NCBI GenBank assembly: GCA_020723305.1
Contig: DYJC01000007.1
Location: forward strand, 1 to 64,000
Source: Desulfosudis oleivorans
GTDB lineage: Bacteria > Desulfobacterota > Desulfobacteria > Desulfobacterales > SURF-7
Reading direction: 5' to 3'
Length of the DNA: 64,000 bases
The notes under the pieces are model-generated. The model saw only the letters and a list, made by a program, of their open reading frames with translations. It was not told where the DNA came from and did not search any database. Below are positions 1-64,000 of the stretch, one piece after another. Each line of letters begins with the position of its first letter. Position 1 is the stretch's first letter. A program made the translations under genes and the position numbers.

Positions 1-1
1 A

Positions 2-124
2 ATGCCGCATCAAGCTGCCCTGGATCGATACAATGCAGTGGGGTGTCATATTTATCGAACAGATGAAAATGGTTGTGTGTCCATGACCACGGATGGGTTC
101 TCATTGCAATTTATTACTCAATAA
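2..124 (+). CDS. ComEC/Rec2-type protein, C-terminal end (partial)
   Basis: The window opens inside a reading frame that runs 40 codons to a TAA at 122-124. The visible peptide has the pattern H-x-A-A-L-x-R-Y, then an Ile-Tyr-Arg-Thr-Asp segment, then a Gly followed by a short beta-strand and Thr-Asp-Gly. This resembles the extreme C-terminus of the metallo-beta-lactamase-like domain of ComEC/Rec2 DNA-uptake proteins, where an 'RTD..G' strand is common. In that family the protein is an inner-membrane channel component for imported single-stranded DNA. Only the tail is available, so the assignment rests on a short match; the rest lies upstream of the window. Confidence 0.5.
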   Translation: MPHQAALDRYNAVGCHIYRTDENGCVSMTTDGFSLQFITQ

Positions 125-128
125 CAAT

Positions 129-176
129 ATATTGTGTATCTTTTTTCTTGACACACAATATCTTTCATTTTATAGC
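129..176 (+). promoter_or_regulatory. Sigma70-like promoter with overlapping inverted repeat
   Basis: TTGACA (148-153), a 17-bp spacer and TATAGC (171-176) form a good sigma70-type promoter 24 bp before the start at 200. A perfect 9-bp inverted repeat (ATATTGTGT at 129-137, ACACAATAT at 153-161) straddles the -35 box. This is the usual geometry for a repressor operator, so the small gene downstream may be regulated; the regulator is unknown. Confidence 0.5.
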
Positions 177-199
177 ACAAAATAAACGAAGAGGACATC

Positions 200-508
200 A
201 TGGAACAAATCAATACATCCGGGGCAAATCTTGACGGCCTGAAAAGTGTTGAAATCTATGTAGGCCGTCTGGACCGAATCTATCAATTCAAGGTCTGGGG
301 AAATACACGAACCTCAATGTTTGTTCTGATAAAAGAAGATTCCGAACTGGTTCAACAGTTCGATGTGGGGGATGTGTATGAGATGACATTTCGCAGTTCA
401 GATGCATCCAGGCCAATAAAAAGCTGTAACACAAAAATCAAATATTTTAACAAAATCGACCAGGGACGATTCAAGGGCCATTATCTGACCGGCCTGTCTA
501 TTGTATGA
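200..508 (+). CDS. Small PilZ-like hypothetical protein
   Basis: This encodes a 102-residue soluble protein with no signal peptide or membrane segment. It is predicted to be mostly beta strand, and the closing Gly-Arg-Phe-Lys-Gly-His-Tyr-Leu-x-Gly-Leu pattern recalls the last strands of PilZ-type barrels. The RxxxR and D/NxSxxG c-di-GMP-binding motifs of canonical PilZ domains are not visible, so c-di-GMP binding is not supported. The start at 200 lies after a purine-rich GAAGAGGA ribosome-binding site and 24 bp downstream of a promoter. It stands alone, with a hairpin after its stop. The function is unknown; the PilZ resemblance is weak. Confidence 0.6.
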   Translation: MEQINTSGANLDGLKSVEIYVGRLDRIYQFKVWGNTRTSMFVLIKEDSELVQQFDVGDVYEMTFRSSDASRPIKSCNTKIKYFNKIDQGRFKGHYLTGLSIV

Positions 509-553
509 ACAAAAAGGCTTTTTTTCGGAAACAGATTTTCTTTTGAATCCGAA

Positions 554-577
554 AAATGGAAATATGCATTTCCATTT
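554..577 (+). terminator. Hairpin downstream of the PilZ-like gene
   Basis: AAATGGAAAT (554-563), a 4-nt loop and ATTTCCATTT (568-577) form a perfect 10-bp stem 46 bp after the stop at 508. The stem is AT-rich and no T-run follows. It may end or stabilise the transcript rather than act as a strong intrinsic terminator. Confidence 0.35.
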
Positions 578-788
578 GAAAAAACGCCTCCTGTCTGTTA
601 TTGATTTGGCCAATATCCTATTTCACATTGATCCATAAATAATTCCTGAAATGGATTTGTAGTCCTTTATGAAAGTGACCATTTCCGAATGATTTGCCGA
701 ATCTGAAAACTCAATATTTTTTTATATCTCTTTTAAAAAAACCGCCATGTACTTACGGATGATAAACAAGATTCAGGAGAAATTCTAA

Positions 789-2291
789 ATGCTGTTATTT
801 CCCCTTCAACTGTCCTGTTCACTCCGCTTTGCGTTGTGTATACTGCTAGTATTGTCATATACTGCCACTTGCGCAGCCGGACAAAAAGGAGCTACCTATT
901 TTGATTTTGGCATTTTCGCCTTCGAAGATGGGGATTATGAAGGTGCACAAAAAAATTTCCTGAAGGCCATAACAGAAAATCCTGAAAACGCGGATTATCA
1001 TCATTATCTGGGGAAGACCTATATAAAAACAGAATTGTTTCAGGAAGCGGAAAAAGCCCTGAATCAAGCATGGGCACTTCATTCCAGTATTGAAGGATTG
1101 AAATATGATATGGCCATTGTACAATATCGACTGGGTATTTACCCGGCAGCAACCTTCCTGTTTGCCGAAGAACTGTCTGAGAATCCATCCAATGTTCTGG
1201 CACAATATTATATGGGTATCTGCATGTACAAGCGCAAACAGTTTAAAAATGCCCTGGAACACTTTGAAACAGCCTCGAATAAAAACCCCAGTATCAAGCC
1301 AAACGGATATTTTTATTCGGGGATCTGTCACATGCAGCTAAAAAATACGGAAATGGCGATTGAAAAATTCTCATGGGTGGCGGATCATGCGCAGGATGAT
1401 CTGAAAATAAATGCAGAAAAATGGTTACAATCTGCACAGGCAATTGAAAAATCAGCCAATCCTCTTCGCCTGAATCTGAAAATCGGCCTCCAATACGATG
1501 ACAATGTTGCCCTGGAACCTCTGGATCAAGATCTATATGCGGATGAGGGTGACTTTGGTTTCACAACCTATTTTTCCGGTAAATACCGGCTGATCCGGTA
1601 TGGCGATCTCTCATCCGGTATTGGTTATAACCACTACCAGTCTACCCAAATTGATCTGAAAGAATATAATCTCATGGGCAGCATCCCCAATCTCTACCTC
1701 AAGTATAACTATAATCCATATATACTTGGCCTTACCCTGCAACCCATCTACTACTGGCTGGACAATGAAAAATACATGTTTCGAAAACAGATGAACATGG
1801 ATCTGGTCTGGAACATGACCGATACCTTTTCAAACCGTTATTCATTGGTATTTTATGATGAAACCAATTATATCACCAGCGGGAGAAACGGGCAGAACAT
1901 TCAATTTCTGGTTGATGCCTTCTACCGGATTCCGGATAACAATCTTTCATTGCTGGGAGGAATCGGATTGGATCAGAACACTACCGATCATTCCGACTAT
2001 AAATACTTCGGGATTCAAGCCAAAATCGGTGCTGCCTGGAATCTGCCCTGGGAAACACTTTTTTCTCCAACCGCAAAGGTTTACAGCAAACAATATTCCA
2101 ATACCGACTCCAACTACGATATAAAACGGGATGATTTCAAATATGAGCTGATGACATCCATATCTCATAGAATTATATACAAATGGTTAACGGGAAGCAT
2201 CGAGTACAAATATACCAAAAATGATTCCAATATTTCTGTTTATAGCTATCAAGGCAATAAGATCTCTTTTTCTATTTCCGCAAGCTATTGA
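789..2291 (+). CDS. TPR protein with C-terminal outer-membrane beta-barrel
   Basis: The 500-residue product has three parts. Residues 1-31 are a signal peptide ending near Cys-Ala-Ala-Gly. Residues 35-220 are about five tetratricopeptide-like helical repeats (for example 'YHHYLGKTYI', 'AQYYMGICMY'). Residues 228-500 are alternating, Tyr/Asn/Asp-rich beta strands that begin with a 'GLQYDDNV' strand and end in an aromatic residue (Ser-Ala-Ser-Tyr). That is the expected layout of a periplasmic TPR domain followed by an outer-membrane barrel, as in DUF560/Slam-like and related surface-export proteins. AGGAG sits about 9 bp before the ATG. It is the first gene of a cassette with a FecR-domain protein and a beta-helix protein. 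A role in exporting or anchoring the beta-helix protein is inference only. Confidence 0.7.
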   Translation: MLLFPLQLSCSLRFALCILLVLSYTATCAAGQKGATYFDFGIFAFEDGDYEGAQKNFLKAITENPENADYHHYLGKTYIKTELFQEAEKALNQAWALHSSIEGLKYDMAIVQYRLGIYPAATFLFAEELSENPSNVLAQYYMGICMYKRKQFKNALEHFETASNKNPSIKPNGYFYSGICHMQLKNTEMAIEKFSWVADHAQDDLKINAEKWLQSAQAIEKSANPLRLNLKIGLQYDDNVALEPLDQDLYADEGDFGFTTYFSGKYRLIRYGDLSSGIGYNHYQSTQIDLKEYNLMGSIPNLYLKYNYNPYILGLTLQPIYYWLDNEKYMFRKQMNMDLVWNMTDTFSNRYSLVFYDETNYITSGRNGQNIQFLVDAFYRIPDNNLSLLGGIGLDQNTTDHSDYKYFGIQAKIGAAWNLPWETLFSPTAKVYSKQYSNTDSNYDIKRDDFKYELMTSISHRIIYKWLTGSIEYKYTKNDSNISVYSYQGNKISFSISASY

Positions 2292-2360
2292 CCGGATTCA
2301 TTTTTACCATATCCAACTTAGAGATGGATGGATATGTACTGTCATATTCAGGAGTATTTT

Positions 2361-3419
2361 ATGAGGCGTTTTCTAAAAATTGTGATATCCCTTGCATCTA
2401 TATTCCTTGTTTGGGATGCTGTTTTTCACTTTTCCACTCCCTGTCTATCTGCATCCGAATCCATTCTGCCTAAGGGCCTGACCATTTCTGAACAATTCAA
2501 ACATGGATATGGGGCTCCTGTGGGAACAATGATTTTGACACAAGGAAAGGTTGTTGTTGTTCATCAGGGAATCCCATCCGGTTTTATCGCCAATAGCAAA
2601 ATCCCTTTGTTCAAAGGCGATACCCTGTATACAGACGAGAAAGCACGCGCGCGCTTTAAGCTGAATGACGGAAGTATAATGACAATCTCTTCTCTTACAA
2701 AATTAACCATCAACAAAAGCATCTATGATCCTCAAAAAAAACAGCGAACCTCTTTTTTAAGCCTGGCCCTTGGAAAAGCCCGATTCCTGGTCACCAAACT
2801 GGTGAAGTTTCAGAAGTCCACATTTTCCGTAAAGTCCGGAACCTTTGTCGCCGGGGTGAGAGGTTCTGATTTTATTATTGCTCAGACCGATGAAAAAACA
2901 GAAATTACCACTCTGGAAAAAACCAGCCTGGAAGTAGTACCCATGAATGACCCGGAACTGAAACCTGTTCTCCTTTCTTCATTTCAGCATACCAGCGCAA
3001 CTCAGGAAGGTGAACTGCAGCAACCTCGGGACATTTCGTCTTATGAGGCTGAGCTTCTGAAACAGGAATTCCAACTGCCTGGAGATCCGGAAATCAGTTC
3101 ATCAGATTCCAATGAAGGTAAGGCTGATAAACCAGGCAGCAAAGATGGAGATAAAGACAAAACAGATTCAACAACAGGTAGCCCCATGCCCTCCCGCGAA
3201 TTGCAGGGACTTCTTCCCCTGGATGGTCTGACCACTGAAGGCTTCCTCATCCCCATGGAAGAACTGGAAAAGCCAGACTTTATGTCACCGGAATTCGAGC
3301 CGCCGCTTGAACCACCGGAACTGCCGCCGGAATGGGACCCAGAAAAGCCTGTGGAAGATCCGCCTGAGAAGCCGGAACTGGAAGAAGAGCTGCCTGGATT
3401 ACCCGGACTGCCGAAATAA
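2361..3419 (+). CDS. FecR-domain exported protein with Pro/Glu-rich tail
   Basis: This encodes 352 residues from ATG 2361, chosen because AGGAG (2350-2354) lies 6 bp upstream and the peptide then begins with a clean signal sequence (Met-Arg-Arg-Phe-Leu-Lys plus hydrophobic core). An in-frame ATG at 2328 lacks this support. Residues about 50-180 match the FecR fold: a 'VVVVHQG' strand, 'GDTLYTDEKARARFKLNDGS' and 'VKSGTFVAGVRGSDF' are typical. There is no cytoplasmic sigma-regulator domain, so it is the stand-alone exported FecR type found beside TPR/barrel proteins rather than a classical FecI partner. The C-terminal 110 residues are low-complexity, rich in Pro, Glu and Leu, with repeated P-E-L steps. 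It follows the barrel gene by 69 bp and is probably cotranscribed with it. Confidence 0.75.
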   Translation: MRRFLKIVISLASIFLVWDAVFHFSTPCLSASESILPKGLTISEQFKHGYGAPVGTMILTQGKVVVVHQGIPSGFIANSKIPLFKGDTLYTDEKARARFKLNDGSIMTISSLTKLTINKSIYDPQKKQRTSFLSLALGKARFLVTKLVKFQKSTFSVKSGTFVAGVRGSDFIIAQTDEKTEITTLEKTSLEVVPMNDPELKPVLLSSFQHTSATQEGELQQPRDISSYEAELLKQEFQLPGDPEISSSDSNEGKADKPGSKDGDKDKTDSTTGSPMPSRELQGLLPLDGLTTEGFLIPMEELEKPDFMSPEFEPPLEPPELPPEWDPEKPVEDPPEKPELEEELPGLPGLPK

Positions 3420-3491
3420 CTCAGAGCGGGTGTTTTCACAAACGATAGGGAATGAATTGAATGCATTCATAAAAAATTTTAAAGGGCATGT

Positions 3492-5891
3492 ATGATGAAC
3501 CTGATTAACCGGAGAAAAGACACAATGCCAGATCGCCCAAGAATCAAAAATTCCATTGTATTCATCCTCATCCATTTCTGCATCCTATTGGCTGTCCGCT
3601 ATCCGGCAATTGCAGCGGATTATTTTGTGGATATTGTCAATGGCTGCGATGTGGCCGGGGGCCCTTGCGCGGCCGCAGGAGACGGTTCCGCGGCCTCTCC
3701 CTGGAAGACCCTTCATTTTGCGGTAAACAACTACACCCCCTCAGCCGCCGACACCCTTTATGTATTACCCGGTACTTACAGCGTGGCCAATGGTGAATCC
3801 AATACTCAACTTGTCGTTCCTGCCAACCTGACGATTATAGGGCAACCCATGGGTGTACCCATAATTGATGGTACAGGTTCAACCGCAACCTTTTGGCTGG
3901 ACAATGGAGTTCGGTTTAACAGCACATCAACCGGAACCAGTATCCAAGGGGTGACCATTAAAAAATTTTCCCGGGGAATCGGAGTCTATAACTCCTCAGC
4001 CGAAATCAAAAACAACATCCTGACAGACAACATCACCGGGGTTTTTATAGAGGCTAACGGCACCAGTGCATCCCCAATGATTATAAACAATTTGATCTAT
4101 GACGATAAATCTACTACCTTGGCTCCCATGGACTATGGAATAACCATCCGGGGCATTGGGACCGGAGGCACGAACAATTCAGGCATCTATCACAACACTA
4201 TAGATGGCGGGACAACTGACGGCATTTATCTTGATCGGGATGTAGACTCTATTGTTGCAGACATTAAATACAACAACATAACGAATTTCGGAGGATATGG
4301 AATCAACTACGTGGATTCCGTTAGCGCCGGTTCTGCTGTTGCTTACAATAATATCTATGGTAATGGCACGGCTTATACCATAAACTTGGATGGTGGATTT
4401 GCCTCAAACAACATCTTCCTTGACCCGGGGTATTTGGATCCGGGCAATCATGACTATCACCTTCCACCCACTTCAAATTCAGCTTATCAAATTCCTTCAG
4501 GAGCCGGTGATCCGGTCACCCATGATCTGGACGGAGAATTACGTATTTTGCCCTACGATATCGGATGTTATGAGTTTGAAGACCTGTTTACCCTGACGGT
4601 TACAGTGGTTGGCGACGGTCTGGTGACCTCGGAGATTGAAGATATCAAATGCCCGGGAGATTGTACGGAAACCGCCATGTACGGAACCCTCTTCACACTG
4701 ACACCGACTCCTGGTATTGGATACCGGTTTGACCACTGGGTTATGGATGGGGTTGAAACAACAGACAATCCTGTCCAGATATTGATGGATAAAAATATTC
4801 AGGTTAATGCTATCTTTGAAAATCTCAACGCTCCGGAGCATACTTTCAATGAACAGATTTTTCCGTCTGGAACCAAAAACATTATCATCCGGGCCGACAA
4901 TTTTTTCACCTCAAACGTTATGGATCATATACGCTCACACTGGACTGTGCGGCGTGAAGATCGAAAAGCCTATTACTGCGATGATTATGATCCCAGCTTC
5001 ACCGCTGAAACAGAGACCACTTCAGATCTGACTTCACATGGCGTTTATGGGCTGACAACCGGCATGGTCTATATCTGGAAGGTAGGATATGAAGATACCA
5101 ACGGTAACATTACCTGGTCTGATGAATATGGTTTTGCTGTTGGAGATATTGCCTCCATGCCGGTGATGAGGATTCCAGGCGGGATATCTCTAAAGGACTA
5201 TCAAATGGTTTCTTTCCCGCTCTGGTCACGGCAGCCCCTGTCGGATCTGCTGGAAGTTGACTGCGACCCCAAAACCATTCGGCTTGGAGCTTGGGATCCC
5301 ACCACAAATCAATATATCGAATGCGGTCCGAATCTAACCATTCAACCTGGGCAGGCATACTGGCTTTTATCCAGAAATAATTTTGAAAAAACGCCACAGG
5401 GTATTGCAGTAACATCGGAACTGGAGGTTGAGCTTAAGTTGCACAAGGGATGGAACATGATTGCCTGCCCTAATGCAAGAGCCTATATATGGGACGATGT
5501 TCAGATTCTAGAATCTGACTTGCAAGGTGGCACCACATTTGGTCCGGTTCGGATTGGAAGCCTTACAAACAGCGCATATATTGATCCAGTGCTTTGGCGG
5601 TGGGAAAACGGGGTATATGCCGGTGACACGGTCAGGATGGAGACTTATAAAGGATACTGGGTCAAGGCAAACCGGGACAATCTGTTTTTAAAATTTCCGG
5701 AAAATGCCGTCTATTCAGCATCACTTCCTTCAGATCGATCAACCCGAACCTCTGCTGAAAATGATTATCGAAAACAATTCAATACAAACACAATGGAAAC
5801 ACCGCCCCTTCCCATGGGGGATGACATATCGTCAGACAATACAGGGGGTTGTTTTATCAATAACTTATATCCGTCTTCGTCAGGCTTTTAA
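3492..5891 (+). CDS. Secreted parallel beta-helix protein with CFI-type tail
   Basis: The product is 799 residues. A signal peptide ends near 'AIAADYFVD', after which residues about 45-330 carry right-handed beta-helix/DUF1565-type repeats ('SPWKTLHFAV', 'IQGVTIKKF', 'IIN/NNI' turns). Residues about 365-440 look like a divergent InlB B-repeat ('TLTPTPGIGYRFDHW..DG', '..VNAIFE'), followed by a unique beta-rich C-terminal region. The last 13 residues start at Cys787 with Cys-Phe-Ile and end Ser-Ser-Gly-Phe, resembling the tail of the LVIVD protein at 42092. The start is ambiguous: ATG 3492/3495 behind AAGGG, or ATG 3525 behind GGAG, which gives a more usual short n-region. It is the third gene of the TPR-barrel/FecR cassette and its stop overlaps the convergent gene by 12 bp. 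It is likely extracellular or surface-attached; the ligand is unknown. Confidence 0.75.
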   Translation: MMNLINRRKDTMPDRPRIKNSIVFILIHFCILLAVRYPAIAADYFVDIVNGCDVAGGPCAAAGDGSAASPWKTLHFAVNNYTPSAADTLYVLPGTYSVANGESNTQLVVPANLTIIGQPMGVPIIDGTGSTATFWLDNGVRFNSTSTGTSIQGVTIKKFSRGIGVYNSSAEIKNNILTDNITGVFIEANGTSASPMIINNLIYDDKSTTLAPMDYGITIRGIGTGGTNNSGIYHNTIDGGTTDGIYLDRDVDSIVADIKYNNITNFGGYGINYVDSVSAGSAVAYNNIYGNGTAYTINLDGGFASNNIFLDPGYLDPGNHDYHLPPTSNSAYQIPSGAGDPVTHDLDGELRILPYDIGCYEFEDLFTLTVTVVGDGLVTSEIEDIKCPGDCTETAMYGTLFTLTPTPGIGYRFDHWVMDGVETTDNPVQILMDKNIQVNAIFENLNAPEHTFNEQIFPSGTKNIIIRADNFFTSNVMDHIRSHWTVRREDRKAYYCDDYDPSFTAETETTSDLTSHGVYGLTTGMVYIWKVGYEDTNGNITWSDEYGFAVGDIASMPVMRIPGGISLKDYQMVSFPLWSRQPLSDLLEVDCDPKTIRLGAWDPTTNQYIECGPNLTIQPGQAYWLLSRNNFEKTPQGIAVTSELEVELKLHKGWNMIACPNARAYIWDDVQILESDLQGGTTFGPVRIGSLTNSAYIDPVLWRWENGVYAGDTVRMETYKGYWVKANRDNLFLKFPENAVYSASLPSDRSTRTSAENDYRKQFNTNTMETPPLPMGDDISSDNTGGCFINNLYPSSSGF

Positions 5892-6482
5892 AAACCGCCC
5901 CACATTTTGTAATGTTGATTTGGCCTCTTCCAGGGAGGAAACTTCAAAAGCTTGAAATCCTTCTGCTTTTGCACCGGATTGAAAAATATCGGTTATTGGT
6001 TTGATATCTGTTGTTTTAATGCAGACAAGATTTGCAATACCCGTTTGAGAAAAATTATACACAAGTTTTCTCAGATGAAAAATCACCCTCTTTTTGAAAG
6101 GGCCCTGCAATTCTGTAAAATCATTAATAACATCATATCCCTCCCTCAAATTGGAAAGAACCGTGATAATACCGTTAGAAGCTAGCTTGACAGCGTTGTA
6201 GTCCAATTCACCGGCAAGATGAAAATACAAGCGATTCTCATCTTCATCGATTCGCACTTCCCACCTGGTATTATTCTTTTGTCCCGTTTTTTCAAGGGGA
6301 GGACGTTTTCTTTTCAGCAAACCGGATAAATGATCGAGTCGTTTTTCATAGTCCGCTATTTTATCTTCCATTTTTTCAATCTCACGAACCAGAAACGGAA
6401 CCGCTTTCATCGCAATCTCAACATCTTTTATATCCACACTGGACCGGTGGCGGAATTTATTTTTAAGCTCATTCAGTTCCAT
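5880..6482 (-). CDS. Coiled-coil protein with STAS-like domain
   Basis: This encodes a 200-residue cytoplasmic protein. Residues about 1-60 are charged and helical with heptad-like spacing, giving a short coiled coil. Residues about 75-195 have an alternating alpha/beta pattern ('RLYFHLAGELDYNAVKLA', 'GYDVINDFTEL', 'ANLVCIKTTD') suggestive of a STAS/SpoIIAA-type fold, although the phosphorylatable Ser of anti-sigma antagonists is not recognised. ATG 6482 is preferred because AGGAG lies 10 bp upstream; an in-frame GTG at 6488 has only 4 bp spacing. Its stop overlaps that of the convergent beta-helix gene by 12 bp. It has no obvious operon partner, and its function is unknown. Confidence 0.65.
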   Translation of the reverse strand: MELNELKNKFRHRSSVDIKDVEIAMKAVPFLVREIEKMEDKIADYEKRLDHLSGLLKRKRPPLEKTGQKNNTRWEVRIDEDENRLYFHLAGELDYNAVKLASNGIITVLSNLREGYDVINDFTELQGPFKKRVIFHLRKLVYNFSQTGIANLVCIKTTDIKPITDIFQSGAKAEGFQAFEVSSLEEAKSTLQNVGRFLKA

Positions 6483-6497
6483 TATCACTAATCTCCT

Positions 6498-6780
6498 ATA
6501 AAATTAAATTCCAAATGATTGCATTTTTTTCTGGTCAGTATCATTTCATAAAACGCAACACCGGAAGTAATAAGATATCACCCAACCCTTCCATACAACA
6601 AGCTATCTGATTTGAAAAAGTGAGTAATCCATTTATTAATTATGATTTTTGAAGGTATGAAGATCTGTTGACTACTGTTCAGAATACTTCTTATTTAATC
6701 ATTTTTCAACCATAAAATATTCATGTATTCTTTATTACCAAATAAAACCTTTTACGTTTTATAAACATTTACCTTTAGCC
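6498..6780. other. AT-rich intergenic spacer
   Basis: This spacer lies between two divergent genes. I see no reading frame, RNA gene or repeat in it. It is strongly AT-rich and holds only the upstream region of both transcripts; the plus-strand promoter starts at 6781. Confidence 0.5.
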
Positions 6781-6809
6781 TTGACACCTTCCAACATTTT
6801 GGGAATAAT
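6781..6809 (+). promoter_or_regulatory. Sigma70-like promoter of the GGDEF gene
   Basis: TTGACA (6781-6786), a 17-bp spacer and AATAAT (6804-6809) match sigma70 -35 and -10 boxes closely. They lie about 130 bp upstream of the start at 6939, leaving a long leader with no clear structure. Confidence 0.5.
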
Positions 6810-6938
6810 TCAGCGCCCACTAAAATTAGGGGGTTCTTCGAAAAAAAATCTCATTTCCGGGATTTTCAGTAGAAGTCAATGCCAACAAGGTTTCTATGCT
6901 ACATTAACAGGTAAGTTCAATAAGCAGGCTATACTAAA

Positions 6939-8036
6939 ATGAATGAAATCGATGCGATAATCCACAGACTTCAAGAAAATGAAAAAGTTTCCAAAAAATT
7001 TCAAATCGTGGAAACCAAGATATTAACCATATTAAACTTCAAGGACCTTTTTGAAGTTTTACTTACAGAAATCAGAAATGAATTCCAGATCCCCTATGTC
7101 TGGATAACTATGATCCGGAACAGTGAGGTTTCAAGTCTGATCGAATCGATTGGGAAATCGGATATCTTAAAAGAAAATATCAATATTATTGGTAAAACTT
7201 CTTTTATGGAACTAGTGGGAGAACAAAAAAGTCCGACATTGATTAACACCAATTTAAAGCCCTATTTTAAACTTTTACCTAGAAATAAAAAATTCTTTTT
7301 TAAATCCATCGCCGTTGCTCCGATTACAATTGACGGCCAGGTCATCGGCAGTTTGAATCAGGCAGATTCATCCGTTTCCCGGTTTCAGCCAGGAATCGAT
7401 ACATCTCTGTTGGAGCAACTGGCAATAAAAGTATCTTTGTGTCTTTCCAATGTAACCGCTCATGAAAAACTCAGACTGTTAACCTGCAATGACCCTCTTA
7501 CCGGTCTTTTAGATTACAGCGTAACGGAAAAGATTTTAAAAAGAGAATTTTTTCGCTCCAAGCGATATTCCACGCCTTTGTCCTTTGTATATATTGATAT
7601 CGATTATTTAAAAAAAATCAATGAGACATACGGGCGGGATTGTGGGGATGACCTTTTAATCCATTTTTCTGATGTTATGCGAAAAATATGCCGCCAGTCA
7701 GATATTATCAGCAGATTCGGCGATGATGAATTTACTATTATCATGCCTCAAACCGATCTGAAAAATGCTTATATACTGATTGATCGAATTGTGGCACAAT
7801 TAAAAACAAACCCTTGCTCATCAAGGGAATTTGATATTCCAGTTACCTTCAGCTACGGAATCATATCATCTGAAGATGAAGCCATAGACAGGTGGTCCTT
7901 ACTTGTGTCTAAAGCAAAAGATCTGCTTTCTATCAATAGATCGGACCGGAAAGATCCTCCAAAAGAAATGGGAAAAAGCAGGAATCCAAAAATCATCAAA
8001 TTACCGGCAAGTGCCAACCCGTCCCGGGATAATTAA
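6939..8036 (+). CDS. GAF/DUF484-like sensor with GGDEF domain (GDDEF variant)
   Basis: The product is 365 residues with no signal peptide. Residues about 5-175 resemble a DUF484/GAF sensor module, with an N-terminal helix, 'NFKDLFEVLL', and 'FQPGIDTSLLEQLAIKVSLCLSN'. Residues about 183-340 are a GGDEF domain: 'DPLTGLLD' opens it, 'DIDYLKKINETYG' carries the metal-binding Asp, and an intact RxxD I-site is at 252-255. The signature at 261-265 is Gly-Asp-Asp-Glu-Phe, so the second Gly, which normally contacts GTP, is replaced. Diguanylate cyclase activity is therefore uncertain and it may be a c-di-GMP or GTP sensor. It lies alone behind its own promoter, and a terminator follows. The ribosome-binding site is weak. 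Confidence 0.85.
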   Translation: MNEIDAIIHRLQENEKVSKKFQIVETKILTILNFKDLFEVLLTEIRNEFQIPYVWITMIRNSEVSSLIESIGKSDILKENINIIGKTSFMELVGEQKSPTLINTNLKPYFKLLPRNKKFFFKSIAVAPITIDGQVIGSLNQADSSVSRFQPGIDTSLLEQLAIKVSLCLSNVTAHEKLRLLTCNDPLTGLLDYSVTEKILKREFFRSKRYSTPLSFVYIDIDYLKKINETYGRDCGDDLLIHFSDVMRKICRQSDIISRFGDDEFTIIMPQTDLKNAYILIDRIVAQLKTNPCSSREFDIPVTFSYGIISSEDEAIDRWSLLVSKAKDLLSINRSDRKDPPKEMGKSRNPKIIKLPASANPSRDN

Positions 8037-8044
8037 TAGATAAA

Positions 8045-8073
8045 AAAAGCCCTGCTTTGTTGCAGGGCTTTTT
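8045..8073. terminator. Bidirectional intrinsic terminator
   Basis: GCCCTGC (8049-8055), loop TTTGTT and GCAGGGC (8062-8068) form a strong stem flanked by an A-run on the left and TTTTT on the right. It lies between the convergent ends of the GGDEF gene (8036) and rplQ (8104), so it can stop both transcripts. Confidence 0.85.
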
Positions 8074-8103
8074 ACATTATTAACATAAGGTAAGGATTAT
8101 ATT

Positions 8104-8595
8104 TTATTTGGTCTGTGAAGGTAATTCCGTATCTGTTTCTGGTTCTTTTGCAGTAACAGACTCTTTTGATTCTGATTTCTTTGTTATCTTTTCTTCTGTT
8201 TTGTTTTTTAGTTTTTTATCTTTTTTCTTTTTTATGGGTTCCGGTGTAATCAATTCGATTATTGAAACTGGTGCGGCATCTCCAGGACGTGTTCCGATTT
8301 TTGTTATCCTGGTATATCCGCCTGAGGAGGCGCTGAACTTTTCGGATACCTCTTCAAACAGCTTATGAACAACTGCTTCCTCTCTCATTATAGCGAGTGC
8401 CTGACGACGAGCATGCAGGTCTCCTCTTTTTGCAAGCGTGATCAATCGATCGGCCCATCTTCTCAACTCTTTTGCCTTCACATCTGTCGTCTTGATGCGT
8501 TCATATTTGAAAAGAGAAGTTACCATGTTGCGAAACATGGCTCCTCTATGGCTTGAAGTTCTATTTAACTTTACTCCACTTTTACAATGTCGCAT
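8104..8595 (-). CDS. rplQ: 50S ribosomal protein L17
   Basis: The product is 163 residues. The first about 115 residues are the L17 fold, beginning '[12 protein letters not shown]' and containing 'HRGAMFRNM' and '[22 protein letters not shown]'; these line the polypeptide exit tunnel region of the 50S. The last about 45 residues are a Lys/Glu/Thr-rich, probably disordered extension beyond the usual 115-130 length. It is the final gene of the alpha operon and ends 31 bp before the bidirectional terminator. It starts 8 bp after the rpoA stop and so is translationally close to it. Confidence 0.97.
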
Positions 8596-8603
8596 AGGAT
8601 TGA

Positions 8604-9623
8604 TTATTCTCCTTCTTCCGTCTTCACATCAGGTGCCACAAATCCCTCAAGTTTCATTCCGAGAGATAAACCCATCTCGCTTAACACATCCCGAATCTCG
8701 TTTAAAGACTTTCTTCCGAAATTTTTTGTTTTAAGCATTTCCTGTTCTGTTTTTTGAACAAGTTGATAAATTTTTAGAATCTCGGCATTTTTAAGGCAGT
8801 TCGCACTCCTGACCGAAAGCTCCAGTTCATCCACGTTACGGTATAGATTATCATTGAATTGTTTCATCTGGACATCTTCTTCATCACCCGAGGCTTCTGG
8901 TTCCTGTGCCTCATCGAAATTTATAAAGATCGACATTTGCTCTTTTAAGATCTTAGCAGCAAAAGATACTGAATCTTCCGGAAGAATACTGCCATCCGTC
9001 CATACCTCAAAAGTTAATTTATCATAATCGGTTCTTTGACCGACTCGTGCATTACCAACAACGTAATTTACTCGTTTGATAGGTGTAAAAACGGAGTCGA
9101 TGGGAATTGTCCCTACAGGATCATTTTCATCCTTGTTAGAATCTGCAAGAACATAACCCTTCCCGGTTTTCACAATCATGGTCATTTTCAGTTCAGCCGA
9201 ACCGGAAAGAGTTGCGATATGCTGTTCCGGATTCAATATTTCTACATGCCCGTCAGGACTGATAATATCTGCAGCTGTGACAATACGTTCGCCCTTTGCA
9301 TTGAGTTTGAGTACTTTGGGTTCGGAGGTCGACACCCGCAAACGAACTTCTTTTAGGTTAAGAATAATTTCGGAAACATCTTCCAGGACACCTTCAATCA
9401 CTGAAAATTCATGCATCACAGTGTCAAATTTAACAGAGGCAATTGCGGCTCCATGTAACGAGGAAAGTATAATGCGTCGTAATGCATTACCAATCGTAAT
9501 ACCGAATCCTCTTTCAAGAGGTTCGCAAACGAATTTTCCATATGAAGGACTGCTGGTAACCTGAACCTTTTCCGGCGAGATCATTTCTCGCCAATTCATG
9601 TACATGAGCTCATTAGACGACAT
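8604..9623 (-). CDS. rpoA: DNA-directed RNA polymerase subunit alpha
   Basis: The product is 339 residues from ATG 9623, chosen because GGAG lies 8 bp upstream; an in-frame TTG at 9629 is less likely. The N-terminal assembly domain has '[20 protein letters not shown]'-type sequence (here '[19 protein letters not shown]'). The C-terminal domain (about 255-325) has '[17 protein letters not shown]' and '[20 protein letters not shown]', the helix-hairpin-helix surface that binds UP-element DNA and activators. The two domains are joined by an acidic linker. It sits between rpsD and rplQ in the standard alpha operon. Confidence 0.98.
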
Positions 9624-9717
9624 ATTCAAATCTCCAGATAGTTAGCAGAGGCGATTCGCCAGGAATTTAAGATTAATAATTTGTTGTATTGAATCCATAA
9701 AATTCTGAAAACCATTT

Positions 9718-10344
9718 TTACTTGGAGTAAAGTTCAACAATGAGCTGCTCCTGAATCGGCATGGTAATATCTTCTCTTGCAGGGCAGCTTTTGATCGCAC
9801 CCTTAAAGTTTTCTTTTTCCAGTTCCAACCATTGCGGAATGCCGCGTCGGACAACAGCGCCCAGTGCATCTACAACACATTGTATATTTCGACTTTTTTG
9901 TCGAAGTTCAATGATGTCTCCAGTATTAATGAGATACGAAGGAATATCTACCTTTTTCCCATTGACCAGGAAATGACTATGCCGAACAAAGTGGCGTCCC
10001 TGTGTTCTCGAATTAACAAAGCCCAATCTATATACAACATTATCCAAGCGACGTTCAAGCAGTGTTAAAAGATTTGTACCGGTAATACCTTTTTGACGGT
10101 CCGCCTTTTGGAAAACAAGACGGAATTGTTTCTCAGAAAGGCCATACAGTCTTTTCACTTTCTGTTTCTCACGGAGCTGAACACCATAACCAGAGAATTT
10201 ACCTCTTTTCTGTCCATGTTGCCCGGGACCATAACTTCTTCTGTCAAAGGCGCATTTGTCTGAATAACAGCGATCACCTTTCAGAAATAATTTTATATTC
10301 TCACGCCTGCATAAACGACAGACTGAACCTCTATATCTTGCCAA
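9718..10344 (-). CDS. rpsD: 30S ribosomal protein S4 (zinc-binding type, TTG start)
   Basis: The product is 208 residues and organises the 5' domain of 16S rRNA. Cys9, Cys12, Cys26 and Cys31 form the zinc site of the C+ type of S4. The S4 RNA-binding domain follows at about 98-160 ('[18 protein letters not shown]', '[23 protein letters not shown]'). The start codon is TTG at 10344, read as Met-Ala-Arg-Tyr, with AGGAGG 5 bp upstream. In many bacteria S4 is the translational repressor of the alpha operon; I saw no clear pseudoknot target here. Confidence 0.98.
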
Positions 10345-10391
10345 GTCTTCCTCCTTTTGATCAAAATAGGATCAAAAAAAAATTAATGAAG

Positions 10392-10778
10392 TTACACCCT
10401 ACGCCGTTTTGGTGGCCTGCAGCCATTATGTGGAACTGGAGTTACATCCCGGATTCTTAACACATTAAAGCCAACGGCCTGTAAGGCCCTGAGTGCTGAT
10501 TCTCGACCTGCTCCCGGCCCTTTGATATATACTTCCACTGTTTTCATTCCATGTTCCATTGCCTTCCTTGCAGCGTCTTCGGCGGCAAGCTGTGAAGCAA
10601 ACGGCGTACTTTTTCTGGATCCCTTGAAGCCCTGAACTCCGGAGCTTGACCAGGCAACTACATTGCCGGCGGTGTCCGTTATACTGACGATCGTATTATT
10701 GAACGTCGATTGAATATGAACCACCCCATTAGATAGATTTTTCTTTACCTTTTTAATTACACGGGATTTTTTCGGCAT
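10392..10778 (-). CDS. rpsK: 30S ribosomal protein S11
   Basis: The product is 128 residues from ATG 10778 (Met-Pro-Lys-Lys), with AAGGA about 9 bp upstream; this fits the family length better than the upstream in-frame TTG. Recognisable S11 segments are '[21 protein letters not shown]', '[14 protein letters not shown]', '[13 protein letters not shown]' and the C-terminal '[18 protein letters not shown]'. It forms part of the 30S platform with S18 and contacts the mRNA exit region. It lies between rpsM and rpsD. Confidence 0.98.
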
Positions 10779-10808
10779 TTTACATTTTCCTTGCAATGAG
10801 TATTTTTA

Positions 10809-11189
10809 CTACTTTGTAGCGATAGCCTTCTTCTTTACAGCTGTCCGTCTCGGCCCTTTTCGTGTTCTGGCGTTCGTTTTAGTCCTTTGTCCCCGCGCAG
10901 GAAGTGACTTTCGATGCCGAAGCCCTCTATATGACCCCAGATCCATAAGCCTTTTGATATTCATTGAGACATATGTTCGAAGCTCACCTTCAACCTTGTA
11001 TTCATTGGTGATAAGATTACGAATCTCATTGACCTCTGATTCAGATAAATCATCTGTACTGGTATTTGGGTCAATATTCAGCTTCTCAAGTATCCGTTTG
11101 GATGTGCTGGGTCCAATACCATAAATGTAAGTTAACCCGATCTCTACCCGTTTACGTCTAGGTAAATCAACGCCTGCAATTCTTGCCAA
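10809..11189 (-). CDS. rpsM: 30S ribosomal protein S13 (TTG start)
   Basis: The product is 126 residues. It opens [10 protein letters not shown] and has the helix-two-turns-helix region '[18 protein letters not shown]' and the basic tail '[22 protein letters not shown]', which reaches toward P-site tRNA. S13 makes intersubunit bridges in the 30S head. The start is TTG at 11189, with GGAGG about 7 bp upstream. It is the first gene of the alpha-operon segment, after rpmJ. Confidence 0.98.
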
Positions 11190-11203
11190 AGCTCTTCCTC
11201 CTT

Positions 11204-11317
11204 CTATCCCTGCCTCTGTTTATGGCGCTTATTTTCGCAGATAACCCTCACAACGCCTTTTCGTTTTACAATCTTGCATTTGCTGCAGATCTTTTTAACT
11301 GATGCACGAACTTTCAT
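11204..11317 (-). CDS. rpmJ: 50S ribosomal protein L36 (zinc-binding type)
   Basis: The product is only 37 residues. It begins Met-Lys-Val-Arg-Ala-Ser-Val and has the Cys-x2-Cys ... Cys-x4-His zinc ribbon of C+ L36 ('[10 protein letters not shown]' and 'VICENKRH'). It ends Gln-Arg-Gln-Gly before a TAG at 11204-11206. GGAG lies 8 bp upstream of the ATG. Its place between infA and rpsM is the standard one. L36 stabilises 23S rRNA near the factor-binding site. Confidence 0.96.
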
Positions 11318-11382
11318 TCTATTTTCTCCTTAAAAACTCCGGTAACCTGTTTTCATTGCAAACCACTTAAATAATAATCTGC

Positions 11383-11601
11383 TTATTTAGAACGATATGT
11401 AATCCTTCCGCGTGAAAGATCATATGGCGAGAGTTCAACAGTCACCGTATCCCCCGGCAGGATTTTAATAAAATGCATACGCATTTTACCGGAAATATGT
11501 GCAAGAACCTGATGTTTGTTTTCAAGTTCTACCTTAAACATGGCATTGGGCAGTGTTTCTAAAACCTTGCCCTCTACTTTAATTGCTTCCTCCTTAGCCA
11601 T
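11383..11601 (-). CDS. infA: Translation initiation factor IF-1
   Basis: The product is 72 residues, the usual IF-1 length, with a single S1/OB fold. '[26 protein letters not shown]' and '[15 protein letters not shown]' are typical. IF-1 binds the A-site of the 30S during initiation. It follows secY by only 47 bp, so neither adk nor map, which often lie between these genes, is present here. Confidence 0.98.
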
Positions 11602-11648
11602 TACCTACTCCCCGTCCCCTTCTTTCGTGTTATCAGTGCTCTCAGATA

Positions 11649-12947
11649 CTATCTGCCGGATCTTGAGCGGATAGCTCCTTTTTTCAAGAAACCTTCATAA
11701 TTCCTCGAAAGCATGTGGGATTCTATCTGTGCGATGGTATCAATGGATACGCCCACAACAATCAAAAGAGCTGTACCGCCGAAATAAAATGGAACGTTGA
11801 ATTTCGTGACCAGAACAGATGGCAGAACACATATGACTGAAATATACACTGCTCCGCCCAAGGTGATTCGAGTCAAGACCTTATCAATATATTCTGAAGT
11901 ACGTTTACCAGGTCGAATACCGGGTATATAACCACCATACTTTTTCATATTTTCTGCAACATCATCCGGCTTAAAAGTAACAGCCGTATAAAAAAAACAG
12001 AAAAAGAAAATGAAAGCAACATAGCAGATCTCATAAACCAAATTTCCAGGCGTTATCGAGGCTGCAAATTCTTTTATAAATGGAATGGAAATAAATGTGG
12101 CCATAGTCGCAGGAAACATCATGATCGAAGATGCAAAGATCGGTGGAATTACACCGGCTGTATTGATCTTTAAAGGCAGGTGAGTACTTTGTCCTCCGTA
12201 CATCTTTCGACCGACGACCCTCTTTGCATATTGCACTGGTATACGTCTCTGCCCCTGTTCTACAAAAATGATAATTCCAACAACCAGAACCATGAGTATA
12301 ACCAGAATGACAATTCCAAATATCCCCATTTCACCCGTAGAGAGCAGCCGGAAAGTGTTTACAATTGCATTGGGAAGCCGGGCGACAATACCTGCAAAAA
12401 TAATAAGAGAAATACCGTTTCCGATTCCCCTCTCCGTTATCTGTTCACCGAGCCACATAATGAATGCGGTTCCGGCTGTAAGGGTAAGAACCGTCATGAT
12501 CCGGAATCCCCATCCAGGGTGAAGAACAGCCCCCATTTGTTCCAGCCCCACACTGATACCAAAGCCCTGAATTATACTCAGTACTACTGTACCATAACGG
12601 GTATACTGTGTAATTTTTTTCCGCCCCTGTTCACCTTCTTTTGACAATCTTTCCAGATGAGGGATGACAACTGTCATCAGTTGCAGGATGATCGATGCAC
12701 TGATATAGGGCATAATACCCAATGCAAAAACAGACAATCTTTCAAGGGCACCTCCTGAAAACATATTAAACATTCCCAGGATCCCACCCTTGTAAGCTTC
12801 AAAAATCTTTCCCAAGGCGATGCTGTCGATGCCTGGAGTCGGTACATGCACACCAATCCGATAAACGGCAAGAAGCGCAAGTGAATACAGTATTTTATTT
12901 TTTAACTCCGGAATTTTAAAAATATTTTGAAAGCCACCGCCTACCAT
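11649..12947 (-). CDS. secY: Preprotein translocase subunit SecY
   Basis: The product is 432 residues with ten predicted membrane helices, the central channel of the Sec translocon. Typical SecY segments are visible: '[31 protein letters not shown]', '[12 protein letters not shown]' and '[21 protein letters not shown]'. The C-terminal '[14 protein letters not shown]' ends in a basic tail for ribosome and SecA contact. ATG 12947 lies 2 bp after the rplO stop, so translational coupling is likely. Confidence 0.98.
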
Positions 12948-12949
12948 GA

Positions 12950-13390
12950 TTAAAGCACCTCAACTTTACCGCCCGCTGCTTCAACTTTCTGTATCGCTGA
13001 ATTGCTGGCCTTATGGATTTTAATTGTGAGTGGTTGTTTGATTTCCCCCGAGGCCAAAAGCTTTATCCCAAAATATTTTCCTTTGACAATACCTGCTTCA
13101 ACAAGTGATGATTCGTCAACAACGCTCCCGTTTGCGAACTTGGATAGATCGCGAAGATTCACAATAGCATATTCTTTTCGAAACACATTTGTAAATCCTC
13201 TTTTCGGCAGTCGTCTATGAATAGGCATTTGACCACCTTCAAATCCAGGGCTTACCCCTCCACCCGAGCGTGCTTTATGTCCTTTGCTTCCACGGCCGGC
13301 GGTTTTGCCGGTACCAGAAGCGACACCCCTTCCAAGACGTTTTCGGGGTTTTGTTGATCCTTTTGATGGTGATAATTCATTAAGTCTCAT
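12950..13390 (-). CDS. rplO: 50S ribosomal protein L15
   Basis: The product is 146 residues. The Gly/Lys/Arg-rich N-terminal extension ('[26 protein letters not shown]') threads into 23S rRNA, and '[18 protein letters not shown]' is the family signature. The C-terminal half is the globular domain. Its start overlaps the end of rpmD by 11 bp, and secY follows it after 2 bp, as expected for the spc operon. Confidence 0.97.
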
Positions 13391-13574
13391 CGGTACTCTC
13401 CTCTAACTTTACAAGGTGTGATACCTTGAAAACCATCCCCCGGTTTGTTGGCGTATCCTCAAGTTCTATACATCGATTGATTTTTCGTAAACCCAATCCA
13501 CGTAAAACTTTACGGTGTTTTTCAGGCCTACCATTCATACTTTTTATAAGTGTCACTTTTAACGTAGCCGACAT
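13380..13574 (-). CDS. rpmD: 50S ribosomal protein L30
   Basis: The product is 64 residues with the L30 ferredoxin-like fold: an opening strand '[38 protein letters not shown]' pattern and a closing '[14 protein letters not shown]'. The length is slightly above the usual 58-60 because of a short acidic tail. It lies between rpsE and rplO and overlaps rplO by 11 bp. Confidence 0.96.
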
Positions 13575-13589
13575 TGTTATTTCCTTCTT

Positions 13590-14099
13590 TTATAATTCCT
13601 GTACACTTATTCCACGTCTTGCGGCAATTTGCTCACGACTTTGAAGTTTTTTCAGGCCGCTTATAGTTGCCTTTACAACGTTGTGAGGATTATTTGATCC
13701 CATGCATTTGGTAAGTATATTCTGAACCCCTGCGGCCTCGAGCACAGCTCTTACTGCACCACCAGCAATTAAGCCAGTACCTTCTGAAGCCGGCTTTAGC
13801 AATACACGACCTGCACCAAATTTTCCAACTGTCTCGTAAGGAATGGTCCCATTAACAATCGCAACCTGGATCATATCCTTTTTTGCACTTTCGACGCCTT
13901 TACGGATCGCCTCCGGAACTTCGCCGGCTTTACCAAGGCCGCAACCGACGCCTCCTTCTCCATCGCCAACAACAACTATAGCGCTGAAACTGAATCTTCG
14001 GCCGCCTTTTACGACTTTGGCCACTCGATTGATATGTACTACTCTGTCGATAAACTGATTTTCGTCTTTTTCTGGGTTATACAAAGGATCTTCCTCCAT
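13590..14099 (-). CDS. rpsE: 30S ribosomal protein S5
   Basis: The product is 169 residues. The N-terminal double-stranded-RNA-binding domain shows '[31 protein letters not shown]', and the C-terminal domain shows '[23 protein letters not shown]' and '[12 protein letters not shown]'. S5 sits at the mRNA entry channel and affects decoding accuracy. The ATG lies directly after rplR, in the usual spc order. Confidence 0.98.
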
Positions 14100-14115
14100 T
14101 CCTTTTGAAATTTAA

Positions 14116-14484
14116 TCAAAATTCGAGTCCAGCTTTTCGTGCGCCTTCAGATACAGCCTTCACTCTACCATGATAAAGAAAACCGTTGCGATCAAAAACA
14201 ATTTTCTTTATGCCTTTTCCCAATGCACGCTCAGCCACAAGCTTGCCAACAAATTCAGCAGCAGCAACCTTGTTTTCAAATTTGGGCTGTCCCTTAACCT
14301 CTTTTTCATATGTTGAGGCTGCGACAATGGTTTGCCCCTTTGAATCATCAATTACCTGCGCATAAATGTGCATCGAACTCCTGAAAACACAGAGTCGAGG
14401 TCTTTTATCAGTCCCAATAACATGGTTTCGAATCCGTTTTTGCTTTTTTAACCGTAAATGATTACGTGAATTTGCTGAAGTCAT
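14116..14484 (-). CDS. rplR: 50S ribosomal protein L18
   Basis: The product is 122 residues, the normal length. The basic N-terminus ('RNHLRLKKQKRIRNHV') is followed by 'RPRLCVFRSSMHIYAQVIDD' and the C-terminal 'FDRNGFLYHGRVKAVSEGARKAGLEF'. L18 carries 5S rRNA into the central protuberance together with L5. It lies between rplF and rpsE. Confidence 0.97.
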   Translation of the reverse strand: MTSANSRNHLRLKKQKRIRNHVIGTDKRPRLCVFRSSMHIYAQVIDDSKGQTIVAASTYEKEVKGQPKFENKVAAAEFVGKLVAERALGKGIKKIVFDRNGFLYHGRVKAVSEGARKAGLEF

Positions 14485-14555
14485 CAGTCTATGTCCTTAT
14501 TAAACAGAGTGTTTCCTGTTCCCGTTAAAATACCATCTCAGCCGGAAAGACAATA

Positions 14556-15092
14556 TTATTTTGTCCCTGTCTTACCGGCCTTTCTCTGAAGATGCTCTCC
14601 TGCGTATTTGATTCCCTTGCCCTTATAGGGTTCCGGTGGTCTCAGCTTACGAATAATTGCCGCAGTCTGACCTACCAATTGTTTATCAATTCCTGATAAT
14701 TTAATCGTCGCCTTTTCAATAATAGCTGCAACACCTTCAGGTAATGTAAAATTGATCGGGTGTGAATAGCCAAGATTAAAAATGATTGAATTGCCTTTCA
14801 TTTCTGCTCTATATCCAAGTCCATTAATTTCAAGGCTCTTTTCAAATCCCTTGCTAACACCGGTTACCATGTTTTCAACAATAGATCGTACCATTCCCTG
14901 TAGAGCCATATTATTTCTGGTCTCTTTCTCCATGGTAACCTTAATGGCCTTATCATCAATTGCAAGATCAATTACCGGGTGAACTGTACTGGTGAGAGAA
15001 CCTTTTTCACCTGTAACAGTTATAATCCTGTCCTTATATTTAATTTTGACCTTTTCAGGTATGTTAACCGGCTTTTTTCCGACTCGAGACAT
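14556..15092 (-). CDS. rplF: 50S ribosomal protein L6
   Basis: The product is 178 residues with two related beta-alpha domains. The C-terminal signature 'PEPYKGKGIKYAGEHLQRKAGKTG' is clear, and the N-terminus 'MSRVGKKPVNIPEKV' is typical. L6 lies near the factor-binding site and the sarcin-ricin loop. The gap to rplR is 71 bp, the largest within the spc genes, with no obvious structure. Confidence 0.98.
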   Translation of the reverse strand: MSRVGKKPVNIPEKVKIKYKDRIITVTGEKGSLTSTVHPVIDLAIDDKAIKVTMEKETRNNMALQGMVRSIVENMVTGVSKGFEKSLEINGLGYRAEMKGNSIIFNLGYSHPINFTLPEGVAAIIEKATIKLSGIDKQLVGQTAAIIRKLRPPEPYKGKGIKYAGEHLQRKAGKTGTK

Positions 15093-15114
15093 ATTTTACT
15101 CCTGTTATGCGCCG

Positions 15115-15513
15115 CTACCAAACGTTACAAAGGACTTCACCGCCGACATTTTCTTTTTTGGCCTGTTTGTCGGTCATGATTCCTTTTGAGGTGGATAAAA
15201 TCGAAATGCCTATTCCATTCAATACCGGCCTGATATCCTTGCTGCCTATATAATTGCGCAAGCTCGGCTTGCTGATCCGATCAATTCCATAGATTGCATG
15301 TACATTTTTTTCATTAAACTTTAGGTATATGCGTAAGATGCCCTGCTTTTCATCTTTCGTGAACTTGTAGTTCTTTATATACCCTTGTTCTTTCAAAACT
15401 TTTGCAATCGAAGTTTTGATTCTGGATCCTGGTATATCCACACTTTTCAGTTTTGCCATTCCGGCATTACGAATTCTGGTTAACATATCCGCAATGGGAT
15501 CACTCATCGACAT
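15115..15513 (-). CDS. rpsH: 30S ribosomal protein S8
   Basis: The product is 132 residues. '[18 protein letters not shown]' opens the fold and '[38 protein letters not shown]' is the conserved C-terminal rRNA-binding half. ATG 15513 has GGAG 6 bp upstream; a second in-frame ATG at 15507 is possible. In enterobacteria S8 represses spc-operon translation at rplE; no such site was identified here. Confidence 0.97.
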
Positions 15514-15588
15514 GATTTTCTCCGTCTAAGTACTAACTATTAGTTATATTTTTGCCTAATTACCGGACAACTCCCGTATCCCACCAAG

Positions 15589-15774
15589 TTACCAGCTTGA
15601 TTTTATAACCCCTGGAAGTTTGCCATGGGACGCCATTTTTCTAAAGCAGATACGGCATATGCCGAACTTTCTCATATACCCTCTGGGTCTGCCGCATATC
15701 GGGCAGCGATTGTAAGTTCTCACCTTAAACTTTGGCGTTCGCGTTGCTTTGGCTCTAAGTGATTTCTTTGCCAA
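15589..15774 (-). CDS. rpsN: 30S ribosomal protein S14, zinc-binding short type (TTG start)
   Basis: The product is 61 residues, the short C+ form of S14. Two Cys-x2-Cys pairs form the zinc knuckle ('CPICGRPRG' and 'CRICFRKMA'), and it ends '[11 protein letters not shown]'. The start codon is TTG at 15774, read Met-Ala-Lys-Lys, with AGGAGG about 9 bp upstream. It lies between rplE and rpsH, the standard place. Confidence 0.97.
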
Positions 15775-15828
15775 CTGTTCTTCCTCCTGATCATCCTATC
15801 AAAATTATTGGGTTTCCATCCGGGTAGA

Positions 15829-16368
15829 TTAGTTTTTAAACGGCATACCCAGTAGCTTTAATAGTTCTTTGCCTTCTTTATCTGTTTTGGCTGATGTTAC
15901 AATCGATACATTCAACCCTTTAATCTTATCAATTTTATCATAATCAATTTCCGGGAAGATAATCTGCTCGACTATGCCCAGGGTGTAATTTCCATTTCCG
16001 TCCATTGCTTTACCGGATATCCCTCTAAAATCTCGAACACGCGGCAATGTAATGTTTATAAGCTTATCCAAAAAATCATACATTCTCTTACCGCGCAGGG
16101 TGACCATGCAGCCTACCGGCATGCCTTCACGCAATTTAAAGGCGGCTATTGATTTTTTCGCTCGTTTGACGACCGGCTTCTGTCCGGATATTGCAGCCAG
16201 TTCTTCACTCGCGGAATCAAGAATTTTAATGTTATGAATCGCCTCACCCAATCCCATATTGAGAACGATTTTCTTTACCTTCGGGACCTGCATTATGTTT
16301 TTATATTGAAAGGTCTCCATCAAACTGGGTACCACACCATTTAGGTATTGTTCTTTCAAACTAGGCAT
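15829..16368 (-). CDS. rplE: 50S ribosomal protein L5
   Basis: The product is 179 residues, full length. '[22 protein letters not shown]', '[24 protein letters not shown]' and '[26 protein letters not shown]' are classic L5 segments. It binds 5S rRNA and contacts P-site tRNA. It lies between rplX and rpsN and starts with ATG. Confidence 0.98.
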
Positions 16369-16391
16369 CTTACGCCCTCCGACTCATGTTT

Positions 16392-16718
16392 CTAGGCATC
16401 TATTAACTCGTTACATTTTCTGCATGACCGTACTTTTTTCCCGTCTTCGAGAACTTGAAGTTTGACCCTCACAGGAGTGATACACTTATTGCACATGATC
16501 ATTACATTGGTCCAATCTATCGGACCTTCCGCTTCCATGATTCCACCCTGCCGGTTCTGCGCATTTGGTTTTACATGTTTTTTCATCATGTTGGCGTTTT
16601 CAACTACCAAACGCTCTTTTTTGTAATCAATTTTTAGAACCTTACCAATTTTGCCCTTGTCTTTCCCGGCAACTATCTTAACCTTATCGTCTTTTTTGAT
16701 ATGACATTTCTTTTTCAT
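16392..16718 (-). CDS. rplX: 50S ribosomal protein L24
   Basis: The product is 108 residues from ATG 16718, preferred over an upstream in-frame TTG because GGAG lies 9 bp before it. The KOW motif is at about 5-35 ('HIKKDDKVKIVAGKDKGKIGKVL'), and 'KKHVKPNAQNRQGGIMEAEGPI' follows. The C-terminus adds two Cys-x2-Cys pairs ('CNKC' and 'CRKC'), a possible zinc site. L24 is an early assembly protein at the exit-tunnel rim. Confidence 0.97.
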   Translation of the reverse strand: MKKKCHIKKDDKVKIVAGKDKGKIGKVLKIDYKKERLVVENANMMKKHVKPNAQNRQGGIMEAEGPIDWTNVMIMCNKCITPVRVKLQVLEDGKKVRSCRKCNELIDA

Positions 16719-16747
16719 GCGCCTTTTCTCCAAACTGGCCGGCGGCC

Positions 16748-17116
16748 TTACAATACCTCGGGTGCCAAAGATATAATTTTCATGTAATTTTTAGCTCGAA
16801 GCTCTCTGGCAACAGGTCCGAATATTCGAGTGCCTATAGGTTCCATACTGCCGGTAAGCAATACAGCAGAGTTATCATCAAACCGAATATACGAACCATC
16901 GGGCCTTCTGATTTCCTTCTTTGTCCGAACAACCACGGCTTTCATCACATCGCCCTTTTTAACCTTGGCATTCGGAATCGCTTCCTTAATAGATACGACT
17001 ATTATATCGCCGATACTTGCATATCTTCTTTTGGAGCCACCAAGCACTTTAATGCAATATACTTCTTTCGCCCCAGAATTGTCTGCAACCGTCAACCTAG
17101 TTTCTGCCTGTATCAT
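16748..17116 (-). CDS. rplN: 50S ribosomal protein L14
   Basis: The product is 122 residues, exactly the family length. It begins '[33 protein letters not shown]' and has '[27 protein letters not shown]'. L14 contacts L19 and the 30S in an intersubunit bridge. It starts 3 bp after the rpsQ stop, so coupling is likely. Confidence 0.98.
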
Positions 17117-17119
17117 TGC

Positions 17120-17395
17120 TTAAATTTCCCCTATTACTGAAATAGCTTTTTCAACTATTCCGCTGACACGCCAACGTTTCATCCTGCTTAGCGGCCTCGA
17201 TTCTGTTATCACGACTTTATCGCCAATTCGACATTCATTGTTTTCATCATGGGCGGTAAACTTGTTCTGTCTTTTAATATACTTTTTATACAGACTGTGC
17301 TTAACAAGCTTTTCAACCTGTATGACAACGGTTTTGTCCATTTTATCGCTGATAACCTTCCCAACAACCTTGCGTTTATTCACTCGTTTTTTCAT
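17120..17395 (-). CDS. rpsQ: 30S ribosomal protein S17
   Basis: The product is 91 residues with an OB fold. 'GKVISDKMDKTVVIQVEKLVKHSLYKKYIKR' and 'GDKVVITESRPLSRMKRWRV' are the family signature. S17 binds the 5' domain of 16S rRNA early in assembly. It lies between rpmC and rplN. Confidence 0.97.
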   Translation of the reverse strand: MKKRVNKRKVVGKVISDKMDKTVVIQVEKLVKHSLYKKYIKRQNKFTAHDENNECRIGDKVVITESRPLSRMKRWRVSGIVEKAISVIGEI

Positions 17396-17417
17396 GGCAA
17401 CTATTCTATTTTAAAGT

Positions 17418-17609
17418 TTATTTTGTTTGCATCTGCCGAATAACGGTTTTTATCCTTGCTATATCTTTTCTGGTCTGTCTCAGTCTGCTTGAATTCTCAA
17501 GTTGACCGGTTTCATTCTGAAAACGAAGGTTGAAATGGGTTTCTTTCAATATATTTGCCTTTTTCACCATTTCATCCAGGCTTAGTTCTTTTATCTCACT
17601 TATTTTCAT
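17418..17609 (-). CDS. rpmC: 50S ribosomal protein L29
   Basis: The product is 63 residues, an antiparallel helical hairpin: 'MKISEIKELSLDEMVKKANILKETHFNLRFQ' then 'LENSSRLRQTRKDIARIKTVIRQ'. L29 sits at the tunnel exit beside L23 and helps dock SRP and trigger factor. It starts 6 bp after the rplP stop. Confidence 0.97.
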   Translation of the reverse strand: MKISEIKELSLDEMVKKANILKETHFNLRFQNETGQLENSSRLRQTRKDIARIKTVIRQMQTK

Positions 17610-17615
17610 TACCAG

Positions 17616-18023
17616 TTACCCCCTTTCTACAAATTTGGTTTTAATAGGAAGCTTGTGAGAAGCGAGTCTGAAAGCTTCCTTTGCCAATTCTTTGGGGACA
17701 CCTTGCATTTCATATAGAATTCTTCCAGGACGAATAACAGCTGCCCAGCCTTCTGTGGGTCCCTTACCTTTTCCCATCCTGACTTCAGCTGGTTTTTTAG
17801 TAAAAGGTTTGTCCGGAAAGATCTTAATCCACATTTTCCCGCCCCTTTTGACATGTCTTGTCATAGCGATACGTGCTGCTTCAATCTGTTTAGATGTGAT
17901 TAACCCGCACTCAGTCGCCTGCAATCCAAATTCACCGAATGATAATGTTGCACCTCGGCGGGCGGATCCAGTCATGCGCCCTCTCTGACTTTTTCTGTAT
18001 TTAACTTTTTTTGGACTCAGCAT
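17616..18023 (-). CDS. rplP: 50S ribosomal protein L16
   Basis: The product is 135 residues. '[19 protein letters not shown]', '[35 protein letters not shown]' and '[24 protein letters not shown]' are highly conserved. L16 helps position A- and P-site tRNAs in the 50S. It lies between rpsC and rpmC. Confidence 0.98.
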
Positions 18024-18055
18024 GTCCTTTCATCTCCTGTCCGGTCAATCTCTGG

Positions 18056-18691
18056 CTATTCAGTCTTTTTCAAGACCTCACCTTTGAATATAAAAACCTT
18101 TATGCCGATGAGACCAAAGGTTGTTTTTGCTTCCGTAAAACCATAATCAATATCAGCACGTAGAGTGTGCAGGGGTACCCTTCCTTCACGATACCATTCT
18201 GTTCTGGCCATTTCTGCCCCTCCCAGCCTTCCGGAGCAAATGATTTTAATACCCTTTGCACCAAACCGCATGGCTGAAGATACTCCTCTTTTCATTGCTC
18301 GACGAAAAGCAATTCTGCGAATAAGCTGATTGGCAACATTTTCTGCAACAAGTTGAGCATCAATCTCTGGCTTCCTGATTTCCTGAATATCAATAGAAAC
18401 TTCCTGTGAAATCACTGTTTGTAATTCCTGCTTGAGAAGTTCGATTTCAGAACCTTTTTTTCCGATAACAATCCCGGGCCTTGCCGTAAAAATGCGAAGT
18501 CTGACATGCTTGGAAGACCTTTCAATCTCTACCCTAGAAATACCGGCATGATTAAGCTTTTTTTTGATGAACTTCCGAATCTTGTCATCCTCTAAAATAA
18601 AAGCTGCATAGTTCTTATCTGCGTACCAGCGTGATTCCCATGTTTTAACAATACCGATTCGCATACCAACGGGATTTACTTTTTGACCCAA
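18056..18691 (-). CDS. rpsC: 30S ribosomal protein S3 (TTG start)
   Basis: The product is 211 residues. It opens '[28 protein letters not shown]' and has the KH motif at about 60-75 ('[14 protein letters not shown]') and the C-terminal '[32 protein letters not shown]'. S3 lines the mRNA entry tunnel. The start is TTG at 18691, with AGGAGG upstream but a spacing of about 7 bp. Confidence 0.98.
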
Positions 18692-18706
18692 GACGTTTCC
18701 TCCTTT

Positions 18707-19045
18707 TTACACAGCATCTTCCGCTACAATAACGGTTATATGACTCGTTCTTTTCAAAATTCTGGAGCCTCGTCCACGCGCTCGCGCTCTAAATCGCTTT
18801 AAGGTAGGCCCCTGATCCACCAATATGTTTCTGATAATTAAAGTATCTACATCCATATTCTGGTTCTGGTCCGCATTCGAAATTGCAGATTTTAAAACTT
18901 TTTCAACAAGCCCTGCTGATTTCTGCGGCATAAACTTCAGGATATTGAGTCCGATTTCCGCTGGTTTCCCTTTGACAGCACCAACAATCTTCCGAACTTT
19001 CTGCGGAGATATTCGTACATATTTTGCGACAGCTTTCGCCTCCAT
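18707..19045 (-). CDS. rplV: 50S ribosomal protein L22
   Basis: The product is 112 residues. '[23 protein letters not shown]' and the long beta-hairpin '[32 protein letters not shown]' that reaches into the exit tunnel, and affects macrolide binding, are both present. It lies between rpsS and rpsC. Confidence 0.98.
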
Positions 19046-19086
19046 CTCATCATTCCTTATATTCGATGTTCTTTTAACCTATGGAT

Positions 19087-19368
19087 TTATTTTTTAAGTC
19101 TAGTCTTTTTATCACCAGCATGACCATAGAATGTTCGAGTAGGTGAAAATTCGCCTAATTTATGACCAACCATGTTTTCAGAAACAAAAACAGGAACGAA
19201 TTTTTTTCCATTATGCACTGCCAGGGTAAGACCGACCATTTCAGGAACAATCGTTGATCTTCGAGACCATGTTTTGATTACATGGGCGCTCCTTGTATCT
19301 TGAGCATGCATAACTTTTTTAATTAAATGGTCATCTATGTAAGGACCTTTTTTTAGCGATCTTGGCAT
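19087..19368 (-). CDS. rpsS: 30S ribosomal protein S19
   Basis: The product is 93 residues from ATG 19368 (Met-Pro-Arg-Ser-Leu-Lys-Lys-Gly), with AGGAG 5 bp upstream; the open frame extends 10 codons further but without a better start. '[48 protein letters not shown]'-type sequence is the conserved core. S19 is in the 30S head and contacts S13. Confidence 0.97.
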
Positions 19369-19416
19369 ATCTTCTCCTGAAACCAGAACCAGGTTCATGT
19401 TATTCTGAAACCTAAA

Positions 19417-20244
19417 CTATCTTTTTTTCCTTCTTTTCACGATGAATTTATTGGTAGTCTTATTTGTTCGGGTACGATATCCTTTTGACGGAGTACCCCA
19501 CGGCGAACAAGGGTGACGTCCGCCCGAAGATCGTCCCTCACCACCACCCATGGGGTGATCAACCGGGTTCATTGCAACGCCTCTAACCGATGGACGCTTG
19601 CCCAGCCATCTTGTTCTTCCGGCTTTGCCAATCGACAGGTTCTCGTGGATAACATTCCCGACCTGACCAATTGTGGCCATACATTTCAACAATACCTTAC
19701 GAACCTCACCGGATGGAAGTTTGACTAATGCATAAGGGGTCTCTTTGGCCATTAATTGGGCGAATGCTCCTGCGCTTCGGACAATCTGTCCACCCTTTCC
19801 CAATCGCAACTCGATATTGTGTATCTGTGTTCCCAAAGGGATATTTCCAAGAGGAAGAGCATTCCCTGGTTTTATATCCGCATCAGGGCCAGACATGATT
19901 GCATCACCAACCTTTAAATTCACAGGTGCCAGTATATACCGTTTTTCACCATCTGCATAGAACAACAGAGCTATTCTTGAACTTCGATTAGGATCATACT
20001 CTATTGTTGCAACCTTTGCCGGAATACCCTGCTTATTTCTTTTAAAGTCGATCACTCGATAGTGTCTGCGATGCCCGCCTCCACGATGGCGACATGTAAT
20101 CCGTCCATAAGAATTTCTGCCGCTTTTCTTGTTTATCGTCCTGAGTAAACTCTCCTCCGGAGATGTAGTTGTGATCTCTTCAAAAGTTGAGTACTCTTGA
20201 AACCTTCGACCCGGCGATGTTGGTTTTACTTTCTTAACTGCCAT
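19417..20244 (-). CDS. rplB: 50S ribosomal protein L2
   Basis: The product is 275 residues, the normal length. Signature segments include '[29 protein letters not shown]' and the C-terminal '[28 protein letters not shown]', which holds the histidine region near the peptidyl transferase centre. L2 is needed for subunit association. It lies between rplW and rpsS. Confidence 0.98.
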
Positions 20245-20259
20245 TATCTGCTCCTAGAT

Positions 20260-20547
20260 CTATACGCCATCAAAAAATTCAATTCGTTCCCCAGGCATCA
20301 GGGTTACGATGGCTTTTTTCCAGTCTTTTCGCTTTCCCAGAGTTCTGCCTCTTCGTTTAATTTTTCCCTTGACGTGCAATGTATTAACATTGGCGACTTT
20401 CACTTTGAATACTTCTTCTACAGAACGCCTGATCTCAATACGGTTAGCTCTCTGATCAACCTCGAATGTAACCTGATTAACAGTCTCCTTTTGGAGTGTC
20501 GTCTTCTCAGTATTCAAAGGTCTTTTTATTGTATCATACCGATTCAT
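20260..20547 (-). CDS. rplW: 50S ribosomal protein L23
   Basis: The product is 95 residues. '[11 protein letters not shown]' and '[32 protein letters not shown]' define the fold, and the loop '[24 protein letters not shown]' is conserved. L23 is the trigger-factor and SRP docking site at the exit tunnel. Its start overlaps the rplD stop by 4 bp. Confidence 0.97.
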
Positions 20548-21167
20548 ATCAAAAGTCTCCCCTCAATGGCTTTAATAGAATCCTCAAGCAAAACCAAATT
20601 CCGATACTTAAGGATATCATAAACATTCAGGCCTGCACTTCTTATCACCTTGACTCCCGGTATGTTGCGTGCTGCTAACTCTAAATTTGTATTTTCACAA
20701 TCCGTAAGGATAAGTGCGTTATTAACTTTTAAGGCATTTGTAATTTCGACTACTTTTTTGGTCCTTGGTTCCGATAGTTCAATCTTGTCAACAACCAACA
20801 AAGTATTATTGATGCGCTTGCTGCTTAGCGCCATTTTGAGAGCCAGTCTTTTTTTCTTCTTGGGCATTGAATAGGCATAACTCTTAGGATGAGGGCCAAA
20901 AATAACGCCCCCGCTTCTTAAAAGCGGCGACTTAATATCTCCTCGCCTTGCCCTTCCTGTACCTTTTTGCCTAAAAAGTTTTCTCGTGCTACCAGCGACA
21001 TCGGATCTATTTTTAACACATGCCGTACCTGAACGTTTACGGGCAAGCTGCATTTTTACAACTTCATGAAGAAGATCGGATTTGATAGACACATTAAAAA
21101 TGCTATCGGGTAGATCCACTTCTGAAACTTTTTCTCCATTTATATTTTGAACATCGATGACAGCCAT
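20544..21167 (-). CDS. rplD: 50S ribosomal protein L4
   Basis: The product is 207 residues. The tunnel-lining loop is clear at about 45-95 ('[60 protein letters not shown]' region), followed by the Rossmann-like globular part ending in the '[23 protein letters not shown]' segment. L4 regulates the S10 operon in some bacteria; no leader structure was identified here. It overlaps rplW by 4 bp. Confidence 0.97.
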
Positions 21168-21197
21168 AATATTCCTCGTAATAATTCAGTGAAGGCT

Positions 21198-21824
21198 TTA
21201 AAATTTTTTCTTGTTGATTTTTAGCAGTCCTGTTTTTGCACCTGGAATCGTACCCTTTAAAAGCAATAGGTTTTCTTCAGGTCGCAAATCAACTACTTCA
21301 ATATTTCGAACAGTCATTGTTTCATGGCCGTATCTTCCGGGCATTTTTTTTCCTTTGATGACTCTGGATGGCCATGCACTGGAACCAATTGATCCAGGAA
21401 CACGATGACTATGACTGCCGTGAGTCTTTTTTCCACCGTGGAAGCCATGACGCTTTACAACGCCTGTAAAACCCCGACCTTTGGTTTTACCTGTAACATT
21501 GACACGTTCTCCGACCTTGAACATGTCAACTTTTATCTCCTGGCCGACCTTATATTCTTCCGGGCTGTCTACTGCGACCTCTCGTAAATATTCGAACATT
21601 TGGCTACCCGCCTTGCGGTAATGCCCGGCAAGAGGCTTGGTAACCCTTTTCTCTTTTTTATTGCCGAACCCTATCTGCAATGCATTATAACCATCGTTTG
21701 CCTCGGTTTTAATCTGCGTGACCACACATGGCCCCACCAATACTACCGTGACGGGCACATATTCACCAGCAGGACCAAATAGTCCGGTCATTCCAACTTT
21801 TTTACCTATCATCCCTTTACACAT
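21198..21824 (-). CDS. rplC: 50S ribosomal protein L3
   Basis: The product is 208 residues from ATG 21824; an in-frame TTG at 21836 is an alternative and neither has an ideal ribosome-binding site. 'GMIGKKVGMTGLFG' opens the barrel, and 'GFTGVVKRHGFHGGKKTHGSHSHRVPGSIG' is the loop that approaches the peptidyl transferase centre; its 'H-S-H-R-x-P-G-S-I-G' motif is universal. It is the second gene of the S10 operon. Confidence 0.97.
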   Translation of the reverse strand: MCKGMIGKKVGMTGLFGPAGEYVPVTVVLVGPCVVTQIKTEANDGYNALQIGFGNKKEKRVTKPLAGHYRKAGSQMFEYLREVAVDSPEEYKVGQEIKVDMFKVGERVNVTGKTKGRGFTGVVKRHGFHGGKKTHGSHSHRVPGSIGSSAWPSRVIKGKKMPGRYGHETMTVRNIEVVDLRPEENLLLLKGTIPGAKTGLLKINKKKF

Positions 21825-21845
21825 GGCGAATCCCAATCCCCCTGG

Positions 21846-22157
21846 CTACAGTTTAATCTCAACATCAACACCTGGTGAGAGATCCAACTTCATTAAAGCA
21901 TCAACTGTTTGTTGAGTTGGCTCAAGAATATCCAACAACCGCTTATGAGTCCTAATCTCAAACTGTTCCCGAGATTTTTTATCCACATGAGGCGATCGCA
22001 AAACACAGTATTTGTTTTTCCTCGTAGGGAGTGGAATCGGTCCAAGTACTTTTGCACCGGTCTTCTTGGCAGTATCCACAATATCAATTGCTGATTGATC
22101 AAGAAGTTTATAATCGTAGGCCTTCAACCTAATTCTGATTTTTGTATTCATCATCAT
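21846..22157 (-). CDS. rpsJ: 30S ribosomal protein S10
   Basis: The product is 103 residues. '[29 protein letters not shown]' and '[39 protein letters not shown]' are family signatures. S10 (NusE) also joins the antitermination complex with NusB. Three consecutive ATG codons (22157, 22154, 22151) could serve as start. It follows tuf copy 1 by 17 bp, giving a joined str-S10 transcript. Confidence 0.97.
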
Positions 22158-22174
22158 AATACCAATCTTCCACT

Positions 22175-23368
22175 CTATTCGATTATTTCACTGACAACGC
22201 CGGCACCAACTGTCCTACCACCTTCGCGAATCGCAAACCTGAGTTCCTTCTCCATCGCTATCGGACTGATAAGCTCACCGACTATCGTTACATTGTCGCC
22301 CGGCATGATCATCTCTATACCTTCTGGAAGGGTCAATATCCCTGTTACATCCGTGGTCCGGAAAAAAAACTGCGGACGGTAGCCATTAAAAAACGGTGTG
22401 TGTCGACCCCCCTCTTCCTTACTCAGTACATATACTTCTGCATTGAACTTCGTATGCGGCTTGATCGTACCAGGCTTGGATACAACCTGGCCTCGTTCCA
22501 CCTCATCACGCTTGGTACCTCGAAGCAATAACCCAACATTATCTCCCGCCCTTCCTTCGTCCAAAAGCTTACGGAACATCTCAACTCCCGTACATACCGT
22601 CTTGGTCGTCTCTCGAATACCAACTATCTCTACCTCATCTCCTACTCTCACAATCCCACGCTCAACTCGACCCGTTACAACTGTCCCTCGACCAGATATG
22701 CTGAACACATCCTCAATCGGCATCAAAAATGACTTGTCTATGTCTCGCTTCGGCTCCGGAATAAAACTGTCCACTGCTGCCAAAAGATCAAATATCGGCT
22801 TGGCCTCTGCACTGTCCGGATCATCACTCTCAAGAGCCTTCAATGCACTCCCTCGTATGATCGGCGTATCATCCCCTGGAAATTCATACTTGTCAAGAAG
22901 CTCGCGAAGCTCAAGATCCACAAGCTCAATCAACTCTTCATCATCCACCATGTCACACTTGTTCAAAAAAACAACCATCCGGGGTACTCCTACCTGACGG
23001 GCAAGAAGAATGTGTTCCCGTGTCTGCGGCATAGGACCATCATCCGCTCCCACTACCAGGATCGCTCCATCCATCTGCGCCGCACCCGTAATCATGTTCT
23101 TAATATAATCCGCATGACCAGGACAATCCACATGGGCATAGTGACGATTCGCTGACTCATATTCCACATGTGCGGTCGCAATGGTAATCCCGCGCTCTCT
23201 TTCCTCAGGCGCCTTGTCTATCTGATCAAACGGTACATATGTCGCATTCCCTTTTAATGATGCATGCTTGGTGATCGCTGCCGTCAATGTCGTCTTCCCG
23301 TGATCTATATGACCAATCGTACCTACATTTACATGTGGCTTCGTTCGTTGAAATTTTTCTTTCGCCAT
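22175..23368 (-). CDS. tuf: Elongation factor Tu, copy 1
   Basis: The product is 397 residues. The GTPase domain has '[15 protein letters not shown]' (P-loop), '[13 protein letters not shown]' (G3) and '[11 protein letters not shown]' (G4), followed by beta-barrel domains 2 and 3. It delivers aminoacyl-tRNA to the A-site. The protein is identical to the copy at 36760-37953; the DNA seen differs at one base (23348, third position of codon 5). GGAGG lies 8 bp before the ATG and is also shared between copies. It follows rpsG directly, the place where fusA would normally be. Confidence 0.99.
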
Positions 23369-23484
23369 CTTCCCGTCCTCCTTTGGAACCGGATTGGTAT
23401 AAATGATTTAAAAATATTTTACAACACGTTTAATTTAAATATACAGAAGTTTTCCATAATTTGTAATTAACAACATCCCTGCTG

Positions 23485-23955
23485 CTACCATCGATAATGA
23501 GCGAAAGCCTTATTCGCATCGGCCATTTTGTGAGTATCTTCTTTTTTCTTTACTGCACTCCCCCGGTCCTGGGCCGCCTCCATAAGTTCTGCTGCCAGCT
23601 TGCTGGCCATACTTTTCTCCGATCTTTTTCTAGAGAAAGTAAGGAGCCATCTAATTGCAAGAGCAGTTCGTCTAGAGGGTCTGATCTCTGTAGGAATCTG
23701 ATAGGTAGATCCACCAACCCTTCTGGATTTTACCTCGATTTGGGGACGCACATTTCCAACTGCTTTTTCAAATACATCAAGAGGGGATTCCTTAATTTTT
23801 TCCTCAATTATATCAAAAGCCTTATAAAGTATCGCTTCTGCTGTACTTTTTTTACCATCACGCATAATACAACTCACAAAACGTGAAACGAGCTTATTGT
23901 TATATTTGGAATCAGGAATAATTAATCGATTTGGAACTTCTCTTCTTCTTGGCAT
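23485..23955 (-). CDS. rpsG: 30S ribosomal protein S7
   Basis: The product is 156 residues, full length. '[27 protein letters not shown]', '[26 protein letters not shown]' and the C-terminal '[25 protein letters not shown]' are classic S7. It nucleates 30S head assembly and contacts E-site tRNA. The next gene downstream is tuf after 116 bp; fusA is missing from this position. Confidence 0.98.
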
Positions 23956-24009
23956 TCTTGCACCTGCGTTAAATAGTAATATTAAATGTTAAGGATATGA
24001 ATCCAATTA

Positions 24010-24381
24010 TTATTTCGGTTTTTTAGCTCCATATTTTGATCGTCCCTGTCTGCGATCTGTAACACCAAGTGTATCCAAAGTGCCTCTTACGATGTGATAC
24101 CTCACACCCGGCAAATCTTTTACGCGGCCGCCTCGAACCAACACAACAGAATGCTCCTGAAGGTTATGCCCGACACCTGGAATATATGCCGTAACCTCGA
24201 TGCCGGTAGTCAAACGCACCCTTGCCACCTTACGCAAAGCAGAGTTTGGTTTTTTTGGAGTCGATGTATATACCCTTGTACAAACTCCTCTTTTTTGCGG
24301 AGCCCCCTTTAGAGCCGGTGTGTTAGTTTTATTTTGCACCCGCTCTCTACCTTTTCTGACCAATTGGTTTATTGTAGGCAT
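24010..24381 (-). CDS. rpsL: 30S ribosomal protein S12
   Basis: The product is 123 residues. '[13 protein letters not shown]' opens it, and the decoding-centre loops '[17 protein letters not shown]' and '[16 protein letters not shown]' are intact. The two lysines where streptomycin-resistance changes occur (in 'KKPNSA' and 'RVKDLPG') are the sensitive-type residues. It is the first gene of the str segment and has its own likely promoter at 24446-24472. Confidence 0.98.
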
Positions 24382-24445
24382 ATCCTGATTCTACACTCCT
24401 TTATAATTTTCAAACGCAGAAGACCTGTTGAACAAAATTAGAAAA

Positions 24446-24472
24446 TTTATACTTTTTTTTTTTTATTGTCAA
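24446..24472 (-). promoter_or_regulatory. Putative promoter of the str-S10 segment
   Basis: On the minus strand TTGACA (24472-24467) is followed 15 bp later by TATAAA (24451-24446). It lies 65 bp upstream of rpsL in the 145-bp rpoC-rpsL gap, the largest space in this region. The spacer is shorter than optimal and consists mostly of an A-tract. Readthrough from rpoBC is also possible. Confidence 0.45.
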
Positions 24473-24526
24473 GTTTTTTTAATTATTATCTCCTAAGGAT
24501 AATTCTCTCTACAACCAACATGATTC

Positions 24527-27500
24527 TCAGATGCCCGTTCCAGAGGCCTTTCCTTGGTTATCTTCTTGTTCTATTTCAAGATTCTGATATCCACGTAATC
24601 CAGTCCCGGCCGGGATCAACCTGCCCATTATCACATTTTCTTTAAGACCGCGGAGATGGTCGTATTTCCCACCCATAGCTGCATCTGTCAGGACTTTTGT
24701 TGTTTCCTGAAATGAAGCAGCTGATATAAAGCTGTCTGTGGCTAGAGACGCTTTGGTAATACCCAAAATAAGAGGTTCACCGATTGCAGGTTTCCCCCCC
24801 CTTTCCGTAACCTCCCGATTCACATCTTCGAAGCGCTGACGATCCACTTGTTCTTCTGAAATTAACTCAGTATCACCAATATCTTTAATTTTTACCATAC
24901 GCATCATCTGACGAACAATTACTTCAATATGCTTGTCATTTATCCTTACACCCTGGAGCCTATAGACCTCCTGGACTTCGTCAACAAGATATCTTGCCAA
25001 AGAAACCTCTCCTTTAATATTCATGATATCTTGAGGATTTGCTGATCCACCGACAATCTGTTCGCCGGCCCGAAGATAATCCCCCTCATAAACATTAATA
25101 TGTTTCCCGCGTGGAATCAGATACTCTTTTTTTTCACCAACATCAACGGGTGTTATCGTAACTTTTTGCTTTCCTTTTTTCGTTGTTGCCTTGGCAATAG
25201 ACACATACCCGTTTATTTCACTGAGTACGGCTGTTTCTTTTGGTTTTCTTACCTCAAAAAGCTCTGCAACACGTGGCAAACCACCGGTAATATCCTTGGT
25301 CTTTGTTGTTGCTCTCGGAAGCTTTGCAATCACATCTCCGGCTCGAACCTCATCCCCTTCTTCTACAAGTAAGATCGCACCTACAGGCAACATATATCTA
25401 GCCATTCCACTTGAAGAGAGTATAGCGGTCTTTCCCTTTTCATCCTTAATTGAAATTCTAGGCCGCACATCCGTAGCCTTGCCTTCGATAATGGTCTGAC
25501 TGGACTTACCTGTAACCGGATCAACCTTTTCCTGCATTGTTTTTCCGAGTTCGATATCACCAAATTTAACAATACCTTGAACTTCTGTGATAATGGGAGT
25601 CGTAAAAGGATCCCAGGTCGCCAGCAAATCGCCTGATTCCACTTTCTGGCCATCTTTTACCGTTACATGAGCACCATATATGACATGACAGCGTTCTCTC
25701 TCTCGTCCCGTCTCACTGACAATAATGAATTCACCACCCCTTCTATTCATTACGACATTCTGCCCTTCCGCATTTGTGATGACTTTCATCTCTTCAAATC
25801 TTATGGTTCCTTCGGACCGAGCCCGGATATCTGCCTGTTCAACACGCCGGCTTGCTGTACCACCGATATGAAAGGTACGCATGGTAAGCTGGGTTCCGGG
25901 TTCACCTATGGATTGAGCAGCCAGAATGCCAATGGCCTGTCCGATTTCAACTGTTTTCCCATGAGATAAATCACGTCCATAGCACTTGGCACAAACACCG
26001 AATCGAGTCCTGCATGTAAGGACAGACCGAATTTTTACCATGGTCAAGGCAGCATCTTCAACGATCTCAAGAGCATCCTCATCAATCTCTTGACCGCCTT
26101 TGATCAGAACCTCATCTGTAAATGGATCAATGATATCCTCCAATGCAACCCTTCCCAGAATTCGATCTCCAAGTCGCTGTATAACCTCACCGCCCTCCAA
26201 CAGGGCTTCAACCTCTATACCCATCATTGAACCGCAATCATCTTCAAGCACCATGCAATCTTGAGCGACATCCGCCAGGCGACGAGTTAAGTATCCGGAA
26301 TTGGCTGTTTTAAGAGCGGTATCTGCCAGACCCTTTCGAGCACCATGAGTTGAAATAAAATATTGTAAAACAGTGAGACCTTCTCTAAAATTAGCCGTAA
26401 TCGGTGTTTCAATAATCTCTCCAGAGGGTTTTGCCATCAACCCACGCATACCGGCAAGCTGACGCATCTGATCTTTACTCCCCCTGGCCCCGGAATCAGC
26501 CATCATAAAAATGGAATTCACTTTTTCTTTTATTTGTCCATCGCTATCGATAACTTCATCAGCTGGTTTTGTTGTCTTCATGGAGCTCATCATGGCGTTG
26601 GCGATATCATCAGTGGCCTTAGCCCATATATCAACGACCTTATTGTACTTTTCACCCTGTGTAATCAACCCCTCTGTATACTGTTTACCGATCTCCTGAA
26701 CCTTCTTTTCCGCACTCTTGATAAGATCCCATTTGGCATCCGGGATAATCATGTCATCAATCGAGATGGAAAGTCCGCCTTGTGTGGAGTATCGATATCC
26801 AATATCCTTAAGGCGATCTGAAAGTATAACCGTTGTTTTCGGTCCAGTATTTCGATAAGTGTAATCAACAAGGTCGCGTAACGCCTTTTTATCCATTCCC
26901 TTGTTTATCATGTTAAAAGGAATTTCAGTTCGCTTCTCCTCCACCTTAAAAATGTGATAGCCATCCTCCGATTCCAGAATTGGGCCGATATCTCCTACAT
27001 TCAGAGAATATAGCGTGTCCACATCCTCGACAGAAATTTTAAAGACATTTTGAAACTCAATTTTTTTCAATAATCCGGTCTGCCCCTTTCTGCCCGTAAT
27101 ATTGCATTTTGAGTGTTCATTCACCATATCGGTGAAAAGGGCACCGTTGCTAATTTCCGAGACTACTGCCTTTGCAGTTTTTTTAGAGTTCACTCGGATA
27201 TGACGAAACGCAACCACTTCATCATTTGGAATGATCTCCCACAACAGAATTCGGCCAACGGTAGTATCCACTCGTTTATCGTTCATCCGTACAACAATTT
27301 TCGCATGCAGATCCACAGCGTCAAAATCATACGCGGAACGGACTTCATCGGGATTGGAAAAAATTCTACCTTCTCCTTTTGACCCGGCTGCTTCTGTGGT
27401 TAAATAATAGATACCCAGAACAATATCCTGGGTTGGTACAATAATCGGACTGCCGTTTGCCGGTGAAAGGATATTATTGCTGGACAGCATAAGCACACGT

Positions 27501-28942
27501 GCCTCAATCTGAGATTCAACAGATAAAGGAATATGGACCGCCATCTGATCCCCATCAAAATCCGCATTAAATGCTGTACATACAAGTGGATGAAGCTGTA
27601 TTGCCTTTCCTTCGATAAGAACCGGCTCAAATGCTTGAATTCCCAGCCGATGAAGGGTTGGAGCACGGTTCAACATGACAGGGTACTCTTTTACCACCTC
27701 ATCAAGTGTATCCCAAACCTCTGGTGTTAAGCGCTCAACCATTTTTTTCGCACTTTTGACTGTAGAAACAGCGCCTTTATGCTCAAGCCGGTGATAAACA
27801 AAGGGCTTAAACAATTCGAGCGCCATCTTTTTAGGGAGACCGCACTGATGCAAACGTAAATTTGGACCAATCGTGATAACTGTCCTGCCGGAGTAATCAA
27901 CACGTTTTCCTAAAAGGTTTTGTCGGAAACGGCCTTGTTTTCCTTTGAGCGTATCGGAAAGAGACTTTAATGGGCGTTTGTTTGTTCCGGTTACGACTCG
28001 GCCATGCCTTCCGTTATCGAACAGGACATCAACAGATTCCTGTAACATCCTTTTTTCATTACGAACAATAATATCCGGTGCTTTCAGTTCAACAAGACGA
28101 TTCAACCGATTGTTTCGATTAATCACCCGTCGGTATAGGTCATTCAAGTCTGAAGTTGCAAAACGGCCGCCCTCGAGTGGAACCAATGGTCTTAAATCCG
28201 GGGGCAGAACCGGAATTACATCCATAATCATCCACAATGGATTAACGCCTGAATTTCGAAAGGCATCAATAATTTTTAGGCGTTTTGCTAATTTCTTTCT
28301 TTTCGCTTCTGAAGAAGTCGTAACAATATCTTCTCTAAGAGATTTATATATTTCATTTAAATCAAGCTTTTCCAGCAGCGATTTAACTGCTTCAGCACCG
28401 ATCCCCGCCTCAAATTTTGTGGAACCATACAGGTCTATCGCTTCATGGTATTTTTCATCTGATAATAATTGACCTCTCATAAGACCGGTTTCTTTTGGAT
28501 CGATCACCACATAGCTGTCAAAATATAGCACCTTTTCCATATTTTTAAGTGTAAGATCCAGAAGATTACCGATTTTGCTCGGTAGGCTTTTTAAAAACCA
28601 GATATGTGCTACAGGTGTAGCCAAATCAATATGTGCCATCCGGTCCCGCCTAACTTTGGACTGAATTACTTCAACACCGCACTTCTCACAGATAACACCT
28701 CTGTGTTTCATCCGTTTATATTTACCACAATTACATTCATAATCCTTTGTAGGACCGAAAATTTTTGCACAAAATAAACCGTCTCTTTCCGGCTTAAAAG
28801 TACGATAGTTAATGGTCTCCGGCTTTTTAATCTCCCCATGTGACCATTCCCGTATCTTTTCTGGGGATGCCAAGGTAATTTTTACACCGGAATAGCATCT
28901 CGGATCTTTTGGTTTTGCAAAGAAATCGTATATAGTTTCCAA
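24527..28942 (-). CDS. rpoC: DNA-directed RNA polymerase subunit beta' (TTG start)
   Basis: The product is about 1471 residues. The N-terminal zinc ribbon ('[23 protein letters not shown]'), the catalytic '[12 protein letters not shown]' with three Mg-binding Asp, the second Cys cluster ('[16 protein letters not shown]') and the trigger-loop region ('[19 protein letters not shown]') are all present. I place the start at TTG 28942 (Met-Glu-Thr-Ile-Tyr-Asp-Phe-Phe) because AGGGAG lies 7 bp upstream; an open frame extends to 28969, where it would overlap rpoB, without support. The protein is longer than the E. coli subunit by lineage-typical insertions. Confidence 0.98.
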
Positions 28943-28961
28943 TATTTTCTCCCTACTGTTA

Positions 28962-31900
28962 TTATTCAATAAGGTTTATATCGAGTCCAAGGCTCATAAG
29001 CTCTTTGGTTAATACCCTAAATGACTCAGGCAATCCAGGTTCGAGAACATTTTGCCCTTTTACGATCTTTTCATACATCCGGGTTCTGCCTGCCATATCA
29101 TCAGACTTAACTGTTAAAAATTCCTGTAGTGTATGTGCAGCCCCATAAGCCTCCATAGCCCAAACTTCCATCTCTCCAAGCCGTTGACCACCGAATTGAG
29201 CTTTACCACCTAAGGGCTGCTGGGTAACCAGAGAATATGGCCCAATGGACCGGGCATGAATCTTGTCATCAACAAGATGATGTAACTTAAGCATATACAT
29301 TGTACCAACAGTGACTTTCCCATCAAAAGGCTCTCCGGTTCTACCGTCAAACAAAGTTGCCTGACCGGATATCTGCACATTGGCCTCTTTCAGAAGTGCC
29401 TTGATTTCATCTTCTTTGGCTCCATCAAAAACCGGCGTTGCCATGTGTACACCATCATTATAGTGTTTGGCAAAATCACAAAGAGCATTATCATCCATGC
29501 TATCGATGTATCCTTGTTCAGATTCTCTGGTAAAAATCCGTTTGCACTTTTCTCTCAAATCTTGATATTTTTTCTCCAAAATCAACTCAGAGATCTGAGT
29601 TCCAAGAACACGAGCTGCCCGACCAAGGTGAATCTCCAAGATCTGTCCAACATTCATACGGGAAGGAACGCCCAAGGGGTTTAAAACCATATCAACCGTT
29701 GTACCATCCTTGAAATAGGGCAAATCCTCCTGTGGAAGAATACGGGAAACAACACCCTTGTTGCCATGACGTCCTGCCATTTTATCGCCAACGGACAGCA
29801 CCCTTTTCATGGCGATATAGACTTTTATCAGCTTGATAACACCGGGTGGAAGATCATCGCCGACTTCAAAACGACTTGCCTCTTCTTCAAATCTGGATCG
29901 GCTGGCGTTTTTCTGATTCCTGCAGATATCTAATATGTCATGGATCTTTTCTGTTAATTCAGCATTGTTTAGAACGATCCCCTCAAGATCAGCGATCTTT
30001 ACTTCTTCCAGCATAAAAGCTTCAATAGTTTTACCTTTAGGAATTAGAATATTTTTACCTTTTTTCAGAGGAGTTTCACACTGCTGCCCGACCAGTTCCC
30101 GTTTCAATTCATCCAAAGCAATTTCATCAATGATCCGGATTTCATCCTCCATATCCTTTTCCAGAGCTGCAATCTCTGCGTCCTCAATCTGTCGGGTCCG
30201 ATCATCCTTATCCACACCTCTTCGTGAAAAAACCTTGGCGTCAATTACAATACCTTCCACTCCAGGAGGTACCCGTAGAGAAGTGTCTTTAACATCACCC
30301 GCTTTTTCACCAAAAATTGCCCGAAGCAACTTCTCTTCGGGCGATAGTTGAGTTTCTCCTTTTGGTGTGATTTTTCCAACCAGAATGTCTCCGGGTTTTA
30401 CTTCCGCTCCAAGTCTGATAATCCCACAATCATCCAGATCCTTCAACGTTTCTTCGCCGACATTCGGGATATCCCGGGTAATCTCTTCTTTACCAAGTTT
30501 CGTATCCCTGGAAACAACCTCAAACTCTTCAATATGAATTGAAGTAAATATACCATCCCTTACGAGGCGTTCACTCACGAGGATGGAATCTTCAAAGTTG
30601 TAACCACCCCATGGCATAAAAGCCACAGTAACATTTTTGCCTAGTGCAAGCTCTCCCATTTCAGTAGCTGGCCCATCCGCAATTATCTCACCAGCTTTTA
30701 CATGCTGCCCTTTTTTAACAATAGGCCTATGGTTAAAACATGTATTTTGATTGGAACGAATAAATTTTGACAAGTTATGGATCGTAACCGGGCGCTCATT
30801 CTTTAAATCCGAAGAATCATGCTTTAAAACAATTCGTCCGGCATTAACATCAGCAACAACACAATCCTGTTTTGCAACAACAGTCACACCGGAATCCTTT
30901 GCCACAACTCCTTCAATACCGGTTCCAACCAATGGCGCTCTAGTCTGAGTCAGAGGAACCGCCTGACGCTGCATGTTAGAACCCATCAATGCCCGATTTG
31001 CATCATCATTTTCCAAAAACGGGATTAAGGACGCCGATACGCTTACAAGCTGATTCGGAGAAACATCCATCAACTCAATATCTTCAGCCCGAACCATCAT
31101 GAATTCTCCTTGAACACGAGAAGTTACTAACGGGTTCACATAACGATTCGACTTATCAACAGGTGCATTTGCCTGTGCAATCGGATGCTCCTTTTCTTCA
31201 AACGCACTAAGCAGCTTGACTTCATCTGATACCGTTGAATTCCTCACAACGCGATAAGGCGTCTCGATAAAGCCGAAATCGTTTACTCTCGCATACGTGG
31301 ACAAGGATACAATCAATCCAATATTAGGTCCTTCAGGGGTTTCAATAGGACAAATTCTTCCATAATGTGACGGATGAACATCCCGTACCTCAAATCCGGC
31401 ACGTTCACGGGTCAATCCGCCGGGGCCGAGAGCACTTAGTCTTCTCTTATGTGTTGTCTCAGACAGTGGATTGGTTTGATCCATGAATTGGGATAGCTGA
31501 CTCGTTCCGAAAAACTCCTTAACAACTGCAGAAACGGGTTTAGGATTAACCAGATCATGGGGCATCAGAGCATCAACCTCCTGCATGCTCATGCGTTCCT
31601 TAATCGCCCTTTCCATGCGGACCAAACCGATTCGGTATTGATTTTCCAATAGCTCCCCAACAGCCCTAACACGCCGGTTACCAAGATGATCAATATCATC
31701 CACAAGACCCTGCGTATCTCTCAATTCAACAAGTATTTTTGCCGTTAAAAGAATATCCTCTTTTCTCAGGGTTCTCAAACTTATGGGGGCGTTGATATTT
31801 AAACGATGATTCAATTTTAAACGACCTACACCCGATAAGTCGTAATAAGCCGTTTTGAAAAATAGATGATCAATAAAATCAAGCGCAACTTCTGGTGTTG

Positions 31901-33050
31901 CTGGATTTCCAGGTCGTAAGCGTCGGTAAATCTCTATCAAGGCTTCTGCCTTACTCTCCACTTTATCCAATAGAAGTGTTTTTCGGATAGAATCACTGTT
32001 GTAAGCTGGATCGACTAATAAAAGATTTACTTCTTCAATGCCGATATCCATCAGTTTCTTTAGAAGCGCCTCATCAACGATTTCCGCCGGTCTCCCGATC
32101 AGATCACCACTTTTTTCATCAACAACTGGAGATGCAAGATATTTCTTGAGAACGTCTTCTCTCGTGATGGGAATCATATCTAGGCCGGCACTCATAATCT
32201 GTTTTACAGCTCTTTTTGTGAAAACCCTTCCTTGTTTAACAATCACTTCATTGGTCTTCGGATCGATGACATCGCAACTGGACCTCTGTCCCTTTAATGT
32301 ATTCTCATTAAACAAAAGAAAAAATTCATTGTTCTTAATAAAAACGGTTTCTTTTTCATAAAAATAATCTAGAATATCTTCTGTAGTAAATCCAAAAGCT
32401 TTAAATAGAAGCGTAACAGGAAATTTTCGACGTCGATCAATCCGGATGTAGACTACATCTTTTGGATCAACTTCCAAATCAATCCATGAACCTCGTACGG
32501 GAATGATTCTGGCAGTGTAGATAATTTTTCCACTTGAGTGAGTTTTGCCTTTATCGTGATCAAAAAAGACACCGGAAGAACGGTGCAACTGGCTAACAAC
32601 AACGCGTTCCGTTCCATTGATGATAAACGTACCTTTCTCCGTCATCAAAGGAATAGTACCAAAATAGATTTCCTGCTCTTTTATGTCACGTATGCTTGAG
32701 ATACCGGTTTCCTTATCCAGATCATATACCACCAGCCGAATACGGATTCGGATCGGTATTTCATATGTCATTCCTCTATGAATACACTCTTTCACAGAAT
32801 GTTTGACTTCACCAAAGCTATACGACACAAACTCCAGAGAAGCAGTTCCTGTAAAATCATTTATTGGATAAACTGACTTGAAGACTGCTTGAAGACCTGT
32901 CTTTTGGCGCTTCTCCGGGGGAACATCCATTTGTAGCAAACGATCATAAGAGCTTCTCTGCATACCGATAAGATCTGGTATTTCAACGATTGTCTTAATT
33001 TTTCCGAAGTTTTTCCTCAGACGCTTGTACATAAAAGGCTTTCCAGACAT
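28962..33050 (-). CDS. rpoB: DNA-directed RNA polymerase subunit beta
   Basis: The product is 1362 residues. The rifampicin-binding cluster reads '[21 protein letters not shown]', with the usual sensitive-type Asp, His and Ser but Thr at the position that is Asn518 in E. coli. '[15 protein letters not shown]', '[16 protein letters not shown]' and the C-terminal '[32 protein letters not shown]' are further conserved blocks. It is followed by rpoC, and preceded by a 126-bp gap with a strong hairpin after rplL. Confidence 0.99.
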
Positions 33051-33093
33051 GCCATCTCCATTTGGTTTTTTAGTCGCTTAATAAAGGCCAATC

Positions 33094-33111
33094 GGGGGGC
33101 ATTTGCCCCCC
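33094..33111 (-). terminator. Hairpin in the rplL-rpoB gap (attenuator-like)
   Basis: GGGGGGC and GCCCCCC with a 4-nt loop form a very stable stem between rplL and rpoB. On the minus strand no T-run follows. In many bacteria partial attenuation or RNA cleavage at this gap lowers rpoBC expression relative to rplJL; the same role here is inferred from position. Confidence 0.5.
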
Positions 33112-33176
33112 TCATGGTATTTAATCTTACAACCCTTCTGTTATTAAGGATATTATATTAACAGATTGTTTGCTCG

Positions 33177-33563
33177 CTACTTAATTTCTACTTGTGCACC
33201 CGCTTCTTCCAGCTGGGCTTTTATTTTTTCAGCGGATTCTTTATCGATGCCCTCTTTAACTGGTTTTGGTGCTTCATCAACAAGTGCCTTTGCTTCTTTG
33301 AGACCAAGACTTGTGATGGCACGAACTTCCTTGATTACCTGAATTTTCTTATCACCAGCAGTGACAAGAATGACATCAAATTCAGTTTTTTCTTCTGCAG
33401 CTCCTGCACCTGCATCTCCTACTGGACCTGCAGCCATCATTGCGACAGGAGCAGAAGCAGAAACACCAAATTTTTCTTCCAATTCTTTGACCATCTCAGA
33501 TAATTCAAGTACAGACATATTTGCGATAAATTCAATTACTTTTTCTTTTGTTATATCAGACAT
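33177..33563 (-). CDS. rplL: 50S ribosomal protein L7/L12
   Basis: The product is 128 residues from ATG 33563, chosen because GGAGG lies 5 bp upstream; the frame is open 8 codons further. Layout: an N-terminal dimerisation helix region ('[26 protein letters not shown]'), an Ala/Gly/Pro-rich hinge, and a C-terminal factor-binding domain with '[33 protein letters not shown]'. It forms the mobile stalk on L10. Confidence 0.98.
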
Positions 33564-33609
33564 GTTTTCCTCCAAAGTTTTATACAAATTTTACTATAAT
33601 CATTAACCG

Positions 33610-34131
33610 TTAGGCGGATGCTTTTTGATCTCTGACAGCTTGCAAAACATTCAGCATTCTCACAGGAACATCATTCAATGCACGAACCAACGCCGTCGGT
33701 ACACCATTCATTGCAGATAGCAATTGCCCCAGCAATACTTCACGAGACGGTAGATCTGAAAGAGATTTGATTGCATTCAGATCAATAACCTTACCCTCCA
33801 TTACTCCGATCTTGATTTCGAGCTTCTGATTATCCTTTAAAAAGTTAATCAACACTTTTGCAGGTGCTACCGGATCATCATAACTCAAAGCAAGAGCGCT
33901 AGGGCCCTTGAAATAATCTTGAATCAACCCGACACTTGTATCGTTTGAGGCTCTTCGTATGAGGGTGTTCTTCACAACCTTATATTCAACACCCACAGCC
34001 CTCAGTTTTCTTCGCAGACTACTGATCGTCGTAACATCTAATCCTTTATAGTTTGTAAGGATGACGACCTTAGATTTTTTAAAATTTTCATGTAGTTCTG
34101 CTACGATTTTTTCTTTGTCATTCCGTATCAA
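33610..34131 (-). CDS. rplJ: 50S ribosomal protein L10 (TTG start)
   Basis: The product is 173 residues, the base of the L7/L12 stalk. 'KIVAELHENFKKSKVVILTNYKGLDVTTISSLRRKLR' and 'YKVVKNTLIRRA' are typical, and the C-terminal helix that carries L12 dimers is present. The start codon is TTG at 34131, with GGGGGTGG about 6 bp upstream; no ATG or GTG fits in frame. The upstream 200 bp carry an L10-leader-like structure. Confidence 0.97.
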   Translation of the reverse strand: MIRNDKEKIVAELHENFKKSKVVILTNYKGLDVTTISSLRRKLRAVGVEYKVVKNTLIRRASNDTSVGLIQDYFKGPSALALSYDDPVAPAKVLINFLKDNQKLEIKIGVMEGKVIDLNAIKSLSDLPSREVLLGQLLSAMNGVPTALVRALNDVPVRMLNVLQAVRDQKASA

Positions 34132-34184
34132 TTTTTTCCACCCCCTTCATCAATCTGTAAAAAACCGGAGGTACCCATTTATCA

Positions 34185-34256
34185 GCTAAGGCTGTCTCTG
34201 TAGGCCGGCATCAGCCGATTAAACACAATATGCGAACCTACGGTCTTTGACAGTAT
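34185..34256 (-). promoter_or_regulatory. L10-leader-like autoregulatory RNA
   Basis: The rplA-rplJ gap, read on the minus strand, has AAAGACCGTAGGT (about 34248-34236), a UUAAU-containing middle and GGCCTACAGAGAC (about 34206-34194). The paired GTAGG/CCTAC arms with flanking AGAC/GAGAC match the L10 leader, to which the L10-L12 complex binds to repress its own translation. The assignment rests on sequence pattern and position. Confidence 0.6.
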
Positions 34257-34334
34257 TAAAACACATTACATCGGCAACCAAATAACCGATATTTATATAA
34301 AAACAGTTTTTCCCGGAACGGATTTTTTAGACGC

Positions 34335-35039
34335 CTATTTAATTATATCCTTGGCGAGAACTGTATCAACTTTTATGCCTGGTCCCATAGTTGTTGAAAT
34401 TGCAATACTTTTCAAATAAACCCCTTTGCTCGATGCTGGTTTAAGACGAATCAGTTTTTCAAGAAAAGAGGTAAAATTTTCTACCAGCTTATCAACCCCA
34501 AACGAAACCTTTCCTAAAGGAGCATGAACGATTCCTGCCTTTTCAACTCGGAAATCGATTTTACCTGCTTTGAGTTCATTTACAGCCTTTGCAATATCAA
34601 ATGTAACGGTTCCGGTTTTTGCATTTGGCATTAGGCCTCTAGGGCCAAGAAGCTTACCAATTTTCCCGACCGTACCCATCACATCCGGTGTCGCAACCAC
34701 TCTATCAAAATCAAACCAGCCACCCTTGATCTTTTCAACGATATCTTCATTCCCGGCAAAATCAGCACCAGCGTCTAAGGCCTCTTTCTCCTTTTCGCCC
34801 TTAGCGAAAACAAGAACTTTTACTTCCTTTCCAAGGCCGTTCGGCAGTATCACAGTACCCCGAACCATCTGATCGGAATGTCGCGGATCGACACCAAGTT
34901 TTACCGCAACATCTATCGTTTCATCAAATTTGGCATATGATGAATTTAACGCAAGTTGAATTGCCTCGGTAACATCGTACCGTTTCAGGGAATCCACTTT
35001 TCCTCTAGATTCAACGTATTTCTTACCGCGCTTCGGCAT
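34335..35039 (-). CDS. rplA: 50S ribosomal protein L1
   Basis: The product is 234 residues. '[30 protein letters not shown]' and '[16 protein letters not shown]' are the signatures, and the C-terminal '[23 protein letters not shown]' closes domain I. L1 forms the stalk that moves deacylated tRNA out of the E-site, and it can repress its own mRNA. It follows rplK by 24 bp. Confidence 0.98.
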
Positions 35040-35063
35040 TTTTTCCTACCTGTTCCTTAATTT

Positions 35064-35489
35064 TTATTTGGAAACTTCTATTCCCATACTTCTAGCCGTA
35101 CCTGAAATAATCTTACAGGCTGCATCCAAATCATTGGCATTCAGATCCGCCATTTTTAAGTTTGCTATTTCTTCAACCTGCGCCCTCGAAACAGTACCGA
35201 CCTTGATTCGCTTTGGATCTGAAGCACCCTTGGCTATCTTGGCAGCCTTCTTGAGCAATACGGACGCAGGAGGCGTTTTGGTAATAAAAGTGAAAGACCG
35301 ATCCTGGTAGATCGTTAATACGACCGGGATAATCATTCCTTCATCTTTTGCGGTTCTTGCATTAAATGCTTTGCAAAAATCCATTATATTTACCCCATGT
35401 TGCCCGAGTGCAGGTCCAATGGGCGGGGATGGATTTGCCTTCCCGGCCACTACCTGTAATTTAACCATGGCAAGAACTTTTTTAGCCAT
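35064..35489 (-). CDS. rplK: 50S ribosomal protein L11
   Basis: The product is 141 residues, exactly the usual length. '[35 protein letters not shown]' and '[22 protein letters not shown]' are highly conserved. It binds the GTPase-associated 23S region and senses uncharged tRNA with RelA. It follows nusG by 17 bp. Confidence 0.98.
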
Positions 35490-35506
35490 TTTCCTTACTC
35501 CTGATA

Positions 35507-36037
35507 TTATAATTTTGTAACTTGAACAAAATCCAGTTCAACCGGTGTTGATCTCCCAAAAATACTAACAAAAACTCTGATTTTCCCTTTTTCCGGGTTT
35601 ACATCTTCTACCGTACCATTAAAATTTGTGAACGGTCCGTCTATCACCCTGATCTCATCTCCCTGCTCAAAATAGAACTTAGGTTGTGGTTGTGTCTGTC
35701 CTGCTTCCATCCGATTCAAAATTTGAGCTGCTTCTTCATCCGATATCGGGGCGGGCTTATTTTTACCACCCAGAAAACCAGTAACCTTTGCAGTATTGTT
35801 TACTATATGCCACGTCTCATCATTCAATTCCATTCGGACAAGAATATAACCAGGGTAAAATTTTCTAGATGATTCTTTTTTCTTACCTTTTACCAGTTCG
35901 ACAACCTGTTCTGTTGGCACAAGCACTTTATCGAATTTTTCAGGATGACCGGAAGTCGCAATTCGTTCCTCCAAAGCTGTTTTAACTTTGTTTTCAAAAC
36001 CCGAATATACATGTACAACGTACCATCTAAACGCCAC
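35507..36037 (-). CDS. nusG: Transcription antitermination factor NusG (GTG start)
   Basis: The product is 176 residues. The NGN domain ('[22 protein letters not shown]', '[20 protein letters not shown]', '[18 protein letters not shown]') is followed by a C-terminal KOW domain ('[24 protein letters not shown]'). It couples RNA polymerase to the ribosome and Rho. The start is GTG at 36037, with AGGAG 10 bp upstream. It lies between secE and rplK. Confidence 0.98.
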
Positions 36038-36055
36038 GCGTTAATCTCCTTGGTA

Positions 36056-36430
36056 TTAATGAAGGATTAATTGAACCAATCCGGAAAGTCCCATGTCAAC
36101 AAGTCCCAGAAAAAATGATATGATCATAACCAATATGATCACAACCGCGGTAGAACCAATCGTCTGAGATCTTGACGGCCAAGCCACTTTTTTCAACTCA
36201 ATTCTGACTTCTCTGAAAAACTGCATGCTATTCACCCAAAACTCAGGTGTGGGAATTACTGCACCTAATGGTTTTTTAGGCGACGGAGCCTGCTTTTGTT
36301 TATTCTTGGAAAAATCAGTAAGTGAAACAATTTTGCTCTCAGCTTCATTGACCGTACCTTCCGGTTCGCCACTTCCCTGCTTTTGTTTCTTTTTCTTGCT
36401 TACTGTTTTTTTCCTTAGTAACCGTCCCAT
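36056..36430 (-). CDS. secE: Preprotein translocase subunit SecE, long N-terminus
   Basis: The product is 124 residues. The core is at about 68-122: 'FFREVRIELKKVAWPSRSQTIGSTAVVIILVMIISFFLGLVD', an amphipathic helix followed by one membrane helix, typical of single-span SecE. The first about 60 residues are a Lys/Glu/Gln-rich, likely disordered extension not found in minimal SecE. It clamps SecY. It precedes nusG by 19 bp. Confidence 0.95.
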   Translation of the reverse strand: MGRLLRKKTVSKKKKQKQGSGEPEGTVNEAESKIVSLTDFSKNKQKQAPSPKKPLGAVIPTPEFWVNSMQFFREVRIELKKVAWPSRSQTIGSTAVVIILVMIISFFLGLVDMGLSGLVQLILH

Positions 36431-36484
36431 TGCTCTCCTAAATTATATGGCAGCCTGAAAAAATATGGCTTCTCCAAAATGGTT

Positions 36485-36560
36485 TGGCAGGCCAGGCAGG
36501 AATCGAACCCGCAATCTTCGGATTTGGAGTCCGCTGCATTGCCAATTATGCTACTGGCCT
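36485..36560 (-). tRNA. tRNA-Trp (CCA anticodon)
   Basis: This is a full cloverleaf on the minus strand: acceptor AGGCCAG pairs with CTGGCCT, the anticodon loop CTCCAAA gives CCA, the T-arm has GGTTCGATTCC, and CCA is encoded. It lies between rpmG and secE, as in many bacteria (tuf-rpmG-trnW-secE-nusG). Confidence 0.96.
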
Positions 36561-36590
36561 AATCAAACACAGTCATTGATCAAATCCAGA

Positions 36591-36740
36591 CTATTTTGTC
36601 TCTTTATGAATAATATGCTTCCTGCAAAATCTGCAGTATTTCTTAAACTCAAGTTTGTCTGGAGTTGTTCGTTTATTTTTTGTTGTTGTATAATTTCTTC
36701 TTTTGCATTCCGTGCATGCAAGGGTAACTATTATTCTCAC
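36591..36740 (-). CDS. rpmG: 50S ribosomal protein L33 (zinc-binding type, GTG start)
   Basis: The product is 49 residues. It begins Met-Arg-Ile-Ile-Val-Thr-Leu-Ala with Cys9-x2-Cys12 ('CTECK') and a later Cys-x2-Cys ('CRFC'), the zinc form of L33. '[22 protein letters not shown]' is the family core. The start is GTG at 36740, with GGAG 7 bp upstream. It lies between tuf copy 2 and tRNA-Trp, the standard position. Confidence 0.95.
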
Positions 36741-36759
36741 CAGCTTACTCCCTATGCGA

Positions 36760-37953
36760 TTACTCGATTATTTCACTGACAACGCCGGCACCAACTGTCC
36801 TACCACCTTCGCGAATCGCAAACCTGAGTTCCTTCTCCATCGCTATCGGACTGATAAGCTCACCGACTATCGTTACATTGTCGCCCGGCATGATCATCTC
36901 TATACCTTCTGGAAGGGTCAATATCCCTGTTACATCCGTGGTCCGGAAAAAAAACTGCGGACGGTAGCCATTAAAAAACGGTGTGTGTCGACCCCCCTCT
37001 TCCTTACTCAGTACATATACTTCTGCATTGAACTTCGTATGCGGCTTGATCGTACCAGGCTTGGATACAACCTGGCCTCGTTCCACCTCATCACGCTTGG
37101 TACCTCGAAGCAATAACCCAACATTATCTCCCGCCCTTCCTTCGTCCAAAAGCTTACGGAACATCTCAACTCCCGTACATACCGTCTTGGTCGTCTCTCG
37201 AATACCAACTATCTCTACCTCATCTCCTACTCTCACAATCCCACGCTCAACTCGACCCGTTACAACTGTCCCTCGACCAGATATGCTGAACACATCCTCA
37301 ATCGGCATCAAAAATGACTTGTCTATGTCTCGCTTCGGCTCCGGAATAAAACTGTCCACTGCTGCCAAAAGATCAAATATCGGCTTGGCCTCTGCACTGT
37401 CCGGATCATCACTCTCAAGAGCCTTCAATGCACTCCCTCGTATGATCGGCGTATCATCCCCTGGAAATTCATACTTGTCAAGAAGCTCGCGAAGCTCAAG
37501 ATCCACAAGCTCAATCAACTCTTCATCATCCACCATGTCACACTTGTTCAAAAAAACAACCATCCGGGGTACTCCTACCTGACGGGCAAGAAGAATGTGT
37601 TCCCGTGTCTGCGGCATAGGACCATCATCCGCTCCCACTACCAGGATCGCTCCATCCATCTGCGCCGCACCCGTAATCATGTTCTTAATATAATCCGCAT
37701 GACCAGGACAATCCACATGGGCATAGTGACGATTCGCTGACTCATATTCCACATGTGCGGTCGCAATGGTAATCCCGCGCTCTCTTTCCTCAGGCGCCTT
37801 GTCTATCTGATCAAACGGTACATATGTCGCATTCCCTTTTAATGATGCATGCTTGGTGATCGCTGCCGTCAATGTCGTCTTCCCGTGATCTATATGACCA
37901 ATCGTACCTACATTTACATGTGGCTTCGTTCGCTGAAATTTTTCTTTCGCCAT
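36760..37953 (-). CDS. tuf: Elongation factor Tu, copy 2
   Basis: The product is 397 residues, identical in protein sequence to the copy at 22175-23368. The only base difference I found is at 37933 (codon 5, CAG here, CAA there). Identity runs from just before the stop through 13 bp upstream of the ATG, including the ribosome-binding site, and then ends abruptly, as expected from gene conversion. It lies between the four-tRNA cluster and rpmG, the classical tufB position. Confidence 0.99.
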
Positions 37954-38054
37954 CTTCCCGTCCTCCCCTATAGATTATCTTGTTCTTTTCTTCCCAATTT
38001 TACAAATCATATAAAACTGTATCCTAACTAACTGTCTGATTCTGCATGGTAGTA

Positions 38055-38131
38055 TGGAGCCCACGACCGGAATCGAACCGGTGAACCTCTTCCTTACCAA
38101 GGAAGCGCTCTACCTGCTGAGCTACGTGGGC
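38055..38131 (-). tRNA. tRNA-Thr (GGT anticodon)
   Basis: This is a minus-strand cloverleaf with acceptor GCCCACG paired to CGTGGGC, anticodon loop TTGGTAA (GGT), T-arm CGGTTCGATTCCG and encoded CCA. It is the last of four tRNAs before tuf copy 2, matching the E. coli thrU-tyrU-glyT-thrT-tufB order. Confidence 0.96.
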
Positions 38132-38186
38132 ACTAACCTGTCAACAGCAATTTCACAAGAGCAAAACCAAGCAAATAAAAATGAAC

Positions 38187-38262
38187 TGGAGCGGGAGACG
38201 AGGCTCGAACTCGCGACAATCAGCTTGGAAGGCTGAGGCTCTACCAACTGAGCTACTCCCGC
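38187..38262 (-). tRNA. tRNA-Gly (TCC anticodon)
   Basis: This is a minus-strand cloverleaf. Acceptor GCGGGAG pairs with CTCCCGC, anticodon loop CTTCCAA gives TCC, the T-loop is TTCGAGC, and CCA is encoded. It is third in the tRNA cluster upstream of tuf copy 2. Confidence 0.96.
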
Positions 38263-38404
38263 TCTTGAACTATCCACCAATACTAACCCATACAACTCAA
38301 CACAGCGGATGCTTATATCAAAACACAGAAATCTCATGCAGGCAATCATGCAGTTAATACGGTTCAGCTATGCCAAACCTCCTACATTCAACTTGCGATG
38401 AGGC

Positions 38405-38489
38405 TGGTGGTGGGGGGAGGATTCGAACCTCCGAAGGCTTCGCCGACAGATTTACAGTCTGTTCCCTTTGGCCGCTCGGGAACCCCACC
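38405..38489 (-). tRNA. tRNA-Tyr (GTA anticodon)
   Basis: This 85-nt class II tRNA has acceptor GGTGGGG, anticodon loop CTGTAAA (GTA), a long variable arm and encoded CCA. It is second in the cluster, between tRNA-Thr(TGT) and tRNA-Gly. Confidence 0.96.
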
Positions 38490-38496
38490 AAATATA

Positions 38497-38573
38497 TGGA
38501 GCCAACGAAGGGAATCGAACCCCCGACCTATTGATTACAAATCAATTGCTCTGCCTAGCTGAGCTACGTTGGC
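38497..38573 (-). tRNA. tRNA-Thr (TGT anticodon)
   Basis: This is a minus-strand cloverleaf with acceptor GCCAACG, anticodon loop TTTGTAA (TGT), T-arm GGGTTCGATTCCC and encoded CCA. It is the first gene of the 30-kb minus-strand block. A TTGACA lies upstream at 38626-38621, but its -10 partner is poorly spaced. Confidence 0.96.
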
Positions 38574-38792
38574 TCACAATACGATTAAAACCATTATCCT
38601 TACTCAAAAAGATAGTTAGTTGTCAAGAGCTTTTTCATATACCAGCCTAAAATTTAATTTTCAATCCTTCTTTCCAATAACATCCAACTTTTTAAACTTC
38701 AGTTTTTATTCTTTTGCATCTTTATCGTTATCCATATCCTAAATTTATTGTACAATAAATTGAAACATTTTCTCCAACATTTGGATATCTCC

Positions 38793-38820
38793 TTGACAGC
38801 TTACTCAATTTTTTTATACT
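38793..38820 (+). promoter_or_regulatory. Sigma70-like promoter of the lytic transglycosylase gene
   Basis: TTGACA (38793-38798), a 16-bp spacer and TATACT (38815-38820) form a near-consensus promoter 26 bp before ATG 38846. It is the only good plus-strand promoter in the gap after the tRNA cluster. Confidence 0.6.
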
Positions 38821-38845
38821 CAAAAGCAGATAATACAATAAGGAC

Positions 38846-40240
38846 ATGATTGAACAGAAAACAGCAAATTTCATCTATCGCTTTCAGTCCGTTACCTTAT
38901 TACGACTTCAAAACCGAATGAACCCTTCTCGATTCATTTCTCTCATCATCACAATTTCCATCCTTTTTTCCGGGTGCAATATCATCTATAATAAACCTGT
39001 AGCCCCAGGTCATTTCGAACAAAAAAGTAAATCGTCTGTACCCATTTCCAACATGGATTCTCAAGAATTGAGAACTACCCCCGAAAGCGTTGCTCTGAAT
39101 CCATCCAAAAAAAAAGAAATTAAACTTGATGCGCCTAAAAAACCGGACTCTGATGACGCTGTATTAAACCTTGTACAACCCATTAATCAAAAAGAAAATT
39201 TTCATATTTCAATTTCAAAACGCAACTTTGAAAAGAATGAATCCCGAAATGTTGTTGTGACCGAAAATTATAAAACCATTCCGATGACGCTGAACAAATA
39301 TGTGCAATCTGAAATCGATCGTTTAACCAAAGGGCCGGATCGAGACTTTTTTATTGAATCTTACCGCCGGTCTGGCCGGTTTCGTCCATATATCCTTGAA
39401 AAAATGAAAAAAGCAGGTTTACCTGAGAACCTTTCGTGGCTTCCCCTAATTGAAAGCGGTTATAAAACCCACGTATTTTCAAAGGCCCATGCACTCGGAC
39501 TTTGGCAGTTTGTTCCCTCCACTGGTTCAAAATTCGGCCTGAAAATGAATACATTCATTGATGAAAGACTGGATCCGGATAAATCCACAATGGCCGCCAT
39601 TGAATACCTCAAAGAACTACACCGGATATTCGGAGACTGGACAACTGTGCTTGCAGCCTACAATTGTGGCCAAGGAAAGGTTCTTCGCATAATCCATAGT
39701 CAAAACATTAATTATTTACAAAACTTCTGGGACTTATACGAACGAATGCCATCTGAAACATCCAAGTTTGTTCCAAAATTTCTTGCAACAATACAAATTG
39801 TTAACAATATGAAAAAATATGGTTTTCAAAATATCAAACCATATCATCCCTATAAGCATGAAAGTGTTAAAATCACAAAGCAGGTTCATTTGGAAGGCAT
39901 TGCCAAATGCATCGACAAACCACTCATCGAGCTGATCATGCTTAATCCTGAACTGAAAAACAAAATACTCCCACCCGGAACTTACTTGTTGAAAATACCC
40001 ATAGGTACCAAAAATATTTTGCTCACTTCAATCGATAACATTCCAGTGGCTTCTCCACATCAACATTCATTTGCTTACCATAGGGTTCAAAAAGGCCAAA
40101 CTCTTTCCACCATTGCCAAACACTATGGAACGACAATAAAAAAAATTCAGCTATATAACAGATTAAAAGGAACCGGCCTAAAGGTGGGACAGGTTTTAAA
40201 ACTGCCTGGAAAATCAACGACTCCAACCTTGATCCATTGA
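38846..40240 (+). CDS. Membrane-bound lytic murein transglycosylase, MltD-like, with LysM
   Basis: The product is 464 residues. It cleaves the MurNAc-GlcNAc bond of peptidoglycan to give a 1,6-anhydro product. A hydrophobic segment ends in a lipobox (Leu-Phe-Ser-Gly-Cys), suggesting an outer-membrane lipoprotein. The SLT domain is at about 190-330 with catalytic Glu203 in 'LPLIESGY', then 'GLWQFVPSTGSKFGL' and 'AAYNCGQGKV'. A C-terminal LysM (about 413-458, 'HRVQKGQTLSTIAKHYGTT') binds glycan. ATG 38846 follows AAGGA at very short spacing; ATG 38918 gives a conventional lipoprotein signal peptide but has no ribosome-binding site. A linker of about 100 residues separates the lipobox from the catalytic domain. 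Confidence 0.9.
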   Translation: MIEQKTANFIYRFQSVTLLRLQNRMNPSRFISLIITISILFSGCNIIYNKPVAPGHFEQKSKSSVPISNMDSQELRTTPESVALNPSKKKEIKLDAPKKPDSDDAVLNLVQPINQKENFHISISKRNFEKNESRNVVVTENYKTIPMTLNKYVQSEIDRLTKGPDRDFFIESYRRSGRFRPYILEKMKKAGLPENLSWLPLIESGYKTHVFSKAHALGLWQFVPSTGSKFGLKMNTFIDERLDPDKSTMAAIEYLKELHRIFGDWTTVLAAYNCGQGKVLRIIHSQNINYLQNFWDLYERMPSETSKFVPKFLATIQIVNNMKKYGFQNIKPYHPYKHESVKITKQVHLEGIAKCIDKPLIELIMLNPELKNKILPPGTYLLKIPIGTKNILLTSIDNIPVASPHQHSFAYHRVQKGQTLSTIAKHYGTTIKKIQLYNRLKGTGLKVGQVLKLPGKSTTPTLIH

Positions 40241-40276
40241 AAACCAGCAACCATCGAACCCAAAATGTATTTGATG

Positions 40277-41791
40277 TTATGGAAATTTTCTTGAAATTTT
40301 ACCAGCATTAATATGATTAAACACCAACTCATCCGGTTGGGAAGCCGTATAGAAATATAAGAATCCCCCGGTTTCTTGCCCAGGTTGAAGGTTTACGATC
40401 AATTCCCGACTACAGTTATTATAACTGTATTGTTTTTTATCTTTCCCTATTAGTGTAAAATAATCCACATTAATGAAATACGGAGTATCCCCAACATTTT
40501 TCAACCAAACATATATTTTACGCTGGCCTCCGGTAGCTCCCTTTGTAAGACCATCGTTCCGGACAGCCATCTGCATATTATTGTTGCCCTCAAAAAATAG
40601 TAATTCTGCGCTTTTCAGTTCAAACCTCACCTTGTCAAAATTTTTCTTTGTTCCATCGAGTTGAATTGCTCTGTCAATTGCGGCAATGGCATCATTGAGT
40701 TCTGAACGAACTTTCTTTTTTTTCGTTAAGTACTCTTCTGCTCTTTCACAATTTTGTTGAGCAAGCTTAATACGATAATAGTCTAACCTTTCAGCGTACT
40801 CTTTATTAATAGGGTTTAGTTGAACCAACTTGTAAAATGCTTCATAATTTTTTTCAAATTCCGATGCCGGAATCAACTTGGTGCTGTCAAATAGTTGAAT
40901 CTCTCCAAAATAATTTTTTACGCCTTCCAGTTCTGCTTTCAATTGAGGTGAATCATATTTTTTCATCTCATGGGTATACTGATCAAATTTTCTTTCTGTA
41001 ATCAATGACATAAGATATTGAATGCGCTCTTCCTTCTTTGAATAAAACTCTTGAATGAATAATTGTTGTTCCTCCAGCATTCTATTATGCTCTGCTTTTT
41101 GTTCAGCCAGCAGTCTCTCGTTTTGATTCTTTTCTTTCCAATCTGAAATGAAATGATAACTTCCCCACCCTGTAGCAATGACTGCAAGAAAAATAATGAG
41201 TGCTATGGAGATTTTTCTGATATTGCTTTTAATCAACCCCATAATTGAATCAATGTGGTTTAACAAAAAGAATTTTTCTTTGGATTCTAAATTTGCCCCC
41301 TCTTTTAAATTTTGCTTTTCCTCAACTTTCATATCTGCCAAAATCTGTTTTTTGGCAGCAGCCTCCCGTTTCTCTCTTTCTTTCCGGATGCCCTCTTCCG
41401 CCTCTCTTTGAATTCGAGCCTTTTCTTCTAAAAATCTCTGTTTTTCCGCACGTTTTTGAGCTTCTTCCTCTGCTTTTTTCTGAGCCAGCATCTGTTCATG
41501 TTTCTCGTAAATCACACCGCATTGATGACATTCAAAATCTCCGGCATGACGTAATGCTCCACATTTCGGACAATCCATAGAAACGATAACAGTATCATCA
41601 ATTTTTCCTGGTTTTATAACCTCCATCTCCAGCCTTGACCCCGTGCCCTTTCTGCCGGGCTGCGTACTTTTCATTGCCTTCAACTGTTTCTTTTCAGCAG
41701 CTTGTCTCTCTAATAACCCAAAATCTACACCGCATAGAGCACAGTGTGTATCTTCCGGCTGTCGATCATATCCACATTTCGGGCACTCCAT
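40277..41791 (-). CDS. Zinc-ribbon, coiled-coil, single-span membrane protein
   Basis: The product is 504 residues of unknown function. Two N-terminal zinc ribbons are visible (CPKCGYD...CALCG at about 3-20 and CPKCGAL...CHQCG at about 74-92). A long Glu/Lys/Arg-rich coiled coil follows (about 95-165), then one membrane helix (about 195-213, 'ISIALIIFLAVIATGWGSYHF'), a second coiled coil, and a C-terminal beta domain ending near 'GQETGGFLYFYTAS'. The topology would put zinc ribbons inside and the beta domain outside the inner membrane. It converges on the transglycosylase gene with 36 bp between them. It may be an envelope adaptor, but nothing indicates its partner. Confidence 0.7.
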   Translation of the reverse strand: MECPKCGYDRQPEDTHCALCGVDFGLLERQAAEKKQLKAMKSTQPGRKGTGSRLEMEVIKPGKIDDTVIVSMDCPKCGALRHAGDFECHQCGVIYEKHEQMLAQKKAEEEAQKRAEKQRFLEEKARIQREAEEGIRKEREKREAAAKKQILADMKVEEKQNLKEGANLESKEKFFLLNHIDSIMGLIKSNIRKISIALIIFLAVIATGWGSYHFISDWKEKNQNERLLAEQKAEHNRMLEEQQLFIQEFYSKKEERIQYLMSLITERKFDQYTHEMKKYDSPQLKAELEGVKNYFGEIQLFDSTKLIPASEFEKNYEAFYKLVQLNPINKEYAERLDYYRIKLAQQNCERAEEYLTKKKKVRSELNDAIAAIDRAIQLDGTKKNFDKVRFELKSAELLFFEGNNNMQMAVRNDGLTKGATGGQRKIYVWLKNVGDTPYFINVDYFTLIGKDKKQYSYNNCSRELIVNLQPGQETGGFLYFYTASQPDELVFNHINAGKISRKFP

Positions 41792-42091
41792 AAGCTTCTC
41801 CGGATCTTAACTCAAACATCAAGGATTTAAAAAATTTGATGGCAACAGAAAATCATCATTCCAAAATATGACGGTAAATTATTTTAAATCAACATCTTAT
41901 TTATTTATTGCAAACCTTTAGCATAAAATAAGTAACAGGAAAAGGAAGATCTTGAATCCATATTGAATATTCTTCATTTTGTTTGACTTTTTATTGGAAT
42001 CCAACTATCTCTTCGAATAAGCGGCATTCATATTAATTTACTTAATATTTTGAATCTATTGTATTATATTTATTAACAATAGGGGTACTCA
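41792..42091. other. Divergent intergenic region
   Basis: This 300-bp AT-rich gap lies between divergent genes. A weak TTGACT at 41983 with TATCTC at 42006 is the only promoter-like pair seen for the gene at 42092. I found no RNA gene or repeat. Confidence 0.4.
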
Positions 42092-44389
42092 ATGAAACAT
42101 AAATGTATTCTTCACGTTACTTTTCTTTTCTTCTTCTGGATATCCAACACCTATGGAGCAGTGGAAATGAAGTTTGAAAACCGATGGCCTTTTACCCCTG
42201 CCAAAACCATTGCAACCAGCGATGATTATATTTTTCAAGCATTTGGAAATGTCATTCTGGTGATTGATAAATCGGACCTTTCCAATTCCGAGCCTGTGAA
42301 AAGAATTTTTCTAGATGTTTCAGAAGGCATCACCAGTATCGAGTATTATGATCCATTTCTGTTTGTTACAACAGGGCACCATGGCATAAGTAAAATCGAT
42401 GTTTCGCCGGAGACAATATCAGATCCTTCTGTTGTCACTCGGGAGCCTATTCCGGCATGGACACAATCTGAAATTGATGCCGGTGTGACAGAAAGCGGGA
42501 CAACAAGGGATGTCGCCATTAAAGGAGATAATGCATTTGTCGCATTTTCAAAACTGAATGGAAATGGAATTTATGAAACCGGAATACAGGTTGTCGATAT
42601 AACATCCAGTGCGTCATCTCTGTTATTGAAAAATGTTGGCTTTGTTTCCAACGATGCTATTGGAAATGGGCTGGCAAGCGGCTTGACGGAATCCAGAAGT
42701 ATTAAAATTTCAGGTAACTATGCATATATTGCGGACACGGCTCAGGGAATACATCTATTCAATATTTCAACCGACACACCGGATTTTCTGAATATTGCCG
42801 GATTTCTTCCAACATTTGACCTCAGTGTCCCCGGAGATGGGTATGTATATGCTGCCTGCACAGCAGGTGGAATTCAGATACTTGATGTTGCATCTAATCC
42901 AGATGTTCCAGTTATAACGACTGTTTATCCAAACCCAACTGACGAAGATCCAAATGATGAGCTTACCTATTTTCAATACAATGATGCAACAACCTTTGCC
43001 AAAAGCCTCCAGACGTTAGGTAATGTCACTTATGTCGCAGATGGAAACAGCGGCCTTGAAGTTCTGAATGTATCCAACCGATCCAACCCGCAAAAACTGG
43101 CCACCTATAGTGCAAATTTAAACAACGCATACAGCGTACATTTAGATACGGACAATTCACTATATCTTGCTGATTTTCAATCCGGATTGACCAAAATCAA
43201 TGTCACTTCCCCGGCTTCCCCATCCTTGGTCAGCTCTATTCAGCACCACGTGGCTGGTGCCAACCGATTTTTTGCCAATATTGAAGGGGATTTTTTTTAC
43301 AGCTACACGCTGGATTCCGGTGCATCCGGAGAAGGATTGCGAATCCTGAAATTTGAAAAAGTGTCAGACATTTATGGAGTCTTGGCTCCAAATTCACAAT
43401 TCCAGAATGTCCGCTTCCAGAGCTTCCTGGAAACCCCAGGCCAGGCTCAAGATATCAAAGTGATTCATTATGAGATCTCCAGATCGAGTACTTACTCCTT
43501 TGCATTTATTGCAGACGGATCCGAAGGGCTGCAAATTATCAATGTCACCAATAAAACAACCCCGACAAATACCGGTTACACCACCAGCGCAGAACTGAAC
43601 GACAGCCGAGGAGTCGAATTGGATTCTTCCGGATCCTTTGCGTTTGTTGCAGACGGAGACAATGGAACCAGAATCATACAGATTCTTGAGTCTTCCGATA
43701 CCTATCCATCACACGCACCAACACTCCTTGACACAATTGCGCCTCCTTCGGGCGGAACCGCAAAGGATGTCCTGTTCACCAGCAAGGGGTCAGACCCGAG
43801 CATTACCTATTATTTGTATATTGCGGCCGGCAGTGCAGGCCTTCAAATTATCCAGCTTGATTTGCCGGATAAGAATAAGCCAAATGAAACCATTACCGGA
43901 ACACTCATCAGTACACTGGATACGGATGGAGATACAAAATCAGTAACTGTTTATAACAACTATGTGTTTCTGGCTGATGGGGACAAAGGTTTAAAAATCG
44001 TTAATGTCAGTGATCCTGCCTCACCCAGGCTTGTAGGATCATACGACACCCCTGGGGATGCTACCAAGGTATGGATCCGGGGGGTTTCTGCCAATACCAC
44101 TTATGCGTATATTGCAGATGGCGGCAAGGGTATCCGGGCAATTGACGCGTCAGACCCGGCCAGTCCAGTTGATTTTGATCCTGTTCTTACCTATGATACA
44201 GCGGGATTTGCCAGTGATATCGCTGTGAATCAAACCGGAGATATGGTCATTGTGGGCGATGGCTCTGCCGGCCTGACCATGATCAGTATTTCAGATCCGG
44301 AAGCTGGCGAGGTTCCTCGAGATTATCCCGAGACGGAATCACCGGATATCGTCGATAGTGGATGTTTTATTCAATCAAGCGGTTTTTAG
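42092..44389 (+). CDS. Secreted LVIVD-repeat beta-propeller protein with CFI-type tail
   Basis: The product is 765 residues. A signal peptide (about 1-22) is followed by repeated units of the LVIVD type, each with 'YAYIAD..GIHLFNIS', 'LEVLNVSN', 'LKIVNVSDPASPRLVGSYDTPG' and similar strands, which should fold as one or two beta-propellers. The protein ends Ser-Gly-Cys758-Phe-Ile-Gln-Ser-Ser-Gly-Phe, close to the end of the beta-helix protein at 3492. GGGG sits about 8 bp before the ATG. It is a lone gene; it converges on the methyltransferase gene with 24 bp between stops. It is probably surface-exposed, with unknown ligand. Confidence 0.75.
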   Translation: MKHKCILHVTFLFFFWISNTYGAVEMKFENRWPFTPAKTIATSDDYIFQAFGNVILVIDKSDLSNSEPVKRIFLDVSEGITSIEYYDPFLFVTTGHHGISKIDVSPETISDPSVVTREPIPAWTQSEIDAGVTESGTTRDVAIKGDNAFVAFSKLNGNGIYETGIQVVDITSSASSLLLKNVGFVSNDAIGNGLASGLTESRSIKISGNYAYIADTAQGIHLFNISTDTPDFLNIAGFLPTFDLSVPGDGYVYAACTAGGIQILDVASNPDVPVITTVYPNPTDEDPNDELTYFQYNDATTFAKSLQTLGNVTYVADGNSGLEVLNVSNRSNPQKLATYSANLNNAYSVHLDTDNSLYLADFQSGLTKINVTSPASPSLVSSIQHHVAGANRFFANIEGDFFYSYTLDSGASGEGLRILKFEKVSDIYGVLAPNSQFQNVRFQSFLETPGQAQDIKVIHYEISRSSTYSFAFIADGSEGLQIINVTNKTTPTNTGYTTSAELNDSRGVELDSSGSFAFVADGDNGTRIIQILESSDTYPSHAPTLLDTIAPPSGGTAKDVLFTSKGSDPSITYYLYIAAGSAGLQIIQLDLPDKNKPNETITGTLISTLDTDGDTKSVTVYNNYVFLADGDKGLKIVNVSDPASPRLVGSYDTPGDATKVWIRGVSANTTYAYIADGGKGIRAIDASDPASPVDFDPVLTYDTAGFASDIAVNQTGDMVIVGDGSAGLTMISISDPEAGEVPRDYPETESPDIVDSGCFIQSSGF

Positions 44390-44413
44390 TTTTTTGTGTT
44401 TTCAAGTAGCCAG

Positions 44414-45634
44414 CTATATGCAGTCGACCGTTGTTGGCACACGTCCCAAAGCGATGACAAGATTTACCCCGCCATGAGAAAACGGGTAGGTTTTCAGGGG
44501 AAAAGGCCGACTTTTCCCCATTATATCCTGGGGTACGATCAAAGCAAATTTCCATCCTGCAAAATCAAAGAATAACTTTTTCAGGATATTGTTGAAAATA
44601 TTTTTACTGTTGCCTGGAGTCCCGATCCGAATTCCATATGGTGGGTTGATCACTATCAAGCCTGCTTCCTCATGACCTGCCTGAGAGGGAAAATCAGCAG
44701 CAGAGATATCAAAAAAATTCCGATTTGAAACAGAAATTGTATTTTGAAATCCATTTTCCGATATTGCATCTGCCAGTCTCCTGCATGCTATTTCATCTGT
44801 ATCTGATGAAAAAACCGAAATCCGATCCAGACATATTATTTTTTCCTCTGCCTCTCGCCGGATATGATTCCACATTTCCGGCCGGAAACAGGGCCATTCC
44901 TCAAAGCCGAATTTCCTGAACCAGCCTGCTGGTATTTTATTGATGATCATCGCGGCTTCAAGAGCGAATGTACCAGAACCGCACATGGGATCAACCAGAA
45001 TCGTCGAAACCCCGGAATATCCTGCCAGCATAAAAATTGCGGCTGCAATTGTTTCCCGAACAGGAGCCAGCGCAGCGTGGGTTTTCAAGCCGCGCTTATA
45101 AAGAAGCTCTCCACTGCTGTCAATGGAAACCGTAAAAACATCATCGGCTATTCTTACATATAAAGCATGCTGAAAATTTTTCGTGATCGGCATCTGTTTA
45201 TCCTGGCTCAGGGTTCCAAACCGAAGCTGGATTGCTTCCTGAAAGCAGGCTTCAATTGCATCTGAATGAAAAAGCCGGGAATGCCTGGCTGAAACATTAA
45301 CCGATGGAATCATATCGGGTTGTAGGTACAATTCCCATTCGATTCCAGATAACTTTTTCTTTAACTGTCGAAAATTCGTGGCCTTGAACTCAACAATCCG
45401 CATGAGTATCCTGCTTGCCGTTCTTACATGCAAATTCGCTTTATAACCGTCATGAACCTTCCCTTGGAATAAAACTCCGCCCTGTACTTTGGTGGTATTT
45501 TCAGGTGCAATCGGGAGGGAAAGGATCTCCTGATGCAACAGATCTTCAAGTCCTGGTGTTACGACCGCAAAAAAAAGTTGGGTACGTCCTGTAATTCTTC
45601 TCCGGACTCTTTTCTCATATGCTGTATGGGGCAT
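44414..45634 (-). CDS. THUMP-domain class I rRNA/tRNA methyltransferase (RlmL-N/TrmN-like)
   Basis: The product is 406 residues. An N-terminal ferredoxin-like plus THUMP region (about 15-165) binds RNA. The C-terminal Rossmann methyltransferase has the SAM-binding 'LVDPMCGSGTFALEAA' and the catalytic 'IVINPPYGIRIG' (NPPY), typical of N2-guanine or N6-adenine methyltransferases of COG0116. The length matches stand-alone RlmL N-half/YpsC-type enzymes rather than the 700-residue fused RlmKL. The exact target base cannot be told from sequence. It is divergent from ssb. Confidence 0.88.
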   Translation of the reverse strand: MPHTAYEKRVRRRITGRTQLFFAVVTPGLEDLLHQEILSLPIAPENTTKVQGGVLFQGKVHDGYKANLHVRTASRILMRIVEFKATNFRQLKKKLSGIEWELYLQPDMIPSVNVSARHSRLFHSDAIEACFQEAIQLRFGTLSQDKQMPITKNFQHALYVRIADDVFTVSIDSSGELLYKRGLKTHAALAPVRETIAAAIFMLAGYSGVSTILVDPMCGSGTFALEAAMIINKIPAGWFRKFGFEEWPCFRPEMWNHIRREAEEKIICLDRISVFSSDTDEIACRRLADAISENGFQNTISVSNRNFFDISAADFPSQAGHEEAGLIVINPPYGIRIGTPGNSKNIFNNILKKLFFDFAGWKFALIVPQDIMGKSRPFPLKTYPFSHGGVNLVIALGRVPTTVDCI

Positions 45635-45730
45635 AAACCGATTCTCCTAATAAAAACCCTGAATAACAGCCCCATTATCATGTAAAACATGGAATCAAAC
45701 AAGCATAAATAAAATCATGGATTGTACTCA

Positions 45731-45759
45731 TTGACACAAGGATTGGTTTTATGTATCTA
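45731..45759 (+). promoter_or_regulatory. Sigma70-like promoter of ssb
   Basis: TTGACA (45731-45736), a 17-bp spacer and TATCTA (45754-45759) lie 100 bp upstream of the ssb ATG. A TG directly precedes the -10 box. No LexA-type palindrome was seen. Confidence 0.5.
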
Positions 45760-45858
45760 ATCCAGTAATTCATTTCCATCCACACCATTTTTCAAATTTA
45801 CAAATGAATTTACGCTTTTTACCAATACCGGGGAAAGATCAATCATAGGAGGTTGGAT

Positions 45859-46338
45859 ATGGCAGGAATTAACAAGGCGATAATCGTAGGTAGAGTCGGT
45901 AAAGATCCGGAAATAAGATACTTTCAAGATGGGAAAGCGGTTGCAAACTTTACCATCGCAACATCTGAAGAGTGGAAGGATAAAACAACCGGAGAAAAAA
46001 AAGAAAAAACCGAATGGCATAAAATTGTTGCATTCGGGAAGTTGGGAGAAATATGTGGTGAATACCTTTCCAAAGGGAAACAGGTTTATATTGAAGGCCA
46101 GATCAAAACCCGAACCTGGGAAAAAGATGGAACCACAAGATATACAACTGAGATTATAGCCGATAAAATGCAAATGCTGGGTAACAAGGGAGATAGTCCT
46201 TATCAGGGAAGCAGCGCAGCCGGTGGTGCTTCACAAGTCAAACAAAATCAAACCGGTTATCAGGACAGCTATGACCAGAGTGGCTTTCATGGAGGTCCTC
46301 CCCCAATCGAACCACCGGAAGATGATATTCCTTTTTAA
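45859..46338 (+). CDS. ssb: Single-stranded DNA-binding protein
   Basis: The product is 159 residues from ATG 45859, with AGGAGG (45847-45852) 6 bp upstream. The OB fold covers about 1-108 ('[36 protein letters not shown]', '[34 protein letters not shown]'). A Gln/Gly/Ser-rich linker leads to the acidic tip Asp-Asp-Ile-Pro-Phe that binds partner proteins in replication and repair. A terminator follows. Confidence 0.97.
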
Positions 46339-46392
46339 TCATGGTATGTTCCGGTTGCAGCTTATATCCAGTATTAAAATAATAAATCCAAT

Positions 46393-46430
46393 TCCTCCTG
46401 ACCTTTCTATTTGTCAGGAGGACTGTTTTT
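46393..46430 (+). terminator. Intrinsic terminator after ssb
   Basis: TCCTCCTGAC (46393-46402), a 10-nt loop and GTCAGGAGGA (46413-46422) form a perfect 10-bp stem, followed by CTGTTTTTCTTT. It ends the ssb transcript before pepN. Confidence 0.8.
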
Positions 46431-46498
46431 CTTTACAGACAAACAGTCCTCAACGAATATAAAAATCTTACCCCCTGAAAACAAACAAAGGAGTTTCC

Positions 46499-49126
46499 AT
46501 GAGCCTTCCACCCAAAACCATCCGACTCAAAGACTATCGGCCTTCTGATTATTTAATTGATACAACTGAAATCCGTTTTAAGCTGGAACCACAGAAAACA
46601 ACCGTAACGACCCGATTGGTAATGCGTCCGAACATGGAATGCAATCCCAAGGCCCTCAAACCTTTGATATTTCATGGCAAGGCTCTTTTACTCATTTCCA
46701 TTGCCCTGAACAATCAGCTTCTAAACAAGTCGGAATACACAATTGATGAAAACAATTTATTCATCCCTCATATATCTCTTATGAAAAATAATCTGTTTGT
46801 CATAAATATGGATGTTGAAATCCAACCGGAATCCAATACATCCCTTGAGGGCCTATATATGTCCAATGGTATGTTCTGCACTCAATGTGAGGCAGAAGGC
46901 TTCCGCAGAATCACTTACTATCTGGACCGGCCGGACATCATGAGCAAATTTTCCGTATATCTGGAAGCAGATCAACAAACCTGCCCAATCCTCCTGTCCA
47001 ATGGAAATAACACTGAAAATGGAAAATTGCCAAACAACCGGCACTTTGCCCGTTGGGAAGACCCATATCCCAAACCCTGTTATCTGTTTGCGCTGGTGGC
47101 AGGAGATTTACAATGCATGGAAGATGTATTTGTTACCAAAAATGGAAACAGGGTAACGCTTCGAATATTTGTTGAAAAAAAGGATCTGGATAAAATTGAT
47201 CATGCCATGCAGTCCCTCAAACAGGCGTTTGCCTGGGATGAAAAAACATACAACCGTATATATGACCTTGATATTTTCAATATTGTTGCGGTCAGCCATT
47301 TCAACATGGGCGCAATGGAAAATAAAAGCCTGAATATCTTCAACACATCCTGTGTATTGGCCAGCCCTGGAACGGCAACCGATGCAGCTCATGACCGCGT
47401 TCGGGATGTGATCGCTCATGAATACTTTCACAACTGGTCCGGGAATCGGGTTACTTGTCGGGACTGGCATCAATTGAGCCTGAAAGAAGGTTTTACGGTC
47501 TTTCGGGATGCTTCATTCAGTGCAGATCATGGCAGTCCGGTCGTAAAACGGATTGAGGATGCAACCCAGCTTCGCACCTTTCAGTTTAAAGAAGACAGCG
47601 GGCCAACCGCCCATGCGGTGCTGCCTCAGGAGGTTCAATCATTTGACAATTTCTATACGTTGACTATTTATGAAAAAGGAGCTGAAATCATCGGGATGTA
47701 CCAGACCCTTCTGGGAAACAATCTTTTTTTCAAGGGAGTGGAGTTATATTTCAACCGGCATGATGGTCAGGCCGTAACCATTGAAGATTTTTCAAAAGCA
47801 ATGGAAGATGCAAGTGGAAAAGACCTTTCCCAGTTCAGACTTTGGTATCACCAGGCAGGAACTCCCCTTGTAGATATGACAGGTGAATATGATGAAAAAA
47901 ACAAAAAATTTTCACTCCATGTCCGTCAGACCTGTCGCTCCACACCAGAGACACACGAGAAAAAACCGTTTGTCATTCCGCTTCGCTTAGGATTGCTCGA
48001 CCCAAACGGGTCTGATATTCCGCTTCCGATAACCCAAGACGGTGTTGTGAACATTACAGAAGCTGAACAAACTTTTACATTTGATCATGTACAACAGAAA
48101 CCTATACCATCCCTGTTTCGCCATTTCAGTGCTCCGGTGACCTATTCCTATCCATATACCCAGGAAGAACTTCTTTTCTTAATGAAAAATGATCATGATG
48201 GATTTAACCGTTGGGATGCCTGCCAAAAACTCGCAGAAACCCTGTTGCTGGATATGATTTCAGATATCCGGAAAGAAGTGGATGAATCCTTTATCGAAGC
48301 CTGTCGAACACTTTTAACCGACAAAACCCTGGATCAGGCCATGGTCGCAGAAATGCTCAGGCTGCCGGGTGAGACCTATCTTTCCCAGAAAGTGGATGTG
48401 ATTGATCCGGATATCATTCATGAATGCCGGGAAAAAGCCCGAAGGAGTATTGCAGCGCATCTGGAAAAAGAGCTTCTTGCTGCCTACGGCTCCTATGCAA
48501 TCAACAAACCATATGACCTGACCATTTCAAGCAAAGCAGAGCGTGCATTACGGAACATATGCCTTTCCTACCTATGTGCGCTGGAAAGGCCGGATTTTAT
48601 CGAACTGGCAAAATCACAATATTATTCAGCCAATAACATGACGGATAAACAGGCAGCCTTTATCAATCTGGCGCATTGTAAAACAGCTGCCATCAGAGAA
48701 GAAATCATCGCTGATTTTTATGAAGCCTATAAAAACGACAAGCTGATCATCAACACATGGTTCCAGGTGCAGGCAATTTCCCCATTGAACAAAACCCTGG
48801 ATACTGTCCAGAACCTTCTGCTTCATCCGGCATTTGATCCAAAAAGCCCGAATGATATCCGGTCACTCATTGGCGCGTTTGCATCCAATTCCAAACATTT
48901 TCACAACCCCAACGGGCTTGGCTACTGTTTTCTTAGCGATCATATTATCCAGTTAAACAAAACAAACCCGCAAATTGCCGCCCGGCTCGTGGCTCCTTTT
49001 TCCCAATGGAAAAAATATACCACCAACCGGCAGCAATTAATGAAAAAAGAGCTGGAACGTATTCAAAACCAGGAAGGTCTTTCAACAAATGTTTTTGAGC
49101 AGATATTCAAATGTTTGCAAAACTAA
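46499..49126 (+). CDS. pepN: Aminopeptidase N (M1 family)
   Basis: The product is 875 residues, the size of E. coli-type PepN. It removes N-terminal residues from peptides in the cytoplasm. The exopeptidase motif Gly-Ala-Met-Glu-Asn is at 271-275, the zinc motif is His307-Glu308-x2-His311, and Glu330 in 'LKEGFTVF' is the third ligand. 'YEKGAEIIGMYQTLLG' contains the transition-state Tyr. The C-terminal about 330 residues are the helical DUF3458-type domain. AAGGAG lies 5 bp upstream of the ATG. No signal peptide. It stands alone after the ssb terminator. Confidence 0.96.
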   Translation: MSLPPKTIRLKDYRPSDYLIDTTEIRFKLEPQKTTVTTRLVMRPNMECNPKALKPLIFHGKALLLISIALNNQLLNKSEYTIDENNLFIPHISLMKNNLFVINMDVEIQPESNTSLEGLYMSNGMFCTQCEAEGFRRITYYLDRPDIMSKFSVYLEADQQTCPILLSNGNNTENGKLPNNRHFARWEDPYPKPCYLFALVAGDLQCMEDVFVTKNGNRVTLRIFVEKKDLDKIDHAMQSLKQAFAWDEKTYNRIYDLDIFNIVAVSHFNMGAMENKSLNIFNTSCVLASPGTATDAAHDRVRDVIAHEYFHNWSGNRVTCRDWHQLSLKEGFTVFRDASFSADHGSPVVKRIEDATQLRTFQFKEDSGPTAHAVLPQEVQSFDNFYTLTIYEKGAEIIGMYQTLLGNNLFFKGVELYFNRHDGQAVTIEDFSKAMEDASGKDLSQFRLWYHQAGTPLVDMTGEYDEKNKKFSLHVRQTCRSTPETHEKKPFVIPLRLGLLDPNGSDIPLPITQDGVVNITEAEQTFTFDHVQQKPIPSLFRHFSAPVTYSYPYTQEELLFLMKNDHDGFNRWDACQKLAETLLLDMISDIRKEVDESFIEACRTLLTDKTLDQAMVAEMLRLPGETYLSQKVDVIDPDIIHECREKARRSIAAHLEKELLAAYGSYAINKPYDLTISSKAERALRNICLSYLCALERPDFIELAKSQYYSANNMTDKQAAFINLAHCKTAAIREEIIADFYEAYKNDKLIINTWFQVQAISPLNKTLDTVQNLLLHPAFDPKSPNDIRSLIGAFASNSKHFHNPNGLGYCFLSDHIIQLNKTNPQIAARLVAPFSQWKKYTTNRQQLMKKELERIQNQEGLSTNVFEQIFKCLQN

Positions 49127-49157
49127 AAACAGATGATTGAAAATAATACAAGAATGT

Positions 49158-49790
49158 CTATGGCAGGGATATCATATTCATAAAAAATTGAATGTATTGA
49201 GATTCTGTAGACCTCATACCACGGACAGCCGGTGCTTTGTAGGAAATGGTGCCATTTAGAAGTTTTCCTCCGGCAATTTCCCATTTCCCGGCATAAATGA
49301 TGATATCTGCATGGTTCATTGTGATATTCTGTATTTTCCCTGAGCTGATTGTTTTGGTTGCACTACCCAGAAGAAGATGAATGGAATCAAAAAAGCAGTT
49401 CGAGATATCATTCTTTTCGCCATAGGCCAATACAACATTACCCTTACCGAAAAACCGGACATGATCTGCAATGATCCTTCCTGGATAATACGAGTGGCCT
49501 TTTATCGGCTGTTCACTACCAGCAATAATTCTAAACCCCTTCAGGTTCACCACAACACCAGGTACAATTTTCAATTCAACAATTTCTGCTGATTCAGATC
49601 TCTTCCAGATCTGGACATCCCCTATTAATTCAAAGGGAGAATGCTTCAGATCCCACGTTGTATTTTCCGTAATCTGAGCACTGACCTCTTTACACTCTGC
49701 TCTTGTAATCATAACGGCCAAAACAAGACCCAGGATAAAAATCATTCCCTTGCTTACACTTTTATAATTTATATTTCTTGAGGAGTGCAT
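49158..49790 (-). CDS. Exported hypothetical protein with beta-helix-like repeats
   Basis: The product is 210 residues from ATG 49790, where the upstream AGGAGGTGAT is a near-perfect anti-SD match 5 bp away; an open frame extends further without support. A signal peptide ends near 'TRAECKE'. The mature part has short repeated strands such as 'IIADHVRFFGKGNVVLAYGEKNDISNCFFDSIHLLLG', which suggests a small right-handed beta-helix. It is convergent with pepN, 31 bp apart. I do not recognise a family. Confidence 0.6.
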   Translation of the reverse strand: MHSSRNINYKSVSKGMIFILGLVLAVMITRAECKEVSAQITENTTWDLKHSPFELIGDVQIWKRSESAEIVELKIVPGVVVNLKGFRIIAGSEQPIKGHSYYPGRIIADHVRFFGKGNVVLAYGEKNDISNCFFDSIHLLLGSATKTISSGKIQNITMNHADIIIYAGKWEIAGGKLLNGTISYKAPAVRGMRSTESQYIQFFMNMISLP

Positions 49791-50003
49791 CGGAATCACC
49801 TCCTGGAAAGCGATGAAGAACAACAGAAAAGCCAACCATTGTTTCCACACTTCTATTGCATTCTTTTCAATTTTAACAAATTACAGGGAATTTTCAAAAC
49901 AAATCACACCTGCACGGGAAAAATAGCTTGACAGGAATTCAGTATAGTGTCCCTCCAATTTATCCCATCCGTCATTCTGTGGTTTTCAAATAATGAAAAA
50001 AGA

Positions 50004-50276
50004 TTATTGGCAGGGGATTACTTTCCGGAAGGTATCCTTAGACCAGATGATCTGGTTATCCGGTGTCTTGCCGGCCTCTTTCCATTGTTCGACAACCTGC
50101 AAGCAGTAAGATCCCATATTAATGGTTTCCGGACTTTTATCCTCTGGTTTTTCGCCTCCAATACGGAGCAGTTCGGTGTTGGTGGAGGTGTAGTTGGGCT
50201 TGATGGTGGCTGCACCACATCCAACCAGGATCACAATAACGAAGCAGGCCAATAACAGACGAATTATGTTTTTCAT
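50004..50276 (-). CDS. Small putative lipoprotein
   Basis: The product is 90 residues from ATG 50276, with AAGGAG 10 bp upstream; an in-frame ATG at 50285 is too close to that site. The signal peptide 'MKNIIRLLLACFVIVILVGCG' has a lipobox ending Val-Gly-Cys20. The mature part is short, with a C-terminal 'CLQVVEQWKEAGKTPDNQIIWSKDTF' segment and two Cys. It is not recognised as a known family. It lies between two other small exported proteins on the same strand. Confidence 0.6.
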   Translation of the reverse strand: MKNIIRLLLACFVIVILVGCGAATIKPNYTSTNTELLRIGGEKPEDKSPETINMGSYCLQVVEQWKEAGKTPDNQIIWSKDTFRKVIPCQ

Positions 50277-50562
50277 CGGTTTCATTCTCCTTAATATTTT
50301 CGGGATATCGGATAAAAAAACTGTTTTCAACCCGTTTTTCGGTTAAAAGCTCCGGGCAGACACTGGGTTTAAATTCATAACATGATTTGAACTTACTGGA
50401 AGAATAGAGTTCCAATACAAAAAATTTCGAACCATTACCTACATAACTGAAAAAACAAAGTCAATAGTAAATCCAAGATTGTAATTCAGAGGACACTACA
50501 TTACATTCACTGAACTGAATGAAAAATATGGTTCGTTACAAAAGATCTGCCCCTGTGTGTTT
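50277..50562. other. Intergenic region
   Basis: This 286-bp gap lies between two minus-strand genes. Apart from the ribosome-binding site of the lipoprotein gene I see no promoter, repeat or RNA structure that stands out. Confidence 0.4.
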
Positions 50563-50979
50563 TTATTTGTCACACTTACCAATATATTTTCCATTCATCT
50601 TTGTGGTCATTTCCATTCCACCCTGGTTGACTTTCATGTTGCCGGTAAAACTGTCTCCCGAATAGGTGATGGTGCCTGTTCCCGTGGTATCGCCATTGTC
50701 TCCTTTGCATTTTGTAGACCATGTTACGGTGTTTCCGCTGGTTTTGACGTCAACGGCATCACAGTTATCGTTTTGCTGTTGCGGCTGTTTATTTTCCGGA
50801 ACCAGATCGGTCTTGGTTATGCACTGGGTATATGTGAATGCGGGCAACTGCATCGGCATGCCCGGCATCTCCATTTTAGTGGTGACTTCCCATTTTCCTT
50901 CTTTGAGATTGGGCTCTGCAAAAGATGTAGAAACCATTGCAAATACAATAAATATCAGGATTGCTGCTTTCTGAATCAT
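50563..50979 (-). CDS. DUF3617-family periplasmic protein
   Basis: The product is 138 residues. A signal peptide (about 1-21, ending 'STSFAEP') is followed by 'LKEGKWEVTTKMEMPGMPMQLPAFTYTQCITKTDLVP' and 'GTGTITYSGDSFTGNMKV..GGMEMTTKMNGKYIGKC', the standard pattern of DUF3617 with its two Cys. The function of the family is unknown; it is exported. AGGAGG lies 7 bp before the ATG. The following DNA is the start of a mobile-element patch. Confidence 0.85.
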   Translation of the reverse strand: MIQKAAILIFIVFAMVSTSFAEPNLKEGKWEVTTKMEMPGMPMQLPAFTYTQCITKTDLVPENKQPQQQNDNCDAVDVKTSGNTVTWSTKCKGDNGDTTGTGTITYSGDSFTGNMKVNQGGMEMTTKMNGKYIGKCDK

Positions 50980-51111
50980 GTTTTTTCCTCCTGTATGTCA
51001 GTATTAGGTTATTTTCCAAAGGGGATTGTTATGCCTGATTGATTCGGAGTTGTCAATATTCCGTTTTTACCCCAACATCCGCGATTGATTATCGTTGATT
51101 GATACAAGGCA

Positions 51112-51601
51112 CTATCCGCTCGGAAAGCCTTGATATATCTGATTCGCACAATACTTCATAAATTCAAGATTCCGAGTCGATTGCGATATATTACCTTCTC
51201 GAAAATCATCACCGATGATCAGACCGTTTTCCGCCAAATGGCCCACGATGGGCATGTAACCGGTATATCCTTTTTTATGTCATCCGGGTTAACTCTTTTT
51301 CAGACCAAATCCCTGTCACATCAACATCCAGCGTGTAACCCCTGATGCCGTCATACTTAAGACCACGTTTGACTATCCTGCTGGTTACCGTTTCAAGACC
51401 ATCCAAACCTTTGTTGACAACAGTTCTGCGCAGCCAGTCGCCAACAGCATCCGATAAAGGCATTTGCTGGAGCGGTAATAACTCACGTAGACCATTATCT
51501 TCCCTGATCTGACGTAAATCTTCCAAACTCCTTCCTCCACCATTGAGCATCAAAGTGATGATTCTCATCGAATCTGAATCATCGATACTGTTTTTTTTCA
51601 A
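51112..51601 (-). pseudogene. IS1380-type transposase fragment, frameshifted
   Basis: Read on the minus strand, 51601-51278 encodes an N-terminal IS1380-type segment ('LNGGGRSLEDLRQIREDNGL', 'AVGDWLRRTVV', 'GYTLDVDVTGI'). At about 51277 a stop interrupts it, and the adjacent frame then continues the same protein with 'GYMPIVGHLAENGLIIGDDFREGN' and 'STRNLEFMKYCANQ', ending at a TAG (51112-51114). The catalytic core beyond this is missing. This is a broken remnant that cannot make transposase. Confidence 0.75.
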
Positions 51602-51649
51602 TTGCCGGATTCTAGAGTAAATATGGCAAACGCCGATAAAGGAAAATAC

Positions 51650-51676
51650 TTGACTTGATGTTTAAAAATATATAAT
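51650..51676 (+). promoter_or_regulatory. Promoter of tRNA-Val
   Basis: TTGACT (51650-51655), a 15-bp spacer and a perfect TATAAT (51671-51676) lie about 45 bp upstream of the tRNA. The spacer is short but the -10 box is ideal. Confidence 0.45.
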
Positions 51677-51720
51677 TAGTCATACGGTTTTTAGTTCAAA
51701 GACCGGGATAATAAAATTAC

Positions 51721-51796
51721 AGGCGCGTAGCTCAGTGGGTAGAGCGCTACCTCGACACGGTAGAAGTCGTTGGTTCAAACCCAATCGCGCCTACCA
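51721..51796 (+). tRNA. tRNA-Val (GAC anticodon) with C33
   Basis: This 76-nt gene forms a complete cloverleaf: acceptor AGGCGCG with CGCGCCT, U8-A9, D-stem GCTC/GAGC, anticodon stem CTACC/GGTAG, T-arm GTTGG-TTCAAAC-CCAAT and encoded CCA. The anticodon loop is TCGACAC, giving GAC (Val). The base before the anticodon is C instead of the near-universal U33. The rest is intact, so it may be functional but impaired, or newly decaying. It lies between an IS1380-type remnant and an IS1634-type element, a common site for integration. Confidence 0.85.
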
Positions 51797-51804
51797 AAAA
51801 TATC

Positions 51805-51837
51805 AAAGGGTTACAAGATCAAATCTTGTAGCCCTTT
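51805..51837 (+). terminator. Hairpin after tRNA-Val
   Basis: AAAGGGTTACAAGAT (51805-51819) and ATCTTGTAGCCCTTT (51823-51837) pair as a 15-bp stem (one G-U pair) with a CAA loop, followed by CTTAATT. It is a likely terminator of the tRNA transcript. Confidence 0.6.
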
Positions 51838-52013
51838 CTTAATTGCGACCAAATTGTGACCATTTTTTTAAAAAGCGTTTTTTATCCGGTTAAACGACTT
51901 CTTCATTGTGGGCTGCCAATAAAAATTCTAATTTCTTGACTAATTTCTTGTCGGACCAAGCTAAATGCCCAACTGACAAAGGTTTAGGGTTAAAAAGGAG
52001 GCAGTATTTGGTC

Positions 52014-53920
52014 TTAAACTTACATTTCGCATCACCAGAAAATATTTTTTGAATATTTATCCAGATTTTCATAAAAATCTATTATGTCTCCTTAAACCGC
52101 CACCAGTTATCCGGAAGTTGTGAGTAAACCGAATCAGGGATTTCCAGTAATCTGATGACTTGTTCATGCAAAGCACTAATCCCTTTCACCAATGATTGTA
52201 CGATCAGCCTATCGTGGATTATTTCAGAGTAGTGCACGTTTCGGTAAAAGTATCGGATGTTGTTCCAGGTCGGCTTTCTTGAATTCATCCCCTGCGGCAA
52301 GATAGCCAACTTTTCTATATTTTCCCTTGCCATATTCATGCGTATTTTCCGTTCGATAAGCGACACGATCATTAATGCTACAAAATACAGGAAAAGCATG
52401 GCTTCAATGCGCTTCTCCTTTTTTAGAAAAACAGGGGTGACTTCAAGAACTGTCTTTTTAGTGTACATTCGCTTCTCAAGGAATGGTTGGCTTTTATATT
52501 TTCTCAAAATCTCACTGGCGGGAAGTCCTGTATTCGTAATCAACGGGAAGATTCCATCTGTTTTTGACGCCTCAGCAAGGGCTTCTTCATTTAATTCCCA
52601 CTGAAGACTGTGGGTAAATTCCCATTTGTTCTTGTAGACACTCTTTGATAGTGAAGGCCTGCCGGGCGATATCTTCACCTTAACCTGCTTGCGTTCGGTT
52701 ACGATCTTAACGCGGACGAAATCTTTAACCTCCTTGCAAATGCCGGTTACAGACTTCTTGATCTCTTTCCTGGTTTTTAGATGATAGGCATTCAGTTTCG
52801 GTGATAGCTCTTCTAATTTTGCAATCGCTTTCTCTATTTTCCCCCGTCTTCTGCCTTCATCGTCTTCCTGTTTTGCGCTGCTGTGAACAAAAATGATTCG
52901 GAAGCCATCTTTCGTACGCTCGGATTCATATGTTCTGTAGATGTTCATCTCGCCTTTTCTACGTGAGCTTTCAATTTTAAATGCCTCTTTCCATGTTACA
53001 TCGTTTCCTTTCAGATGGTTTAAAAAGCGTTTGACCTCCTTTCGGTCCTTGGGGACGATTGTAATAAAAAAGCCGCCATTGCCTGAAATATGGATTAAAT
53101 TCTCATGGCTGCATAACTTGCAATCAGCCACGTAAATAAAAACTTCTTTTTCCAATAAAGTCCGCAGGACGTTCCAGTTCGGTATATGCGTGACGTCATC
53201 GCAGGTATTGCCGTCAAAGAGTTGGTAGCTCAGCGGCACATGACCATCGGCTGTGATATTCAAACCAAACACAATCTGCTTGCAGTCAGGCCGGAAATCC
53301 TTATTGTGGCCGTGTTTGAGCTTGACCGCTTCCGAATCGGGAGTATCGTACTTGCCAATGAACGTCACCGTTGTGCTGTCATTATGGATTTCATCAGTAA
53401 GCAGTTTATGGACAGCAATAGCGTTACCGGATACCTCGGTCAGTAACGAATGGCGGTCTGACCGGAAAAGGGCCGAAAGGGCTTTTGCAAGCCGATCATC
53501 ATTAAAAAGATTCGTCGCTACCGGATCTGTAACCATCCCATCGGAATATCTGGACAACCACTCTTGAACCTTGTACAGCGGCTTGTTATCGCATATAATA
53601 TTCGCTATTATTATGCATAGACTTTCGGCATGGTCCGCAAGACTTCTGGCATTTGCCGGAACATATTTCGTAAAAAGATTGAACAGATCAAGTTCATTCA
53701 TGAAATGTTTGACCATCGGCAACACATCGACTTGTCTGAACCGTGCTTCAAATTGCTCCATAGAACCCTCCTGTTTCGTTTTTAAGGAGGGTTATAAAAC
53801 TTTTTAATGTAAAAGTCTAGATTTTTTATTGCGTTGTTATATCAGCATCTTATCGGCAATCCCGGGACTCTGTTCCAAAATTGTTGAAATCTTTTTTTGA
53901 GGTGCGAAATGTAAGCTTAA
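52014..53920 (-). mobile_element. IS1634-type insertion sequence
   Basis: The element is about 1.9 kb, bounded by 18-bp imperfect terminal inverted repeats: TTAAACTTACATTTCGCA (52014-52031) and TGCGAAATGTAAGCTTAA (53903-53920), with one mismatch. It carries a single full-length transposase gene on the minus strand. No clear target-site duplication is seen. The right end abuts a remnant of a Y1-type transposase reading frame, so the element probably inserted into an older transposon. Confidence 0.75.
52082..53761 (-). CDS. IS1634-family (IS4 superfamily) transposase
   Basis: The product is 559 residues. An N-terminal DUF4277-like helical region ('VLPMVKHFMNELDLFNLFTKYVP') is followed by an RNase H-like DDE core: 'IHNDSTTVTFIG' has the first Asp, 'FIYVADCKLCSHEN' the second, and 'ALMIVSLIERKIRMNM' the Glu with the Y/R-x2-R-type follow-up. 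A large beta insertion lies between the second Asp and the Glu, as in IS4-type enzymes. It appears complete and is probably functional. The ATG has an AGGAGG-type site upstream. It is the sole gene of the element. Confidence 0.88.
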   Translation of the reverse strand: MEQFEARFRQVDVLPMVKHFMNELDLFNLFTKYVPANARSLADHAESLCIIIANIICDNKPLYKVQEWLSRYSDGMVTDPVATNLFNDDRLAKALSALFRSDRHSLLTEVSGNAIAVHKLLTDEIHNDSTTVTFIGKYDTPDSEAVKLKHGHNKDFRPDCKQIVFGLNITADGHVPLSYQLFDGNTCDDVTHIPNWNVLRTLLEKEVFIYVADCKLCSHENLIHISGNGGFFITIVPKDRKEVKRFLNHLKGNDVTWKEAFKIESSRRKGEMNIYRTYESERTKDGFRIIFVHSSAKQEDDEGRRRGKIEKAIAKLEELSPKLNAYHLKTRKEIKKSVTGICKEVKDFVRVKIVTERKQVKVKISPGRPSLSKSVYKNKWEFTHSLQWELNEEALAEASKTDGIFPLITNTGLPASEILRKYKSQPFLEKRMYTKKTVLEVTPVFLKKEKRIEAMLFLYFVALMIVSLIERKIRMNMARENIEKLAILPQGMNSRKPTWNNIRYFYRNVHYSEIIHDRLIVQSLVKGISALHEQVIRLLEIPDSVYSQLPDNWWRFKET

Positions 53921-54172
53921 AGCGATGTTTTTGGCGTCAAAAAGAGTATTCTAAGCAAAGAATGCCAAGATCATAAAGAAAAATGGGGACAGGCTCTTTA
54001 TACTTTATACCGCACGCGCTATTTTACGGATTCAGGAATCATTGGCTCCAAAGAGTTTGTCCGGCAGAACTATAAGCGGTTTCAACACCTGTTTAAATCC
54101 AAGAATGAAAAAGTTCCAAAATCCGTTAGCGGTCTTGATGGTGTGTATTCTTTAAAACGACTGGCGAGCTGA
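53921..54172 (+). pseudogene. Y1 (Transposase_17) C-terminal remnant
   Basis: An open frame of 83 codons starts directly at the IS1634 right end and ends at TGA 54170-54172. It contains 'ILSKECQDHKEKWGQALYTLYR' then 'TRYFTDSGIIGSKEFVRQNYKRF' and 'VSGLDGVYSLKRLAS', the C-terminal pattern of Transposase_17/REP-associated tyrosine transposases. The catalytic HUH and Tyr parts are missing. It was probably cut by insertion of the IS1634-type element. Confidence 0.6.
54004..54034 (+). repeat. 31-bp imperfect direct repeat, copy A
   Basis: TTTATACCGCACGCGC followed by TATTTTACGGATTCA. It matches 54856-54886 at 29 of 31 positions, and the two copies flank the toxin-antitoxin pair. Copy A is part of the Y1-transposase frame ('LYRTRYFTDS'). 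Confidence 0.7.
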
Positions 54173-54240
54173 TGCCTTGATTACTTTAATCTCTTTTGTA
54201 GATATAAAAAAATAGAGAGCAGACCCCTTTTATAAACCCC

Positions 54241-54269
54241 TTGACGAGTACGCCAAATCGACGTAAAAT
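54241..54269 (+). promoter_or_regulatory. Promoter of the toxin-antitoxin pair
   Basis: TTGACG (54241-54246), a 17-bp spacer and TAAAAT (54264-54269) give a strong promoter-like pair just 5 bp before the toxin ATG at 54275, so transcription would start near the ATG. Confidence 0.5.
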
Positions 54270-54274
54270 AAATT

Positions 54275-54547
54275 ATGAATCAGATAATAATAAATCAAAA
54301 AGCTTGGAAACAACTAAAGAAGCTTCCGATTCATATTGTAAGAAAATTTCAGATATAGGTTGAGCAAGTTGAAATGCTTGGAATTGAAGAGATTAGAAAA
54401 ATATCAGGCTATCATGACGAGCCATTACAAGCGGATAGGAAAGGCCTGAGATCAATCAGACTGTCAAAATCATATAGAGCATTTTATATTGAATATCAAA
54501 ACGATATCATCATTGAAGTTATAGAGGTGAACAAACATGAATATTAA
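54275..54547 (+). pseudogene. RelE/HigB-type toxin with in-frame amber codon
   Basis: A 91-codon frame runs from ATG 54275 to TAA 54545-54547 with one internal stop, TAG at codon 28 (54356-54358). On both sides the sequence is a normal RelE/HigB-type mRNA-interferase: 'AWKQLKKLPIHIVRKFQI' before, and 'GIEEIRKISGYHDEPL', 'RKGLRSIRLSKSYRAFYI' and 'VIEVNKHEY' after. The family often has Trp at this point, so a single TGG-to-TAG change explains it. Without suppression only a 27-residue fragment is made. The antitoxin start overlaps the end by 11 bp. Whether readthrough occurs is unknown. Confidence 0.75.
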
Positions 54548-54839
54548 AAATAAATATGGCTCAAAAGAACTAAAAAGCGATTATGGGCCGCTTACGTTTG
54601 GCAATGCTCTTGAATCTCACAGAAAATGCAAAGAAATGAATCAAAAAGAGTTTGCCTTAAAGCTAGGAATATCCGCACAGAGCCTTTGCGATATTGAAAA
54701 GAGCCGAAGGATTCCTTCGCCGAGCCGGGCAGCAAAGATTGCCAAGCAGATCGGAGAGCCTGAGATATTCTGGATTCAACTTGCATTTCAAGACATGTTG
54801 CGGAAAGAACATCTTAGCTTTACGGTTTCAGTTGCATAG
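54537..54839 (+). CDS. XRE-family antitoxin (HigA-like)
   Basis: The product is 100 residues with a helix-turn-helix domain at about 20-80 ('FGNALESHRKCKEMNQKEFALKLGISAQSLCDIEKSRRIPSPSRAAKIAKQIG'). It overlaps the 3' end of the toxin frame by 11 bp, the toxin-first order of HigBA. It should bind the toxin and repress the promoter at 54241. It is intact although the toxin carries a stop, so it may persist as a free repressor. Confidence 0.85.
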   Translation: MNIKNKYGSKELKSDYGPLTFGNALESHRKCKEMNQKEFALKLGISAQSLCDIEKSRRIPSPSRAAKIAKQIGEPEIFWIQLAFQDMLRKEHLSFTVSVA

Positions 54840-54855
54840 CTTATCTGAAAAAAAA

Positions 54856-54886
54856 TTTATACCGCACGCGCCATTATACGGATTCA
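54856..54886 (+). repeat. 31-bp imperfect direct repeat, copy B
   Basis: This matches copy A (54004-54034) at 29 of 31 positions, differing by T-to-C and T-to-A. It lies 17 bp after the antitoxin stop and has no continuing transposase frame after it. Confidence 0.7.
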
Positions 54887-55110
54887 ATACCCAAACCTGG
54901 ACGACCGGGGCAGATGAACCGAGCCGGAAGAATCCTGATTCGAGTTCCGCTTTTTTCTTGACTTCCATTCTATTGCCTACTAAATGTTACCTTTCTTCCG
55001 ATGCTCAGATAGATGATGTCGAGAATCCGGTTGAAAGACATATTTGATGAATAAACATTTGGAGAAAATTGGATTATGATCTAACTGTTTGATGTTCAAT
55101 ACATAATTTT

Positions 55111-55275
55111 TCAGATGCTCATTTGAGCGTAAAAGGGAATCCGGTTAAAGTCCGGAACGGGCCCGCCGCTGTAATCGGGGACCAACGCCGCAATCAAGTC
55201 ACTGTTTTCTGTTTCATCGAATGGGAAGGCGCGGTTAGTAGAAAGATCCGAGAGTCAGAAGACCTGTCTGAACAA
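55111..55275 (+). promoter_or_regulatory. Cobalamin riboswitch
   Basis: The leader of the cobalamin uptake operon shows the core consensus: AAAAGGGAATCCGGT, then AAAGTCCGGAACGGGCCCGC, CGCTGTAATCGGGG and, after a variable arm, AGTCAGAAGACCTGTCTG (the B12-box partner). It lies 115 bp before the btuB ATG and just upstream of an intrinsic terminator. Binding of adenosylcobalamin or another corrinoid is expected to favour termination. Confidence 0.93.
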
Positions 55276-55335
55276 AAATTGCATTCTCCGTGGACAAGAG
55301 GGTGCGCATACAGATTCACTGGAAAAAAAAGGGAT

Positions 55336-55371
55336 ACCCTGGATCGTTTTATTATCGATCCGGGGTTTTTT
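55336..55371 (+). terminator. Riboswitch-controlled terminator
   Basis: ACCCTGGATCG (55336-55346) pairs with CGATCCGGGGT (55356-55366), and the stem is followed by a run of T. It lies 20 bp before btuB and is the likely expression platform of the cobalamin riboswitch. Confidence 0.8.
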
Positions 55372-55390
55372 ATTTGGCAGGACATATAAT

Positions 55391-57430
55391 ATGCAACCAA
55401 AAATTCAATTCAACTTGGCCGCGGCATTTTTCGCCATCATTCTGATTCTTTGTTTTGCCGGAACCGCTTTGTCAAAAGAACAGAAAAAGGCAGTACAGCT
55501 GGATACGGTTGTTGTAACCGCTGACAAAATCAATGAAGATTATCAGACCGGGGATGTTGATACGGAACAGGCAACTGCTCACCATACCATTATCCAACGT
55601 GACCATTTTGAAGGAAAGATGGAAACCCTGGCCGAGGTGATTGAAAAAGAAGCGGGTGTCCAGATCCGTCAGACCGGCGGGCTCGGAAGCTTCTCCACGG
55701 TTTCACTTAGGGGGTCCAACAGCAATCAGGTCATGATCTATCTGGATGGAATCCTTTTGAACGACGCTGCCGGAGGCGGCGTGGACCTGAGCAATATCTC
55801 CCTGTCTGATGTCGAATCCATTGAAATCTACCGGGGAACAACCCCGATCAACTTCAACAACGCTTCCATCGGCGGGGTGATCAACATCAAAACCCTGAAA
55901 TCCAATGACGGTCTTCACGGACATCTGAAAGCCGGTTATGGGTCATTTGATTCCAGAGAGATTTCCGGCCTTGCCACCTATAAACCCGGGGAGTGGGATA
56001 CCCTGTTGCTGACCAATCACCTGGCCAGTAAAAATGATTATGATATCAATAACGACAATGGAACTCCGATGAATCCGGATGATGATCGAACGGAAAAAAG
56101 AAATAACGCAGATTTCAGCCAGTACAATATCCTGGCTAAGTTCGGTTATGATTTTACCGGAAGCAACCGGATCGATATTGTCAACCAGGGTTTTCTAAAA
56201 GATCAAAATCTGCCGGTATGGAACAACAGCAGTACAGCCAATGCCACACTTGACACAAAACGGAATATCTCTTCGGTCAAATTCACAGCCGATGACATCG
56301 GGGCCCTCCATCTCAACACATCCACCAAGTTCTCCTATCTATACAAAAATGAAATCTATGAGGATCAACACAGTACAATCGGACTTGGCAATCAGCATCT
56401 GAAATATATCACGAAGCGTTACGGCGGTGAGTCCTATATCGAATGGTTGACCGATATCAACACCGCTATTCTTACAATCGACCTGTACCAGGAAGTATAC
56501 GAACCCGAAGACCTTCTCTCGGGAATCGATCAGAACAGCAGTTCCAGAAATATGTATGGAATGGGGCTTCAGGACACCCTGGTTCTGTTCAAGGACACCC
56601 TGATTGTCACACCGGCCATCCGGTACGCCTTTTTTGATGATGAATTAAAAAGCGGAACCGACCTTTATGGCAAACCTCAGGAAGGAGTCACCCAGCAGGA
56701 AGATTACTGGAGTCCGCAGATTGGAGTCAAAATCCAGCCTTTGAACGGGTTGTCCGTAAAAAGCAATCTCAACAAATATTTTCGGACACCTTCCTTCTTT
56801 GAGCTGTTCGGGGATCGGGGATTCTTTCTGGGAAATTCCGAGTTGAAGCCGGAAACCGGTATCAACTTTGATGCCGGCATGGAAGTGAATCAAACCTTCC
56901 ATCATTTTCTGTTCAACGGGTTTTCAACGGAAATCGTTTATTTTCAAAACAATATCGATGATCTGATCACAAGGGTTTATGATGCAAGAGGCATCGGCAA
57001 ATCCGTGAACATCTCCAGCGCCGTTATCCAGGGGGTTGAGGTCAAGGGCAACGTCAAGCTGTATGAGCATTTCCAGTTGATTGGAAATGCTGTCATGCAG
57101 GATGCGGAAAATCAAAGCCGGATTGAAGGATTTGACGGGAAGAAACTTCCAGGACTGTTCCGGAACCAATACACAGGAAGAGTTGAAACCAGCTTGCGGA
57201 ACTGGAAACTGTTTGTTGAATATGTTGTCAACAAACAGATGTATTATGACACAGCCAATCTGCTCAAGGCCAAAGACCAGAAATATCTGAATACCGGTGT
57301 CTCCTGGCTGGTTCAATCTTTTCTATTCAGTGTTGAAGCGAAAAATATCACGGACGAACAGTATGAAGATTTCAATGGGTACCCCATGCCCGGAGTATCC
57401 TGTTTTGGAAGTGTAAAATATACATTTTGA
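55391..57430 (+). CDS. btuB: TonB-dependent cobalamin receptor (BtuB-like)
   Basis: The product is 679 residues. A signal peptide (about 1-28) is followed by a TonB box-like 'LDTVVVTADK' and a plug domain (about 55-165; 'IEKEAGVQIRQTGGLGSFSTVSLRGSNSNQVMIYLDGILLNDAAGG', 'VESIEIYRGTTPINF'), then a 22-strand barrel ending in Phe. It moves a ligand across the outer membrane using TonB-ExbB-ExbD energy. Vitamin B12 or related corrinoids are inferred from the riboswitch and neighbouring BtuF/CbiZ/BtuCD genes. AGGA lies 8 bp upstream of the ATG. Confidence 0.93.
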   Translation: MQPKIQFNLAAAFFAIILILCFAGTALSKEQKKAVQLDTVVVTADKINEDYQTGDVDTEQATAHHTIIQRDHFEGKMETLAEVIEKEAGVQIRQTGGLGSFSTVSLRGSNSNQVMIYLDGILLNDAAGGGVDLSNISLSDVESIEIYRGTTPINFNNASIGGVINIKTLKSNDGLHGHLKAGYGSFDSREISGLATYKPGEWDTLLLTNHLASKNDYDINNDNGTPMNPDDDRTEKRNNADFSQYNILAKFGYDFTGSNRIDIVNQGFLKDQNLPVWNNSSTANATLDTKRNISSVKFTADDIGALHLNTSTKFSYLYKNEIYEDQHSTIGLGNQHLKYITKRYGGESYIEWLTDINTAILTIDLYQEVYEPEDLLSGIDQNSSSRNMYGMGLQDTLVLFKDTLIVTPAIRYAFFDDELKSGTDLYGKPQEGVTQQEDYWSPQIGVKIQPLNGLSVKSNLNKYFRTPSFFELFGDRGFFLGNSELKPETGINFDAGMEVNQTFHHFLFNGFSTEIVYFQNNIDDLITRVYDARGIGKSVNISSAVIQGVEVKGNVKLYEHFQLIGNAVMQDAENQSRIEGFDGKKLPGLFRNQYTGRVETSLRNWKLFVEYVVNKQMYYDTANLLKAKDQKYLNTGVSWLVQSFLFSVEAKNITDEQYEDFNGYPMPGVSCFGSVKYTF

Positions 57431-57477
57431 GCAAGTTAAAAATGACAACTATATAATCCATTTAAAAAGGGAGAAAA

Positions 57478-58854
57478 ATGATGAAAACCAATTGGAAGGC
57501 TATGTCCGAAACGATGGCAGCAACTCTTTTATTTTTATCGATCTCAGTGCTGTTACTGATCGCTTCCTCTTTACCTGCTCAAGCAGATACCAGTCAAACC
57601 GCAGTGGTTGTATCCGCAGCAGGCGATTATTCAAGTGGTGCTCATTCCGTGGTTTCTGTTGAACCGGTCGGAGGGCCGAGAGCGATCACACAGGATCTGG
57701 TTCCATCCGGCTCCGACATGACGGTTGCAGCCTATGGGGAATACTTTTACCGGATGGAAAGAAGCGGCGCAAACAACATCACCAAATTTCATGTGGATCA
57801 GCCGACTGCTGCGGTCTGGCAATACTCGACGGAAGAAGATGAAACCGGAAGCAATCCGCATGATCTTATCTTTGTAAATGAATCAAAAGCCTATCTGCTC
57901 CGGTTTGGATCATCAACCTTGTGGATTGTCAATCCGAGCGCGACCAGCGAGGCGGACTTCAAAACCGGTGAAATTGATCTGAGCGCATATGCAGACGAAG
58001 ATGGAAACCCGGAGATGCACAGCGGTGTGATCGTTGGGGACTTTCTGTATGTTACACTGCAACGGATCGATTTTTCCGGCGGCTGGGGGAATTATGTCTA
58101 CCATACACCCTGGGTGGCTGTATTCAAGACCTCCGATGATACAGAGGTGAACACCGGAAAAGGAGATGGAACCCGAAAAGGTATCCCGCTTCCCATGGAA
58201 AATCCGGGAGCCATTCAGTATCTGGCATCCAACCATACTGTTTATGTTCAGGGTGTCGGACAATACACAAACCAATACACCGGTGGAATTGCAACCATCA
58301 GCCCTACCTCTTACGAATCAACCCTGATTCTGGATGACGGGGATGCAACAGATCATCCGTATGGCGCAATCTCCGGAATGGCCATTGTTTCTCCAACCAA
58401 GGGCTACTTTATCGGCTATGCAGCCTGGGGAGACAATACCCTGTACACCTTTAATCCTTCTGATCCGGATCCGGCTGGAACGGTTGTATCCGGCCTTGAG
58501 AACCTGAGCATCGGCGGCATGGAAACCGGAGTTTATACGGACCAGAACAGCATGTTGTGGATTTGTGCATCTGCATATGATGCAGAAACATGGTCGCTGA
58601 CCGATCCCAAAATTATCATTTTAAACACATCGACAGATGAAATTGATGAAACCATCAACACCAACCTGACGCCATTGCGGGTTGTGTTTGCCGGAGAAAC
58701 AGAATTAACCCCTGCGGAGTCCGGATCCGGCGATGATGACAGCACCTGTTTTATCCAGACTGCCTCAAAAGGGAAATACGCAAACAGCCTTTGGACCCTG
58801 TTCTCTTTATCGGCGGTCTTTGCTTTTGTTGGGGTGTTTCATTTAAAAAAGTAA
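57478..58854 (+). CDS. Secreted beta-propeller-like protein with CFI box and C-terminal anchor
   Basis: The product is 458 residues, second gene of the cobalamin operon. A signal peptide (about 1-36, ending 'PAQAD') is followed by repeated blades such as 'NPHDLIFVNESKAYLLRFGSSTLWIVNPSA', 'GVIVGDFLYVTLQRIDF' and 'GTVVSGLENLSIGGMETGVY', a YncE/BtuG-like beta-propeller pattern. The end has Cys424-Phe-Ile-Gln-Thr-Ala, then one hydrophobic helix ('LWTLFSLSAVFAFVGVF') and a basic His-Leu-Lys-Lys. This is a C-terminal sorting or anchoring signal, similar to CFI-box-CTERM tails. By position it may be a surface corrinoid-binding partner of BtuB, by analogy with Bacteroides BtuG; this is inference. Confidence 0.7.
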   Translation: MMKTNWKAMSETMAATLLFLSISVLLLIASSLPAQADTSQTAVVVSAAGDYSSGAHSVVSVEPVGGPRAITQDLVPSGSDMTVAAYGEYFYRMERSGANNITKFHVDQPTAAVWQYSTEEDETGSNPHDLIFVNESKAYLLRFGSSTLWIVNPSATSEADFKTGEIDLSAYADEDGNPEMHSGVIVGDFLYVTLQRIDFSGGWGNYVYHTPWVAVFKTSDDTEVNTGKGDGTRKGIPLPMENPGAIQYLASNHTVYVQGVGQYTNQYTGGIATISPTSYESTLILDDGDATDHPYGAISGMAIVSPTKGYFIGYAAWGDNTLYTFNPSDPDPAGTVVSGLENLSIGGMETGVYTDQNSMLWICASAYDAETWSLTDPKIIILNTSTDEIDETINTNLTPLRVVFAGETELTPAESGSGDDDSTCFIQTASKGKYANSLWTLFSLSAVFAFVGVFHLKK

Positions 58855-58908
58855 AAAAGAATCATCTGGTGATTTCTCTTTGGAGCTAATTTCAAAACAA
58901 TGAAAAAC

Positions 58909-58980
58909 CGTCACACCGGCGAAGGCCGGTGTCCAGAAAAGAATTGAAAATACTGGATTCCGGCTTTCGCCGGAATGACA
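58909..58980. repeat. Inverted REP-like repeat pair
   Basis: Two hairpin halves, each a palindrome (CCGGCGAAGGCCGG and CCGGCTTTCGCCGG), lie in mutually inverted orientation, with GTCA...TCCAG and CTGGA...TGAC at the outer and inner ends. This 72-bp unit is a common intergenic element of environmental bacteria. It interrupts the gap between the propeller gene and the BtuF-CbiZ gene and may affect expression of the downstream genes. Confidence 0.75.
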
Positions 58981-59030
58981 ACAAGAGACTTTTGAAACTG
59001 GCTCTTTATTATAGGGGAAAATGATGAAAT

Positions 59031-59060
59031 CCAAGCCTGGCCGGTAATGGTCAGGCTTGG
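59031..59060 (+). repeat. Hairpin before the btuF-cbiZ gene
   Basis: CCAAGCCTGGCC and GGTCAGGCTTGG pair as a 12-bp stem with one mismatch, 22 bp before the ATG at 59083. There is no T-run, so it is more likely an RNA-stabilising or processing hairpin than a terminator. Confidence 0.45.
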
Positions 59061-59082
59061 CTGATTTGCAGGGATTTTATTT

Positions 59083-61095
59083 ATGAAAAAAAATATAGTA
59101 AACATCCTCTCATGCATCCTGATCTGCTGGATCTGTTTTTCAACTTCTGCTTTCTCTCTTCCGTTGACAATCACGGATGCAAACGGAAAACCAATAATCA
59201 TTCAAAAGGTGCCTGTCCGGGTCGTCTGTCTGGTTCCATCAGCTACTGAAACGCTTTTCAGAATCGGTGCTGAAAAGGCCATTGCCGGCTTAACTTACCA
59301 TGACACCTATCCTCCAGGGGCTTCCTTGAAACCAATTGTAGGCGGTTTTTTTGAGCCTTCGATCAGTGCGATTGAAATGATCAAACCGGACATGATCATT
59401 CTTTCCGATATACACTCAGAAATTAAAAAACGATTCTCTGGTTCAGACTGCCTGCTGGTTGAAATGAAAACAACTTCCCTGTCCGACAGCTTTTCCGATA
59501 TCCTGCTGCTCGGAAAGATCTTTCAGCGGGAAACCCAGGCAAAGGAGATTATAACGCAGATTCAGCAGGAGCTTGAACTGATCAAAAGAAAGATCGCAAC
59601 CATTCCAGAAGAGAAAAGAAAACGGGTGATCCGTCTCATGGGACGCGACAAGGTGATGACCCCTGGAACCGATTCCTTTCAGAATGAAATGATCCGGGCA
59701 GCCGGAGGAATTACTCATCCCTTCAATAAAAAAGGGGATATCATTGAAGTCACCAAAGAGGAGTGGCTCCGGTTCAATCCCCAGGTGATCTATGGATGCG
59801 GCGGAGATGAAAAAACAGCCGAATCTTTTTTCAGCAAGCCCGGCTGGAAAGCGGTGGAGGCTGTAAAAAACCGGAATATTTTTTACTTTCCATGCGACCT
59901 TACATGCCGGGCAGCGACCCATACGGGTTATTTTGTCTCCTGGCTTGCTGCAGATATTTACGGGAAAGAATTTTCAAATAAAAGTCCCCTTGTTGAAAAA
60001 GATAAAATCATAACTTCAAGAGCCATTCAGATTGACCTGGATTACCTCAAAGACATCCGGATTCTCTACAGCCGGATTTATGATTTTACCCATAAAACTT
60101 TGGTCATCGATTTTACGAAACCTCTTTCCGTTGTATCCACGCTGGAAGGAGAGCGATCCCATATACAAACCGTGGGGAACCATTTCTCCCCTCCCCAGTA
60201 TTGGGCCATGGGCCATGGCAACACACTTGATGGTCTCCGGAATCAGATATATGCCGTCATTGGCCAGGATGAAAAAATATCAAGCTTTCTCTTCACCGGG
60301 GCGGACATGGACAATCTTTCCATACAACAGGAAACATTCAGGGAGATGCGGGTGCATACGCTGATTACCGCCGGCGTGGAAAGCAATGCCATGCGCATGT
60401 CCAAAGATGAGGGCCTCTATTATGAACCCGGTACCATCAACATTATCATCCTGACCAATATGAAACTGACTTCCAGTGCCATGACCCGTGCCATCATTAC
60501 GGCAACCGAAGCCAAAACCGCAGCTTTGTCCGATATGGACATCCGGAGCAGTTACGGTTCAGGGGCTTATCAGGCAACCGGTACCGGAACAGACAATATC
60601 CTGGTTGTTGAGGGTTCCGGAGTGCGATTGGACAATAGCGGCGGCCATACCAAACTGGGTGAACTGATTGCCCGTGCCGTATACAAAGGCGTTCAGGAAG
60701 CGGTCGGCAAGCAGAACCGGATGACCACATCACGGAATATCTTTCAGCGGCTCGAAGAACGTGATATAACCGTTGCCGGTCTGATTGGAACAAAAAAGTG
60801 CGACTGCGGTCGTGACCCAAACGTTCTTTCCGGTGCGATTGAATCCCTGCTTCTTGATCCGCAATATGCAGGATTTATTGAATCCGCACTGGCGATAAAT
60901 GATGAATACAACAAAGGACTGGTAAAGGATCTGACATCCTTCAGTCTGTGGGGTAAAAACATTGCGGAACAGATTGCAGGCCGGGAGATTCCTAAAATGA
61001 AAGATATCGTGGTGACAGATACCCTGCCACCGGTATTGAAAATTGCATTCAATTCGCTGCTGAATGGAGTTTATTACCAGGAAAAAACAGAATAA
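59083..61095 (+). CDS. BtuF-like binding protein fused to CbiZ
   Basis: The product is 670 residues. A signal peptide (about 1-25) leads into a periplasmic binding-protein domain (about 30-300) of the BtuF/FhuD type ('VVCLVPSATETLFRIGAEKAIAGLTYHDTYP', 'IEMIKPDMIILSD', 'GWKAVEAVKNRNIFYFPCD'). From about 325 onward it is CbiZ: 'STLEGERSHIQTVGNHFSPP', 'FTGADMDNLSIQQETFREMRVHTLITAGVESNAMRMSKDEGLYYEPGTINII', 'TEAKTAALSDMDIRSSYGSGAYQATGTGTDNILVVEG' and 'FQRLEER'. CbiZ is an adenosylcobinamide amidohydrolase that removes the nucleotide loop of pseudo-B12. The last about 100 residues lack a clear match. The signal peptide implies the amidohydrolase acts in the periplasm. Confidence 0.9.
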   Translation: MKKNIVNILSCILICWICFSTSAFSLPLTITDANGKPIIIQKVPVRVVCLVPSATETLFRIGAEKAIAGLTYHDTYPPGASLKPIVGGFFEPSISAIEMIKPDMIILSDIHSEIKKRFSGSDCLLVEMKTTSLSDSFSDILLLGKIFQRETQAKEIITQIQQELELIKRKIATIPEEKRKRVIRLMGRDKVMTPGTDSFQNEMIRAAGGITHPFNKKGDIIEVTKEEWLRFNPQVIYGCGGDEKTAESFFSKPGWKAVEAVKNRNIFYFPCDLTCRAATHTGYFVSWLAADIYGKEFSNKSPLVEKDKIITSRAIQIDLDYLKDIRILYSRIYDFTHKTLVIDFTKPLSVVSTLEGERSHIQTVGNHFSPPQYWAMGHGNTLDGLRNQIYAVIGQDEKISSFLFTGADMDNLSIQQETFREMRVHTLITAGVESNAMRMSKDEGLYYEPGTINIIILTNMKLTSSAMTRAIITATEAKTAALSDMDIRSSYGSGAYQATGTGTDNILVVEGSGVRLDNSGGHTKLGELIARAVYKGVQEAVGKQNRMTTSRNIFQRLEERDITVAGLIGTKKCDCGRDPNVLSGAIESLLLDPQYAGFIESALAINDEYNKGLVKDLTSFSLWGKNIAEQIAGREIPKMKDIVVTDTLPPVLKIAFNSLLNGVYYQEKTE

Positions 61096-61950
61096 ATGAA
61101 ACCGATCCTTCAATCTATCGTTGCTTTTGCTTTTCTATTGCCCGTCCTTGCCTGGGGAGAATCCCTTTCCTATCCACAAAGGGTTGTCTCTCTGGGGCCT
61201 ATCATTACAGAGATGATCTATCTGCTCAAGGCAGATAAACAGCTTATTGCCGATACAAGCTATTGTATTGTGCCGGAGGATGCCAAAAACAAGGAAAAAA
61301 TCGGTTCGATGATTGAGATGAATGTTGAAAAAATTGTCGGCATGCGACCTGATCTGGTGCTGGCCAGTCCGCTTTCCAAAAAAAAGCAGCTTTCCATGCT
61401 GGAAAATTTAGGTGTGCGTGTAAAGCGCATGGAAAATCCAAAAACCTTTTCAGAAATGTGTCAACTGACCATGACCATGGGTGAAATTCTGGGAAAGGTG
61501 GAAAACGCCCGGCTTGTGATCGATGATGCAAAAAAAAATGTGGATGCAATCCTGTCTGTTACACGGAACCTACCCAAAAAAAGGGTGTTTATGCAGATCG
61601 GAGTCAAACCCCTTCACACCGCAAGCCGGGACACATTTCTCAATGAATATATTGAATATGCCGGAGGGATAAATATTGCCTCCCTGGAAAAAACCGGTGT
61701 ATACAGCCGGGAAAAGGTATTAAAGGACAATCCGGATGTGATTTTCATTACAACCATGGGATCTGCTGAAACCCTCGGAGAACAGGAAAAGGAAACATGG
61801 ATGCGGTATCCATCCCTGAAAGCCGCAAGAGATAAAGAGATCCATATCCTGGATTCCTATCTGGTATGCAGCCCTACTGTTGATAAATTTGCGACGACCG
61901 TGAAGAAAATCGCACAAATACTGCATCCTGAAATCGACGAACTGAAATGA
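61096..61950 (+). CDS. btuF: ABC transporter substrate-binding protein BtuF-like
   Basis: The product is 284 residues with a signal peptide (about 1-20, ending 'LAWGES'). It has the two-lobed FepB/BtuF pattern with a rigid linking helix: 'RVVSLGPIITEMIYLLKADKQLIADTSY', 'NVEKIVGMRPDLVLASPL' and 'YPSLKAARDKEIHILDSYLVCSP'. Its ATG starts at the base after the fusion gene's stop, and its stop overlaps the btuC start by 4 bp. It is the second binding protein in this operon, so it may deliver corrinoids to BtuCD while the fusion processes them. Confidence 0.88.
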   Translation: MKPILQSIVAFAFLLPVLAWGESLSYPQRVVSLGPIITEMIYLLKADKQLIADTSYCIVPEDAKNKEKIGSMIEMNVEKIVGMRPDLVLASPLSKKKQLSMLENLGVRVKRMENPKTFSEMCQLTMTMGEILGKVENARLVIDDAKKNVDAILSVTRNLPKKRVFMQIGVKPLHTASRDTFLNEYIEYAGGINIASLEKTGVYSREKVLKDNPDVIFITTMGSAETLGEQEKETWMRYPSLKAARDKEIHILDSYLVCSPTVDKFATTVKKIAQILHPEIDELK

Positions 61951-62957
61951 AAAACAGAAAAGCAAAAAACTGGTTTCTGATGCTGCTGATCCTGAGCCTC
62001 TTTCTGCTCATGGCCTGCATCCTTGCTGTCTGTACCGGCAGTGCCGGAATTCCTGTTCAGAAGATACCGGATATCCTGATCAACGGGGAAGGCACCGTGG
62101 AACACAGCATTCTTTTCAGTATCCGGCTGCCGAGGCTCTTGCTGGCCCTGTCCATCGGAGGGGCATTGAGCCTGGCCGGCGTTCTCCTCCAGGGAATGTT
62201 CCGGAATCCTCTGGTTGAACCCTATACACTCGGTATCTCCGGCGGAGCCAGCCTGGGAGTATGCCTGAATATCATATTCAAATGGTATATAACACTGGGT
62301 GTTATTGCATACCCGCTTTCCGGATTTCTGGGAGCACTGCTGGTGATCGCAATTGTTTACAGCATCAGCATCAAAAAAGGAGATCTCAAAACCAACAACA
62401 TGCTGCTCATCGGTGTGATGATCAGTTTTGTTTCATCATCGGTAGTCATGCTTCTCATGGCCGTCTCCCACAGCGAAGACCTTCACAGTATCATTTTCTG
62501 GATCATGGGGTCTCTGGATGAACCCAACATGATTCTGGTCAGAATATCCATTATCGTGTCCATTGCAGGACTGATCCTCTCCTACTTTTTCTGTCTGGAT
62601 CTGAATGCGCTTGCCCTGGGAGAGGAGGAGGCGATTCACCTTGGAATTCAAACAGAACGCACCAAACGCTTTCTGTTTATCATCGCCTCAATCCTGACCG
62701 GAATGAGCGTGTCCGTAGCCGGTATTATTATGTTTGTTGGATTGATTGTCCCCCACTTCATGCGGATGACCGCGGGCCCGGATCATCGGATTCTCCTGAT
62801 CAGTTCATTCATATCCGGGGCAGCATTCCTGACGGTTTGCGATGTGATTTCCCGTACCATTGTTGCCCCCCTTGAACTTCCCGTGGGCGTCATTACCGGT
62901 ATTATCGGCGGAGTCATCTTCATCTATGTTCTCAGCCGGAAGCAGGTCTCACTATGA
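61947..62957 (+). CDS. btuC: Cobalamin ABC transporter permease BtuC-like
   Basis: The product is 336 residues, FecCD family, with about ten membrane helices. 'SIRLPRLLLALSIGGALSLAGVLLQGMFRNPLVEPYTLGISGGASLG' and 'MFVGLIVPHFMRMTAGPDHRILL' are strong signatures, and 'ALGEEEAIHLGIQTERTK' contains the coupling helix. It overlaps both btuF and btuD by 4 bp, so translation is coupled. Specificity for corrinoids is inferred from the riboswitch and neighbours. Confidence 0.92.
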   Translation: MKNRKAKNWFLMLLILSLFLLMACILAVCTGSAGIPVQKIPDILINGEGTVEHSILFSIRLPRLLLALSIGGALSLAGVLLQGMFRNPLVEPYTLGISGGASLGVCLNIIFKWYITLGVIAYPLSGFLGALLVIAIVYSISIKKGDLKTNNMLLIGVMISFVSSSVVMLLMAVSHSEDLHSIIFWIMGSLDEPNMILVRISIIVSIAGLILSYFFCLDLNALALGEEEAIHLGIQTERTKRFLFIIASILTGMSVSVAGIIMFVGLIVPHFMRMTAGPDHRILLISSFISGAAFLTVCDVISRTIVAPLELPVGVITGIIGGVIFIYVLSRKQVSL

Positions 62958-63754
62958 CGGAAGCAATCCTTGAAATAGACCACCTTTCCTGCGGGTATGG
63001 CACCAAAACAATTATTCATGATGTCAGTCTGAAAGTGGTTGCCGGTGAGATCATCGGCATTATCGGTTCCAATGGTTCCGGTAAAACCACGCTGCTCAAA
63101 TCCATTACCAATATTGTCAGGCCTGAAAAAGGGAAAATCCTGTTTCAGGGACGGACGATTCCATCGATTCCCCGGAATGAGCTTGCCAGAAAAATGGCGG
63201 TTGTCGGTCAGACTGTCGAACCGGCCATGATGACCGTTCAGGAGTATATCCTACTCGGCAGGCTGCCCTATTTTAAAAGATATCAGTTTATGGAAACCAA
63301 AAAAGATATACTCCTGGCGGAACGATACATGGCTCTGACCGATACCGATAAAGTAAAAGATCAATTGATGAGTCAAATCAGCGGCGGCGAGAGACAACTG
63401 GCTTCCATTGCCCGTGCCCTTGTCCAGGAGCCGACACTTCTTCTCCTGGATGAGCCGACTTCCCATCTGGATATCACCCATCAGGCTCAGATCCTGGGTC
63501 TGATTCAACGGTTGAATCAGGAGCTTGGGCTTACGGTATTGATGGTGGTTCATGATCTCAATCTTGCCGGCGAGTATTCCAACCGGCTGGTTCTTCTGAA
63601 CAAAAAAAATGGCCATATTTACCAGATAGGAACACCGGAAGAGGTGTTGACGGAAAAATCAATTCAGGATGTCTATGGTACTCCGGTTGTCATTGAAAAA
63701 AATCCCCGTTCGGGAAAGCCATGTATCTTTCTTGCAACCCAAAACACAATATGA
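62954..63754 (+). CDS. btuD: Cobalamin ABC transporter ATP-binding protein BtuD-like
   Basis: The product is 266 residues, complete. Walker A is Gly-Ser-Asn-Gly-Ser-Gly-Lys-Thr-Thr at 38-46, the signature is 'ISGGERQLASIARAL', Walker B is 'LLLLDEPTSHLD', and the H-loop His is in 'VMVVHDLNLAGEYSN'. It is of the FecE/BtuD class and powers the BtuC permease. It overlaps btuC by 4 bp and is followed after 9 bp by an ExbB-type gene. Confidence 0.94.
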   Translation: MTEAILEIDHLSCGYGTKTIIHDVSLKVVAGEIIGIIGSNGSGKTTLLKSITNIVRPEKGKILFQGRTIPSIPRNELARKMAVVGQTVEPAMMTVQEYILLGRLPYFKRYQFMETKKDILLAERYMALTDTDKVKDQLMSQISGGERQLASIARALVQEPTLLLLDEPTSHLDITHQAQILGLIQRLNQELGLTVLMVVHDLNLAGEYSNRLVLLNKKNGHIYQIGTPEEVLTEKSIQDVYGTPVVIEKNPRSGKPCIFLATQNTI

Positions 63755-63763
63755 GGCGTTACA

Positions 63764-64000
63764 ATGATTGAAATATTTAACGATGGCGGACCTGTGATGT
63801 ATCCGCTCCTTGCCTGTTCCATCATCACCCTGACGGTGATTATCGAACGAACTTTTTTCTGGATCAAGGTCAGCATGAATTATCATCAGGATACAATCGA
63901 TCAAATCCTTGAGTTAAGTCAAACCGGGGACTGGGAGGGAATTCGAAAAGCAGCCACTGGTTCCAAAAACTATATTGTCCGGACACTCGTAAGCGGTATA
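63764..64000 (+). CDS. exbB: ExbB/TolQ-type proton channel, N-terminal part (cut by window end)
   Basis: The 79 codons present encode 'MIEIFNDGGPVMYPLLACSIITLTVIIERTFFWIKV', the first membrane helix of MotA/TolQ/ExbB proteins, and then the start of the cytoplasmic helical loop. ExbB with ExbD and TonB powers outer-membrane receptors; its place in this operon suggests dedicated energising of the BtuB-like receptor. It starts 9 bp after btuD. The C-terminal two membrane helices and any exbD/tonB lie outside the window. Confidence 0.85.
   Translation, partial: MIEIFNDGGPVMYPLLACSIITLTVIIERTFFWIKVSMNYHQDTIDQILELSQTGDWEGIRKAATGSKNYIVRTLVSGI

Follow-up and report, generated by a model that had tools for sequence, protein, structure and literature searches.

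Introduction

The closest described system is BtuG, a surface lipoprotein of Bacteroides with a DUF5074 domain (PF16819), which has very high affinity for corrinoids and acts as a lid in complex with BtuB. For BtuG2, the accessible text of one study proposes that a charge of −18 attracts the ligand and describes hydrogen bonds to the corrin from blades 1–4 (PMC10404256). A survey of 313 gut genomes reported, in its available portion, no BtuG homologue outside Bacteroidetes and posed as a question why only Bacteroidetes added BtuG (PMC6143338, 2018), and BtuG or capped receptors are held to be confined to Bacteroidetes in the available parts of three papers (PMC6143338, 2018; PMC10404256, 2023; PMC12751083, 2025). 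In the BtuG literature that we searched, which, preprints and most subscription journals aside, was accessible in part, we found no report of the family described below, and the BtuG papers found concerned, by title, gut bacteria. A second system, XusB, is described in the accessible text of its report as a xenosiderophore-binding lipoprotein with a DUF4374 domain (PMC13142918). With regard to anchoring, the MYXO-CTERM tag combines a C-terminal Cys motif, a hydrophobic segment and a basic end and, according to the available part of the source, leads to surface display (PMC11980579).

Here we analyze a gene within the window, by which we mean the whole stretch of 64,000 nucleotides under study. 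A sequence-only reading had described its product as a secreted, propeller-like protein encoded directly after btuB in a non-Bacteroidetes host, with a C-terminal Cys-Phe-Ile (CFI) box, and had interpreted it as possibly BtuG-like, the C-terminal anchor suggesting an independent solution to the same task. The observation was confirmed by our analysis and the interpretation was partly supported. We consider it likely that the protein is secreted, probably held at the surface, and captures corrinoid for the receptor encoded beside it; it would bind corrinoid, be displayed and act as a lid in the manner of BtuG.

Results

The propeller gene stands second in an operon headed by a cobalamin riboswitch, in which all genes lie on the same strand:

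55096-55285, + strand: cobalamin riboswitch aptamer (RF00174; 105 bits, gathering score 31.5)
55391-57430, + strand: TonB-dependent receptor, BtuB-like by context (PF00593 and PF07715 over cut-off)
57478-58854, + strand: BtuG-like secreted propeller gene, 458 aa (fold prediction and dN/dS)
59083-61095, + strand: secreted BtuF-like domain fused to CbiZ, adenosylcobinamide amidohydrolase (PF01497 at 47-270 and PF01955 at 344-537, both over cut-off)
61096-61950, + strand: BtuF-like binding protein (PF01497 over cut-off; BtuF model best, below cut-off)
61947-62957, + strand: BtuC-like permease (top NCBIfam models are BtuC, below cut-off)
62954-63754, + strand: ABC ATPase, BtuD-like by context (top model heme ABC ATPase, below cut-off; BtuD scores lower)

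The propeller ORF is a real gene, as dN/dS values of 0.13, 0.16 and 0.14 against loci L004, L005 and L006, respectively, reveal purifying selection, and AGGGAG lies directly 5′ of its ATG. Its start 47 bases past the end of the receptor ORF bears out the placement directly after a TonB receptor, while the name BtuB comes mainly from context, because the best NCBIfam model for this receptor, TIGR01779 (TonB-B12), scores 165.4 bits, far below its equivalog cut-off of 599.7, and the TonB-hemin model scores nearly as much (155.6 bits). The BtuF-, BtuC- and BtuD-like proteins also fall below the B12 equivalog cut-offs, so the B12 reading of the operon rests on the riboswitch, one of three cobalamin riboswitches in the home genome, and on the CbiZ domain (178 bits, cut-off 27). 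Cobalamin riboswitches allow an operon to be made when cellular cobalamin is low, and CbiZ implies remodelling of corrinoids bearing foreign lower ligands. ExbB, ExbD and TonB genes follow the ATPase just past the window end. At L006 the gene order is identical through the ATPase, and ExbB-, ExbD- and TonB-like ORFs follow there too (these by eye). Taken together, a riboswitch operon in which a TonB receptor is joined by CbiZ and an ABC system, and then by ExbB-ExbD-TonB, argues for corrinoid capture, and the adjacent receptor and riboswitch support the BtuG-like reading of the propeller.

CbiZ is elsewhere cytoplasmic. By eye, the BtuF-like-CbiZ fusion bears a signal peptide in the window and at two further loci (L006, 9305-11332; L038, 6399-7991), and given this signal peptide the corrinoid amidohydrolase would sit in the periplasm. 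The home genome (5.40 Mb in 47 contigs, 97.9% complete) yielded no CbiC match, and the organism is thus probably dependent on scavenged corrinoid. The nearest named relatives of the propeller gene occur in MAGs labelled Desulfobacterium sp., Desulfocicer vacuolatum, Desulfobacteraceae and Deltaproteobacteria, which places the host, a relative of sulfate reducers, outside Bacteroidota, as had been supposed. Upstream of the riboswitch are a transposase-like ORF of 559 aa (52082-53761) and a helix-turn-helix-like ORF of 100 aa (54537-54839), both recognized by eye. On contig C2 of the home genome, at 7373-9854 of L098, a cobalamin riboswitch lies near a ThiC-family gene and a methyltransferase-like gene; the former scores over the cut-offs of the ThiC models and below that of BzaB, and these genes possibly serve lower-ligand synthesis.

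Within the propeller gene we distinguish the following parts:

57478-57585, + strand: signal peptide, about residues 1-36 (translation, by eye)
57589-58707, + strand: beta-propeller, residues 38-410 as folded (AlphaFold2 and PDB ranking)
58726-58764, + strand: CFI-box sorting motif, residues 417-429, with Cys 424 (NCBIfam NF041763, 18.0 bits)
58786-58851, + strand: C-terminal hydrophobic segment (437-456) and KK (translation, by eye)

An acidic linker is also visible in the translation. The 458-aa protein had no Pfam match at E ≤ 1, DUF5074 and DUF4374 included, and phmmer against the PDB gave nothing below E = 0.6. With AlphaFold2, using residues 38-410 and an alignment with five near relatives, the best model is a beta-propeller (mean pLDDT 75.6, pTM 0.83), and the other four models range in pLDDT from 71.2 to 59.4. 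Compared with the PDB by Foldseek, ranks 1-15 (chains) are all BtuG (E 3.3e-12 to 6.5e-10), and in VIA-align the top 11 entries are all BtuG, with Z of 28.9-30.4 and an rmsd of 2.9-3.0 over 308-314 residues. Next come an archaeal YVTN propeller (Z 26.8), 6-phosphogluconolactonase (26.5), XusB (26.4, rmsd 3.6 over 334 residues), BtuK1 (25.6) and YncE (24.8), such that BtuG lies about 2 Z over other propellers against this predicted model. An earlier model that included the C-terminal tail was poorer (pLDDT 65.6) and again ranked BtuG first. The window protein is thus predicted to be a seven-bladed-type beta-propeller with a BtuG-like shape, and the top ranks of BtuG argue for a BtuG-like role. 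The signal peptide, read by eye, and the predicted propeller both agree with the sequence-only reading, its comparison with YncE holding at the level of fold.

The net charge of the window propeller is −32, next to −18 for BtuG and +3 for YncE, which is weak evidence. Of the 26 positions that are invariant or nearly so, the 12 polar ones all fall within residues 80-242, which is suggestive only. Read at that strength, both features would fit BtuG-like capture.

Sequence identity to BtuG is low, at 10-16% in structural alignments. A profile of 39 family members searched against the PDB finds BtuG first (8puj 2.6e-5, 8okv 3.3e-5, 8p97 4e-5), closely followed by designed Pizza6 propellers (6e-5) and then YncE (0.004). 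The family HMM scores two Bacteroidales lipoproteins (L087 and L095) at 80.6 and 68.5 bits, BtuG of B. finegoldii at 22.3, the DUF5074-type protein of L079 at 22.1, E. coli YncE at 19.9 and a plain YVTN protein at 10.7, and 1,200 shuffles reach at most 6.7 bits. Since L092 and L094 encode identical BtuG proteins, the two count as a single BtuG reference. DUF5074, which scores BtuG itself at 73.6 bits, appears at E ≤ 0.1 in 8 of the 39 members, with a best value of 1.6e-6. The missing DUF5074 match of the window protein, the similar scores of BtuG, YncE and L079 and the higher scores of the Bacteroidales lipoproteins speak against placing the protein in BtuG by sequence, and we counted them against the capture-partner reading. 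By sequence, the family belongs among the BtuG/XusB/YncE-type propellers and outside BtuG, and its likeness to BtuG may stem from common descent or from convergence. We set aside a quick tree as a guide to orthology (43 rows: 39 family members and 4 references), where the BtuG branch is 4.35 changes per column long and fork support is 31 or less, making the position of BtuG meaningless.

DUF5074 was likewise rejected as a marker. It was matched in 10 of 198 genomes of the host phylum, and one of the 10 loci is a family member (L083). At the other nine (L077-L082 and L084-L086) neither a window-type receptor nor a cobalamin riboswitch was found in stretches of 1.9-3.4 kb. These nine bare loci, together with the BtuG-like profile score of L079, show that DUF5074 and a weak profile score are both unspecific.

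Of 395 sampled genomes of the host phylum, 34 have the family (E ≤ 0.001), spread over 17 taxonomic families by our own count; a family profile search found it in 38, the four additional genomes being weak (E 5e-5 to 4e-4). The 42 members considered here comprise the window, four loci from a search for relatives and 37 of the 40 rows of the phylum search, leaving out the duplicate row of the window, the second half of a split gene and a second, distant match in G071. Both L062 and L074 are included in the count, and a single gene is probably split between them. The 39-member alignment omits the partial L041, L052 and L074.

A TonB receptor adjoins the family gene in 34 of the 42 members (by eye), these and all family counts including related genomes, which are not independent. 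Four of the eight without one are at contig edges (L041, L046, L048, L074) and four are not (L065 twice, L068, L072). For 28 members, the 8 kb upstream contain a cobalamin riboswitch on the same strand as the gene, at a median distance of 2.2 kb. Of the remaining 14, eight are near contig edges with less than 2.3 kb of upstream sequence, and six are riboswitch-free despite at least 2.5 kb (L039, L069, L070 with 2.5 kb seen, L071, L072 and L073). The BtuG locus of B. finegoldii served as a positive control. There, a cobalamin riboswitch is followed by a DUF4465 gene, BtuG, receptor, binding protein, permease and ATPase, and this matching neighbourhood argues for a BtuG-like role of the window protein.

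This recurrent company also bears on whether the window protein might be a bystander, that is, a generic YVTN-type propeller such as an adhesin or envelope protein residing by chance in a B12 operon. Propellers occur widely, and in sequence the signal is no stronger for BtuG than for others of the fold; however, receptor and riboswitch recur with the family across the 34 genomes and 17 taxonomic families, and both are missing from the 1.9-3.4 kb covered at each of the nine DUF5074 loci outside it, which makes a chance resident extremely improbable.

We counted the six riboswitch-free members against the capture-partner reading. L069, L070, L071 and L073 form one branch (SH-aLRT 96) with an adjoining receptor and no cobalamin riboswitch at gathering score, and this branch may have another ligand. 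tRNA-Sec genes occur in the stretches of these four loci. The window protein could assist its receptor in the same general manner but with a siderophore, as XusB does, or with another metal complex. Beyond this branch, the shared fold of XusB and the two Bacteroidales lipoproteins, one of them beside an NRPS-like gene, that well outscore BtuG by profile speak for such a ligand. Against it stand the cobalamin riboswitch and CbiZ of the window operon, the riboswitch upstream of two-thirds of the members and the lead of BtuG over XusB by at least 2.5 Z, and we regard another ligand as very unlikely for the window protein.

Among plasmid records, the window protein has a single match, in a Phocaeicola lipoprotein locus without a cobalamin riboswitch. 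L087 (103-9008) and L095 (3179-6837) are Bacteroidales plasmid-labelled records that carry a TonB receptor and a propeller lipoprotein without a Pfam or NCBIfam match. A match of a relative on a Gemmatirosa plasmid was discarded as a plain propeller with no receptor recognized among the listed ORFs. A link to auxotrophy was also rejected: CbiC is present in 16 of the 34 family genomes (by eye) versus 198 of all 395, so that the family is no commoner where CbiC is missing, and this CbiC-independent occurrence also counts against a capture partner.

The C-terminal end of the window protein matches the NCBIfam model NF041763, ‘CFI-box putative sorting motif’, over residues 417-429 of 458 (18.0 bits, cut-off 15.9). 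Together with the hydrophobic stretch and KK, this corroborates the Cys-Phe-Ile box, hydrophobic helix and basic end that had been read from the letters, and neither eye nor script found an N-terminal lipobox, so the tag is indeed C-terminal. CFI motifs are present in 10 of the 42 members and N-terminal lipoboxes in eight (L055, L056, L057, L058, L059, L060, L063 and L064), a count made by eye as the script pattern also takes the doubtful L045 and L066 and a different Cys in L056-L058. No member has both by eye reading, and some have neither. L042-type members are extended at the N-terminus and stop at the propeller (DUF5719 below cut-off), and L069 has a dockerin-like N-terminus (20.2 bits, cut-off 22.9). 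The NCBIfam model ‘lipo-invert’, matched in 5 of 39 members, was dismissed as a C-terminal anchor since in the three proteins inspected it fell on N-terminal lipoboxes and below cut-off. The propeller is thus conserved while its tether varies between a C-terminal CFI box, an N-terminal lipobox or neither. Either tether would hold the protein at a membrane, which supports a capture partner, while the tetherless members count against it, as do the CFI-tagged L006, L007, L045 and L047, which end 6-11 residues past the Cys without a hydrophobic tail.

In the home genome the CFI model has 15 matches, two of them over cut-off and the window protein strongest. We inspected six further matches in long frames. 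Each closes with a CFI or CFV box, followed by a few residues in four of them and by a longer tail in L122 and L130, and the box would appear to be a genome-wide C-terminal Cys tag of putative processing. Long frames ending in such a box were noted at L120, L121, L122, L125, L130, L132 and L133, often without a hydrophobic tail. The genome encodes a type II secretin (526 bits, cut-off 351), and by analogy to MYXO-CTERM the CFI tag might serve to attach a lipid and to display the protein at the surface via type II secretion.

Alternatively, the protein might be a periplasmic corrinoid-binding propeller that buffers between receptor and BtuF while held at the inner membrane by its C-terminal helix, for the helix and KK could be an uncut inner-membrane anchor. 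E. coli K-12 offers a precedent in yncE, which neighbours the receptor gene pqqU and whose product shares the fold and has a profile score near that of BtuG. This is countered, not decisively, by relatives whose propeller has an N-terminal lipobox but lacks the C-terminal helix, or that stop soon past the CFI box, and by the secretin, which a surface route could use. On balance we consider a periplasmic location unlikely.

Discussion

For the surface-held capture partner that we favor, we propose the following course. When cobalamin is scarce, the riboswitch would permit expression of the operon; the signal peptide would export the propeller, and the C-terminal CFI tag, possibly modified at Cys 424, would anchor it at the envelope, probably at the outer surface. 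The central cavity of the propeller would then bind corrinoid and hand it to the receptor, import through which would be powered by TonB-ExbBD, and the BtuF-like proteins and the BtuCD-like transporter would move it onward, with the CbiZ domain trimming it for remodelling. We infer that the family works like BtuG without being a demonstrated BtuG, which suggests that BtuG-style B12 capture is not confined to Bacteroides.

The idea of an independent solution is not supported in the form proposed. Eight of the 42 members carry, by eye, a BtuG-type N-terminal lipobox, which indicates a variable tether on a constant propeller, and the profile reaches BtuG, if weakly (E = 2.6e-5; 22.3 bits). A broader proposal, which we advance tentatively and think somewhat less probable than its opposite, is that receptor-lid B12 uptake may extend more widely among Gram-negative bacteria, as a strategy that joins a single kind of propeller to interchangeable surface tethers, either an N-terminal lipid or a C-terminal CFI Cys; the lid in the window would then hinge from its tail, the opposite end to BtuG.

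The presence in another phylum of a family that adjoins receptors, is mostly linked to riboswitches and includes a BtuG-shaped member calls the confinement to Bacteroidetes into question and opens the matter to testing in environmental anaerobes, for which corrinoid exchange is important. The natural variety of tethers lends itself to testing whether a lid mechanism depends on the end from which it hinges, and also offers a handle on the role of the CFI box.

Comparison with known systems places these features in context. The CFI tag resembles the MYXO-CTERM tag in its C-terminal Cys motif, hydrophobic segment and basic end, as far as the available text describes the latter (PMC11980579), but differs in the motif itself, in the early stop of four CFI-tagged relatives and in the putative status of CFI-box processing. 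E. coli YncE shares the fold and a gene position beside a receptor gene, but has no C-terminal tag, a positive charge and another context. The Bacteroidales lipoproteins of L087 and L095 are the nearest references by family profile and each adjoins a TonB receptor, but neither has a cobalamin riboswitch at gathering score, and the NRPS-like gene, seen by eye, lies upstream in L087. XusB is a propeller partner of a TonB receptor with a similar structure, but its ligand is a siderophore, it ranks below BtuG, and DUF4374 is not among the Pfam matches (E ≤ 0.1) of the 39 family members. BtuG differs in its DUF5074 match, its low identity and its phylum, and in its N-terminal lipobox as opposed to the C-terminal CFI of the window protein; in common with BtuG, the window protein is acidic and has a predicted propeller with BtuG first in the PDB, and its gene adjoins a TonB receptor in a cobalamin-riboswitch locus.
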